Below are positions 1-42,917 of a stretch of 42,917 bases of DNA, piece after piece. Source of the stretch: a virus; the IMG/VR virus record IMGVR_UViG_3300020122_000173, positions 1 to 42,917 of that record; one strand, written 5' to 3'. A model generated the notes under the pieces. That model worked only from the letters and a program-made list of their open reading frames with translations. It did no database searches and was not told the DNA's origin. Made by a program: the position numbers and the translations under genes. The number at the start of each line of letters is the position of its first letter. Within the stretch, counting starts at the first letter, position 1.

Positions 1-127
1 CTCCTCAATAAAAATGTGCAATCGTACCGGCAATTACGGCAACGACCATAAAGACTAGAGACCAGCGCCAGTGCATCATTGCGCTTCCTGCTTCACGCGA
101 GTTTCGTATTGCGCGACTTCCATTGGA
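1..127. repeat. Left copy of 127-bp exact terminal direct repeat
   Basis: Bases 1-127 are identical to 42791-42917. An exact end overlap of 127 bp is what a k=127 de Bruijn assembler leaves on a circular contig, so this most likely marks a closed circle of 42,790 bp rather than a biological terminal repeat. Genes cross the junction without interruption. Confidence 0.95.
5..79 (-). CDS. Tiny single-span membrane protein (24 aa)
   Basis: The ORF starts with two Met codons. Its ATG overlaps the TGA of the upstream gene (ATGA at 76-79), which argues for translational coupling. After a short MMHWRW head the remainder is one hydrophobic helix of about 15 residues ending in HFY. The function is unknown. 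It lies in a string of very small leftward genes and is fully repeated at the right end of the window because of the circular overlap. Confidence 0.6.
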   Translation of the reverse strand: MMHWRWSLVFMVVAVIAGTIAHFY

Positions 128-249
128 TACAGTTTCCGCAGCAACTCCAAACAAGCGAGAGTATCTGAACGTCTTTCCTCTTGGCCTTTCCGCAATGCTT
201 GATGGTGCATAAATTGTAGGTCGCAATAGACTTTCTCGACAGGGTTCAT
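76..249 (-). CDS. Small hypothetical helical phage protein (57 aa)
   Basis: The ATG at 249 is preceded by AGGAG seven bases upstream, which fixes the start; the frame stays open further upstream but without a better site. The product is charged and predicted helical (QALRKGQEERR, LACLELLRKLYP), with no recognised domain. It ends in an ATGA overlap with the 24-aa membrane gene. It is probably a non-essential early protein. Confidence 0.7.
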   Translation of the reverse strand: MNPVEKVYCDLQFMHHQALRKGQEERRSDTLACLELLRKLYPMEVAQYETRVKQEAQ

Positions 250-259
250 GGGTCGGCTC

Positions 260-472
260 CTATTTTGCTTGCTGCGTTTGAAAAGGATTACGGCGTGGGC
301 ACATAGGATTCTCGCAATCCTTGTTCGCGCCGGGAGGGCAGATGCAGCCGAACATAGGCGACGGAGCCGCCGCGCCGGACGGCAGCTGGCAGATATGCCC
401 GCACCCCGGATCGGCTTCGCCGCAGATCGGGCACTGATAGAGCGGTTGCTCTGGAAAGATGATGCCTGACAC
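260..472 (-). CDS. Small cysteine-rich (zinc-binding) protein, 70 aa
   Basis: A GTG start at 472 follows AGGGAG with good spacing. Cysteines fall in CPICGE, CGHIC, CICPPG and CENPMCP, enough for two zinc knuckles or ribbons. No specific family is recognised. Such proteins often bind nucleic acid or host proteins, but that is inference. It sits between a 56-aa gene and a 57-aa gene in the leftward small-gene cluster. Confidence 0.65.
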   Translation of the reverse strand: MSGIIFPEQPLYQCPICGEADPGCGHICQLPSGAAAPSPMFGCICPPGANKDCENPMCPRRNPFQTQQAK

Positions 473-482
473 GCCGCTCTCC

Positions 483-653
483 CTAAACAATCTTCACAAT
501 TCGCCGCTTCGCCCACGGCGGGGCAACTGACATGCGCTCGTGGATAGGACGGCTCATGTTGAAGTCGATTGCGCTGTACCGATCAGGCCATGTTCCCCAC
601 GCGCACACGTACTCGATGCGGTAACCAAACAGCGCGAGGATGGCTCGGATCAT
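483..653 (-). CDS. Hypothetical protein (56 aa)
   Basis: The ATG at 653 overlaps the TGA of the 60-aa gene upstream (ATGA), and the frame runs 56 codons to TAG. The N-terminus is hydrophobic (MIRAILALFGYRIEY) and the C-terminus is basic (PPWAKRRIVKIV). No family is recognised. Overlap spacing and the absence of any other frame in this interval support it. Confidence 0.6.
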   Translation of the reverse strand: MIRAILALFGYRIEYVCAWGTWPDRYSAIDFNMSRPIHERMSVAPPWAKRRIVKIV

Positions 654-832
654 AGGTCGGTTCCCTTTATTCCCATTGCAGCGCGGACGCCTGCCGCTCT
701 GCCTTGCGTTTGATGTAGTCGATTTCTTCTTGCCGTCCAGAACTTCCGTGTGCGTGCCTTCGCGGCCTTGCGCTCAAGCTCGGCCTCGGTCTGCGCTTCT
801 ATCAGGCGAGCGTGAAGCTCGATCTTTTTCAC
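650..832 (-). CDS. Small basic helical protein (60 aa)
   Basis: The GTG start at 832 follows AGGAG six bases upstream. The sequence is strongly charged and helical (KKIELHARLIEAQTEAELER), then rich in Arg and Lys, so nucleic-acid binding is possible but unproven. It overlaps the next gene by ATGA. No homologue is recognised. Confidence 0.6.
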   Translation of the reverse strand: MKKIELHARLIEAQTEAELERKAAKARTRKFWTARRNRLHQTQGRAAGVRAAMGIKGTDL

Positions 833-844
833 GTCCGGCTCCTC

Positions 845-1378
845 TTAAATCGTTGCCATTGCGAGGCGAGCGGCACTTGGCCGTCCGACTGGCGCATTAC
901 GTTTCTGTCTGAAGTGACGCCACGCCCGGTGGTATTTCACGCCCGTCTTAGTCTCAAACTGCTCATTGCTTAGTAGCGGATTGAAGTAGTGGACCGCCAC
1001 AACATCCCACGGCGTCTCTTTCTTCGTGCGCTTCTGTGGTCCGCGTCTTTCGTTCGACAGTGCCTTGCACGCGGTATCGACGAACGCCTTGCGATTTTTC
1101 CCTGTGAACAACTTGCCGGTCTCGGCTTCCATGACCGCCGCGCCCTTAGCGTGGACTTTCTCGATGTTCTCGTTGATCTCGCGGCGACTGCGACCCATGC
1201 CACGGAAGTCTTTGACAACGAGTCGATTGCCTTTGCGGAGAGATTTGATCGCGCCTTCAATGTCATTGACGTAGAGCGCACGCTTCTCACTGACACCAGC
1301 CGCGAGGATCGCAGGCCGTTGCGCCGCGTCAGTGAATCGGCGGCTCGTCCAGATATGACCACGAAACTCAATTTCCAT
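845..1378 (-). CDS. Serine-recombinase-like (resolvase fold) protein, apparently catalytically degenerate
   Basis: About 177 aa. The central stretch matches the pattern of a resolvase/invertase catalytic domain: a run of TDAAQRPAILAAGV, then YVNDIEGAIKSLRKGNRLVV, then DFRGMGRSRREI, then VHAKGAAVMEAETGK. In true serine recombinases the N-terminus reads YARVS with the catalytic Ser, and the second motif is DRLGR. Here no Ser sits at the catalytic position and only the last Arg of the second motif is kept, so strand exchange is unlikely. The C-terminus (LLSNEQFETKTGVKYHRAWRHF) resembles a helix-turn-helix. The start is uncertain: ATG at 1378 is chosen, but TTG at 1402 is possible, and an ATG at 1446 overlapping the primase stop is in another frame. 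Confidence 0.6.
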   Translation of the reverse strand: MEIEFRGHIWTSRRFTDAAQRPAILAAGVSEKRALYVNDIEGAIKSLRKGNRLVVKDFRGMGRSRREINENIEKVHAKGAAVMEAETGKLFTGKNRKAFVDTACKALSNERRGPQKRTKKETPWDVVAVHYFNPLLSNEQFETKTGVKYHRAWRHFRQKRNAPVGRPSAARLAMATI

Positions 1379-1442
1379 GCTTCCGTATGACACGTCTTGC
1401 AAACGTTTGCAATTCCCGATTTGGAGGCGTATGTAGGCCGCG

Positions 1443-3593
1443 TCATTTCGCCCCTAGTTGTGAATACTTAGGAAACGTGCCCATCAGCCGCTCAAACTCG
1501 CTTTGTTTCAGCGGCGTCTTCCAATCGTTGAAATTATAAACCACCAGGTACTGGCGCAACTGACCGCGCCACTTAAACCCGCGGGGATCGTCGGCGCACT
1601 CCAGGTATGGCACGCCAGCCTCGCGCAGCTCGCGCGAGATCATGCCGGACGGCGTGCCTCGCGCGTACTTGCTCCCCAGCATGGAGTGCACGATAGCTGG
1701 GAACATAAGCGCTAGCTCCTCGGGCGTATACCAAGGCCGGATGTCGTAAAACCCTGCGTTGTCCAGTGTCTTGCGCGCGATCGCTGCCAGTGTCGCGTTG
1801 CCGCTCACCTCTGCAGTCCGCGCCCACGCCGTAGCTGAGTCCAGCCACAGCTTGACCGTCTGCTCTGTCGCCGTCCGCATGTCCTCAGCTAAGTGCTGCA
1901 CTGGCGTCAGCGACTCCACGTAGGCCATGTATTTTTCAGCGCTCAGCGGCGCAGCGGCGGGCGGCTTCCAGCCCTTCAGATCCAGCCCAAGCAGGTAGCC
2001 CAGCAACGCCTTCGGGCCGCCCGCGACCTTCCAGGGCTTCACGTAATCGTAGTAAAACGCCGCTTCGCGTTTCTTAGGGCAGTCCACTACAATCATGCGC
2101 CGGTCGTCGGGAGCAAACGCGCCCACGGCGCGCTTGTTCGACGTGATGCAGTACATCGTGTACGTGTTAATTTGCCGCACGGGACGGTATTTCTCATTCA
2201 TCGGCCGCTTCAGATCGCTAATCAGCGCCTTCAACTGCTCGCTCGCCGACTCCACGTCTTCGCCCTTGGCTTCGTTGATAAGAGCGAACAGCGAGCGCTC
2301 CAGCCAGCCCTGGAACTCGCCAGCAAGCGAGCTGGGCGTCACGTCCACGCCGTAAGGCGCGAACGCATCGCGCACGATCTCGCCCCATAGCGTCTTGCCA
2401 CAGCCTTGCGGCCCAATCAGCACCAGCGCCAGCGGCACTTTATCGGCCGGGTTCTGCGCCTTGTATGCCAGCAGCTTGAGCGGCAGTGACTGCTGCTCCT
2501 CGCCGCGTAGATTCTGGAATAGGAATCTACTCAGCTCCAAGAACGGCGTCACGTCACCGCTGCCCGCATCCCAGCCCGTCCACATATTCAACGCCGGCCG
2601 GCCGTGCTCGCCCATGACTGTTGGCCCCTCGCCTGGGCGGAACAGGATCTCGCCGAAGCGCTGGGCGTGGGGGTGCGTCAGCCATGTCTTGGCGATGCTG
2701 ACGCGTTTCGGTTCGCTGCGCTGCTTCGCCCCTACGCTCAGGTGTGTGAGCGTAGAAAACCGGCTCCCGTTGATGAAATTGTCTTTCGATAGGAACCCGC
2801 GGCGCTCCATATCATAGACCAGCCCTTCGGCTTCGATCCACGCGCACGATTTGTTGAGCGAAATTACTTTGCGGTCCAGGTCGTTGAGCTTCTGCGCTCT
2901 CTGCAGCAACGCCATGAGCGCGTCCGGCCCTTGCGCGTGCAAGAAATCATCTATCCCGGTTTTCGTCTCGCCATCGTGTGGCAGCTCTACGACGTAGCAG
3001 CGTGCGCCCAGTTCGCTCAGCCGCTCCACAAGTCGCGCCTCGGCCACGAGGATTTGAGGATTTAGGCTGCGATCGCTATCAAATACGGTGTACTGGTCGC
3101 GCCCGCGCCAGTTAATCGCGGCCAGCTCGGGTAACAGTATACCATCCGGTCCCCAGTTATATACGCCACCAACGCCTATCGTTGGAAACCCTGCAAGTGT
3201 CGCTGTGGCCGCTTTAAGCTCCCCCTCAGTAATCAGGCACGGCTCACCAGGATCGGCTAGGAGCGGCTGCCAATCTAATACGGGTGGGAAGTAGGCCCTG
3301 CAGCCGCTTGCCCGTGGCTGGCCATATTTGCCCGCCTCGTGGCGCTTAAATCCGCCGGAGCGCTTGGGTGCGTCGTTTAGATACCTGACGCGGCAGAACG
3401 GGCCACGGTCGAAGTGCACGAGCGCCCCGGCTGCGTCAAAATAGGGAATCACTATTCCAGGCTCGGCGCGGAACTCGGGATAGATCGCAGCGGCGCTAGG
3501 TGCTTCGAACAGCTGCAGACGCTCGGCGCCCTCAACCGAGACGCCCCAGCGTGCGAGCTGGGCGAGCGCTTTGTCGCTCCAAGTAGGTGGCAC
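1443..3593 (-). CDS. Primase-helicase: TOPRIM-like region plus SF3/D5-type ATPase
   Basis: 716 aa, the probable replicative primase-helicase. The N-terminal half has TOPRIM-like elements: ITEGELKAA with Glu at about 123, then VFDSDR at about 171-175 and GIDDFL at about 213-218, as in DUF3854-type phage proteins. The C-terminal half has Walker A GPQGCGKT at about 394-401, a candidate Walker B FALINEA at about 435-441 and YCITSNKRA further on, the layout of DUF5906/D5-like SF3 helicases. It should prime and unwind phage DNA for the family A polymerase encoded in the same leftward unit. The start is GTG at 3593 with GGAG ten bases upstream; the frame is open further but has no ATG or GTG. It ends in an ATGA overlap. 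Confidence 0.85.
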   Translation of the reverse strand: MPPTWSDKALAQLARWGVSVEGAERLQLFEAPSAAAIYPEFRAEPGIVIPYFDAAGALVHFDRGPFCRVRYLNDAPKRSGGFKRHEAGKYGQPRASGCRAYFPPVLDWQPLLADPGEPCLITEGELKAATATLAGFPTIGVGGVYNWGPDGILLPELAAINWRGRDQYTVFDSDRSLNPQILVAEARLVERLSELGARCYVVELPHDGETKTGIDDFLHAQGPDALMALLQRAQKLNDLDRKVISLNKSCAWIEAEGLVYDMERRGFLSKDNFINGSRFSTLTHLSVGAKQRSEPKRVSIAKTWLTHPHAQRFGEILFRPGEGPTVMGEHGRPALNMWTGWDAGSGDVTPFLELSRFLFQNLRGEEQQSLPLKLLAYKAQNPADKVPLALVLIGPQGCGKTLWGEIVRDAFAPYGVDVTPSSLAGEFQGWLERSLFALINEAKGEDVESASEQLKALISDLKRPMNEKYRPVRQINTYTMYCITSNKRAVGAFAPDDRRMIVVDCPKKREAAFYYDYVKPWKVAGGPKALLGYLLGLDLKGWKPPAAAPLSAEKYMAYVESLTPVQHLAEDMRTATEQTVKLWLDSATAWARTAEVSGNATLAAIARKTLDNAGFYDIRPWYTPEELALMFPAIVHSMLGSKYARGTPSGMISRELREAGVPYLECADDPRGFKWRGQLRQYLVVYNFNDWKTPLKQSEFERLMGTFPKYSQLGAK

Positions 3594-3651
3594 GCGCGCC
3601 TGTCTCCGTGGCGTGATAGACGCGCAAGGTAGTGTCAGGGAGCCACAGATG

Positions 3652-3741
3652 TCAACGCAGTACCGAAGAACCTAGCGTCGCGCAGAGCACGAACCACACG
3701 CCGACGACGCAAAGCATGAACGTATTTGGGTCGTCTATCAT
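3652..3741 (-). CDS. Tiny membrane protein (29 aa)
   Basis: The ATG at 3741 overlaps the TGA of the 75-aa gene (ATGA). The 29-residue product is a single hydrophobic segment (FMLCVVGVWFVLCATLG) with an acidic N-terminus. The function is unknown. It is the last gene before the primase-helicase. Confidence 0.5.
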   Translation of the reverse strand: MIDDPNTFMLCVVGVWFVLCATLGSSVLR

Positions 3742-3965
3742 CCCACCACCTCCGCGCGCACTTCGCCCATCTTCGCCCGACGACACTGCGCAAGCTCGAT
3801 CCTGCAGCGCATACGATCGGCGGGTGAAAGCTCCAGGTAAATGCGATTCAGCATGTCGAGCCGCTTGCCTTCTTTGCCCCACTTCAACGCGGCGAACTCG
3901 TGCGCCAGGGCGACTGGGAGGGGCCGCTGCTCGGCGCTGTATAGAACAGAGAATTGCGTTGTCAT
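3738..3965 (-). CDS. Hypothetical protein (75 aa)
   Basis: The ATG at 3965 overlaps the TGA of the repeat-protein gene (ATGA). The product is amphipathic (ALAHEFAALKWGKEGKRLDM, RMRCRIELAQCRRAKMGEVR) and probably helical. No family is recognised. Its position inside an unbroken chain of overlapping genes supports expression. Confidence 0.65.
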   Translation of the reverse strand: MTTQFSVLYSAEQRPLPVALAHEFAALKWGKEGKRLDMLNRIYLELSPADRMRCRIELAQCRRAKMGEVRAEVVG

Positions 3966-4639
3966 AGCGGAAGCTCCTCCGGTTCTTCATCCGACAGCCA
4001 AAGAACGAGTCGATCAAGCTGCCATTTTTCTTCGGCCGACCTAGCGGCCGACCAAGCGGCCGACCTAGCGGCCGACCTAGCGGCCGACCAAGCGGCCGAC
4101 TCAGCGGCCGACCTAGCGGCCGACCAAGCGGCCGACCAAGCGGCCGACTCAGAGGCCGACCAAGCGGCCGACTCAGCGGCCGACCAAGCGGCCGACTCAG
4201 CGGCCGACCAAGCGGCCGACCAAGCGGCCGACCAAGCGGCCGACTCAGAGGCCGACCTAGCGGCCGACTCAGCGGCCGACCTAGCGGCCGACTCAGAGGC
4301 CGAGGAAATTTCGCCGCGTGCATACTGGCGCGCTGCTATGACCGCGTTGCGCGGTGCTTTGTTCACGGTGTCATATTTCTCGTAGAGACCCAGCACCCGC
4401 GCTGCGCAGTCAGCCAGCCATAGACGCAAGCGCCGCTCTACGTCTTTGTCAGTCTTGGCGAGCGCAGAAGCAGCCCACACAAGATCATTGAACGTGACGC
4501 CCGCTTTGACGGCCTTGCGCGCGTCGATCTTGTGGCCGTTCCACTTACGCGGCCCGCCCAGTAGCTTAGTGACTGCCTTGCTGCGCTCCGGGCACGGCTT
4601 CAGCTCGCGTAATTCGTCGTATGTGAGTCCGATTGTCAT
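3962..4639 (-). CDS. Repeat protein with tandem S-A-A/S-W/R/E tetrapeptides (225 aa)
   Basis: The start at 4639 is set by an ATGA overlap with the 34-aa gene. Residues 1 to about 112 form a non-repetitive domain (YDELRELKPCPERSKAV, KTDKDVERRLRLWLADC). About 22 tandem four-residue units follow: Ser-Ala-Ala or Ser-Ala-Ser, then Trp, Arg or Glu. A short tail (KWQLDRLVLWLSDEEPEEL) closes the protein. Ala/Ser-rich tetrapeptides with one large residue should make a long helix whose W/R/E stripe drifts slowly round it. Similar SAAR-type repeats occur in scattered phage and bacterial proteins of unknown function. No enzymatic motif is visible. Confidence 0.8.
   Translation of the reverse strand: MTIGLTYDELRELKPCPERSKAVTKLLGGPRKWNGHKIDARKAVKAGVTFNDLVWAASALAKTDKDVERRLRLWLADCAARVLGLYEKYDTVNKAPRNAVIAARQYARGEISSASESAARSAAESAARSASESAAWSAAWSAAWSAAESAAWSAAESAAWSASESAAWSAAWSAARSAAESAAWSAARSAARSAAWSAARSAEEKWQLDRLVLWLSDEEPEELPL
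4034..4304. repeat. 12-bp tandem repeat, 22 steps
   Basis: GGCCGA occurs 23 times at exact 12-bp steps from 4034 to 4298. The three bases after each GGCCGAC are CTA (6 times), CAA (9) or TCA (7), and three units have AGA in place of GCG before the next GGCC. The unit length is a multiple of three, so the array encodes tetrapeptides in the gene at 3962-4639 and leaves other frames open too. A CGGCCG palindrome recurs in most units. Confidence 0.97.
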
Positions 4640-4740
4640 TGAAAAACCCCCGTCAAAGCCCACAGGATGAACGTGCACGCCGCTGCAGCCGTGAGCATGG
4701 CACACAGAGCGACAAAGTCGCGGAGTAGGTGGCGGGTCAT
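4636..4740 (-). CDS. Tiny single-span membrane protein (34 aa)
   Basis: It has ATGA overlaps on both sides (4737-4740 and 4636-4639). The product has a basic head (MTRHLLR) and a hydrophobic segment (FVALCAMLTAAAACTFILWAL). The function is unknown. The double overlap makes it a credible gene despite its size. Confidence 0.6.
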   Translation of the reverse strand: MTRHLLRDFVALCAMLTAAAACTFILWALTGVFQ

Positions 4741-5162
4741 TTGTAGACCGCAACGCCGCGCGTATAGCACGAGTCGAGTTCCACACCTGCAGGAATGTCG
4801 TCCTTGCGCACGAGGTACAGCGCACAACCGCGAGGATCCCCTTGAATGTATGGTTGCCAGTCTGGATATTTCTCGGCGATTTTAGCGAGCTGCTTCAGCG
4901 CGCCGCGTTCGCGGTCAGGGATGCGCGTGTAAATAGGCTTGTTCTGAGTGTGAGGGTGCCGCTCCTCGTATGGCGCGCCAGCATCGTCGTACACAAATTC
5001 GCCGTTTTCTTTCCGGCCGCGCACCAAGCACCACGAAGCATAATTATTCGAGTCGCCACACTCCAGCTCGTGCCAGCGGTGCAGCGTCATGCTGATTCGC
5101 CGTAGTTTCGTCGCGTCCCAGCGGTCAAAGCCTGCCTTTACCAAATCATCAATCGCGTTCAT
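4737..5162 (-). CDS. Conserved-looking hypothetical phage protein (141 aa)
   Basis: The ATG at 5162 overlaps the upstream TGA (ATGA). The sequence is well ordered: an N-terminal KLRRISMTLHRWHELECGDS, then IPDRERGALKQLAKIAEKYP and WQPYIQGDPRGCALYLV. The QGDPRGCALYL-like end is familiar from uncharacterised tailed-phage proteins, but no function is known to me. It lies upstream of the small membrane and repeat-protein genes. Confidence 0.8.
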   Translation of the reverse strand: MNAIDDLVKAGFDRWDATKLRRISMTLHRWHELECGDSNNYASWCLVRGRKENGEFVYDDAGAPYEERHPHTQNKPIYTRIPDRERGALKQLAKIAEKYPDWQPYIQGDPRGCALYLVRKDDIPAGVELDSCYTRGVAVYK

Positions 5163-5545
5163 CTCCCGTTCTCCCGTCTTACGTCAACCCGCGCCAACCA
5201 GCCGGCGCCGCTCACTGTGTAAGGTACTCGCCACACTGCATCCCCACCGCGCCGACTCAGAGTCGGCCGGAGGGCCTTGAGCCTATGCAGCAACGTGGCC
5301 GCGTCAAGTCCGGCCGTTACCGGGCCGTGGTACACGATCGCCAGCTCGCGCAGGTGCTCGGCTACACCGGGCAGGCCCGCTATGACTGTCTCCCCTGGGT
5401 AGTCTGGCGCTTGCTCCTTGTCCGTGTCCGCCTCGGGCTCGGTCAGCTGGGGCTCGCGGTACAGCCGGACCCGCACGCGCCACTGTGCGGTGCGGGCGTC
5501 GCTGCTGGATGGCGTGGGCGCGCCGCAGTGTGGGCAGGGGGTCAC
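5159..5545 (-). CDS. Hypothetical protein with one CxxC motif (128 aa)
   Basis: The GTG at 5545 overlaps the stop of the upstream gene (GTGA at 5542-5545), so translation probably begins VTPCPHCGAPTPS. The CPHC pair could hold half a zinc site. The middle is acidic (EPEADTDKEQAPDYP) and the C-terminus is mixed alpha/beta. No family is recognised. Confidence 0.7.
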   Translation of the reverse strand: MTPCPHCGAPTPSSSDARTAQWRVRVRLYREPQLTEPEADTDKEQAPDYPGETVIAGLPGVAEHLRELAIVYHGPVTAGLDAATLLHRLKALRPTLSRRGGDAVWRVPYTVSGAGWLARVDVRRENGR

Positions 5546-5817
5546 GGCCGCACGTACTCCGCTTCTAGTTCGGCATACAACGACTCTTCTGTGCTTTCTG
5601 GCTCGGGGCCGTTGCAGCACGCGCCCGGATGGAACTCAGACGTTGAAAGCGCGGAATACAGATTTGAATCTTGTCCGCCGTGGTAATCGGCAGCAAACCA
5701 GTAGATAGCGCTTTCAATGTCAAATTCGTAGTTTTGCCACGCCTCGCCCGTTTGCTCCTCGATGGAGCCACGTAGCAGCGTGCGCATTTCTTCTGCAGTA
5801 GGGTCTAAGATTTTCAT
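5542..5817 (-). CDS. Hypothetical protein, first gene of the left arm (91 aa)
   Basis: The ATG at 5817 follows GGGAG with about six bases of spacing; the frame extends upstream without another SD. The core (ESAIYWFAADYHGGQDSNLY) looks conserved in tailed phages, function unknown. As the promoter-proximal gene of the leftward unit it is probably among the first expressed. It ends in a GTGA overlap. Confidence 0.75.
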   Translation of the reverse strand: MKILDPTAEEMRTLLRGSIEEQTGEAWQNYEFDIESAIYWFAADYHGGQDSNLYSALSTSEFHPGACCNGPEPESTEESLYAELEAEYVRP

Positions 5818-5884
5818 TTCACATCTCCCATCCCGCAAACTATGCGCCCGATCGGCCGGAGAGTGCAAGCACTATCTGCTACTA

Positions 5885-5893
5885 TGTTATCAC
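5885..5893 (-). promoter_or_regulatory. Candidate leftward promoter element TGATAACAT
   Basis: On the minus strand the sequence reads GTGATAACATAG about 70 bases upstream of the first leftward gene. TG-n-TAACAT resembles an extended -10 box. No good -35 is evident at 17 bp. The same nonamer occurs rightward at 6062-6070. Confidence 0.3.
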
Positions 5894-6034
5894 GATATGT
5901 TACAATGCAGTTTGTGGTTCGTAGTAGCGTTGTTGTGTGTCAAGGGGCTGCTACGTGGCGTGGTGTCGCGGTTGGCTGTGGCATAAGGTAGCGAACAGTG
6001 TTCGGCGTGGTCCGGGCGGAAAGTCTTACCATTC

Positions 6035-6106
6035 AACAATGCTATTACTAATATGATACTATGATAACATTACCCTATTATTACTATATTATATATTAGC
6101 ATTGTT
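6035..6106. repeat. Inverted repeat flanking the AT-rich core
   Basis: AACAATGCTA at 6035-6044 is mirrored by TAGCATTGTT at 6097-6106. With one further mismatch the arms extend to ATTxAACAATGCTA. The 52 bp between them are almost entirely A and T. This geometry suits an origin, a regulator binding site or a DNA-unwinding element. Confidence 0.7.
6062..6070 (+). promoter_or_regulatory. Candidate rightward promoter element TGATAACAT
   Basis: The plus strand reads CTATGATAACATTACC inside the AT-rich core. It is the same nonamer as the leftward element at 5885-5893, in opposite orientation, as expected for divergent promoters or a shared regulator site. It is far (over 500 bp) from the first rightward gene, so a role in an origin is an alternative. 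Confidence 0.25.
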
Positions 6107-6548
6107 CAATTCACAAAACCTGATACACACACGGAAGCTAGGTCAGCTTTGCTGCCATGTTCGTAGTGAGGTTTAGCGCCCCGAGCCGGCGAAATTCCCA
6201 CGCGGCCACGCTGGCGACGTTAGCTAAGCTATTGCATCTGCTACCTAAACCACGCAACGTAGCGCCGTAGCACCACGCCACGCCGCAGCCAGCTCGGCCC
6301 GTTCAGCTCACTCGATGGCCGCGCCACTCAGTAGCTAAGCCCTTGAGCCTCTTGGTTTCTTCGTAACTTAGCCAACGGGACCCACTTGGCGGCCGAGCCT
6401 TCCGGGGGAGTGGTTCGATAGAGTTGGGATGGGATGGCGCTAAGGGGAGGAATCGCGATATATACCAAAAATCCCAGCCGCTACAATAACTTAGCAACGC
6501 AGTAGCACAGTAACGCGGAAAATAAACCGCACAATCTCCGTAATCACC

Positions 6549-6578
6549 TTGACACGTCTTAACGAACCGCCGTAGCGT
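6549..6578 (+). promoter_or_regulatory. Candidate promoter for the rightward operon
   Basis: A perfect TTGACA at 6549-6554 is followed after 18 bp by TAGCGT at 6573-6578, 26 bp before the first rightward start codon. The -35 is ideal but the -10 is poor, and TTGACA also occurs inside coding sequence elsewhere in this genome, so confidence is limited. Confidence 0.35.
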
Positions 6579-6603
6579 CACCACGACACAGCGGAGACGC
6601 AGC

Positions 6604-6822
6604 ATGCTTCACCCAACAACTTTCGAGTATTTGAAGCCAACAGACGACCAAATCGTGCAGATGGCCGTGGTTCGCGCCGCAGCCAAGACCTACGCGGACG
6701 TGCTGGACCAGATGCTGCCTGACGGCCCGGATAAGACCTTCGTGATACGCGCCCACCGCAGCAACGCCATGTGGGCCAACGTAGCAATCACGCGCCAACC
6801 GGACGGCGCACCGCGCGACTGA
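6604..6822 (+). CDS. Candidate Acb2/Tad1 hairpin-domain protein (anti-CBASS/anti-Thoeris type)
   Basis: 72 aa. The ATG follows GGAG with seven bases of spacing. The sequence has the two-helix pattern of small phage proteins now grouped as Acb2/Tad1 hairpin domain: FEYLKPTDDQI, then VVRAAAKTYADVLDQMLPDG, then DKTFVIRAHRSNAMWANVAI. Characterised members form oligomers that bind cyclic nucleotide or cyclic ADP-ribose-type signals and so block CBASS or Thoeris defence. The assignment rests on remembered family pattern, not a search. As the first gene of the rightward operon, next to the control region, it sits where an early anti-defence gene would be expected. Confidence 0.55.
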   Translation: MLHPTTFEYLKPTDDQIVQMAVVRAAAKTYADVLDQMLPDGPDKTFVIRAHRSNAMWANVAITRQPDGAPRD

Positions 6823-6827
6823 GAATC

Positions 6828-7055
6828 ATGGCACAGAACCTCATCCGCGTCGCAGTAGAACAGGCTTCCTCCGGCCCCAAGTCCACCACACTCGCCTGGC
6901 GGGTTGGGCTGCACAAGGGCGTCGGGAACCCATCTGGCTATGGTGTCCACCCGCAGCTGCTACCGATCGAAGCCGAGGAGCTGGCGAACGAGATCCGCAC
7001 CGCAGCCGCCGAGGCGCGGCGCCGCAACGCACCGCCCACCAAGAGGTTCCCATGA
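6828..7055 (+). CDS. Hypothetical protein (75 aa)
   Basis: The ATG at 6828 lies six bases after the upstream stop, with only a weak GAGAA as SD. The product is mixed (AVEQASSGPKSTTLAWRVGL) with an Arg/Ala-rich helical C-terminus (ELANEIRTAAAEARRRN). It ends in an ATGA overlap with the next gene. No family is recognised. Confidence 0.6.
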   Translation: MAQNLIRVAVEQASSGPKSTTLAWRVGLHKGVGNPSGYGVHPQLLPIEAEELANEIRTAAAEARRRNAPPTKRFP

Positions 7056-7234
7056 GCACCGACTACTTCACCCAACACGGCGCGGCCAGGTTGGCCGGGC
7101 GTATCCGCATGTTCTGGGAGCAGCGTGGCTACCACCCGAACGTGTGGACGGAGCGAGAGTCTGAGGGCCGGCGCGGAGCGCCTGAGTACTACGTGGTGCG
7201 CTCGGACATCGACGTCCACAGGGCGGTGTCGTGA
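7052..7234 (+). CDS. Hypothetical protein (60 aa)
   Basis: The start is set by the ATGA overlap at 7052. The sequence AGRIRMFWEQRGYHPNVWTE followed by YYVVRSDIDV resembles small uncharacterised phage proteins. The next gene follows by GTGA overlap. Function unknown. Confidence 0.65.
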   Translation: MSTDYFTQHGAARLAGRIRMFWEQRGYHPNVWTERESEGRRGAPEYYVVRSDIDVHRAVS

Positions 7235-7419
7235 GCGTCCACGCTGAGCCCCGCCAGATTGACCTTGAGGAAGCAATCGCTGTCCACTCCCGGCTCGCCG
7301 ATCTCAAACAGAAACTGGCCAGCCGCACCGATGGCGCCGGCAATCCGCTGCACGGGTACAAGCTAAACGTGGCGGCGTTGCGCGCCGAGATTGCCAAGCT
7401 GGAGGCTCCCGATGCTTGA
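7231..7419 (+). CDS. Small coiled-coil-like protein (62 aa)
   Basis: The GTG start overlaps the upstream TGA (GTGA). The product is rich in Leu, Glu, Ala and Lys (EEAIAVHSRLADLKQKLAS, VAALRAEIAKLEA) and probably helical. It overlaps the next 30-aa gene by eight bases. No family is recognised. Confidence 0.65.
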   Translation: MSVHAEPRQIDLEEAIAVHSRLADLKQKLASRTDGAGNPLHGYKLNVAALRAEIAKLEAPDA

Positions 7420-7504
7420 CGTGTTTTGCGGCGTGGCGCTTGTCGTCATGTTCCTCGGCAGCATTGCGGCGCTGGCGCAGGACTACTGGCAGTGGCCGCG
7501 ATGA
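7412..7504 (+). CDS. Tiny membrane protein (30 aa)
   Basis: The ATG at 7412 lies inside the end of the previous gene, and the TGA at 7502-7504 overlaps the next ATG (ATGA). It has one hydrophobic segment (FCGVALVVMFLGSIAALA) with an aromatic C-terminus (DYWQWPR). Function unknown. Confidence 0.55.
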   Translation: MLDVFCGVALVVMFLGSIAALAQDYWQWPR

Positions 7505-7767
7505 CCGCGTCACTGGCCCCACACGTCGCCATTGTGCTGGTGACGGTACTGTTCGCCGGAGGCTCGCCTGTGATGTCGGCCCAGGTGCAGCCGTCGCTGC
7601 GCGAATGCCAACGCCTCGCCCGCCAGTTTATCGCCGTTGTCGCCGCAGACGACGCTACACAGGACGAGTTACCAGACCCACATGGCTGGTCGTTTCTGGT
7701 GGGCGGCAGCGCCCAGTGCGTCGTTATGCCCGCGCTGGTGCCTCTCCGCGGCAAGGAGCCGGTATGA
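7501..7767 (+). CDS. Small exported or membrane-anchored protein (88 aa)
   Basis: The start at 7501 is from the ATGA overlap. The N-terminus looks like a signal peptide or anchor (IVLVTVLFAGGSPVMSAQ), followed by a polar domain with two Cys (RECQRLARQF, GGSAQCVVMP). It might act in the periplasm, but no family is recognised. It ends in an ATGA overlap. Confidence 0.55.
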   Translation: MTASLAPHVAIVLVTVLFAGGSPVMSAQVQPSLRECQRLARQFIAVVAADDATQDELPDPHGWSFLVGGSAQCVVMPALVPLRGKEPV

Positions 7768-7955
7768 CCGCCGCTTGGACGCTGCGCATGACGTTCTGCG
7801 ACGACCACGGCCGGCGCCACGACTCCAGTTGTGATCTACCGGACGAGCTGAGCGCGCGGCGCTTGCTGGACATCTGCCGCATGCTGCCTACTGTCGTGGC
7901 GGCACGCGCCGAGCCGCTTGACCCCGGCGTAGCGCCTGCTATGGTGTCAGGCTGA
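7764..7955 (+). CDS. Hypothetical protein (63 aa)
   Basis: The start at 7764 comes from the ATGA overlap. Motif-like residues CDDHGRRHD and RRLLDICRMLP are visible, but no family is recognised. It ends 18 bases before the small fibre-associated gene, closing the accessory cluster. Confidence 0.55.
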   Translation: MTAAWTLRMTFCDDHGRRHDSSCDLPDELSARRLLDICRMLPTVVAARAEPLDPGVAPAMVSG

Positions 7956-7973
7956 CGCGAGAGGACTATCTGC

Positions 7974-8273
7974 GTGGCGAATATCAACGACCATGATGTT
8001 GGGCGCAGGCTCGACAACTACGATGCTGCCAGCGGCGTTTCGCCGTCGTTTCAGCTCGCGGGCGGGCTATACACAATCGCCTGCGTGGCGACATGGAGCG
8101 GTGGGTCGTTGAAGCTAGAGGCGCTTGGACCCGATAGATCTACATGGCTCTCCTCGTCCAGTTTGTTCGGAGCTAACGGTGGCGAGACTGACTATTTCGC
8201 GCCTGGTACGTATCGGTGGAATCCCACCACGGCGACAGCCATTTACGCGACTGTTACAAGGATTCCAGTGTAA
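7974..8273 (+). CDS. Small beta-rich protein paired with fibre gene (99 aa)
   Basis: The GTG start has AGAGGA eight bases upstream. The product is Gly/Ser/Thr-rich with alternating hydrophobics (LYTIACVATWSGGSLKLEAL, YFAPGTYRWNPTTATAIYA), a beta-sandwich-like pattern. Its TAA overlaps the ATG of the following fibre-like gene (TAATG), so the two are probably made together. It is perhaps a virion decoration or fibre accessory protein. Confidence 0.6.
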   Translation: MANINDHDVGRRLDNYDAASGVSPSFQLAGGLYTIACVATWSGGSLKLEALGPDRSTWLSSSSLFGANGGETDYFAPGTYRWNPTTATAIYATVTRIPV

Positions 8274-9739
8274 TGGCTGATCCATTAATTCAGCAACCAG
8301 CAGAACTCGCAGGCGACGTTACCGTTACCATAGGCACGCTTCCTGCCGGCACCAACGTCATTGGCAAGGTTGGTATCGATCAGACCACGCCGGGGTCTAC
8401 TAACGCCGTTTCAGCAACTAATTGGCCCACTACGGTCTCTACCGGAACTGGCGCGCAGGGCGCTTCTAGCCCTCGGTTCACCGTAGCGATGGACTCGGTT
8501 ACGCTAGCTGGCTCAGCGCCGGGAACTGCAGGAACTGCTTCACCCAATGTCGTGACGATCCAAGGCATAGCTTCGATGACGAAGCTCTTGGTGACTCCGG
8601 ATTCTGTTGCGCTACCGGCCAACCAATCGGTGAACGTTGCCCAGGTTAACGGCATTACCACGCTTACCGGAACTGGCGCACAGGGCACAGGTTCTCAGCG
8701 AATCACTGTTGCGACGGACAGTGCAACTGTGGCGGGTTCTGCTTCTCTACCCACGGGTGCCAACACCATCGGCGCGGTTACACAGGCTTCTGGACCGTGG
8801 ACCACAAACCAAACCCAAATTAATGGATCTGCAGTTGCTACCGCGGCAACTGGAGTTGCGAAAGTCGGCGTTCTAGGTAACGCAGGAGCAACCCTCGACG
8901 CCACACTGGCAGCAGGAACGGCACCGACGAATGGGTTAGCGGTCATTGGTCAGTACAACTCTACCCAGCCGACGCCGACGACCGGGCAAACAGTTGCCGC
9001 CCAAGTCGATGCGAACGGCAACCTTAGGGCGCTTAATAGACAACAAGTGCTTGCCGGCTCCGACGCGTTCCCTAACTCCGCTCTCGGCTTTGGGAGCAAT
9101 TCAACAACAGACGCGGGAAACCTATTACCTGCATCCGCTATTCATGTTTTCAACGGCACGTCTTGGGATCGCGCTCGCACAGCAACTATCGGCAATGGTG
9201 TAGCAGCGACAGGTATTCTCGCAAGTTCAGCATACGGAGAATATCTGACTAATGTCAATCAGCTTGCTCTGACGACTGGCCAGTACGCCTCGATGCAATT
9301 CACACCGGATGGCGCGTTGCGTACGGCCCCGCAGCGGCCTGCCACGGGCGATATTCTTTCCGGCTATCAGACCTTCACGTCTACGACCGTAGCAACAACG
9401 GTTATTACTGTTCCGCAAGGTCGCACTTGGGTTGGCACCATTAGTGCAAACTGTTCCTGCGCAGAGGCCGCTGCTGGAACGGCACAGCCGCAGGCAAGAG
9501 CTGTTTTCACTACGGCAGGCACTAACGTCACACCGGCAGCAGGCTCATATTTTGCGGTAGACGCGCGAAGCGGTGCTAACGCCGCAGCAGGACTTGTCGG
9601 TTCTGGTGGCTCAAATTTTGGGTCTACGCCTTTCACAATCACTGCGCCAGCAGGAAATTCCGTTACGCTTCAGGTTACTACGACGCTTGCGGGTACAGCG
9701 AGTGTCGTTGACGCCAGCGCAATCGGAAACCTTCAATAA
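8273..9739 (+). CDS. Fibre-like or virion decoration protein (488 aa)
   Basis: The ATG at 8273 overlaps the upstream stop. The sequence is rich in Thr, Ala, Gly, Ser and Val with almost no long helices. It carries repeated modules: VTIGTLPAGTNVIGKVGI is echoed by SLPTGANTIGAVTQ, and two copies of a TGTGAQG...TVA.DS unit lie about 85 residues apart. Such modules are widespread in phage fibre and decoration proteins. The C-terminal part (TFTSTTVATTVITVPQGRTW) could be a receptor or capsid-binding beta domain. Its place upstream of the terminase, away from the tail genes, is unusual. Confidence 0.6.
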   Translation: MADPLIQQPAELAGDVTVTIGTLPAGTNVIGKVGIDQTTPGSTNAVSATNWPTTVSTGTGAQGASSPRFTVAMDSVTLAGSAPGTAGTASPNVVTIQGIASMTKLLVTPDSVALPANQSVNVAQVNGITTLTGTGAQGTGSQRITVATDSATVAGSASLPTGANTIGAVTQASGPWTTNQTQINGSAVATAATGVAKVGVLGNAGATLDATLAAGTAPTNGLAVIGQYNSTQPTPTTGQTVAAQVDANGNLRALNRQQVLAGSDAFPNSALGFGSNSTTDAGNLLPASAIHVFNGTSWDRARTATIGNGVAATGILASSAYGEYLTNVNQLALTTGQYASMQFTPDGALRTAPQRPATGDILSGYQTFTSTTVATTVITVPQGRTWVGTISANCSCAEAAAGTAQPQARAVFTTAGTNVTPAAGSYFAVDARSGANAAAGLVGSGGSNFGSTPFTITAPAGNSVTLQVTTTLAGTASVVDASAIGNLQ

Positions 9740-9752
9740 GGAGTTCACGCCA

Positions 9753-9848
9753 ATGCTGTACTTGCTAGTCGCCGTCGTCTGCCTATTCACAGGCGGCTTC
9801 CTTGAATACCGCTACGGCACCAAAGTGCGCGCGGCACTGAAGGTCTGA
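9753..9848 (+). CDS. Tiny membrane protein (31 aa)
   Basis: The ATG at 9753 has AAGGAG nine bases upstream. It has a single N-terminal hydrophobic helix (MLYLLVAVVCLFTGGFLEY) and a basic tail (YGTKVRAALKV). Function unknown. The next gene starts directly after its stop. Confidence 0.6.
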   Translation: MLYLLVAVVCLFTGGFLEYRYGTKVRAALKV

Positions 9849-10124
9849 GTGCGTCCGTCTAAAGTCCCTGGCGAGAAGGCTGGCCCGAACGGCTCGTTTC
9901 CTATCGGCGACAAGAAGCACGCGCGCCTCGCGATCGGTGGCGCGACGCGATCAGAGCACGCCGGAAACATCTCGCACGCGACTGCGGAGCGCATCAAAGC
10001 CAAGGCTCGCGCCAAGCTGGGCGACGGTCACACCACGAGCGGCATGGACCACGCCATGCAGAAGCACGCCGACAAGCACCACCCTGTCGGCAAAAAGAAG
10101 GACGCTGACGGCGATTACGACTGA
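9849..10124 (+). CDS. Conserved small phage protein, basic (91 aa)
   Basis: The GTG start comes immediately after the upstream TGA. The sequence contains GSFPIGDKKHARLAI and ISHATAERIKAKARAKLG, a pattern seen in many uncharacterised tailed-phage and prophage proteins that place a FPI-x-D...HAR segment before a basic helix. The His-rich tail (DHAMQKHADKHHPVGKKK) is notable. Function unknown. It overlaps the next ATG by one base (TGATG). Confidence 0.65.
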   Translation: MRPSKVPGEKAGPNGSFPIGDKKHARLAIGGATRSEHAGNISHATAERIKAKARAKLGDGHTTSGMDHAMQKHADKHHPVGKKKDADGDYD

Positions 10125-10306
10125 TGCGGACCAACCCCACCAAAGCCCCAGGATCCGGCATCAGCAATCGTCGCCAGCGCCGCATGGAGCGCCAGCAGAT
10201 GCAGCAGACCACGGGCGCCGCGCCTGACGAGCAGTTGCCTGGTCAGAGCGGCGTGGACTTCGCGATGTCGCAATTGGCGAACCAGCTCCACCCAGTCGGC
10301 TCATGA
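10124..10306 (+). CDS. Hypothetical protein (60 aa)
   Basis: The start is from TGATG coupling. The N-terminus is basic (NRRQRRMERQQMQQ) and the C-terminal half polar. No family is recognised. The following gene starts three bases after its stop. Confidence 0.6.
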   Translation: MRTNPTKAPGSGISNRRQRRMERQQMQQTTGAAPDEQLPGQSGVDFAMSQLANQLHPVGS

Positions 10307-10309
10307 CTC

Positions 10310-10501
10310 ATGGACGGCCACTTCACCGATCCCAAGAAGGGCAAGCAAACCATCGCTTTCCTGTCTCATTGGCAGGCTGAGTGCTATGGTGGCTATCTGG
10401 CCGCGACCAAGATTCTCGGCGTGGACTACATCCAGCCCGTGACGATGATTGACACGTTTTGGGGCGACATATCGCCTGACTGCGAAGTGGGGCATGCCTG
10501 A
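10310..10501 (+). CDS. Hypothetical protein (63 aa)
   Basis: The ATG lies three bases after the upstream stop. The sequence (IAFLSHWQAECYGGYLAATK) looks globular, with aromatic residues throughout. It overlaps the next gene by eight bases. No family is recognised. Confidence 0.6.
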   Translation: MDGHFTDPKKGKQTIAFLSHWQAECYGGYLAATKILGVDYIQPVTMIDTFWGDISPDCEVGHA

Positions 10502-10967
10502 TGCCAAAATCACTAGCCGCGAAGGGTTTATTTATCTTGAGCCCAAGAAGCGCGACCGCCGGGAAATGTTCGCGCAGTGTGGATCCTGCCGCATGTTCAC
10601 TCCGCACGTCGATGGTCTACAGGGTGCTCGCTGCATAATTCACGGGTCGCGGGTAGAAATTGGCAAGGACGATAGCTGTGGATTTTGGGTTGACTGGCCT
10701 ACGCCTGACGGCTCGCCCAACCCGGAGGTGGTTAGCGACCACTCGCGCGAGCTGGCGCACATCATTCCCGGCTCCGTTAAGCCGGAAGAAAGCGGCTTAG
10801 TTGATGACCGCGTGCAGTGTCACCGTTGCACGTTTTTTGATTCTGGCGAGAGCGAGTGCGGTCTGTTTGCTGAGCTGAATCACAACATGCCAGATCATTT
10901 CGATTTGCCTACCAAAGTGAAACCCAACGCCTGCTGCAATATGTGGACAGAGGGCGATTCTGACTGA
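10494..10967 (+). CDS. Cysteine-rich conserved phage protein (157 aa)
   Basis: The ATG at 10494 lies within the end of the previous gene. Two cysteine clusters are seen: CGSCRMF with later C residues (GARCIIHG, DSCGFW), and CHRCTFF followed by ECGLF and ACCNMW. Each could bind zinc or an iron-sulfur centre. Proteins with this double-cluster pattern occur upstream of terminase genes in several tailed phages, without known function. Confidence 0.7.
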   Translation: MPDAKITSREGFIYLEPKKRDRREMFAQCGSCRMFTPHVDGLQGARCIIHGSRVEIGKDDSCGFWVDWPTPDGSPNPEVVSDHSRELAHIIPGSVKPEESGLVDDRVQCHRCTFFDSGESECGLFAELNHNMPDHFDLPTKVKPNACCNMWTEGDSD

Positions 10968-10976
10968 TGGACGCCG

Positions 10977-11327
10977 ATGCTGAGACTGACGCCCGAGCTA
11001 CTGAGCCGCTGCTACGCCCTGCTGCGGGAAACCAAACCGTTCTGCCGATGGGCTTTGCCTTCCGCGGCGCAGGTGCGATTCTCAGTGCTCCGTACGTACG
11101 CGCTGTGGGCGGATTACCAGTTGAAGGATGGCGAACATCACATTCGGGCTTCCCAGTCGCGACACTCGCGTCTGGAGACGTTGCTGGCGAGCATGGCGCA
11201 CGAGATGGTGCACCTGCGTTTGGAAACGTCCGGTTGCCGTGATCGTAGTGACCACGGGCCACATTTTCGGCGCCTCGCGCGACAAGTGTGCAAGCACCAC
11301 CCCATGTTCGACAGCCACAACTTTTGA
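10977..11327 (+). CDS. SprT-like zinc metallopeptidase (116 aa)
   Basis: The active-site motif HEMVH (residues 75-79, in ASMAHEMVHLRLE) is followed by a second His region (DHGPHFRRLARQVCKHHP) that can supply the third zinc ligand, as in SprT-like/WLM-type domains. The length fits the compact phage form. The role is unknown; it might process a virion or host protein. The start at 10977 has no strong SD. Confidence 0.7.
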   Translation: MLRLTPELLSRCYALLRETKPFCRWALPSAAQVRFSVLRTYALWADYQLKDGEHHIRASQSRHSRLETLLASMAHEMVHLRLETSGCRDRSDHGPHFRRLARQVCKHHPMFDSHNF

Positions 11328-11342
11328 TGCTATAGCGCCACT

Positions 11343-11657
11343 ATGGTCCAGCTCCGCAAACCCCCGAACCTGCCGTCTGTACTTCCGGGCGGCGGCCTTG
11401 TGCCTGCTATGTCACCGCGCGACTTCGCGCCGATGGCGATAAAGTGCTGGCAGGACGCGGGCGGCCAAGTGCGACTGACTGAAATTTTGGAAAAAGACGA
11501 CGACCACTTCATGGACGTGACCAAAATCGTGCTGAAACGCTCGCTGCCGAGCCAGGTTGAGCACGGCATGTCTAAAAGCGTTGAAGATTTCATTGCTCAG
11601 CGCGACGCGCAGGTGATAAACGGCGAAGTGGTGGAGATCACCGATGCCGTTGACTAG
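11343..11657 (+). CDS. Candidate small terminase subunit or conserved packaging-linked protein (104 aa)
   Basis: It lies in the packaging region, three genes before TerL. The core (APMAIKCWQDAGGQVRLTEIL, then DVTKIVLKRSLPSQVEHG) matches the pattern of short phage proteins that carry a D/K-AGG...FL..I.KVLP motif and precede TerL. No recognisable HTH is visible, so the TerS assignment is by context only. It overlaps the next gene by 14 bases. Confidence 0.45.
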   Translation: MVQLRKPPNLPSVLPGGGLVPAMSPRDFAPMAIKCWQDAGGQVRLTEILEKDDDHFMDVTKIVLKRSLPSQVEHGMSKSVEDFIAQRDAQVINGEVVEITDAVD

Positions 11658-11784
11658 ATCCACGTCTAAAAAGGCGTTTCAGGGCAATTTTCTCGCCGAA
11701 GTGCACGCTGGTAAGCCTAAGAAACAAGCGCTGGCGATCGCATATTCGACGCAGCGCGCAGCGAAAAAGGGCCGTAAAAAGTGA
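11644..11784 (+). CDS. Small basic conserved phage protein (46 aa)
   Basis: The ATG at 11644 lies within the end of the previous gene, and the stop overlaps the next GTG (GTGA). The sequence AFQGNFLAEVHAGKPKKQAL followed by AIAYSTQRAAKKGRKK matches a common short phage motif (K-x-F..N...E..AGKP.KQA.AIAY). The strongly basic tail suggests nucleic-acid contact. Function unknown. Confidence 0.7.
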   Translation: MPLTRSTSKKAFQGNFLAEVHAGKPKKQALAIAYSTQRAAKKGRKK

Positions 11785-12161
11785 GACTTATGCTATTTTT
11801 CGCGGCTGTGGCCATGCTTTCGGCCTGCGCCGACTGGCAATATCCCGGCATGCAGGTTTGCGGCGGCATTACAGAACCGCCCGCGCAGTACGATCACGCG
11901 CCCAGCGCTGCGGTTCTCGTTTTGCGCTTACCGTTCGCACAGGTTGACCACATTTGCCGCCCAGGCGGCCCGCTAACTATGGGTAACGTGCAAGACAGCT
12001 ACGTGGTGCGCTACTATGGCTGCGCCTACCAAATTGGCAACCTGTGGCGTATTGCCATGCGCGACGATCTCGGGCCGCAGGATGACCGTTGCACGCTGAG
12101 GCATGAATATGGCCACGTAAATGGATGGCCAGCTAACCATCCTGGCGCGCGATACGTCTAG
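11781..12161 (+). CDS. Predicted lipoprotein with HExxH zincin motif (126 aa)
   Basis: The N-terminus is a lipoprotein signal with lipobox LSAC and Cys16. Near the C-terminus RHEYGHVNGWPANHP carries HExxH (H108-H112) and a further His at 120, the signature of a zinc peptidase. Several Cys could form disulfides in the periplasm. A secreted metalloprotein encoded just before TerL might act on the envelope or in superinfection exclusion (inference). The GTG start overlaps the upstream TGA; ATG at 11790 is an alternative. Confidence 0.65.
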   Translation: MRLMLFFAAVAMLSACADWQYPGMQVCGGITEPPAQYDHAPSAAVLVLRLPFAQVDHICRPGGPLTMGNVQDSYVVRYYGCAYQIGNLWRIAMRDDLGPQDDRCTLRHEYGHVNGWPANHPGARYV

Positions 12162-12293
12162 CTTGACACTGACGCAGCGTTATAGCAGGCTGACTGTGTG
12201 CGGGTGTCTCCCCTGCACAAGGCTGCCGGTTTCGCTCCTCCCCCGTAGCGTTTAGAGCCAGGTCCCCACCAAACTCCCGGCAGCCACCCCTTT
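12162..12293 (+). other. 132-bp gap before TerL with a 9-bp inverted repeat
   Basis: GGCTGCCGG at 12221-12229 pairs exactly with CCGGCAGCC at 12277-12285, closing a 47-base loop eight bases before the TerL ATG. TTGACA lies at 12163-12168 and TATAGC at 12181-12186, but 12 bp apart, too close for a standard promoter. No tRNA fits: there is no T-loop. No U-tract follows the stem, so it is not a classical terminator. It may regulate TerL translation or mark a packaging element. Confidence 0.45.
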
Positions 12294-13904
12294 ATGCTCG
12301 ATGAAATAAACCTCAAAGAGTTCAATAAACTCAGCGATTCGCTGCCATATTTTGGCGCGCGATGTCTAAAAATTCGCGACAAAGCTGGTAACACTGTGCC
12401 TTTGGCGCTGAACGACGCCCAGCTCGCGCTACACGAGAAGCTAGAGGCCCAACGCCGCGAAAAAGGTTGGGTTAGGGCGCTAATTTTGAAAGGTCGTCAG
12501 CCCGGCGTGTCTACCTACGTTGCGGCTCGCTTCTACCACCGCACGGCGATGCGAAAAGGCATGAACACGTACATTCTGAGCCATGAGCAGATGGCGTCTG
12601 ATAATCTGTTCAGCATCGTAGACCGCTATCAGCGCAATAACCCGATCGCGCCGCACGTCGGCACCTCCAACATCAAGGAAATGATATTTGATCGCCTGGA
12701 TTCGTCCTACGTGGTGGCGACGGCCGGCACAAAGGCAGGCGGCAGATCGCGCTCCATTTCGATGTTCCACGGCTCAGAAGCAGCCTTTTGGGCCAATGCT
12801 GCAGACCACTTCGCCGCCTCGGTGCAGGGCGTTCCGCTCGCCGCCGACACAGAGGTGATTATCGAAACTACGTCGAACGGCGTGGGCGGCGTTTTCTACG
12901 AAAAGTGGCAGCAAGCGGAAGCAGGGCTTGGCGACTACATTGCTGTGTTTCTGCCGTGGTGGTGGACCAAGGAGTACTCGCGCGACCCTGGGCTGGGCTT
13001 TGAACTGTCGAGCGAAGCCGACGACGGCACGATGTCCGAGCAAGAGTACGCCGATACGTTCAAGCTCTCGCTGGCGCAGATGGCGTGGCGGCGCGGCAAG
13101 ATCATGGAACTGGGCGACCCGTTGCTGTTCCGCCGCGAGTACCCGGCCGACGCCTCGGACGCCTGGACGCCGCCTGCGGGTATGGAGCCGTTTATCGCGC
13201 CAATGCTCATCCTGCGCGCGCGCAAGCGCGAGGGTATTGAGGGCGTTGGGCCGCTGATCCTCGGCGTGGACCCGGCCGGCATGGGCGGCGATCGGTTCTC
13301 CATCGCTGCGCGGCGCGGCATGAAAGTGCTGTGGGTCCAGCACCGCAAGAAGATCGACAGCCTTGAGGGAACGGCGTGGATCCGCTCGCTGATTGACGAT
13401 CTGAAGCCTGTTCGCGTGTGCATAGATGCGGGCAATGAAGGCGCGTCCATCGTCACCAATCTCAAGTCGCTGGGCGGTAAATACGTAGAAATCGTGCGCG
13501 GGGTGAACTTCGGCGGCACGGCCGAGATCAAGATGGCCAAGCCCAAGGTGCCTGGCCCGGCTAACCGCCGCGCCGAAATGTGGGCGCGCATGCGCGAGTG
13601 GCTGATGCTGCCCGAGGGCGCGTCCATACCGGACGATCCCGAGCTGCAGACGGACATAGCTGCGCCGCGGCTGGAGCCTCGCTTGAACCACGATTTCATT
13701 TTGGAGCCCAAGGTGAAAATGAAAGCGCGCGGCGCCCGCTCGCCGGACCTAGCTGACGCCGTGGCGCTTACGTTCAGTTTCCGGGAGCACTTTACGCATT
13801 ACAGCGAGGCTGCTAAGGTGCCACAGTTTGGCAACCCTGACGCCGCGCCAGTGGCACAGACACACTACCACCTGCCCACTGGCCCCACTGCATGGATGAG
13901 CTGA
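12294..13904 (+). CDS. terL: Terminase large subunit (536 aa)
   Basis: This is the motor ATPase and headful or cos nuclease that packages DNA through the portal. The N-terminal ATPase has a Walker A-like GRQPGVST (about 67-74) and a hydrophobic strand ending in Glu (SISMFHGSEAAF). The C-terminal RNase H-like nuclease has acidic motifs LGVDPAGMGGDRF, VCIDAGNEG and PDLADAVAL. Length and order agree with P22 gp2-like enzymes. The ATG at 12294 has no SD, which is odd for an essential gene. The stop overlaps the HNH gene start (TGATG). Confidence 0.9.
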   Translation: MLDEINLKEFNKLSDSLPYFGARCLKIRDKAGNTVPLALNDAQLALHEKLEAQRREKGWVRALILKGRQPGVSTYVAARFYHRTAMRKGMNTYILSHEQMASDNLFSIVDRYQRNNPIAPHVGTSNIKEMIFDRLDSSYVVATAGTKAGGRSRSISMFHGSEAAFWANAADHFAASVQGVPLAADTEVIIETTSNGVGGVFYEKWQQAEAGLGDYIAVFLPWWWTKEYSRDPGLGFELSSEADDGTMSEQEYADTFKLSLAQMAWRRGKIMELGDPLLFRREYPADASDAWTPPAGMEPFIAPMLILRARKREGIEGVGPLILGVDPAGMGGDRFSIAARRGMKVLWVQHRKKIDSLEGTAWIRSLIDDLKPVRVCIDAGNEGASIVTNLKSLGGKYVEIVRGVNFGGTAEIKMAKPKVPGPANRRAEMWARMREWLMLPEGASIPDDPELQTDIAAPRLEPRLNHDFILEPKVKMKARGARSPDLADAVALTFSFREHFTHYSEAAKVPQFGNPDAAPVAQTHYHLPTGPTAWMS

Positions 13905-14416
13905 TGAAAAAGGGCGAAGGGCCTGCGCAGGCATGGGTAGAGTGGGTACTGAAGCAGGAAACAGACGACTGCATTTTGTATCCTTTTCGCTTGAACTCGA
14001 ATCGCTACCCAACTCTACGTATTGGCGCCAGGCAAACCATAGCGAGCCGCGAAATATGCCGACGTGCACATGGCGAACCACCCGCGCTACACTCTCAGGC
14101 GGCGCACTCTTGCCATACGCGGCAGTGCTGCAATAAACGGCATTTGCGCTGGGCTACTGCGCTAGAAAACTCCGCAGATCGCTCTCTTGGGCCTAATTAC
14201 CACGTAGGCTCGCGCGTGCCACAGGCAAAGCTCACAGAGGAGCAGGCGCGCCACATTTTGGAATCCGAAGAACGAGCTTCTGACTTGGCGCGCCGCTACG
14301 GCGTGTCACACCGCTGTGTTCGTTCGATACAGCTAGGCATTTCGTGGCCACATTTGAAGCGCGCAGTTAACTTGGAGGACGGCACTAACAACGGGCTGCT
14401 TTCGTTCGGATGCTAG
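13904..14416 (+). CDS. HNH homing-type endonuclease with C-terminal HTH
   Basis: About 170 aa, lying between TerL and portal. The nuclease signature is AAHSCHTRQCCNKRHLRW (His, Asn and His of HNH with Cys pairs), preceded by ILYPF and EICRRAHGEPP. The C-terminus has an HTH-like segment (DLARRYGVSHRCVRSI) ending in W. The same architecture is found in the HNH at 35490-35942. Base use is more AT-rich than in the flanking genes, fitting recent mobility. The start may be ATG at 13904 (TGATG with the TerL stop) or ATG at 13892. It overlaps the portal start by seven bases, so the insertion is neatly fitted into the operon. Confidence 0.85.
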   Translation: MKKGEGPAQAWVEWVLKQETDDCILYPFRLNSNRYPTLRIGARQTIASREICRRAHGEPPALHSQAAHSCHTRQCCNKRHLRWATALENSADRSLGPNYHVGSRVPQAKLTEEQARHILESEERASDLARRYGVSHRCVRSIQLGISWPHLKRAVNLEDGTNNGLLSFGC

Positions 14417-16479
14417 GTAACAGCGCAGTTGATTTTAAAGGGCCTGATTCGCAGCGAAGTACGGCTCAAAAGCCTGCAGTACGGCTTCCTGACGGCTATC
14501 CTGATGAGACGGCGTTCCTCCATGAGATGCGCCAAAATTTCTATGATTCGGTCCAGTTTGACCGCTTGAATCGCGAAGCCGCGCTGGAAGATTTGCGTTT
14601 TGTTGTGTCGGATCAGTGGGATGATGTGACGAGACAGCGGCGCGAAGCAGCGCGTAAGCCGTGTCTCACCATCAACCGGCTGCCTGCCTTCATTGCGCAG
14701 ATCGTAGGCAATCGCCGCCTCAACGAAACCAGCATTAAAGTACTGCCGGACAACGGCGGCACAGTGGCCGTGGCGCGTGTGCGCGAAGGGCTGATGCGCA
14801 ACATCCAGAAGCAATCACGCGCCGACGTGGCGTACGACAAGGCGCTTGAAGGTGCCGTGATGTGCGGCATGGGCGCGTTCCAGGTAGAGTTGGACTACGA
14901 GTCCGACGACGTTTTTGAGCAAGCGATAAAAGTCACAGCCATCAACGATCACTTGGCCGTGGTGTGGGATCGTATGCTGACGGACCCCACCGGCCTCGAC
15001 GCGCAATACGTTTTCGTCGTGGACGCCATCCCCAAGACTGCGTTCTACAAGCGTTGGCCCTGGGCGACGCCGGCTGACGTCGTGGTGGATGTGACGCTGC
15101 GCGGCGATCTGCGCATGAACGGCTGGATCGCCATAGACGATGTGCGCGTTGTGACATATTGGCACATGCGGACGCGCAAGCGTACACTGGCGCTGATGGT
15201 GGACGGTTCGACGCGCGACATCACGGACGAGCTAAGCGACGAGACGCAGGCGGCACAGGTGTTGTCGCAGATCGCGCAGCGTAACGACGGCTCGCCGATC
15301 ATGCGCGAGGTGAACAAGAAATATGCGCAGATGTACCTGTGCAGTGGCCTGGATATTCTGGAAGGCCCTTACGAACTACCAATTGGCCGCGTTCCGGTAC
15401 TGCGAGTGCCTGGCTGGGAAGTCAACGTCGGGGAGTGGAAACATCGCTGGGGGCTCGTCCGCTTCCTGAAGGATCCGCAGCGCCTGCACAACTACTGGCG
15501 CAGCGTCATAGCGGAAAAGATCATGCAGACGCCGCGGGCCGTGTGGCTCGCCGCAGACACGGCGGTGCAGGGCCGCGAGAACGACTATCGCCAGTCACAT
15601 CTATCCGACAATCCATTGCTCATTTGGGCTGCGGAGTCCGGCAACAAGCCGGAACGCATACCGCCCGCACAGGTAGAGGATTCGCTGCTAGGTCAGGCCG
15701 AGTTGACGACGCAGGACATCAAGGACGTCTCGAATATCCACGAGGCGAACCTAGGCATGCCGTCCAACGAAGTGAGCGGCGCCGCGATCATCGCCCGCCA
15801 GCGCGTGAGCGACACGGGGACGGTGATCTATCACGACAATCTGGCAATGGCGATCGAGCAGGCCGGCATTATCATCAACGATCTCATACCCATCTGCTAC
15901 GACACGCCGCGTATCATCAAAGTGCTGGGCGAAGACGCCAAGCAGGACATGGTGCTCATCAATAAAATGGGCGACGAGCGCAGCATCGACATTGGCATAG
16001 GGCGTTACTCCGTCACCGTTTCGACAGGTGCCAGTTACCAGACTAAGCGCATAGAAGCCGCGCAGAACATGATGAATCTAGCTAACGCCATGCCGAACGT
16101 GCTGGCGGTATCGGCCGATCTCATCGTGGAGGCGCAGGACTGGCCCGGCGCGGACAAGATCGCCAAGCGACTGCGCATGGCGCTCCCGCCCGAGATGCTG
16201 GACCCCGAGGACATGACGCCTCAGATGCTGGCGAATACGGCAGCCAAGCAGCAACAGCAGCAAGCAGCACAGAAACTTCAGATTCAGGCAGCGATCGCCG
16301 AGTACATGAAAACGACGAGCGAGGCGACGCTGAACAACGCCCGCGCCAAGAACTTTGAAGCCACGGCCGACGCCGTTGGGCCGAAGCTGGCGAACGAGAC
16401 GGCGAACGTGGAATCACAGGCTGCCGAGCGAGAGTTGAGCGGGCATCTCGAAACGATCCGAACTGCAGACGGAAAATAG
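14410..16479 (+). CDS. Portal protein, P22 gp1-like (689 aa)
   Basis: It forms the dodecameric ring at the packaging vertex. The length and sequence order (FVVSDQWDDVTRQRREAA, LTINRLPAFIAQIVGNRR, then ISGAAIIARQ-like VSGAAIIARQRVSDTGT) match P22-type portals. The Gln/Ala-rich helical C-terminus (AAKQQQQQAAQKLQIQ) is compatible with the barrel region of this family. The start ATG lies in the end of the HNH gene, with no clear SD. Confidence 0.9.
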   Translation: MLGNSAVDFKGPDSQRSTAQKPAVRLPDGYPDETAFLHEMRQNFYDSVQFDRLNREAALEDLRFVVSDQWDDVTRQRREAARKPCLTINRLPAFIAQIVGNRRLNETSIKVLPDNGGTVAVARVREGLMRNIQKQSRADVAYDKALEGAVMCGMGAFQVELDYESDDVFEQAIKVTAINDHLAVVWDRMLTDPTGLDAQYVFVVDAIPKTAFYKRWPWATPADVVVDVTLRGDLRMNGWIAIDDVRVVTYWHMRTRKRTLALMVDGSTRDITDELSDETQAAQVLSQIAQRNDGSPIMREVNKKYAQMYLCSGLDILEGPYELPIGRVPVLRVPGWEVNVGEWKHRWGLVRFLKDPQRLHNYWRSVIAEKIMQTPRAVWLAADTAVQGRENDYRQSHLSDNPLLIWAAESGNKPERIPPAQVEDSLLGQAELTTQDIKDVSNIHEANLGMPSNEVSGAAIIARQRVSDTGTVIYHDNLAMAIEQAGIIINDLIPICYDTPRIIKVLGEDAKQDMVLINKMGDERSIDIGIGRYSVTVSTGASYQTKRIEAAQNMMNLANAMPNVLAVSADLIVEAQDWPGADKIAKRLRMALPPEMLDPEDMTPQMLANTAAKQQQQQAAQKLQIQAAIAEYMKTTSEATLNNARAKNFEATADAVGPKLANETANVESQAAERELSGHLETIRTADGK

Positions 16480-16487
16480 GAGAACTC

Positions 16488-17582
16488 ATGCCGCGAGGCG
16501 ACGCAGTACAGTCAAGACCCACAATCGAGCAGGAGATGGCCAAGTTCAAAGGCTTCTCCACCACGGACGGGGAAGTGTCCAAGGGCGAGCCGACAGAGGA
16601 CGAAAAACGCGTCCTCGCCGCCAACAGCACCAAGGTAGCAGATGGTGCCGCGGCTGCAGCAACGGCTGACGCAGCCGCCCAGGCGGCAGCGAGCGAAGCG
16701 GCGCAGGCTATTACAGCCGCTGCGGCAGAGGGTGCTGAGGAGGCAGAGGAGGAAGCGCCGGAAGGCGAGACGGCAGAGGATAAGGCGGCGCGCGAAGCTG
16801 CTGCGGCGGCAAAGCCGAAGCCCAAGAAAAGTGCGCAGGAGCGCATCAACCAAGCTGTCAAGAAGCAGCGCGAGGTGGAGCGTCAGCTTGACACAGAGCG
16901 CGGCGCCCGCGAAGCGCTGGAGCGCAGGCTGGCAGCGCTGGAGGCGCGCGGCGACGGTAGGGCCTTGACACAGCAAGCTACCGCTACTACAACGGACGGC
17001 AGTGTAGCGCCGGACCCGAAGGATTTCGAGTACGGCGAACTAGACACGAAGTATATCCGGGCGCTGGCCCGCTACGAGACGAAGCAGGAATTAGCTGCGG
17101 ATCGCTTGAACCAGCAAAAGACTCAGCAGACCACCGCGCAAGCGCGCGACGCTGCCGAGATGCAGGCCCAGGCCGCTGCTTTCGAGGAAGCGGGGGCCAA
17201 AAAGTACGATGACTTCCATGAGGTGGTCATCGAGGGCGCTAGGTCGAAGGCGTGGCCTTTGTCTGAAACGCTCGGCAGGCTGATGTTGGCTTCCCCCGAA
17301 GGGTACGACGTCGCCTACCATCTCGCTAGCAACCCCAAGGAAGCGCGCGAGATATACGGCAAGTCTCCGGTGGAGCAAGCCGCAGCATTCGGGCGCCTCG
17401 CGGCGAAGTTATCGTCCACGTCGTCGGACGCAACCGGCAAGGTTGTTCCTATCCCGGCCAAAACGACACAAGCCCCTACGCCATTGAAAGGTGCGCGTGG
17501 GTCTGGAGCGACAACTTCTGTGTCTGCGGACACCACGGACTTTGCGTCGTTTGAAAGACTCGCAATGGGCCGTGCCAAATGA
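16488..17582 (+). CDS. Scaffolding protein (364 aa)
   Basis: It lies between portal and coat, the standard place for scaffold. The N-terminal half is Ala/Glu-rich and low complexity (AEEAEEEAPEGETAEDKAAR), followed by a coiled coil (REVERQLDTERGAREALERR) and an ordered C-terminal part with YDDFHEVVIEGARS. It directs coat assembly and leaves the procapsid. The start follows GGAG with suitable spacing. Confidence 0.85.
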   Translation: MPRGDAVQSRPTIEQEMAKFKGFSTTDGEVSKGEPTEDEKRVLAANSTKVADGAAAAATADAAAQAAASEAAQAITAAAAEGAEEAEEEAPEGETAEDKAAREAAAAAKPKPKKSAQERINQAVKKQREVERQLDTERGAREALERRLAALEARGDGRALTQQATATTTDGSVAPDPKDFEYGELDTKYIRALARYETKQELAADRLNQQKTQQTTAQARDAAEMQAQAAAFEEAGAKKYDDFHEVVIEGARSKAWPLSETLGRLMLASPEGYDVAYHLASNPKEAREIYGKSPVEQAAAFGRLAAKLSSTSSDATGKVVPIPAKTTQAPTPLKGARGSGATTSVSADTTDFASFERLAMGRAK

Positions 17583-17597
17583 GGCCCTTAAGCCGCC

Positions 17598-18920
17598 ATG
17601 ACCAACCAATTCCTCAATGCGCAGGAGTATGCCAATGTCATGCTTCTCCTGCTCAAGAACCAGCTCGTTTTCGGCCGCCTCGTTGACGGCCAGTTCAAAG
17701 ACCAGGTAACGGACGAGAACGGACTCGTCATCAACGTCAAGCGGCCCCCGCGCTTCGTCGCGACCAGCGGCGCTGCTCTGCAGGCGCAGGATCTCGTGAC
17801 CGGCACCCAGCCCGTCCAGGTTGACCAGTACAAGAACGTTCACATCAGCATCGGCGATCTGGAATACGTCCAGAGCTTCAATGCCCTGATGCAGAACGAA
17901 ACCATGAAGTCCGCCGCGAGTACGCTGGCGCACGATACGGACAAGTTCATCGCGTCCAAGACTCTCGGGTTCAACTCGTGGATCGCGGGCACGGCGTCGG
18001 GCACTATCAGCGGCAACGCCTCCGATCCTACCAAGATGATTGCCTCGCCCAACCAGGCAATGGCGGCGCACACCCGCCTCATGGCGAATGGCTGTCCCAA
18101 CTCGGATTTGTCGGCTGTCGTGTCGTTCGATGACGGGCAGTCCATCCGAGGCTCGTTGCTCTCTGACTTCACGCCGGAAATCAACCGCAGCATGCTGGAG
18201 CGGGTCAAGATTCCCATCATCTCGGAAATCGACTGGTACGCAACGCAGCAAACCCCGTCGCTTACGACTGGCACTCGCACACAGGGCGATGGCTCCAGTA
18301 CGGGCGCGCAGATCAACGGCGGCACGCAGAACGTCAACTACCGCGATGTGAAGGGCTCGGCCGGCACCGCTGGCATGACTCAGTCGCTCATTCTGAAGAA
18401 CGTCGGCGCCTCCGCTACGATCAAAGCTGGCGAAGTTTTCACCATTCAGAATGTGTTCGCATGGGATTGGCGCCAGCAAGTGCTGCTCGCCGATCTGCAG
18501 CAGTTCACCGTCACTGCCGACGCTACGGCGACAGGCGGCGGCGCTGTTACTGTCACGATCACGCCGCCCATCATCGTCCAGGGCACCGTGGACTCCGTGG
18601 ACAACAAGGCGAACTCCGCGTTCGGCACAGTCGGTACGATCCCGGCCGATAGCGCCTACGTCAAATGGGCAGGTGCGGCCAGCACTGTGCTGCGTGTCAA
18701 GTCGGCGTTCCACAAGCGCGCGATCGCTCTTGTGTCGGCGCGTCTCCAGATGCCGTTTACTGGCGTGGCGTCGTTCGCCACTGACCCGGATACCGGCATT
18801 GCGATCCGCTACTGGCGCGGTTCCGACATCACGTCCGGCCAGCACGTCCACCGATGGGACATGATCTATGGCGCGAGCGTCATGGACAACTTCCTCGGCA
18901 CGCGTATCTGCGGCTCGTAA
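17598..18920 (+). CDS. Major capsid (coat) protein, P22 gp5-like (440 aa)
   Basis: HK97-fold coat of the P22 family by sequence and context: the N-terminus MTNQFLNAQEYANVMLLLLK, the conserved FATDPDTGIAIRYW near the C-terminus, and ILKNVGASATIKAGEVFTIQ, where P22-type coats carry a beta-rich inserted (I) domain. An intrinsic terminator follows 14 bases after the stop, which separates very high coat expression from later genes. Confidence 0.9.
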   Translation: MTNQFLNAQEYANVMLLLLKNQLVFGRLVDGQFKDQVTDENGLVINVKRPPRFVATSGAALQAQDLVTGTQPVQVDQYKNVHISIGDLEYVQSFNALMQNETMKSAASTLAHDTDKFIASKTLGFNSWIAGTASGTISGNASDPTKMIASPNQAMAAHTRLMANGCPNSDLSAVVSFDDGQSIRGSLLSDFTPEINRSMLERVKIPIISEIDWYATQQTPSLTTGTRTQGDGSSTGAQINGGTQNVNYRDVKGSAGTAGMTQSLILKNVGASATIKAGEVFTIQNVFAWDWRQQVLLADLQQFTVTADATATGGGAVTVTITPPIIVQGTVDSVDNKANSAFGTVGTIPADSAYVKWAGAASTVLRVKSAFHKRAIALVSARLQMPFTGVASFATDPDTGIAIRYWRGSDITSGQHVHRWDMIYGASVMDNFLGTRICGS

Positions 18921-18933
18921 TCACAGGTGAGTT

Positions 18934-18956
18934 AGGCGGCGTAACAGCCGCCTTTT
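18934..18956 (+). terminator. Intrinsic terminator after coat gene
   Basis: AGGCGGC (18934-18940) pairs with GCCGCCT (18947-18953) around a GTAACA loop, followed by a short T run (TTTT, 18953-18956). The stem is strong and the U-tract short, so read-through to the fibre gene is likely. Confidence 0.75.
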
Positions 18957-18987
18957 CACCATCTAGGAAATTTGGAGTAAGACGAAA

Positions 18988-20007
18988 ATGGCACAGGCAG
19001 CTTCCTCACTTTGGGCAGGGCTACTGCAGCTCGGTACGGCGGCCAACAAGCCGGCGACGCCGCAGGTGCTGTCCACCAATACCGCGTTCTACTACGCGAC
19101 CGACACGAACGAGATGTTCTTCTGGACAGGCTCGGCGTGGGCGGACATCGGAACAGCGATGCTGGCGCCGACAATCGCGAGCGGCACCTACGCTGCGCGT
19201 CCTTCTGCACCGACGAAGGGCCAGGAGTACTTTTTCACCGATGCCAACCTTACGACCGCGCACGGTGGCGCGACCGTTACTGTCGGCGGCGGCTCAAGCA
19301 ACGTGCTTGCGGTCTACGACGGTACAAACTGGATTATCTCGGGCGTTTCTGAGGCGTTCACCGGCACCGGCTCGGCTGTTCTCGCGACGTCGCCCACTCT
19401 CGTTACTCCCGCGCTGGGCACTCCCGCGTCAGGTGTGCTGACGAGCTGCACAGGGCTTCCGTTGACTACCGGCGTTACCGGCGTTCTCGCGGGCGCCAAC
19501 GGCGGCACGGGCGTAGCGAATACCGGGTTCTCCATCACTCTCGCCGGCAATCTCACCACGACCGGCGCGTTCAATACCACGTTCGCCCAGGGTGCGAGCG
19601 TCACCATTACGCTGCCGACAACCTCTGCCACGATGGCACGTACTGACGCGGCGCAGTCGTTCACTGGCGTGCAGACGTTCCTCTCCATGCCCGTCATCCC
19701 GCGCGCCACAGTGGCCGCTACGGGTTCCGTGCTCGCGGACGCGGCACAGCTCACGGCCGGGTTTACGTCGGTCACGGCTGCGGACGGTACCAAGGGTGTC
19801 AAGCTGCCTGCAACTCCGGTTGCCGGCACAGTCTGTATCGTCAAGAGCGTTACAGGCGGTTCCATCCTGAAAGTGTGGCCGGACGCTGCAGCGACCATCA
19901 ACGCGATCGCCGCCAACGGCGCTATTTCGATGGCGTCACTCACCAGCGCGATCTTTGTTGCTGACAGCACGACACAGTGGTACACACTGCCGTTGCTGCC
20001 TAGCTAA
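18988..20007 (+). CDS. Head or tail fibre-like protein (339 aa)
   Basis: The first section (LSTNTAFYYATDTNEMFFWT, then PTKGQEYFFTDANLTT) is a small beta module common in phage fibres. It is followed by the widespread linker repeat TPALGTPASGVLTSCTGLP and GANGGTG, then a C-terminal beta domain. Lying directly behind the coat gene suggests a capsid-attached (head) fibre, but a tail fibre is possible. The SD is AGTAAGACGAAA-type and weak. Confidence 0.65.
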   Translation: MAQAASSLWAGLLQLGTAANKPATPQVLSTNTAFYYATDTNEMFFWTGSAWADIGTAMLAPTIASGTYAARPSAPTKGQEYFFTDANLTTAHGGATVTVGGGSSNVLAVYDGTNWIISGVSEAFTGTGSAVLATSPTLVTPALGTPASGVLTSCTGLPLTTGVTGVLAGANGGTGVANTGFSITLAGNLTTTGAFNTTFAQGASVTITLPTTSATMARTDAAQSFTGVQTFLSMPVIPRATVAATGSVLADAAQLTAGFTSVTAADGTKGVKLPATPVAGTVCIVKSVTGGSILKVWPDAAATINAIAANGAISMASLTSAIFVADSTTQWYTLPLLPS

Positions 20008-20019
20008 TAAGGAGATCGA

Positions 20020-20229
20020 ATGGCTGATGAACAGGTTGCGGCGGCTGATGAGCCGTCCGCAGCCGACCTGAAAAACGCGCTTGAAGCCGCGACCAAGGCT
20101 CTGGCGACGTTCAAACAAGACAACGCGATGCTTCAGGCCATGCTTGAAGGCGTCTCGAATCAACGGACAGCGTACGCCAATGAAGCAGTGATGCTGGCGG
20201 CGCGATTGAAGGTAGCAGGCTTGGCGTAG
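20020..20229 (+). CDS. Small helical protein (69 aa)
   Basis: The ATG follows AAGGAG with good spacing. It is Ala-rich and predicted helical or coiled-coil (LKNALEAATKALATFKQDNA, NEAVMLAARLKVAGLA). A strong terminator follows. Function unknown; probably a minor virion or assembly factor by position. Confidence 0.7.
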   Translation: MADEQVAAADEPSAADLKNALEAATKALATFKQDNAMLQAMLEGVSNQRTAYANEAVMLAARLKVAGLA

Positions 20230-20255
20230 TAGCAGCCTGACACTGGACAAAAGCA

Positions 20256-20291
20256 GGGCGGCGGTGCCATTGTGCCGTCGCCCTTTTTCTT
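20256..20291 (+). terminator. Strong intrinsic terminator
   Basis: A nine-pair stem, GGGCGGCGG (20256-20264) with CCGTCGCCC (20275-20283) including one G-U pair, closes a ten-base loop and is followed by TTTTTCTT. It lies between the 69-aa gene and the HeH-like gene. Confidence 0.85.
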
Positions 20292-20301
20292 AGGAGTCGC
20301 G

Positions 20302-20628
20302 ATGACGAATCTCATGCGCTGGAGCCCCGCGGGCGAGATGAAGATATTCGCGACTGCGGCTGATGTTCCGGCGAACTGGACCGACTACCATCCCGCCAGT
20401 GCTCCAGTGCGCGTCACCGTGACACACCCTGACGTGGAAATGAGTCGCCAAGAGTTGATCGTGGAACTGGAGCGCGGCGGGATTCCATTCAAGAAGAACG
20501 CCACGACGCCCGCGTTGAAGCTGCTTCTGCGGCTGAAGGCGTGTGAGGTACTCCGCGAAGGCGGAATTGAGTTTGATGAGAGCGCGCCGATCAAGTCGCT
20601 GCTCGCGCTGCTTCCTGCATTGGAGTGA
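20302..20628 (+). CDS. Hypothetical protein with HeH/SAP-like segment (108 aa)
   Basis: The ATG at 20302 follows AGGAG with five bases of spacing. The middle (MSRQELIVELERGGIPFKKN followed by ALKLLLRLKAC) resembles the helix-extension-helix (HeH/LEM or SAP-like) module found in phage structural-region proteins. It lies just before the head-tail joining genes, so a connector role is possible. Function not established. Confidence 0.65.
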   Translation: MTNLMRWSPAGEMKIFATAADVPANWTDYHPASAPVRVTVTHPDVEMSRQELIVELERGGIPFKKNATTPALKLLLRLKACEVLREGGIEFDESAPIKSLLALLPALE

Positions 20629-20631
20629 TTC

Positions 20632-21426
20632 GTGACGCAGGCTACGACCATTGTTACGGCTGCGTTTCGCGAGTCGAACCTTATCCCGATCGGCCAGACC
20701 CCGACGTCTGCAGAGCAGACCGAAGGGCTGGAGCTGCTGAATCGCCTCGTGCAGGGCATGTACGGCCACGAGATGGGTGAGGAACTGCGCGACTGGAACC
20801 TGCCTGCGCCGCAGCGCACGGCGCCCGTGGCGGCCAACTATCCCCAGCTTCCCTACCCGCAGGGCTTGGACGCCGATCTGCTCACCACGCCTTTCGCCTT
20901 CGACCCGACGCAGGACGTGTTTCTCTACCCGCCCGCCAACACTAGGATCCTTTGGGGCCAGGTGACGGTGAAAGCATTCTTCCCCGAAGCGCCACAGGAT
21001 GGCAGCCGTATGGGTCTGGTGCAGGCGAGCGGAGCAGGCGACGGCGGCGTGGGCGGCGCTGTGCTCACGCTGGACGGCAACGGCCGGACCATCCAGACAT
21101 CCAACACCAAGACTTACAGCGCCCCTGTGACGGCCTCTCAGTGGCTCTACCGCGCCGATCTCGGCGACTGGGTGCTCGTGGCCGACATGGTGTTGACGGA
21201 CCAGATGCCGTTTCCGAGCGAACTGGACGATCTGTGGATTTGCATGCTGGCGATTCGGATGGCTCCGCGGTTCGGCAAGGTAGTGGCCAAGGAGACGGAG
21301 CTTGTGGCCACTTCGATGCTGAAGAAGTTCAAAGCGCGCTATCGCCAGGCTGCCAACACGACCTACAATTCGTCCGACATTCCGCGTTCGTTACAGAGCA
21401 CAATTTCCGGCCGCTGGTTCTGGTAA
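20632..21426 (+). CDS. Head-tail connector / tail accessory factor, P22 gp4-like (264 aa)
   Basis: The GTG start has GGAG six bases upstream. The N-terminal TIVTAAFRESNLIPIGQTPT then EGLELLNRLVQGMYG, and the C-terminal FGKVVAKETELVATSMLKKF then KARYRQAANT, match the helical parts of P22 gp4-type proteins that bind below the portal. A beta insertion (GRTIQTSNTKTYSAPVTASQ) fills the middle. It precedes the gp10-like hub, the same order as in P22. Confidence 0.75.
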   Translation: MTQATTIVTAAFRESNLIPIGQTPTSAEQTEGLELLNRLVQGMYGHEMGEELRDWNLPAPQRTAPVAANYPQLPYPQGLDADLLTTPFAFDPTQDVFLYPPANTRILWGQVTVKAFFPEAPQDGSRMGLVQASGAGDGGVGGAVLTLDGNGRTIQTSNTKTYSAPVTASQWLYRADLGDWVLVADMVLTDQMPFPSELDDLWICMLAIRMAPRFGKVVAKETELVATSMLKKFKARYRQAANTTYNSSDIPRSLQSTISGRWFW

Positions 21427-21441
21427 GCAGGAGTACGTGTC

Positions 21442-23103
21442 ATCGTAGCCGTACCCCTAGGAACCCATGCCTATAAAAGGGCCGCGGCAGGAATGCCGGA
21501 AATTAGGCTTGAAAACAGGTACTTAGAGCAAGACCCGAGCAACCTCCGTGAAAAGACGGCGCTGCTATCGCGTCCCGGTACCACGCCGCTGGCTACCTTC
21601 GGCAACGGCCCGATCCGCGGCACCTACTCCAAAGACGGGTTGATGAGCAGCGACCTATTCGTCGTCAGTGGCCCGTCGCTGTTCCGTTACAACACCGCAG
21701 GCACCAAGACACAGATCACCGGGACTATATTCGGCAGCGGCAACCCCTCCATCGCGTGGATGAAAGGGATCGGCTACGAGCGCCTTTTCATCGCCGATAG
21801 CCTGGCGCTGCAGTACTACGACGGCGGCAGCCATGCCGTAGGGACGCTGACGCTCTCTGGCGGCAGCATCACCAACCAGGTCATTACTATCGACGGCGTA
21901 TACTACACATGGTCGAACGTCGGCGGCTTCTCTGTCAACGACAACGGCACATCGTCGCACCCGTGGAAGGCGCTGCTCGGCGCCAGCGACGCTGTGTCGC
22001 TGCAGAACATGGCGAACCTGCTCAATTTCGCTGGCGTGCCGGGCGTGAATTTCAGCCCCGGCCTGACCGCGCCTGCGGCGCACGTCACGGCGACAGCACC
22101 GCAAGCCTCGGCCACTGGCACATTCACGCTCGCGGGCGGCCCGATCACCAACCAGGTCATCCAGGTTGGCACCATCTGGTACACCTGGAGCGCTGCAGTA
22201 GACGACAACACGCCCAACGGCACCTCCAGCACGCCCTACAAAGCCGCGCTCGGGAGCACTGACGCCCAGTCGCTGGCGAATATGGCGAAGCTGCTGAACT
22301 TCACCGGCACGCCAGGCGTGGACTTCTCCAGCGCGATCGTCGGCCCCAACCCCTACGTGACCGCGACCAGCACAGCCACGACGCTGGTAGTGACGGCGAG
22401 CACGGCCGGCACGGTGGGCAACAGTGTGGCGACAGCGGTGTTCAGCGGCGCGTTCCTCACCGTGGGCGCAGCGACGCTGGCGGGCGGCGGCGCGGCTACC
22501 ACGCTCGTGGTGACGTCGAACAGCGTCTACGCAGACGGTAACGCCATCACCACGACGGTGGTTAGCGGCTCGTTCCTCGCCTGGGGTGGCGGAACACTCA
22601 GCGGCGGCAACGTGCACGCGCTCAAGAGCGTCGCCTATCCCGGCCAGTTCGGCCCGCTCGCGCTCGCGTCGGTGAGCAGTTACCTGCTCGCGTCGGAAGC
22701 GGGCACACAGATTTTCTACTGGCTCAATCCCGGCGCGGTGGTCATTGACCCGCTGGACTTCGCGTCGAAGGAGTCCAACCCCGACAACATCCTCGACATG
22801 GTTACGGTGGGCGACCAGGTAGTCATCTGTGGCAACGGATCCACGGAGAACTGGTACGCCAGCGGCAATTTCGATGCGCCGTTTCTGCCTATCGAGGGCC
22901 GCGTCTACCAGCGCGGAGCCATCCAGGGCACGCTCGTGCGCGTCAAGGACAGCGTTGTGCTCATCGCGGACGACATGATCGTCTATGCGATCGGCTACCA
23001 GTTCGGCAACACAGCGCAGTGGGGCGTGCATCGCATCAGCGATCACGGCATTGAGGAGCGTATCCGTACCGAGCTGCGCAGCGAAGACGGGGATCCGGCG
23101 TAA
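21442..23103 (+). CDS. Tail hub/needle-adaptor protein, P22 gp10-like, N-terminal part; probable AUC start
   Basis: In-frame sequence upstream of the first ATG (21493) encodes VAVPLGTHAYKRAAAG, which continues into PEIRLENRYLEQDPSNLREK. This is the characteristic N-terminus of P22 gp10-like hubs (VPLGT.AY.R..G..P.IRL.N). AGGAG at 21429-21433 lies eight bases before ATC (21442-21444), and no ATG, GTG or TTG is in frame there, so initiation at AUC is inferred. Residues about 125-225 and 226-395 carry two related beta modules (LSGGSITNQVITIDGVYYTW and LAGGPITNQVIQVGTIWYTW). If AUC is not used, the protein begins at 21493 (536 aa). Confidence 0.75.
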   Translation: MVAVPLGTHAYKRAAAGMPEIRLENRYLEQDPSNLREKTALLSRPGTTPLATFGNGPIRGTYSKDGLMSSDLFVVSGPSLFRYNTAGTKTQITGTIFGSGNPSIAWMKGIGYERLFIADSLALQYYDGGSHAVGTLTLSGGSITNQVITIDGVYYTWSNVGGFSVNDNGTSSHPWKALLGASDAVSLQNMANLLNFAGVPGVNFSPGLTAPAAHVTATAPQASATGTFTLAGGPITNQVIQVGTIWYTWSAAVDDNTPNGTSSTPYKAALGSTDAQSLANMAKLLNFTGTPGVDFSSAIVGPNPYVTATSTATTLVVTASTAGTVGNSVATAVFSGAFLTVGAATLAGGGAATTLVVTSNSVYADGNAITTTVVSGSFLAWGGGTLSGGNVHALKSVAYPGQFGPLALASVSSYLLASEAGTQIFYWLNPGAVVIDPLDFASKESNPDNILDMVTVGDQVVICGNGSTENWYASGNFDAPFLPIEGRVYQRGAIQGTLVRVKDSVVLIADDMIVYAIGYQFGNTAQWGVHRISDHGIEERIRTELRSEDGDPA

Positions 23104-24758
23104 TGCCTCTTTCGATCACCGTCATCAACCCGATCTTCACGGACGTCAACAGCTTCGCGCACACCGTCGCGACGTCGATACAGCGCGACGACGTGAGTGG
23201 CGAAGTCATCGTTCAGACGGCTGGCCCTGCGGGGCAGTTTCCTTACGGCGTGGCTGTGTTCAACTCCGCGGGCACGCTGCTGCGCTCGGGGCTGGTTAGC
23301 GCCGGTACGACTGTCCCCGACACGTCGGTGCCTTGTCAGTTCGGTATTGCGCCTGGCGGGAGCAAGATACTGGGCGCGACGCCTAACGGCGTGTTCGCCG
23401 AAGCGTCGTTCTTCCAGCTCAACCGCACGACGTTCGCCAACACGGGTTTCGTCACCGGCTGGGGGCAGGGCCATTTCCTCGCCGTTAGCCCCGGAGAAGT
23501 CTACGCGGCGACGTTCGGCAAGATTTATAGCGTCGCCAACAACAGCGTGCTCAACACTGCTGAGCTGGCGAATACCAATGCACAGGTGTTCTCCAGCGAC
23601 AGCATGCTTTGGTTCGGCCAGCAGGGGAAGTTGCTGCAGTACTCGGTCAGCGGCAACATCACCGCGACCAAGCTCAACACTTTCACGCCTGTCAACAACG
23701 GCGCCAATATTAGTGCGCTGTCGTACTTGCCCCAGCCCAACGTGCTCGTGCTCTGGTACGACAACGGCGACATCTACACCTGGGACGTGGGCAGCAACCA
23801 AATACTCGCCAAGGTGGGGACGTTCTCCCCGGCCACGGGCGGCTTCGCGATCCAGGCGCAGCTCGTCAGCGCGAACGACAAAGCGGACAACCTGCAGAAG
23901 TTCTACAGCAACTACACTGTAGGTTCTGCGGGCAACATTTACGTCGTGACGCCGTTCAACAAAGCCGTGAACGTCTACGCGCGCTCGCTGTGGAACGGCC
24001 CGCTGTGGACGGAAGCGCTGACGCTCTACGAGCCCACGGGGCAGAACATTTGGGCCAATCACCGCTCATCTAACGACGGCCCCTTCGCCGGACTTGAGCT
24101 GCTGCCGCTTACCAACCCAGCGCCAGCCGAGCCGACACCACCGCCTCCCGTCTACGGCGCACAGAAGCGCACACGCGCCTGGACCTTCACGCTGGACGGT
24201 CACACGTTCTACGTGCTGGACCTCTATACCGAAGGCACCTTCGTTTTCGACACCGTGTCGAACCGCTGGGCCAAATTCAGTACCCAAGGCTACGGCGCAT
24301 GGAACATGCACCAGGGAACGATGTGGGGTAAGCGCATCGTGGCCGGCGACATTGGTACGAGTCAGGTGTGGGAGTTGGACCCCGCGGCGATGCTTGACGA
24401 GGGTTTCCGCGACATCACGCACGCCGTTACGGGTGCACTCGTGACACGTAGCCGCACCTACCACGCCGTTGACGCGGTGCGTGTCTCAGCGTCAGCAGGC
24501 GATCTGGACGAGGTGAACGGCGCCACGTTCAACCTGCGTTTCAGCGACGACCAAGGCAATACCTGGAGCCCATACTTCTCGCTCACGTTGTCGGAAAGCG
24601 ATTTCAGCGGCGAGATCGCGTGGCGATCTCTGGGCTCGTTCAACGCGCCGGGCCGCATATTCGAGCTGACGGACTCAGGCGGTCTTGTTCGTATCGACGG
24701 CTGCGACGCGTTCATAGATGATTTCGACAACGACGCACCGCAGGAGTCGCAGCAGTGA
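23103..24758 (+). CDS. Second tail hub component, gp10-like C-terminal part (551 aa)
   Basis: The ATG overlaps the upstream stop (TAATG), so it is coupled to the first hub gene. The N-terminal half is a propeller-like series of beta repeats (GKIYSVANNSVLNTAELANT, NVLVLWYDNGDIYTWDV). The C-terminal half has FYVLDLYTEGTFVFDTVSNR then WAKFSTQGYGAWN, and a FRFSDDQGNTWSP-like segment (LRFSDDQGNTWSPYFSLTL) that recalls the C-terminus of P22 gp10-like proteins. Together the two genes may form the hub that other phages make from one gene. Confidence 0.65.
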   Translation: MPLSITVINPIFTDVNSFAHTVATSIQRDDVSGEVIVQTAGPAGQFPYGVAVFNSAGTLLRSGLVSAGTTVPDTSVPCQFGIAPGGSKILGATPNGVFAEASFFQLNRTTFANTGFVTGWGQGHFLAVSPGEVYAATFGKIYSVANNSVLNTAELANTNAQVFSSDSMLWFGQQGKLLQYSVSGNITATKLNTFTPVNNGANISALSYLPQPNVLVLWYDNGDIYTWDVGSNQILAKVGTFSPATGGFAIQAQLVSANDKADNLQKFYSNYTVGSAGNIYVVTPFNKAVNVYARSLWNGPLWTEALTLYEPTGQNIWANHRSSNDGPFAGLELLPLTNPAPAEPTPPPPVYGAQKRTRAWTFTLDGHTFYVLDLYTEGTFVFDTVSNRWAKFSTQGYGAWNMHQGTMWGKRIVAGDIGTSQVWELDPAAMLDEGFRDITHAVTGALVTRSRTYHAVDAVRVSASAGDLDEVNGATFNLRFSDDQGNTWSPYFSLTLSESDFSGEIAWRSLGSFNAPGRIFELTDSGGLVRIDGCDAFIDDFDNDAPQESQQ

Positions 24759-25810
24759 GCGTCAGGCGGATTGACCCGCTGACGTGGAACGTGCCGATTG
24801 TAGACCCCGCCACGGGGCTGCCGTCGAACGAGTTCATGCGCAAGTGGGCGGCGCAGCACACTACCATTACGACGATCAACAACCTGCAGACGCACTTGGC
24901 CGCGTTCAAAGGCGCTGTGACGTCGGTAGGTCTGACGCTGGATAGCGGGCTCTACAGCGTGACGGGCTCTCCTGTGAAGCAGACGGGGACGCTCACCGGC
25001 ACGCTCAACACGCAGAGCGCAAACCTTGTGTTCGCCGGTCCATCGTCCGGCGCCGCAGCGAAGCCTACATTCCGCGCGCTGGTGCCGGCCGATCTCCCCA
25101 ACAGCGGCCCAGGCAGCGGCACCGTTACGTCGGTGGGGCTGGCGCTTGACAGCGGCCTCTACACCGTCAGCGGCTCGCCCGTCACGGGCGCTGGCACTCT
25201 TACTGGCACTCTTAACACACAGTCGGCGAACCTTGTGTACGCGGGGCCGACGTCGGGCGGCGCGACTAAGCCATCGTTCCGCGCGCTGGTCTCTGCCGAT
25301 CTGCCTGGCGGTGGTGCCGCGCCAGGCGGCTGGGCCAACGTCGCGTTCGGCGCCAGCGGGACGTACTTCACGCAGACGATGTATCCGTCCACCGTGACGT
25401 TCTCGCTCGCGGCGGGACAGCGGCTGGAGATCCTGGCCGAGGTGTACACGTCAGGCGTCAACTCGTCGCAGGTGCTCGTCAGTTCGGACGGGACGAATGG
25501 CTACGTGCTGACTGTCCAGAGCGACAACAACAGCGTGGTCTATTGGAACAACGGCGGCACGTTCCACGCGCTGGGCGTGGCGCGCGGCGTCAATACCGAC
25601 AACAATTGGAAGGGCTTGCACCGCTACGACTGTTCGTTCAGCGTGCACGCGGCGTCCAATAACCGCCTGACCTGCCGCATAGAAAACTGGCGGTTCAATG
25701 GCGACAATGACTTCCTGGACACCAACGTCAACCTCGTTGGCAGCGCCACGATATATCTGCTCACCGACGACATCACGAAATGCAGTGTCCAGGCGCGCGT
25801 GCTAGGCTAA
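24755..25810 (+). CDS. Tail fibre with tandem beta repeats (351 aa)
   Basis: The GTG start overlaps the upstream stop (GTGA). The N-terminus (PLTWNVPIVDPATGLPSNEF) is a virion-attachment segment common in phage fibres. Residues 55-115 and 124-184 are near-identical repeats (VTSVGLTLDSGLYSVTGSPV and VTSVGLALDSGLYTVSGSPV). The C-terminal domain (from about 190) has a jelly-roll-like pattern and probably binds the receptor. Confidence 0.8.
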   Translation: MSVRRIDPLTWNVPIVDPATGLPSNEFMRKWAAQHTTITTINNLQTHLAAFKGAVTSVGLTLDSGLYSVTGSPVKQTGTLTGTLNTQSANLVFAGPSSGAAAKPTFRALVPADLPNSGPGSGTVTSVGLALDSGLYTVSGSPVTGAGTLTGTLNTQSANLVYAGPTSGGATKPSFRALVSADLPGGGAAPGGWANVAFGASGTYFTQTMYPSTVTFSLAAGQRLEILAEVYTSGVNSSQVLVSSDGTNGYVLTVQSDNNSVVYWNNGGTFHALGVARGVNTDNNWKGLHRYDCSFSVHAASNNRLTCRIENWRFNGDNDFLDTNVNLVGSATIYLLTDDITKCSVQARVLG

Positions 25811-25821
25811 CCCCTTGCCAT

Positions 25822-25879
25822 CTATGGCGCTGTGTTGTAGCGTCGCATCTTCGCCCTTCGCGGCTTCGCCGCGCCATAG
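25822..25879 (+). promoter_or_regulatory. Structured intergenic RNA element with competing hairpins
   Basis: CTATGGCGC (25822-25830) pairs exactly with GCGCCATAG (25871-25879). Inside, CGCGGC (25859-25864) pairs with GCCGCG (25868-25873) around TTC. The inner and outer stems share bases 25871-25873, so they exclude one another. No U-tract follows. The element lies between the tail fibre and GNAT genes and may attenuate or stabilise the transcript. Confidence 0.5.
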
Positions 25880-25932
25880 CTGCTGGCCCGGCGATACATG
25901 GCCTGCATCGCTCATCTGTAGCGCGACTGTCT

Positions 25933-26388
25933 ATGCTGGTAGCCCAAGCCGAGCCTTACACCAAGGTCTTGCCAGAACTGCAGGAAATCTATCCTGACCA
26001 CTGGCGGGAACTGGCAGCGGCGCCGGACATACCGCTAGATCCCAACTACGAGGCATACCGGACACTAGACACGGCAGGTTGCGTGCTCGTGGTGACGCTG
26101 CGCGACGACAAGAGGCTGGCGGGGTATTTCATCGGCTTCCTGTTCCCTGAGCTGCATTACCTGTCCTGCTATGCCTGCACGGGCGACATCTTCTACATCC
26201 GGCCCGAGTACCGGCTGCGCGGCTGGGGCGGGGTGAAGCTGTTCCGCCAGGTGGAGGCCGAGCTGCGTAAGCGCAAGGTGCAGCGCTGGCATGTGACATC
26301 GAAGCTGGCGCACGACTGTTCGCCGCTGCTTCGCCGCATGGGCTTTATCCCTGTAGAAATGCACTTCTCAAAACGATTGGATCTCTGA
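25933..26388 (+). CDS. GNAT-family N-acetyltransferase (151 aa)
   Basis: Acetyl-CoA binding motif A is seen as FYIRPEYRLRGWGGVKLFRQ, with the R-x-x-G-x-G-like loop RLRGWGG, preceded by a central strand (YFIGFLFPELHYLSCYACTG) and followed by CSPLLRRMGFIPVE, typical of the fold end. The substrate is unknown. A GNAT gene before the ejection proteins is common in podophages. The ATG at 25933 lacks an SD, and the frame is open upstream to 25780, so the start is tentative. Confidence 0.75.
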   Translation: MLVAQAEPYTKVLPELQEIYPDHWRELAAAPDIPLDPNYEAYRTLDTAGCVLVVTLRDDKRLAGYFIGFLFPELHYLSCYACTGDIFYIRPEYRLRGWGGVKLFRQVEAELRKRKVQRWHVTSKLAHDCSPLLRRMGFIPVEMHFSKRLDL

Positions 26389-26389
26389 A

Positions 26390-26920
26390 ATGGGCGGCAT
26401 TATCGGCGGCGTAATCGGCGGCATTGGCTCGATCTTCGGCGGTCAGCAAGGCGAGAACGCAGCGTTTCATCCTTTCAACGTGCTCAACAAAGGGCCGATC
26501 GGGCAGAACTACCTTAACAAAGGCGGCGCTGCGAACGACATGATCGCGCAACTTCTCGGCACCGAGCCGATGAAGTCCGGCACACAGAATGCTTACGACA
26601 ACTACCTGAACTCGACGGGCTACAACTTCCGCCTTGCGAGCGGCAGCAACGCGATCACTGGAAACATGGCCGCGAAGGGGCTGCTGAATAGTGGCGCGAC
26701 CGGCAAAGCATTGACCGCTTATGGGCAGGATCTCGGTAGTGGTTACTTCAGCAACTATCTTGACCAACTCGGTAACCAAGCCAACCGTGGCATACAGGCT
26801 GGCGACGTGCTTGCAAAGGCAGGCGGTGCGGGCGCCAGCGCTGCGGCTCAATCAGCGGCAGGTGGCGCGGGCGGCGCGGTTGGCGACATCATGGGCATAT
26901 TGCCCTTCCGGGGGTTGTAA
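26390..26920 (+). CDS. Probable ejection / internal virion protein, small (176 aa)
   Basis: Gly-rich hydrophobic N-terminus (MGGIIGGVIGGIGSIFGGQQ), then LNKGGAANDMIAQLLGTEPM and a helical C-terminus (LDQLGNQANRGIQAGDVLAK). This is the pattern of small podophage internal or DNA-transfer proteins (P22 gp7/gp20-like set by position). It is probably ejected with DNA and helps form the envelope channel. Confidence 0.65.
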   Translation: MGGIIGGVIGGIGSIFGGQQGENAAFHPFNVLNKGPIGQNYLNKGGAANDMIAQLLGTEPMKSGTQNAYDNYLNSTGYNFRLASGSNAITGNMAAKGLLNSGATGKALTAYGQDLGSGYFSNYLDQLGNQANRGIQAGDVLAKAGGAGASAAAQSAAGGAGGAVGDIMGILPFRGL

Positions 26921-28498
26921 ATGGCCGATCCGTTCGACCAAGCAGCGATGCAGGGTGAGGGCATTGCAAACATCTCTGCGATCACCGCCGAGGAGCGCAA
27001 GAACGCTGCGTTCAACGCGCTCACCAAAATCTACGGCGCCCCGGCTGGCGATCCTGAGAACTGGCTGAAGGACATCAACGCGAGCAAAGCGCAACAGACA
27101 GCACCGGGCGAAGTCGCTGCGACGAATGCCACGAACCAAGATACGGTGCAGTCTAAGCAGCGCATGGACCAGTACCGCGCGCTCACTGCGCTGGAGGGCA
27201 GCGTTGACCCCACTACTGGCTCCGTGGATCCAAAGACGTTCGACCAGATCATCGGCCCCGCAGCTGAAGGACTCGGCTTGGGCGATCCTGCGCACTACAA
27301 GCAACTCCAAGACGCCCTCGCAGCACCAGGCGGCGCAGCACACATAGACTCACTGCGCCAGGCTCTTATTGGGCCGGTGAAAGTGCAGGGCCAGCCGACA
27401 TTCGGCCTCGATGCGCAGGGCAACCCTGTCGCGCTAAACCGCGACCAATACGGCAACATTACGCAGCAAGGGCTCGGCGGCACGACGACTGTAGGGCAGC
27501 AGAACGCCAGCACAGCCGCGACCAACGCGGTGACGAAGCGGGCTGGGGAGTCTGTGCAGGACTACAACGCACGGGTGCGCGCGGCGAACCAGACCTATGG
27601 GCCTGACGGCGCGCCGATCGCGCCCACGGCGCCGCTCGGCGTGCGCAGCAACAACGCGCTCAACCTACAGCCGGGAGGTAAGGAGGCACAGTTCAGCACG
27701 CCCACGGCGGGTATGCTCGCTGCCAGCAAGCAAATCGACAGTTACGCTGCCGACGGACTCACTACCGTTGGACAGATCGTCACGAAATGGTCTGGCCCGA
27801 ACCCCAAGAACAACACACCTGCGTACGTCGCTGACGTCGCCAAGCGCATGGGCGTCGGACCCAACGACAAGCTGGACTTGTCGGACCCCAACGTTAAGGG
27901 CCGGCTCATGGAGGCGATGGCCCAGCACGAGAACGGGCAGCCACTCAATGCAGGCGCTCCTGCGCAGGCCGCTGCGGCTGATCCGCTCGCGCGCCTCACT
28001 GGCAAGGGACGCGCACTCGCAGTGAGCCAGGCGCAGAGCATCGCCACCCAAAAGACCAACCTACAGACGGCGAACACCATCCTAGATAGCGTGGACAAGC
28101 AGATCACGCCCTATACAACCGGCGTTGGGAGTCTCATCAAGGACATTCCCGGCACAGCGCAGGCGAACCTGAAGGCGAACCTCGCGACGCTAAGCAGTCT
28201 CGGGCTGACGTCATGGATATCATCGCTCAAGAACGCGCAAGGACAGACCGGCATCGGCCGCGTGCTCCAGAGTGAAGCTAACGCCGCAATGAAGATTTAC
28301 GGCAACATGGAGCAGGACCAGTCGGCGAAGCAGCTGCAGTTTCACGCCAAGCTGTTCCGCACGGCGGTCAACTCGCTCTATCAGCACGCCGCTGCGGCCT
28401 ACAAGCAGAACTGGGGCTTCGACCCTCCAGGGCTGGAGCAATCGTCTGCGCCTGACGCTGCGACTGTTGCCGCGTACAAGAAGTATGGAATCCAGTAA
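26921..28498 (+). CDS. Internal virion (ejection) protein with muramidase-like central domain (525 aa)
   Basis: Residues about 230-345 (LGVRSNNALNLQPGGKEAQF, DGLTTVGQIVTKWSGPNPKN, VAKRMGVGPNDKLDLSDPNV, EAMAQHENG) follow the pattern of the structural-muramidase-like domain (RNNNPLNL...ISRWAP...ALGVGP.D.LDL...I..HE.G) found in phage virion lysins. It may open the peptidoglycan during DNA entry. The rest is helical and Gln/Ala-rich. The next gene starts by TAATG overlap. Confidence 0.7.
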   Translation: MADPFDQAAMQGEGIANISAITAEERKNAAFNALTKIYGAPAGDPENWLKDINASKAQQTAPGEVAATNATNQDTVQSKQRMDQYRALTALEGSVDPTTGSVDPKTFDQIIGPAAEGLGLGDPAHYKQLQDALAAPGGAAHIDSLRQALIGPVKVQGQPTFGLDAQGNPVALNRDQYGNITQQGLGGTTTVGQQNASTAATNAVTKRAGESVQDYNARVRAANQTYGPDGAPIAPTAPLGVRSNNALNLQPGGKEAQFSTPTAGMLAASKQIDSYAADGLTTVGQIVTKWSGPNPKNNTPAYVADVAKRMGVGPNDKLDLSDPNVKGRLMEAMAQHENGQPLNAGAPAQAAAADPLARLTGKGRALAVSQAQSIATQKTNLQTANTILDSVDKQITPYTTGVGSLIKDIPGTAQANLKANLATLSSLGLTSWISSLKNAQGQTGIGRVLQSEANAAMKIYGNMEQDQSAKQLQFHAKLFRTAVNSLYQHAAAAYKQNWGFDPPGLEQSSAPDAATVAAYKKYGIQ

Positions 28499-30366
28499 TG
28501 GCCAGCATTGACGAACTCAATGCGGCGCTGGTGAAGGCGGACCAAGCCGGCGACACGCAGAGCGCGCAGATATTCGCCAATCAGATAAAGCAGATGCGCC
28601 AGCCCACGGTAGGCGGCATAGCTGACCTGATTCGTGGTGGCCCGGCGCCTAACGATCAGAACGCAGCGGGTCAAAAAGTTGGTGGCGACACTAACCCACT
28701 CATGGCTGGCGCCGCGCAATTCGCGCAACAAGCCATTCCGTTCGATAACTATATCAACGCAGGCGCGATCTACGCAGCGCAGCATCTGCTCGGCAAAGGT
28801 CAGGGCGGCGCCAAGACCCCCAACACGTATGACGAAGATCTCGCCTACGCCCGCGGCACGAGTCAGGGCGAAGCGGAAAAACACCCCATAGCGAGCGGCA
28901 TAGGTGGGACAGCGGGCGCTATAGATCAAGCCATACTAGGCGGCAGAGCGCTCAACGCGCTCGGGCGCGCAGTGCCTGTTGTCGGGCGTGTGTTAACTGC
29001 TGTTGGTCCCGTCTCGGGCCAAGGCGTGAGGAATACAATAAAGGCATTCAGCACAGGTGCCACTATTGGCACTGCCCAAGGAATCGCGAGTGGGCAGGAT
29101 AAGCCGCAAGCCGCGCTCACAGGTGCCGTTAGTGGCGGCGTGGGTGTAGTAGCCGGGCCAGTCGCCAGCTGGGCGCTCAATAAGCTCGCAGGCCCGTCGC
29201 AGCGCGCCATCATGGCCCTAGCTGACCATTTCGGCGGCAAGGCTGTAGTGGAGAAGGCATATGACTCCTTCCTCAAGCTCACCGGCCAAGTACCGTCTAT
29301 GGCGCAGCTCGCGGACCTGAAAACACAGGGCAAGCTACAGGCGCTCGCGGCCGACAACGCCACGATCGGCGAAGCAGCGGCGAAGGCTGCGAACGCAGGC
29401 GGCGCTCCGCTCCATGAGCAGCTCGCTGCGGCCAACTCAGCCACGCGCCCGCAGACTGCGGCGGGGCAGACAGATTTCCGCGACGTTCAGATGAACGACG
29501 TAATGAACATGCCGCACCCGCAAACCGGCGTGAAGCTGAAAGACACGCCCGTGCCTGACCCTACGGGCATCTTGGCGGATCCACATGTGGAATATGCACT
29601 GCGCCCCAATACCGCGATCAATGCGCGCATCGGCCAGACCAGCCCTGTGCTGCAGCGCGTCGCGACAGGCTCAGCGACCATCGAGGACGTGGAGATAATC
29701 CGTAAGGCGCTCCGCGACCAGCAGAACAGCCTCATGCGCCCTGCGCCGGGGTCGCAGAACAGCCGTGACCCTCTGCTCGCCAAGGAGTTCGCAGACGTCG
29801 CGAGCAAGGTGGAAGGACTCGGTATCAAGGCCGATCCCGACTATGGCAAGGCCCTCAACCAGTACCGCGGGCTCAGCCACTACACGGATGGGTTCCAACA
29901 CGGACTGACCGGACGTGCCATGGCGGACGTGCCGCAGGGCGACTCGCTCACGTCCAAGGCTCTCACCACGCCTATGGGCATCGCCGGCTACGAGCACGGC
30001 AACGCGCTCGCCACGGCGCAGCAGGCGTTGGAGCGCATCGCGCCGGGCACGGTGCATCCGCAGCAGACAGCTGGGGTACAGCAGGCAGGGCAGGCGACCA
30101 TGGCCGCCGTCAGCCATCCTGGCTCCGTGTTCCAGGTCTACCATGCGATGAAAGCCGCCGTGCCGGGCCTGCACCTGCCCGAAGCCGTGCAGCAGCACGT
30201 TGCCAAGATGCTGTTCAGCCAAGACCCGCGCATCGTGCGCCAGGGCATCGCCAACCTCGCCCGCGGCAAAGCGTCGGCTGATGACATCCGGCGCCTGGGC
30301 GCCATCCTCGGCGGCACGGCGGCGGCGCAGGTGGGCAGCTATTTGTCGCAGGGTGGGGCGCAATGA
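28498..30366 (+). CDS. Large internal virion (ejection) protein (622 aa)
   Basis: The N-terminus (IDELNAALVKADQAGDTQSA, IFANQIKQMRQP) is a short helical module common at the start of podophage internal proteins. An Ala/Gly-rich hydrophobic stretch (VVGRVLTAVGPVSGQGV to GGVGVVAGPVASWALNK) could insert in the membrane. The C-terminus is helical. It is the third of three adjacent candidate ejection proteins and is coupled to the next gene by ATGA. Confidence 0.65.
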   Translation: MASIDELNAALVKADQAGDTQSAQIFANQIKQMRQPTVGGIADLIRGGPAPNDQNAAGQKVGGDTNPLMAGAAQFAQQAIPFDNYINAGAIYAAQHLLGKGQGGAKTPNTYDEDLAYARGTSQGEAEKHPIASGIGGTAGAIDQAILGGRALNALGRAVPVVGRVLTAVGPVSGQGVRNTIKAFSTGATIGTAQGIASGQDKPQAALTGAVSGGVGVVAGPVASWALNKLAGPSQRAIMALADHFGGKAVVEKAYDSFLKLTGQVPSMAQLADLKTQGKLQALAADNATIGEAAAKAANAGGAPLHEQLAAANSATRPQTAAGQTDFRDVQMNDVMNMPHPQTGVKLKDTPVPDPTGILADPHVEYALRPNTAINARIGQTSPVLQRVATGSATIEDVEIIRKALRDQQNSLMRPAPGSQNSRDPLLAKEFADVASKVEGLGIKADPDYGKALNQYRGLSHYTDGFQHGLTGRAMADVPQGDSLTSKALTTPMGIAGYEHGNALATAQQALERIAPGTVHPQQTAGVQQAGQATMAAVSHPGSVFQVYHAMKAAVPGLHLPEAVQQHVAKMLFSQDPRIVRQGIANLARGKASADDIRRLGAILGGTAAAQVGSYLSQGGAQ

Positions 30367-30758
30367 TGTACCACCAGCATTCACCCCCTGTTATGCACAT
30401 TGTAAACGCAGCGGCCGGCGTCCCCATTGTAGCTCTACTGACTGTGAGCTTGCCTTTGGTGTACGCCACAATAGCTGCGCTGGCTGCGCTGGCTGCGTTC
30501 ATCCTTTACACCTTGCAGATTTTCGACAGGTTTGAACAACGCCGCACGGCGATAGCCGCGCGCACCGCACAGCGCGTTATCGAAACAGCGCGCATCGAGG
30601 CGCAGAAGATGCTGGATGCGGCGCAGGAAGCGGCCAAGAAGCTGACTGCCACGGCGCAGACCCATGTAGCTGTGGCCGAGGACAGCGCCAAAGTAGCGCA
30701 GACACTGGCCGACGCGGCACAGCAGAGCACGGCTACGCTCAATAAAGTTTCGTCTTGA
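30363..30758 (+). CDS. Membrane protein with two TM segments and coiled coil (131 aa)
   Basis: The ATGATG start overlaps the upstream stop. Two hydrophobic segments (GVPIVALLTVSLPLVYATIA, then LAALAAFILYTLQIF) are followed by a long Ala-rich charged helix (ETARIEAQKMLDAAQEAAKK and onward). It is perhaps a holin-like or envelope-associated protein, or a membrane-anchored ejection factor. No family is recognised. Confidence 0.55.
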   Translation: MMYHQHSPPVMHIVNAAAGVPIVALLTVSLPLVYATIAALAALAAFILYTLQIFDRFEQRRTAIAARTAQRVIETARIEAQKMLDAAQEAAKKLTATAQTHVAVAEDSAKVAQTLADAAQQSTATLNKVSS

Positions 30759-30808
30759 CACGCCGCCACGCCACGTAGCAGTGTCGCCCTTACACGACGG
30801 GAGACACC
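30755..30808 (+). promoter_or_regulatory. Intergenic element: TTGACA and SD-sequestering hairpin
   Basis: TTGACA at 30755-30760 overlaps the upstream stop codon. GTGTCGCCC (30781-30789) pairs with GGGAGACAC (30799-30807) with one G-A mismatch around a nine-base loop. The 3' arm contains the SD (GGGAG) of the next gene, so the stem could mask it. A 15-base word CCACGCCACGTAGCA at 30766-30780 recurs inverted at about 5949-5963 in the divergent region. Confidence 0.4.
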
Positions 30809-32026
30809 GTGGCTGCAAAACACCTGAGCGACGCGCTGTGTAAGCAGGCGTTGAGACTATTCAGCGAAGCTGGTGGCAACTACGCCTTGGCCGGGCGAGC
30901 GGCTGGTTGTGCCACTCCCACCTTCCGCCATCGCTACGAGCAGGCGGCGCTGCGGTTCCCCAAACTGGCCGAGAAGCTGGCGCCTGCGCCCAAGACCATC
31001 GTTGAGCACGCCATCGAGCACCGCGAGCGCGCCGACAGCCGCGCTGGGCAGGCGAAGTTGAAGGATGCGCTCAAGCAGCTCGCGGAGATGCACCAGCGCA
31101 TCAAGGATCTTGAGTGGGCGGCCAAGGCATCGCTCGCGCCAGCCGAGTGGTCGCTGCCGTCGCACCCGCGGCGCAAGCGCGAGCACATGCCGTACCTGCT
31201 GACGTCCGACTTCCAGATCGGCGAAGTGATTCGCAAGGAGGAGACGGAAGCGGGCTACGGCTACGACTCGGGCATCTTCTGTTCGCGCTATCGCCGCATG
31301 ATCGACACGACGATCTATCTGTCATTCGAGCACGCGGGCTCGCTGTGGAAATATCCCGGCATCATCTACGTGCGCGGCGGCGACACAATCAGCGGCGGCA
31401 TCCATGACGAGCTGCGGGAGACCGATGACCTTACTCCCATCGAAGCCGTGGAGCTTGCCTTTGAGGAGGAGTCAGCGGGAATTTACAAGCTGGCCGACGC
31501 CTTTGGCAGAGTTGAGGTTAAAGCTCCGGGAGCGGCTGGCAACCACGATCGTACGACGTTCAAGCCAGGGACGAAGAACACCAGCGCCCATAGCTACGAT
31601 CGTCTTATAGGCTACATGCTGCGTCGGCATTTCAACACCGATAAGCGCGTCTCGTTTCAGGTGTCGGAATCGTACGACGTCCGCTTCCCGATCTACGGCC
31701 GCAACATACTCGTTACGCACGGCGATCGCATCGGCACGCGCGGCGGTCAAGGGTTCATCGGCCCAGCAGCGACGATTTTAAGGGGCGCACAAAAGGTCAT
31801 CGCTGAGCAAGCGGCGCTCGGCAACCACGTAGATGAAGTCCATATGGGGCATCACCACTACCCGCTCCACTTAGACTGGGTGACGTGCAACGGCTGCCTG
31901 CCTGGCTACAGCGAGTACGCCAAAGCGTTCCGCATGCGGCCATCGCCGCCAACACAATATCTCATGTACCACCACCACAAGCTCGGCGTCGTGGACATAA
32001 AACCAATCGTTCTGATGGAGACCTAA
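30809..32026 (+). CDS. Calcineurin-like metallophosphoesterase with N-terminal HTH-like region (405 aa)
   Basis: The motifs of a two-metal phosphoesterase appear in order: TSDFQIGE (D134-x-Q136 in place of D-x-H), GGD (190-192), GNHDR (244-248), THGD (303-306) and GHHHYP (347-352). It should hydrolyse a phosphodiester or phosphomonoester, possibly nucleic acid; the substrate is unknown. Residues 1-60 (ALRLFSEAGGNYALAGRAAG then TFRHRYEQA) look like a helix-turn-helix, followed by a helical linker, so DNA targeting is possible. The GTG start has a well-placed GGGAG. Confidence 0.8.
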   Translation: MAAKHLSDALCKQALRLFSEAGGNYALAGRAAGCATPTFRHRYEQAALRFPKLAEKLAPAPKTIVEHAIEHRERADSRAGQAKLKDALKQLAEMHQRIKDLEWAAKASLAPAEWSLPSHPRRKREHMPYLLTSDFQIGEVIRKEETEAGYGYDSGIFCSRYRRMIDTTIYLSFEHAGSLWKYPGIIYVRGGDTISGGIHDELRETDDLTPIEAVELAFEEESAGIYKLADAFGRVEVKAPGAAGNHDRTTFKPGTKNTSAHSYDRLIGYMLRRHFNTDKRVSFQVSESYDVRFPIYGRNILVTHGDRIGTRGGQGFIGPAATILRGAQKVIAEQAALGNHVDEVHMGHHHYPLHLDWVTCNGCLPGYSEYAKAFRMRPSPPTQYLMYHHHKLGVVDIKPIVLMET

Positions 32027-32281
32027 ATGCCTGATCTCGATTTCCGCGTCGGCGACAACGCCAAGCAGATGCTCATGTCCAATGTCGAACGCATAGAACG
32101 CCTGGAGGAGGAGAAGGCCGTCCTCCAGGATGACATCAAGGAAATTTACGCCGAGGCAAAGTCGCAAGGCTTCGACGTCCCCACGCTGCGCAAGGTGATG
32201 CGCCTGCGCAAGATGGACCTCAAGGCGCGCGAGGAAGCTGCGGCGCTGCTCGATCTCTACATGACGGCGCTGGACAAGTGA
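32027..32281 (+). CDS. GapR-like (DUF2312) DNA-binding protein (84 aa)
   Basis: Strong match to the remembered GapR pattern: VERIERLEEEKAVLQDDIKE, IYAEAKSQGFDVPTLRKVMR, LRKMDLKAREEAAALLDLYM. GapR is an alphaproteobacterial nucleoid protein that binds overtwisted AT-rich DNA and assists replication forks. Length and full coiled-coil to helical layout are intact. The phage copy could mimic or modulate host GapR, or act on the AT-rich intergenic region here. The start follows GGAG with seven bases of spacing. Confidence 0.88.
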   Translation: MPDLDFRVGDNAKQMLMSNVERIERLEEEKAVLQDDIKEIYAEAKSQGFDVPTLRKVMRLRKMDLKAREEAAALLDLYMTALDK

Positions 32282-32472
32282 GACGCTGCGACGACGCGCT
32301 GCTGTGGAGTGGCGTCCCGCGCGGCAACACCAACATCTTCACCGTCGCGCTGATCCTGAAGCTGCGCTACTGGAGCCTGCCGCTATCGCTGTCGCTTGGC
32401 TCCCACGTCATCGGACGTTTCGGGCTCACCCTGGGGCTTGGCCCGCTTTACCTGTCATGGAGCAAGGTATGA
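32278..32472 (+). CDS. Small hydrophobic protein (64 aa)
   Basis: The GTG start overlaps the GapR-like stop (GTGA), and its own TGA overlaps the next ATG (ATGA). Its hydrophobic stretches (FTVALILKLRYWSLPLSLSL, FGLTLGLGPLYLSWSKV) suggest membrane association. No family is recognised. Confidence 0.6.
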   Translation: MRRCDDALLWSGVPRGNTNIFTVALILKLRYWSLPLSLSLGSHVIGRFGLTLGLGPLYLSWSKV

Positions 32473-32852
32473 CTGGCGTGCAGAAGCTAAGCGGCAACAA
32501 GCTGGCATGTGGTCCGCATTGGGAGCCGGATTGCCCGATCTGCTACCCGGCACTTGTAGAGTTCAAAGGGCCTGTGCCGCCTGCACCGGCACCCAAGCCC
32601 GCTACGCTACTCGGTGAGCGCGGCAAGACGCACGGCGTCTACGCTGAGCAGGCAACGCTTACGCAGCGCCACCGCGCTATCCTGCGCAACACCATCGGCT
32701 GGGGCCGCCTTACCGACGTGCAGCGCGACGCCCTGGAGATGATCTCCGTCAAGATAAGCCGCATCATCACGGGCGATCACAACCACCGCGACCACTGGGA
32801 AGACATTGCTGGCTACGCCACTCTGGCGGCGAACGGCGGCCACGAGCCATGA
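32469..32852 (+). CDS. DUF6378-like phage protein (127 aa)
   Basis: After a short Cys-containing head (ACGPHWEPDCPICYP) and a Pro-rich linker, the C-terminal 75 residues (LLGERGKTHGVYAEQATLTQ, DALEMISVKISRIITGDHNH, RDHWEDIAGYATLA) match the DUF6378 pattern of tailed phages. His and Asp residues suggest a hydrolase-like site, but the activity is unknown. It overlaps the lysozyme gene (ATGA). Confidence 0.7.
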   Translation: MTGVQKLSGNKLACGPHWEPDCPICYPALVEFKGPVPPAPAPKPATLLGERGKTHGVYAEQATLTQRHRAILRNTIGWGRLTDVQRDALEMISVKISRIITGDHNHRDHWEDIAGYATLAANGGHEP

Positions 32853-33289
32853 TGCAACCCAGCCAGTGGCTCTACGACTTCCTGAAGTCCTACGAGCGCT
32901 ACCGCAGCGTGGCGTACATGCCAACACACCACGACAAGTGGACGTGCGGCTATGGACATACCCGCGGCGTGACTGGCGCCACGACGTGCGACGCCAAGCT
33001 GGCCGAGGAGTGGCTGCACGACGACGTGAGCTGGGCCGTGGCGGCTGTGAACGAGCACGTCACTGTGTCATTGACGCAGGCGCAGTTCGACGCGCTGTGC
33101 AGCTTCGTGTTCAACGTCGGCGCTACCAATTTCGAGGAGTCGACGCTGTTGCGCAAGCTTAACGACAGCGATTACGGCGGCGCGGCGAACGAGTTTGAGC
33201 GCTGGGACCGCCAGGCGGGTGAAGTTCTGGAGGGGTTGGAGCGGCGCCGTATCGCGGAGCGCGATCACTTTATTGGCAAAACTTCCTGA
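32849..33289 (+). CDS. Endolysin, GH24-type lysozyme (146 aa)
   Basis: It hydrolyses the glycan strands of peptidoglycan at lysis. The active region SYERYRSVAYMPTHHDKWTC then GYGHT matches T4-lysozyme-like enzymes: catalytic Glu16, then Asp29 and Thr32. The spacing Glu to Asp is longer than the usual E-8-D-5-T because MPTHHD replaces the common KD segment, so Asp29 is only presumptively catalytic. The mid-region QAQFDALCSFVFNVGATNF is typical. No signal peptide is seen, so release should need a holin. The 3' end overlaps the Rz1-like gene tail to tail by 20 bp. Confidence 0.9.
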   Translation: MMQPSQWLYDFLKSYERYRSVAYMPTHHDKWTCGYGHTRGVTGATTCDAKLAEEWLHDDVSWAVAAVNEHVTVSLTQAQFDALCSFVFNVGATNFEESTLLRKLNDSDYGGAANEFERWDRQAGEVLEGLERRRIAERDHFIGKTS

Positions 33290-33557
33290 CGTGCGCCACT
33301 AGCGCGTTGTGGCGTACCGCCAGCGTGTTATAGTTCGCCACGTCATCCGTCTCCGTCTGCACCAGCTTACGCTCAGATACAGCGCCGTCAGGTTGATCGG
33401 CGGCGATCGGCGGGAGCGGCTGCGCCAGCTCCAGCGCATCAGTGGGAGGCAGGCAGGGTGCCGCGGTTGGCGTTGAGCATGACGATAGCAGCGGGAGCGA
33501 CATCGCAAACGCGATTGTCAGGCACAGTCTTGACGACATCGACGTACACCTTGTCAT
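33270..33557 (-). CDS. Rz1: Outer-membrane spanin lipoprotein (Rz1-like)
   Basis: 95 aa from ATG at 33557, or 89 aa from ATG at 33539. A lipoprotein signal (LTIAFAMSLPLLSSC) has lipobox LSSC, with a Pro-rich stretch after it (LELAQPLPPIAADQP), the hallmarks of o-spanins. It overlaps the Rz-like gene in a different frame for about 119 bp. It bridges to the inner-membrane spanin and fuses membranes at lysis. Confidence 0.8.
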   Translation of the reverse strand: MTRCTSMSSRLCLTIAFAMSLPLLSSCSTPTAAPCLPPTDALELAQPLPPIAADQPDGAVSERKLVQTETDDVANYNTLAVRHNALVAHVRKFCQ

Positions 33558-33759
33558 GAACGGTTTTTATGTGAACCACCTGGTCGTGCACGCGCTTGGT
33601 CTCGGCCGGCAGGTACTTCACCTGCGTTACTACTTTCGTCAGCACGGCCGCCTTGTCGCTGTTGGACGCAGACTTGTGGCCTTCGTAGTAGCCGCCGCCA
33701 AATAAGCCGATCGCGGCCAGCAGCATGCCGAGCAGGACGTAGGGGTTTAGCATGCTCAC
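33439..33759 (-). CDS. Rz: Inner-membrane spanin (Rz-like)
   Basis: 106 aa with an N-terminal membrane anchor (LNPYVLLGMLLAAIGLFGGG) and a periplasmic, Val/Lys-rich helical segment (VLTKVVTQVKYLPAETKRVH and onward). The size, topology and embedded Rz1 frame match i-spanins. The GTG at 33759 overlaps the holin stop (GTGA); ATG at 33753 is an alternative start. Confidence 0.8.
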   Translation of the reverse strand: MSMLNPYVLLGMLLAAIGLFGGGYYEGHKSASNSDKAAVLTKVVTQVKYLPAETKRVHDQVVHIKTVHDKVYVDVVKTVPDNRVCDVAPAAIVMLNANRGTLPASH

Positions 33760-34040
33760 TCCGGTTTATCAGGATGCGCGCCAGCGTCAGGCGGCTTCGG
33801 TGGAGCAGGCTGCCCGATCTTGCCGAACATCTCGCCCGCTACGCCCGCCGTGCTGACGCCGCCGAGCGTCATGGCTGCCTGTATGATATGGGAGTCCACT
33901 ACGACGCGCCAGACCACGTTGGCAATCCAGGAGCCAGCGACGATAAGCCATGCCAACGCTGCGAAGTAGCGCTTGGACGACGGATTACCGCGCTGGTCCT
34001 GGAATATGTTGCCGAGGTAGGCACGAAGGCGGTCAAGCAT
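33756..34040 (-). CDS. Putative holin (94 aa)
   Basis: Two hydrophobic segments (FAALAWLIVAGSWIANVVW and IIQAAMTLGGVSTAGVAGEM) and a charged Pro-rich tail (PKPPDAGAHPDKPE) fit a class II-type holin that permits lysozyme release. It lies directly upstream of the spanins. The ATG overlaps the end of the helicase C-terminal gene by eight bases. Confidence 0.65.
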   Translation of the reverse strand: MLDRLRAYLGNIFQDQRGNPSSKRYFAALAWLIVAGSWIANVVWRVVVDSHIIQAAMTLGGVSTAGVAGEMFGKIGQPAPPKPPDAGAHPDKPE

Positions 34041-35496
34041 CGCCGCGGACGAACTCCAGGAACTCCTTGGCGATCTCCATGCCGTCCGTCATGGACGTCG
34101 CAGGGTCATTGAATGCGATCTTGAGGATTTCCAGGCGAAGGTGCGACGGAACGTCCGTACTGACAGGCTCCGCTGTCTTGCGCGAGCGCGTTGGCTTGGC
34201 AGCTTCCTGTGGGACTATGCGCGCCGTATCTTCGACTGGTGCGTGGCCGTTGCCAGCGAACGTGCGCTGTGGCTGCACTGTTTCCGCAGGCTCTTGCTCG
34301 ATAGCAGCCCGCATCTGCGCCACAGCCCCTGAGAAGGCGCTACGCGCCTGTTCTATGGAAGGGGCAATCTGCTCCTGGATGCGCTCGCGTTGCCCTGCAG
34401 CAGCGTCCTGTGAGGCGCCGCTTGCTGCTGAGCCCCAGCCGCGGGGTACGACGCGGCCTTCCGGCTGCGCCTGCGTCACCATAGCACCATTGGGCGCTGC
34501 GTCACTCTGTCTCGAAAGTCTCGTTACCATCGATAGTCTCCGTCCGTCGTTAACGGGCATGTCCCCGCCCGCGTGGGTGATCTCCAGATTAAGGGCTTTG
34601 AGAAGCCGTGTCTGCGTCAGGTCTTTATCACCCAACGCCTCCAGCTTCAACTCGTCAATGGTGCTGCGCACGATCAGTAGATGATTAAATATCCGCTGCG
34701 CCACGTTGCCGCTGCGCCGGATGCGCCGTATGAATTGGTCGTATAGCTCCAAATCCCAGGTGACGCCGAACCAGCACACATGCGCGGCTGAGCCTTCCTG
34801 CAGGTTAAGACCGTGGCCCGCACTAGCAGGGTGACAGGCGAGGATGGGCAGCTCGTTGCGATTCCACTTCGCGATGTACTCGTCCTCCTGCTTGGGCGTG
34901 GTGCCCTTGCCGAGACACGGCAAATCCTTGCCGAAGCGCTCGCGTAGCCGCTCTACGTCGTGCTGAAACTCGTAGGCGAGCAACAGCGGCTGGCCGTCAA
35001 GCTCCTCTACCAGCTCCTCCACGGCATCCAGCTTGCCGTCATGGATATGCGCCACAGTCTTATGGTCCTGCGATACATACACCGCGCCGTTGGCCATCTG
35101 GCTGAGCTTGCTGTAGCACGCCGCTGCGTTGGCCGCCGTCACTACGCCGCTCGGCAGCTCGGCCAGCATGTCACGCTTCATCTTGGCGTAGGTCTTGGCC
35201 GCATCGTGCTCCATGTCGATAAGCCGCGCGTCGTTCACCAGCGCCGGCATCTGCAGATAGTCCTCGGCCGACATCTGGAGCCAATAGGGCGCGATCTTCG
35301 CCACGATACGCTTCTCTGCGCCTGGGATCAGGTGGTAATCGAACCCGTTGTAATCGAGCTGGAAGTACTGGTCGCGGTAGTGCGTAATGTAGCGACCCAG
35401 TGCCGCGCCGCCGTCCAGCATCAGCTGCTGCCCGAACAGATCAAGCAGGCCATTGGGGAGCAGGCTGCCAGTAAGACCCCAAATATATTTCACCAT
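34033..35496 (-). CDS. SNF2-type helicase, C-terminal half (487 aa), split from its N-terminal half
   Basis: It starts at ATG 35496, which overlaps the HNH stop (ATGGTGA), with GGAG six bases upstream. The first residues (VKYIWGLTGSLLPNGLLDLF) hold helicase motif III (GLTGT-P-like), which normally follows motif II in one chain. RecA2 motifs follow: LACHPASAGHGLNLQEG and FIRRIRRSGN (motif VI). After about residue 300 there is a phage-specific tail with acidic and Gln-rich linkers and a helical end. With the N-half at 35942-36457 it should make one DNA translocase. Confidence 0.85.
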   Translation of the reverse strand: MVKYIWGLTGSLLPNGLLDLFGQQLMLDGGAALGRYITHYRDQYFQLDYNGFDYHLIPGAEKRIVAKIAPYWLQMSAEDYLQMPALVNDARLIDMEHDAAKTYAKMKRDMLAELPSGVVTAANAAACYSKLSQMANGAVYVSQDHKTVAHIHDGKLDAVEELVEELDGQPLLLAYEFQHDVERLRERFGKDLPCLGKGTTPKQEDEYIAKWNRNELPILACHPASAGHGLNLQEGSAAHVCWFGVTWDLELYDQFIRRIRRSGNVAQRIFNHLLIVRSTIDELKLEALGDKDLTQTRLLKALNLEITHAGGDMPVNDGRRLSMVTRLSRQSDAAPNGAMVTQAQPEGRVVPRGWGSAASGASQDAAAGQRERIQEQIAPSIEQARSAFSGAVAQMRAAIEQEPAETVQPQRTFAGNGHAPVEDTARIVPQEAAKPTRSRKTAEPVSTDVPSHLRLEILKIAFNDPATSMTDGMEIAKEFLEFVRGDA

Positions 35497-35942
35497 AGCC
35501 AGCTCCACTGCACGCGGCGGCGGATTCTACCTATCTGTGCATGACACACTCCAAATCGCTCTGAGAGCCCCACGGCGGTCTTGGCGGCGCGAATAGCTAA
35601 AACTTCAGGAGCAGTTAATTTGTGAGTAGGGCAGCGCTCGCCACGCTGGTGTGTACCGTGAATCAGCTTGTCGGCATGATTCGCTTTGCGCGTCTCCCAC
35701 CTTATGTGGGCAGGATTTATACATAACCTGTTGCCACACCTGTGCGCAGCTTCTTTGCCATGTGGCGCAGGACCATGCGTCATTTCACAAACAACGCGCC
35801 CCGCATCCTTTGTACGCCGCGCAACGGCCACTTTAGCGTAGCCGCGCTTCGTTGTGCTAAAGGGCCACTCTATGCAGCCTTCTGTGTCCGAATTTATTGC
35901 GCGCAACAAGAACTGCCACGCTTCGCCTGCCCGTGCCGCCAT
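35490..35942 (-). CDS. HNH homing-type endonuclease inside the helicase gene (150 aa)
   Basis: It contains GCIEWPFSTTKRGYAKVAV, RVVCEMTHGPAPHG, then AAHRCGNRLCINPAHIRWET, the HNH core with Cys pairs, and a C-terminal HTH-like VGLSERFGVCHAQIGRI. It resembles the HNH at 13904-14416 in order and motifs. The start ATG shares a base with the stop of the helicase N-half (TGATG), and its stop overlaps the ATG of the C-half (ATGGTGA). Local base composition is more AT-rich than the flanks. It is probably a mobile element that landed at a conserved helicase site. Confidence 0.87.
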   Translation of the reverse strand: MAARAGEAWQFLLRAINSDTEGCIEWPFSTTKRGYAKVAVARRTKDAGRVVCEMTHGPAPHGKEAAHRCGNRLCINPAHIRWETRKANHADKLIHGTHQRGERCPTHKLTAPEVLAIRAAKTAVGLSERFGVCHAQIGRIRRRVQWSWLW

Positions 35943-36457
35943 CACCTGCCACCGTGAATACGTGGGCGCAGTGCTTTGCTTCGCTCTGCCGCATGGTTTT
36001 TGAATTTAGTCAATTCATCAATGCAGATCACGTCCCACGGTAATTGCCGGCCGTAGAACGCCTTGCATAGCCACGCTATGCCTTCCGGGTTTATCAGCCA
36101 GACGTCGGCGTCGTCCTTAAGCCGTTGTTCTTTTTTGGAACCGTGTAAAAGGCTGAAACGGAGATGTCTGAACTCCGTCCATTTCAACCCTTCCTGCCGC
36201 CAGACTTGCCTGCAGACGCGCAGTGGTGCGATCACCAGCATGGTCTTCGCTTGGCCGGCTGCTTTCAGATCGCAGAACGCGCGCAGCGTCACTGCCGTCT
36301 TTCCGAGGCCGGGATCCAGCGCCAGCCCCGCCGATCGGTGGGTGCGCAGATGCTCCACTGCGCGGGCTTGGTACTCTCGCGCTATCCAAGGCTGATGCGA
36401 TGATGGCGCGCGCCGCGTCGAAATTGTCGCACCACTCTGCGGTGAAGCCCAGCTCAC
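35942..36457 (-). CDS. SNF2-type helicase, N-terminal half (171 aa)
   Basis: It contains a Q-motif-like WIAREYQARAVEHL, Walker A in LALDPGLGKTAVTL, motif Ia in MLVIAPLRVCRQVW and Walker B/motif II in VICIDELTKFKNH. It stops at TGA (35942-35944) just before motif III, which is encoded past the HNH ORF. The only ATG/GTG/TTG-type start noted in frame is GTG at 36457, without SD. The frame overlaps the VRR-NUC gene by 341 bp, so the true start may lie closer to SSHQPWIAREYQ or an indel may be present. Confidence 0.82.
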   Translation of the reverse strand: MSWASPQSGATISTRRAPSSHQPWIAREYQARAVEHLRTHRSAGLALDPGLGKTAVTLRAFCDLKAAGQAKTMLVIAPLRVCRQVWRQEGLKWTEFRHLRFSLLHGSKKEQRLKDDADVWLINPEGIAWLCKAFYGRQLPWDVICIDELTKFKNHAAERSKALRPRIHGGR

Positions 36458-36668
36458 GGAGTTGCTTTATCCGGTGCAGTTGTAAAGGTGTTGGTTTCCC
36501 ACCTAAACGCTTGCACTCCATGAACAGGGCACGTCCATTTGACAGGAGAATAAGCAAATCGGGGAACCCAACACTCACACCCCTTTGGAATGAAAGCCTT
36601 AGGGGGATTCCACCCATACTGCGCGAATAGTTCATCACGCGTTTCAGGAGGCGTGCTTCTGGCGTCAT
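36117..36668 (-). CDS. VRR-NUC nuclease
   Basis: Residues 1-95 carry the PD-(D/E)xK nuclease pattern: SVGFPDLLIL with Asp37 and ALFMECKR with Glu51 and Lys53, then LHRIKQLRELGFTAEWCDNF. VRR-NUC proteins cut branched or flapped DNA. The family domain ends near residue 95, but the frame stays open to 183 residues across the helicase N-half; the extra part (Arg/Ser/Gly-rich) looks like a shadow of the helicase. The expected gene end is therefore near 36370, and a lost stop or an indel is possible. Confidence 0.78.
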   Translation of the reverse strand: MTPEARLLKRVMNYSRSMGGIPLRLSFQRGVSVGFPDLLILLSNGRALFMECKRLGGKPTPLQLHRIKQLRELGFTAEWCDNFDAARAIIASALDSARVPSPRSGASAHPPIGGAGAGSRPRKDGSDAARVLRSESSRPSEDHAGDRTTARLQASLAAGRVEMDGVQTSPFQPFTRFQKRTTA

Positions 36669-36697
36669 TCCCCGTCATAACACGCCTCCCTTACCCG

Positions 36698-37033
36698 TCA
36701 AACGGTGATGAACTCCGCGCCGAGCGCCTGCGCCATGCGCTCCACGATCTCTGCTTTCGTCTTTGGAACGTCCAGGAGAAACATGACGCGCGATTCTCCG
36801 TTCGCGGCCTCCTGTTTCGGCGCTGGCAGCGATTCCCCGCTGTGGATAACGCCTTCTGCGGCTACCTCCACGACGCGCGACACTAGCGACGTGCGCCGCG
36901 CCTTGTGCAGAGTGGTGGTACTGACCCCGAGTTTGCGTGCGGCTGCCGTGACGCCAAGCGACTTGATGAGCCGCATGGTGTTAGTGGGCGATACCGCTTC
37001 GCCTTTCTGGCGATCCTTCGTGTGCACTGCCAT
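36698..37033 (-). CDS. Small HTH DNA-binding protein (111 aa)
   Basis: The ATG follows AGGAG with six bases of spacing. A helix-turn-helix is visible in MRLIKSLGVTAAARKLGVST then TTLHKARR. The C-terminal half (VMFLLDVPKTKAEIVERMAQ) may mediate oligomerisation. It is a candidate transcriptional regulator of the leftward unit. The 75-bp gap upstream contains TTGACG and two GTAGGTA words, possible promoter and operator sites. Confidence 0.65.
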   Translation of the reverse strand: MAVHTKDRQKGEAVSPTNTMRLIKSLGVTAAARKLGVSTTTLHKARRTSLVSRVVEVAAEGVIHSGESLPAPKQEAANGESRVMFLLDVPKTKAEIVERMAQALGAEFITV

Positions 37034-37108
37034 AAATGTCTCCTTTCATGGCGGAATACCTACTTACCTACAAGGCATAGTGCGGCGTCGTCAACACATT
37101 ATTTGTTA

Positions 37109-37780
37109 CTAGCCGAAGCGGCAGAGCCCCTGCTTCGACTTCGCGTAATCACAGAATTTACATTTGTCATTCGGTCGCGGCAGGAACGCCGTATCAGCGA
37201 ACATGGGCGCAATCTTGGCCTCCCATTTCGCTTTCAAATCAGGTAGTTGCTGGCGCGTGTACTCGGCTGTCGTCTCGTTCCCCGTGTCCAGATAGACCAT
37301 GCGCGTAGTGACCGACAGAGTTGGCTTGAAGTGGCACATCAGAGCCACGGCGTTCAGCTCCATCTGGTCCGTATTGGTTTCGTACTGCTTCCCAGACTTC
37401 CAATCGACCACATCGGCGTGCATGTCCTCGTAGAGCACCGCGGCGTCCAGCGTTGCGCGGAACCAGGTGTCCTTGCCGAACCAGCCAGTCGGAGCCCAAC
37501 GACTCGTGTAGCCCCATTGCTGCTCGATTACTTTGTCAGGTTGCTCGCGCACTTCCCGAATCAGCTTCAGCGGGAACGGGTGCTGCATTGCCTCCTGCGG
37601 CAGTGCGTCACTGGCAGCGGTAACGTACTCGGCGATACCCTTGTGGATTTTGTTGCCGCGCGCCATTGCCGGCGACGTCGGCTCCTTGATCTTGTCGATT
37701 GCGCTCAGCTTCAGCTTCAGAGGACACGTCTCGTAAAGCGCGTAGCGCGAGTACGACCAGCTATCGAGCTGCTTAGCCAT
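37109..37780 (-). CDS. Cas4-like PD-(D/E)xK nuclease with Fe-S cysteines (223 aa)
   Basis: RecB/Cas4-type nuclease: Cys19 in YETCPLK, His46 in RGNKIHKG, Asp112 in ATLDA, DVVDWKSGK with Asp126 and Lys128, QMELN (about 139-143), and a C-terminal cluster CKFCDYAKSKQGLC (Cys207, Cys210, Cys220). The four cysteines fit the 4Fe-4S site of Cas4 and AddB. Known relatives are 5'-3' exonucleases used in recombination and replication. No CRISPR locus is nearby. It lies between the HTH gene and polymerase. Confidence 0.85.
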   Translation of the reverse strand: MAKQLDSWSYSRYALYETCPLKLKLSAIDKIKEPTSPAMARGNKIHKGIAEYVTAASDALPQEAMQHPFPLKLIREVREQPDKVIEQQWGYTSRWAPTGWFGKDTWFRATLDAAVLYEDMHADVVDWKSGKQYETNTDQMELNAVALMCHFKPTLSVTTRMVYLDTGNETTAEYTRQQLPDLKAKWEAKIAPMFADTAFLPRPNDKCKFCDYAKSKQGLCRFG

Positions 37781-37901
37781 CGCGCGCCCATGTCAGTGCG
37801 CATGGCCCCAAGTACAATGTGCCCCACTCGGGAAACTCTGCGAAGTCCAGTCCGAAAATCCACTGTGTCACGCAGTAGTGCAGGATGAACTTCAAGCGCA
37901 T
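37773..37901 (-). CDS. Small aromatic-rich protein (42 aa)
   Basis: The ATG lies inside the last codons of the polymerase gene, and the TAA overlaps the start of the Cas4-like gene (ATGGCTAA), so both ends fit. The sequence ILHYCVTQWIFGLDFAEFPE then WGTLYLGPCALTWARDG is rich in Trp, Phe and Tyr. It looks conserved-like and probably partly membrane-associated. Function unknown. Confidence 0.65.
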   Translation of the reverse strand: MRLKFILHYCVTQWIFGLDFAEFPEWGTLYLGPCALTWARDG

Positions 37902-39781
37902 TTTGTGAGTGCTCCCCAGCTGAGACCACGTTTCCCCGACGAACGCATCGGTACGCTCAACCTAGGCTCCTCCATCACAGTGCGCAACAGTTCCATCTCC
38001 AAAACTTCACTGTCAGGGTTAGTGCTTATGTTGATTTCATCGTACACTGTGACAAGAAAGCGTGATTTGCGCGCACCTGATTCGTACCACTCAATCAGAC
38101 ACTGCTTCGTGAGATCAGCCGCGCTGCCCTGCACCACGTAATTTATCAGTTTGTAAATTTTGTCGCGTCCATCGGCGCCAGGCTTCTCAGGATAATAGAG
38201 ACGCCCGCCCCAGGTGCGAATCGGTTCGCCGCGGCGCACGATGCGCGTGATCTCCTCGTTCAGCAGCTTGCGCCCCGGCAACGCTGCGTTGTGGAACGCC
38301 TTTAACTGCTTCGCCTCTGCGATGGAACAGCGGAGCTTGCGTTGCAGCGCCGGCACGCCGCCACCGTAGATGGACTGAAAGTTCAGCGTCTTGACGCGCG
38401 TGCGCTCCAGCTCGCGGCCAGCAACACGCATAAGTTCGTTGCCCACAAACTCATGCGGGTCTAGTGCTGCGTTGTCCTGGTATTGCTGCCAGAGATCGCC
38501 CTGTTCGAAATGCGCAAATAATCTAAGCTCTTGCCCGTCAAAATCGCGGTGCAAAAACACTTCTCCCTCATCGGGCAGCACGTACTTGCGCACCAGCGGC
38601 AGAGGCTCTACGCCCAGGAACGCAGGGTGTTGATAACCGTCATCTCTGCCCTCAAAGCTCTTGCTGATATTCAGCAGGTTAGGATCCTGGGTGCTCGGTC
38701 GCCCCGTGCGCGTGCCGCCACGATCGCCGCGCACCTGGTTCCAGTTGGTGCTGACGTAGCCGCCCATCTGCTCGGCCTGCTCCAGCCACGGCTCCATGAA
38801 CATGCTCAGGCATGTCTTGAGCCGGTTGCGGTAGCCCAGCGCCGACGCGATCTGCGCTCCGTTGGGTCCGGTGAAGTGCTCGGGCAGCAGATTGTCCTTG
38901 CTGACGCTGAGTTGGCCGCTCGCCGTCTGCGCCCAGTTCTCCTGCGGCACGACGCCACGCTGCAGCAGAACGGCCGCGACGTCCTGGTCCGCGTCGAAGT
39001 TGAGCCCACCAGCATGCAATTCCCGGCGCAGCCAATCCTCGACGTAGTGAAACTGCATATGATAGCCGCTAATGGGATCGTTCATGTCGTCGTGCAGCCG
39101 TTCCACGTCCACGCGGATACCGCGCCGCTCATTCTCCATGAAGATAGGCAAACAGCGGCGCTCGCGGTCGTAGGCAGCGCCCATGCCGTTACGCTGCACG
39201 ATGGGCCACAGATGCTTGAACAGCGCCAGCGTGCGGTCCACGTCGCCTATCGCGTACGGCTCCACAAGGCTGCCGGGCGCGGCGAAGATCCACGCGCCGG
39301 GCTTGCGACGGTTCACCTTGCCGTACTGCGGGTAGGTCTGCTCCAGCTGGTGCCGGTTATCCCACACCCAGTCCGCGATAGCGTCGCGTTCATCAGCCGG
39401 CCAGCCCAGCAGATCAGCTGCTAACTCCTTCAGCCCGAGGCTGCGCGCGTGCGGGTCGCAGAGGTAGGCGAGGAACAGCGTGTCGTGGACGCGCTGCCAC
39501 GGCGGCTCCGGGGCGCCCAGCTTCTCGCATGCTACCTGAACGTCAAAATGAGCATTGTGAAACAGTAAAGGCAGCGAGCTTTCCCACGCCTCGCTTAGCG
39601 CTAGGCAGGCTTGCTGCTCGGTGCAGTTGTTGCCACCAGATGTATGCGCCCAACGCCAATATCGTTTGCGACCGTCAGGCCACGCAATGGCGACGCCCAC
39701 GGGGGACGGTGGATAAGCAGGACGTCGCCCGATTGGGTGTGTTTCAAAATCGACGCATATGACATCTGGAGCCCCCGTCAT
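37892..39781 (-). CDS. DNA polymerase, family A, with 3'-5' exonuclease (629 aa)
   Basis: Replicative polymerase. The start at 39781 is fixed by an ATGA overlap. Exonuclease motifs: VDFETH (D11, E13), FHNAHFD (to D80) and YAIGDVD (Y176, D180). Polymerase motif A is RDFDGQELRLFAHF (D413), motif B is RTRVKTLNFQSIYG (R460, K464, F468, Y472), and motif C is TVYDEI (D581, E582). The residue equivalent to E. coli Phe762 is Phe. Motif C has Tyr where His is usual, and motif A has Asp-Gly where Ser-Gln is common. Length is normal for phage Pol A lacking a 5' nuclease domain. Confidence 0.93.
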   Translation of the reverse strand: MTGAPDVICVDFETHPIGRRPAYPPSPVGVAIAWPDGRKRYWRWAHTSGGNNCTEQQACLALSEAWESSLPLLFHNAHFDVQVACEKLGAPEPPWQRVHDTLFLAYLCDPHARSLGLKELAADLLGWPADERDAIADWVWDNRHQLEQTYPQYGKVNRRKPGAWIFAAPGSLVEPYAIGDVDRTLALFKHLWPIVQRNGMGAAYDRERRCLPIFMENERRGIRVDVERLHDDMNDPISGYHMQFHYVEDWLRRELHAGGLNFDADQDVAAVLLQRGVVPQENWAQTASGQLSVSKDNLLPEHFTGPNGAQIASALGYRNRLKTCLSMFMEPWLEQAEQMGGYVSTNWNQVRGDRGGTRTGRPSTQDPNLLNISKSFEGRDDGYQHPAFLGVEPLPLVRKYVLPDEGEVFLHRDFDGQELRLFAHFEQGDLWQQYQDNAALDPHEFVGNELMRVAGRELERTRVKTLNFQSIYGGGVPALQRKLRCSIAEAKQLKAFHNAALPGRKLLNEEITRIVRRGEPIRTWGGRLYYPEKPGADGRDKIYKLINYVVQGSAADLTKQCLIEWYESGARKSRFLVTVYDEINISTNPDSEVLEMELLRTVMEEPRLSVPMRSSGKRGLSWGALTKCA

Positions 39782-40044
39782 AGTTTCGCCGTGTAGCTCT
39801 TGCGCGATCGCCGCCACTCCTCGTAGGCGGCTAGGGCAGACCGGCCCGGTGTGAGCAAGTGATACCTGCCAACGTCGCCAGGGCATGACGGCTGCGGAGG
39901 ATCAAAATCAACCAGCCCAGCCGCTGCCATGCGCTTGAACATCTGCTGCGAGCGGTAATGCTTCGGCAGCGACTTGGAATCACGTATGCGCCGTAGACCA
40001 TCAGCCTGTGCCTCCGTGATCGGCGGCTTGTACTTCGCGAGCAT
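39778..40044 (-). CDS. Small winged-helix-like protein (88 aa)
   Basis: The ATG at 40044 lies within the previous gene. The pattern TEAQADGLRRIRDSKSLPKH, SQQMFKRMAAAGLVDFDPPQ and GRYHLLTPGRSALAAYEEWR resembles a winged helix (recognition helix then wing then LT..G). DNA binding is plausible. It is coupled to the polymerase gene by ATGA. Confidence 0.6.
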   Translation of the reverse strand: MLAKYKPPITEAQADGLRRIRDSKSLPKHYRSQQMFKRMAAAGLVDFDPPQPSCPGDVGRYHLLTPGRSALAAYEEWRRSRKSYTAKL

Positions 40045-40318
40045 GCTTCACCCTTCGCCTCGACAGCTTCGCCAAATGACCCTCACGCCTCGCCAGCTTG
40101 CGCATCTCCGTGGCAAGCATCCGCGACGCAAAGCGCATATGGCTCCGCGTCACCTGGCGTGACGGTAGGTTCAGCCCCTCGGTATGCTTCAGCACCGCGA
40201 AGTTATCGCGCCAGCGCGTGCTGTAAGGATTTGGCGCCGCTCCCAGGGGGATAGGAGCGGCGCCTGTCTCAGGGCCGGGTGTGGGAGGGGCAACCCTGAG
40301 AACCTGATTATCGCCCAC
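40001..40318 (-). CDS. Hypothetical basic protein (105 aa)
   Basis: The GTG at 40318 overlaps the stop of the upstream gene by 11 bases. The N-terminus is Pro-rich (RVAPPTPGPETGAAPIPLGA), then RWRDNFAVLKHTEGLNLPSR and a strongly basic helix (EMRKLARREGHLAKLSRRRV). No family is recognised. It overlaps the next gene by 44 bp. Confidence 0.6.
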   Translation of the reverse strand: MGDNQVLRVAPPTPGPETGAAPIPLGAAPNPYSTRWRDNFAVLKHTEGLNLPSRQVTRSHMRFASRMLATEMRKLARREGHLAKLSRRRVKHAREVQAADHGGTG

Positions 40319-41108
40319 GACGCAGCCCGCGCAGCGAGCCTTGCGGCGCAGCAGGGCGCTCCTCGGGCACGCGGTAGCCTTGGATAACCTGCTTCACCGC
40401 CTCCTCGTGGCGAGCCATCACGATACTGGCAAGCTCGTTGCTCACCAGTTCGATCGTCTCGAAATGCACCTGATATTGGAACTTAGCGTGCGGCTCCAGG
40501 AACATCCTCGTCACGACGCCATGGGGCGGCCGATTCGACGCCGCAGCGACGCTGCGCACGTACTTTCCCCACAACTCCACCGACGTCACCGGCAGCTTGA
40601 TAAACGCCACGTCCGCGGTCTGGAAGTGCTTTGGATCGGCGAACAGCTCCAAGTCCATGTCGCGGCTGCCCTTCTTGGGCTGGTAGTAGCCGGCCGGGAT
40701 CAGCGCCAGCCGCACACGGTTCTGACACGCCTTGCCGCGGCCCGTGTCTGCGCTGCCCCACTCGTTCCACTTGCAGCCTTGGCATGTCTCGTGCTGCGGC
40801 TTGAAATAGGCGTCAAGTTGCATGGACTCGTGTGGCGCCATCTCGTCCTTGTCGCGGCCGAAGGCGTAGCACAGTGGCGCCGTGGCTTCGTCGGGGTTGA
40901 ACTTGCCCTCGTACATCGTGTTCTCGAATACCGAGTCCAGCACGATGACGCATGCCTGGTTGCCCCGCAGCTCCTCGTCGCCGAAGCTCAGCACCCCCGC
41001 CCGCGTGGACAGGAATGTGCCGCCCTGAGCCTGGAACTGCTCAGTGTAGGTCTCGGCCTGCTTGGCCCACGCCTCATCGTAGTTGGTCAGTGCTCTGTGT
41101 TCACTCAT
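40308..41108 (-). CDS. Candidate ssDNA-binding / replication-associated protein (266 aa)
   Basis: The start is strongly marked by GGGAGGAG. A Cys signature CQGCKWNEWGSADTGRGKAC then QNRVRLALIPAG is shared by a group of phage proteins encoded beside Pol A genes. A C-terminal helical part (ASIVMARHEEAVKQVIQGYR) and a basic tail follow. Position next to polymerase and a single ordered domain suggest an ssDNA-binding function, but this is inference from context; no OB-fold can be proved by eye. Confidence 0.5.
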   Translation of the reverse strand: MSEHRALTNYDEAWAKQAETYTEQFQAQGGTFLSTRAGVLSFGDEELRGNQACVIVLDSVFENTMYEGKFNPDEATAPLCYAFGRDKDEMAPHESMQLDAYFKPQHETCQGCKWNEWGSADTGRGKACQNRVRLALIPAGYYQPKKGSRDMDLELFADPKHFQTADVAFIKLPVTSVELWGKYVRSVAAASNRPPHGVVTRMFLEPHAKFQYQVHFETIELVSNELASIVMARHEEAVKQVIQGYRVPEERPAAPQGSLRGLRRGR

Positions 41109-41123
41109 GGGTGTCTCCTCCCG

Positions 41124-41234
41124 TTAAGTCCAGTCTCTTGGCTCAAGCAATTCAGGAAATGGTGGGTGTCCTGTCCAGATGCACCAAGCAGCCACTGCCA
41201 AGTAAATTGCGTCTACGAGCGCGTTGTAGTTCAT
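41124..41234 (-). CDS. Tiny protein with hydrophobic segment (36 aa)
   Basis: The ATG at 41234 overlaps the upstream TGA (ATGA). The sequence has one hydrophobic stretch (LVDAIYLAVAAWCIWTG) and a Pro-rich end (HPPFPELLEPRDW). Unknown function. Confidence 0.5.
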   Translation of the reverse strand: MNYNALVDAIYLAVAAWCIWTGHPPFPELLEPRDWT

Positions 41235-41638
41235 ATCTTGGTGATGCTCACCTCTGGCACATTCACAGCTTCCGTGCCAGGCAGCAAGCGTTTCTCGTTC
41301 TCCATGAAGTCCTTCGCCATCGTCTCGTTGAGGCGCTTCTGAAAACAGTCCTGGCGATCGTTCTTCTTGGCCCACGACCACAGCACACCCCAGTCTGTCA
41401 CCTTGACAGTCTGCTTGACCACGATCTGCGCGCGGTACTTCAGCCCTGCGGCGCCTGTGTCGTCGGACTTCGACAGCGAGTTAATAATATGCTCGCGGAT
41501 CTCCGTCTCGCGCGCCTTCACCTGCGCCACTTCCTTGTCCATCGCAAGGCGCAAGCCGCGCACCTCGGCGTACAGGTCCGCGCAGCGGCCGATGCTGGCC
41601 GGCAGCGGAGCGCCAAGCTCCAGCGTTGTGTCCGTCAC
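41231..41638 (-). CDS. Conserved phage coiled-coil protein, DUF7173-like (135 aa)
   Basis: The GTG at 41638 overlaps the upstream TGA (GTGA). The first half is a coiled coil (RGLRLAMDKEVAQVKARETE, IREHIINSLSKSD), the second half TGAAGLKYRAQIVVKQTVKV, TDWGVLWSWAKKNDRQDCFQ, VPEVSITKI. This pattern recurs in many podophages and siphophages near replication genes. The function is unknown and the DUF name is from memory. Confidence 0.7.
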   Translation of the reverse strand: MTDTTLELGAPLPASIGRCADLYAEVRGLRLAMDKEVAQVKARETEIREHIINSLSKSDDTGAAGLKYRAQIVVKQTVKVTDWGVLWSWAKKNDRQDCFQKRLNETMAKDFMENEKRLLPGTEAVNVPEVSITKI

Positions 41639-41760
41639 AACACCCACTCCACGGCTTTGATCGCCACGGCAAGCGCAGTGACAGCGGTGCACGCCATCAA
41701 GAGCAGCAAAAAGGAGCGGTAAGCCGCCTCGGCGTAGCGCTCTGGATCACGCCGCCTCAT
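41635..41760 (-). CDS. Small single-span membrane protein (41 aa)
   Basis: An ATGA overlap upstream (41757-41760) and a GTGA overlap downstream fix both ends. A basic head (MRRRDPERYAEAAYRS) is followed by a hydrophobic helix (FLLLLMACTAVTALAVAI). Function unknown. Confidence 0.6.
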   Translation of the reverse strand: MRRRDPERYAEAAYRSFLLLLMACTAVTALAVAIKAVEWVL

Positions 41761-41957
41761 GGCGACACCTTTGGCGCTAGGCGCTTGTTGCGCTTGTCGA
41801 ACGCCGTGGAAAGCGCGCGAGCTATATCGTAGTGAAACTCGGCGATCTCGGCAGGGCTGAACGTCTCCGACTTGCCCGGCGCCGCCGCTTCAGGCGTCTG
41901 CACTACTTTAGCTTCCCAGCCATATTGGGAGAAGCTGATTTCAAGTTTAAGTGACAT
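41757..41957 (-). CDS. Hypothetical protein (66 aa)
   Basis: The ATG at 41957 follows GGGAG with nine bases of spacing and overlaps the J-domain gene end by 11 bases. The sequence (LKLEISFSQYGWEAKVVQTP, FSPAEIAEFHYDIARALSTA) looks globular with a C-terminal helix and basic tail. No family is recognised. Confidence 0.65.
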   Translation of the reverse strand: MSLKLEISFSQYGWEAKVVQTPEAAAPGKSETFSPAEIAEFHYDIARALSTAFDKRNKRLAPKVSP

Positions 41958-42249
41958 CGAATCTGTCTCCCGTACCGCTGCACCCATGACAGGTGCGATT
42001 CCCGACTCGCCCGCGCACCTTACCGCTTCCTTTACACATGACACAAGCGCGCTGTTGCCCTGACAGCTCATTAAGCAACGTATCACGCGCTGTTTGCAGT
42101 TCACGAATTGTTACAGCGACAGCCAGGGCGCCATTGGTGTCAGGGTGCGTCTCACGCACCACGCGCGCAAATGCCGCACGCACAGCGCGCACGCTGACAG
42201 CTTCGCCTGGCACGAGGCGTAGCAGCTGCGTGGCATGTGCTGGAGTCAC
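41947..42249 (-). CDS. Mini J-domain protein with zinc-finger CxxCxGxG repeats (100 aa)
   Basis: The GTG at 42249 follows GGGAG with nine bases. Residues 10-62 resemble a short J-domain: VRAAFARVVRETHPDTNGAL carries the HPD tripeptide (35-37), followed by a helix (ELQTARDTLLNELSG). The C-terminus has two DnaJ-type zinc modules, CVMCKGSGK (C69, C72) and CHGCSGTGD (C87, C90). It could recruit host DnaK, or be a reduced co-chaperone for virion folding. It lacks the G/F linker and substrate domains of full DnaJ. Confidence 0.75.
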   Translation of the reverse strand: MTPAHATQLLRLVPGEAVSVRAVRAAFARVVRETHPDTNGALAVAVTIRELQTARDTLLNELSGQQRACVMCKGSGKVRGRVGNRTCHGCSGTGDRFDVT

Positions 42250-42262
42250 TGCGATCGGCTCC

Positions 42263-42511
42263 CTATTTGTACGGTGGTGAATTGAGAATGTCGTCGATGC
42301 GCTCTGGAAACCAGCAACGCATGATGATAGCCGCAGCGCGGCCATAGTCGTTATCGGTGTATGGCTTTCTCAGATTGGAAACAGAGTCGGCCATCTTAAA
42401 GAGATAGTCATGCACCGTGAGGATGACGCTCTTTGCCGCTTCCGAACATGAATCGCCTTCCTCGATTACCTTGCGAAGAATGGTCAATTCTATTTCTTCC
42501 TGTAAGGTCAC
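42263..42511 (-). CDS. Hypothetical helical protein (82 aa)
   Basis: The GTG start has GGGAG six bases upstream. The product is helical and acidic at the N-terminus (LQEEIELTILRKVIEEGDSC), ending AAIIMRCWFPERIDDILNSP. No family is recognised. It lies 13 bases before the J-domain gene. Confidence 0.7.
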   Translation of the reverse strand: MTLQEEIELTILRKVIEEGDSCSEAAKSVILTVHDYLFKMADSVSNLRKPYTDNDYGRAAAIIMRCWFPERIDDILNSPPYK

Positions 42512-42522
42512 GGTCGGCTCCC

Positions 42523-42783
42523 TTATTGTTTGAGACGTTCCATCGCGATTTTCACGACGAGGTTATAGGCGTCCGCACCCGCAAAGGCGTCGAACACTTC
42601 CGCTAGAAACTGAGCGTCAACAGGAACGCGCGCCCACGGTGCAGGCTCTGGTATCGGCGCAACGTCCCCGTTCATTTTTTGGTAGTAGTCAAGCGCACAC
42701 CCGCGGCAGATTGCGGGACCACCACAACGGGCGACGACGCCATCATCGCGTGGAAAGACGTGCCCATGTCCAATGTTCGCCAA
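42523..42783 (-). CDS. Hypothetical protein with short Cys cluster (86 aa)
   Basis: The likely start is TTG at 42783 with GAGGAG seven bases upstream. The sequence has RCGGPAICRGCALDYYQK, a CxxxxxCxxC-type metal site, followed by a Pro-rich linker and a helical C-terminus (FLAEVFDAFAGADAYNLVV). The alternative TTG at 42798 lies inside the terminal repeat and overlaps the stop of the 24-aa gene. Function unknown. Confidence 0.65.
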   Translation of the reverse strand: MANIGHGHVFPRDDGVVARCGGPAICRGCALDYYQKMNGDVAPIPEPAPWARVPVDAQFLAEVFDAFAGADAYNLVVKIAMERLKQ

Positions 42784-42790
42784 AGCCGCG

Positions 42791-42917
42791 CTCCTCAATA
42801 AAAATGTGCAATCGTACCGGCAATTACGGCAACGACCATAAAGACTAGAGACCAGCGCCAGTGCATCATTGCGCTTCCTGCTTCACGCGAGTTTCGTATT
42901 GCGCGACTTCCATTGGA
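42791..42917. repeat. Right copy of 127-bp terminal direct repeat
   Basis: Identical to 1-127 (starts CTCCTCAATAAAAATG, ends TTCCATTGGA). It contains a second copy of the complete 24-aa membrane gene (42795-42869) and the end of the 57-aa gene. These should not be counted as extra genes. Confidence 0.95.

Follow-up and report, generated by a model that had tools for sequence, protein, structure and literature searches.

The array gene and its surroundings

The window, which is the whole stretch of DNA that was analysed (IMG/VR virus record IMGVR_UViG_3300020122_000173, 42,917 nucleotides), carries a coding minisatellite of 12-bp units, which forms the repeat portion of an Imm5-like accessory protein of a phage (Table 1). 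The tetrapeptide array was confirmed, with TRF calling the repeat at 4033–4303 with a period of 12 and without indels, and the exact 18-mer TCGGCCGCTNNGTCGGCC occurs 19 times in the window compared with 0 occurrences in 100 dinucleotide shuffles. On the coding strand, the units read [GCT or TCT] [TGG, AGG or GAG] TCG GCC with zero deviations over the 22 x positions, x being the variable residue of the peptide unit (W in nine units, E in seven, and R in six). The original prediction spelled the final two bases of the unit as GC or AG; they are GC or GA. Reading all units on the coding strand confirmed that variation is limited to the TGG/AGG/GAG codon and one Ala/Ser codon (GCT/TCT, varying three times and each time preceding GAG), while the Ser TCG and Ala GCC codons are invariant and silent changes are absent throughout.

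Table 1. Features in and around the array gene of the window.
Feature	Position	Strand	Remarks
Array gene	3962..4639	-	225 aa; ATG at 4637-4639; stop TGA at 3962-3964 overlaps next ATG (ATGA)
N-terminal domain, residues 1-110	4310..4639	-	conserved PC and DLxW motifs; 19-relative alignment
Tetrapeptide array, 22 x-S-A-(A/S) units	4033..4304	-	12 bp per unit; x = W, R or E; no silent change
C-terminal helix (EEKWQLDRLVLWLSDEEPEELPL)	3962..4032	-	by alignment, counterpart of the relatives' 'SAQxxxL' tail
Small downstream gene, 75 aa	3738..3965	-	start overlaps the stop of the array gene
Primase/helicase-type protein (DUF3854, DUF5906, VapE-like)	1443..3593	-	second gene downstream of the array gene

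The frame of the array gene is taken as coding because it has a Pfam Imm5_like match upstream of the array that continues into it, aligns with 19 relatives starting at the ATG, and shares the ATGA overlap with the next gene. The Imm5_like profile (PF21805, cut-off 25 bits) scored 35.6 bits against the whole protein and 29.3 bits against the N-terminal 110 aa alone, where the match lies in residues 65–110. It spans profile positions 5–87 of 129, and the remaining profile falls in the array region. Since the match continues beyond the N-terminal domain and into the array, the repeat probably arose by expansion of the helical, alanine-rich end of the fold, and on sequence grounds the gene belongs to Imm5_like and carries an extended repeat. 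The N-terminal domain and the array-bearing relatives belong to the sequence family represented by PF21805 and by PHROG 18326, 8332, and 3416, which are of unknown function. PF21805 is described as a “putative immunity” family only and is matched here by part of its profile. No partner toxin gene for the Imm5_like protein was identified, and neither sequence nor fold searches returned a homologue of solved structure; among viral folds, the best match (E 1e-3) is to an uncharacterised protein of a phage, with a weaker match to a protein named Imm-5-like. NCBIfam matches were rejected as low-complexity noise, far under the cut-off. Searches of the window found no tRNA or Rfam features and no RecT, ERF, or tyrosine integrase domains, and PADLOC gave zero matches. 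A second short 12-bp tandem repeat, GGCGGCATTATC in 2.8 copies, is located at 26393–26425.

Distribution of related arrays

Degenerate scans of IMG/VR detected arrays of the W/R/E type in more than 100 phage contigs. The WSAAWSAA pattern matched at least 119 stretches, some by chance or in the wrong frame and most of them true arrays, and the ESAARSAA pattern, in which the third codon position was left free for Glu, Arg, Ser, and Ala, gave 108 matches. Searched against one genome per prokaryote species, the WSAAWSAA pattern found mostly unrelated sequence and few true arrays, so the arrays appear to be mainly phage-borne. The N-terminal domains that precede them form at least three groups: Imm5-like domains (in some cases with DUF7666 ahead of them), domains of an “IFEGLP” group, and a small number of singletons. 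DUF7666 precedes the arrays in L148, where it is over the cut-off, and in L028 and L069, where it is under the cut-off. No paper on these arrays, and none on DUF7666, was found in the literature covered, most subscription journals lying outside it. The W/R/E array system is widespread among phages and apparently undescribed.

The window itself has no close relative in these data. The exact DNA of its array is found nowhere else in IMG/VR, its N-terminus yielded no relatives by degenerate scan, by tblastn in INPHARED, or by blastn, and a terminase search returned distant phages only. Cultured carriers include the Pseudomonas phage AF and the Xanthomonas phages KPhi1, phiXaf18, and XapPhi1-6. 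Phage AF (L339 2438–3046, AF_046) has 18 units of GCA GCC [TGG/AGG] [GAC/GCC] with zero silent changes; its units contain two variable residues that are linked. The array gene of XapPhi2 (L340) reaches the end of its linear record, and its seeming truncation is an artefact of the record. The cultured phages bear on the suspicion that the pattern was produced by assembly, through collapse or chimerism of the repeat in short reads. The 271 bp array exceeds common short reads, and most relatives are metagenome contigs. Nevertheless, the same pattern appears in phage AF and related arrays are carried by the cultured Xanthomonas phages, which makes an artefact very improbable as the source of the pattern. 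The copy number of the window array is uncertain.

Variation at x and at silent sites

The original prediction treated the missing silent changes as evidence against ordinary decay. The 22 steps, however, are not 22 independent observations, and the window array alone proves little because its units are copies of one another and only three of 12 base columns vary; three random columns would avoid the three fourfold-silent columns with a chance of 0.38. The support was therefore sought in the relatives, where 70 arrays with 1,044 x-S-A-A units were compared. Only identical arrays were dropped from this set, so some of its arrays are related. The units were selected as SAA, which excludes amino-acid change in the scaffold by construction and makes the comparison one between x and silent sites. 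The WSAAWSAA search demands two adjacent Trp units but forces neither variation at x nor silent agreement.

The mean within-array heterozygosity was 0.607, 0.405, and 0.051 at the first, second, and third bases of x, compared with 0.019 at the third base of Ser, 0.019 at that of Ala, and 0.037 at that of the second Ala, i.e., variation at the first two bases of x is about 20-fold above that at the fourfold-silent scaffold bases. The x codon is variable in every array and restricted to the NNG type, chiefly TGG, AGG/CGG, and GAG; less common residues, for example Gly (GGG) and Lys (AAG), have codons a single base away from these. Codon usage in the arrays departs from that in the gene sections that precede them, with GAG:GAA at 794:10 for Glu compared with 520:739 upstream, and AGG in 579 of 745 Arg codons compared with 81 of 846. 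In the N-terminus of the window protein, AGG is used in 0 of 11 Arg codons. Trp is present in 73 of 74 arrays; this residue was required by the WSAAWSAA search, but the ESAARSAA search, which did not require it, still yielded mostly W-containing arrays.

No silent scaffold variant was seen in 50 of the 70 arrays. The silent substitutions that the original prediction had set against its own reading do exist in relatives, at a low level in the other 20 arrays and in larger numbers in the Xanthomonas isolates, so homogenisation is not universal. In L040, L066, L080, and L107, silent variants are spread across x types, as they often are, and such spreading needs either exchange within the 12-bp unit or recurrent mutation of x. 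L103 is a counter-example with a silent variant almost completely associated with an x type. No rule for the order of W, R, and E was detected, the order being close to random, and there is no excess of lag-1 identity, whereas single-unit slippage alone predicts such an excess. There is also no constraint on charge balance, as the Arg fraction and the net charge vary more than multinomial.

The simplest account would be a recent neutral expansion from two or three unit types, too young to have collected silent changes and with x unselected. The window array alone, with its three variable columns and the chance given above, agrees with it. The same contrast, however, recurs in 70 arrays with 24 majority scaffold codon types (from TCAGCAGCA to TCGGCCGCT), and this recurrence strongly disfavours neutral expansion; neutral simulation gives comparable variation at x and silent sites and often drops W, and the NNG lock of the x codons also speaks against it. 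The idea could be rescued if all arrays were recent transfers of a single one, which the differing scaffold codons contradict. We consider neutral expansion improbable.

Turnover between close relatives

Variation in unit number, which the original prediction proposed to look for in related phages, and in unit order was found between relatives with 94–99.8% identical flanks. L013 and L105 differ by one mismatch in 450 upstream bases, yet their arrays differ by three indels (four, three, and eight codons) and one x change. The pairs L033/L056, L150/L157, and L020/L118 are 93.6–96.7% identical upstream and differ in unit numbers and orders, and the scaffold codons are identical within L033/L056 and within L020/L118. 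Unit number and order thus evolve faster than the flanks. When the arrays of close pairs are aligned, nearly every difference exchanges one W, R, E, or G codon for another, often with two bases changed together (e.g., GAG/TGG), which indicates the replacement of units; one scaffold codon change among the substitutions is silent. Between the arrays of BsXeu269p/3 and KPhi1, one codon was gained and two silent and two amino-acid changes occurred, with few changes in the flanks.

These pairs also bear on a second alternative, in which the x codon is mutated on purpose by a diversity-generating element or another directed mutator. The confinement of variation to two bases per unit in almost every array is what such a mutator could produce. 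The base changes seen between relatives include T/A, T/G, and G/A and are not at adenine only. Several observations speak against a mutator. Close relatives differ by gains and losses of whole units and by two-base swaps, no DNA motif is shared, and the scaffold codons differ freely between phages. Even with E values of up to 1 allowed, the reverse transcriptase profile PF00078 matched nothing in the window, which may be a fragment, and a mutator-free model is sufficient (see below). Directed mutagenesis is accordingly considered about as improbable as neutral expansion, if not slightly more so, and the “targeted diversification” offered by the original prediction is unnecessary.

Proposed mechanism

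The pattern is probably explained by fast turnover of units, with exchange at the scale of single bases, together with selection that favours a mixture of residues at x. In this reading, units are continually recopied by replication slippage or unequal exchange whose breakpoints may fall at any position of the 12-bp unit, and this recopying would erase silent differences. Selection acting at the protein level would meanwhile maintain W, R, and E together. As Trp has a single codon, it would fix G as the last base of the x codon, and exchange would spread that G to the Arg and Glu units. A toy simulation started from TGG/AGG/GAG units (24 replicates) shows that such a process is sufficient and is not a fit to the data. 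Under neutral turnover, x and silent sites varied similarly, with no excess at x, and W was often lost. Under selection with base-scale breakpoints, variation reached 0.66 and 0.43 at the first two bases of x and 0.02 at the third base of Ser, with 99% GAG. The recent expansion or homogenisation with selection on W, R, and E put forward in the original prediction is thus supported by the relatives, through the contrast in 70 arrays and the reshuffled arrays of close pairs, and not by the window alone.

Comparison with known repeat systems

In the zinc-finger array of PRDM9, the ligand-contact codons escape homogenisation (PMC3890296). The phage arrays resemble it in process, with no kinship implied: both consist of tandem coding units whose copy number changes rapidly, and in the phages the number and order of units vary between close relatives, while the scaffold is homogenised and variation is concentrated at a few amino-acid-changing codons, both in the 70 arrays and in the window. 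They differ from PRDM9 in being phage genes with 12-bp units rather than 28-codon zinc fingers and in having one main variable residue drawn from about three amino acids. New copies of protein repeats are reported to diverge fast under relaxed and positive selection in what has been called horizontal evolution (Persi, Wolf and Koonin 2016, PMC5120217). The copies described there are later fixed and conserved, whereas the units of the phage arrays keep turning over. Diversity-generating retroelements share with the phage arrays the restriction of diversification to chosen codons, but no reverse transcriptase was found in the window, and the arrays change mainly by shuffling of units.

If the proposed mechanism is true, a large set of unannotated phage genes evolves by a PRDM9-like push-pull, in which copying erases silent differences and selection keeps one residue varied. 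With short arrays, short phage generations, and carriers available in culture (Pseudomonas phage AF, Xanthomonas KPhi1, XapPhi), the turnover of a coding minisatellite and the selection on it would be directly measurable.

Predicted structure and possible function

AF2 modelling of the window protein gave an N-terminal domain with a pLDDT of about 70–91 and two long helices at residues 113–161 and 165–215, with pLDDT falling to about 46–62 in the array and rising to 76–81 at residues 201–220. Long helices were also predicted for one relative (106–143 and 149–197). In both models the N-terminal domain is fairly reliable, while the helices are of low confidence within the array and of better confidence near the C-terminus. 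The models tentatively suggest that the array forms an Ala/Ser helix arranged as an out-and-back hairpin with a W/R/E stripe.

The fast-changing stripe flags the array proteins as candidates for functions in conflict. Our favoured reading, in which the array gives an immunity-like protein an interaction surface that changes fast, has about one chance in three in our estimate. A setting of conflict is proposed because the anchoring domain resembles an immunity-protein family, and the arena would most likely be an intracellular contest between phage and host or between phages, although this is a weaker inference. In the full version, a reshuffled Ala/Ser helix with a mainly three-letter W/R/E code at one position would provide a changing surface for recognition, or for telling self from non-self, when phages are in conflict with hosts or with other phages. 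This version is unlikely, but if the conflict-surface reading is true, the arrays would be a prokaryotic-virus counterpart to PRDM9-style array evolution.

The main rival to an interaction surface concerns function only and takes the array as a tunable helical spacer, i.e., an adjustable stalk in which W, R, and E only keep the helix stable and soluble, so that the mixture at x would reflect loose biophysical limits and not recognition. The predicted long helices, the random order of W/R/E, and the drift of composition between arrays are consistent with a spacer. In contrast, W occurs in nearly all arrays, and K, Q, D, L, and A would be expected at x far more often than they are observed. A spacer is less likely than not.

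Neighbourhoods of the array genes

No conserved neighbour or partner gene was found across the neighbourhoods of the array genes. A VapE-type gene also lies close to the array genes of Xanthomonas phage KPhi1 and phage ctUtU524. The proximity of an array gene to a gene of the VapE/primase type was noted for window 1443–4639, L332, and L342, three phages that are otherwise distant. In L160, a pentapeptide-like repeat protein (LRSADLSYANL) is encoded about 3.2 kb from the array gene. L060 carries two adjacent paralogous array genes (4853–5485 and 5608–6159) whose N-terminal DNA is 99% identical and whose arrays are different, which suggests a local gene duplication.
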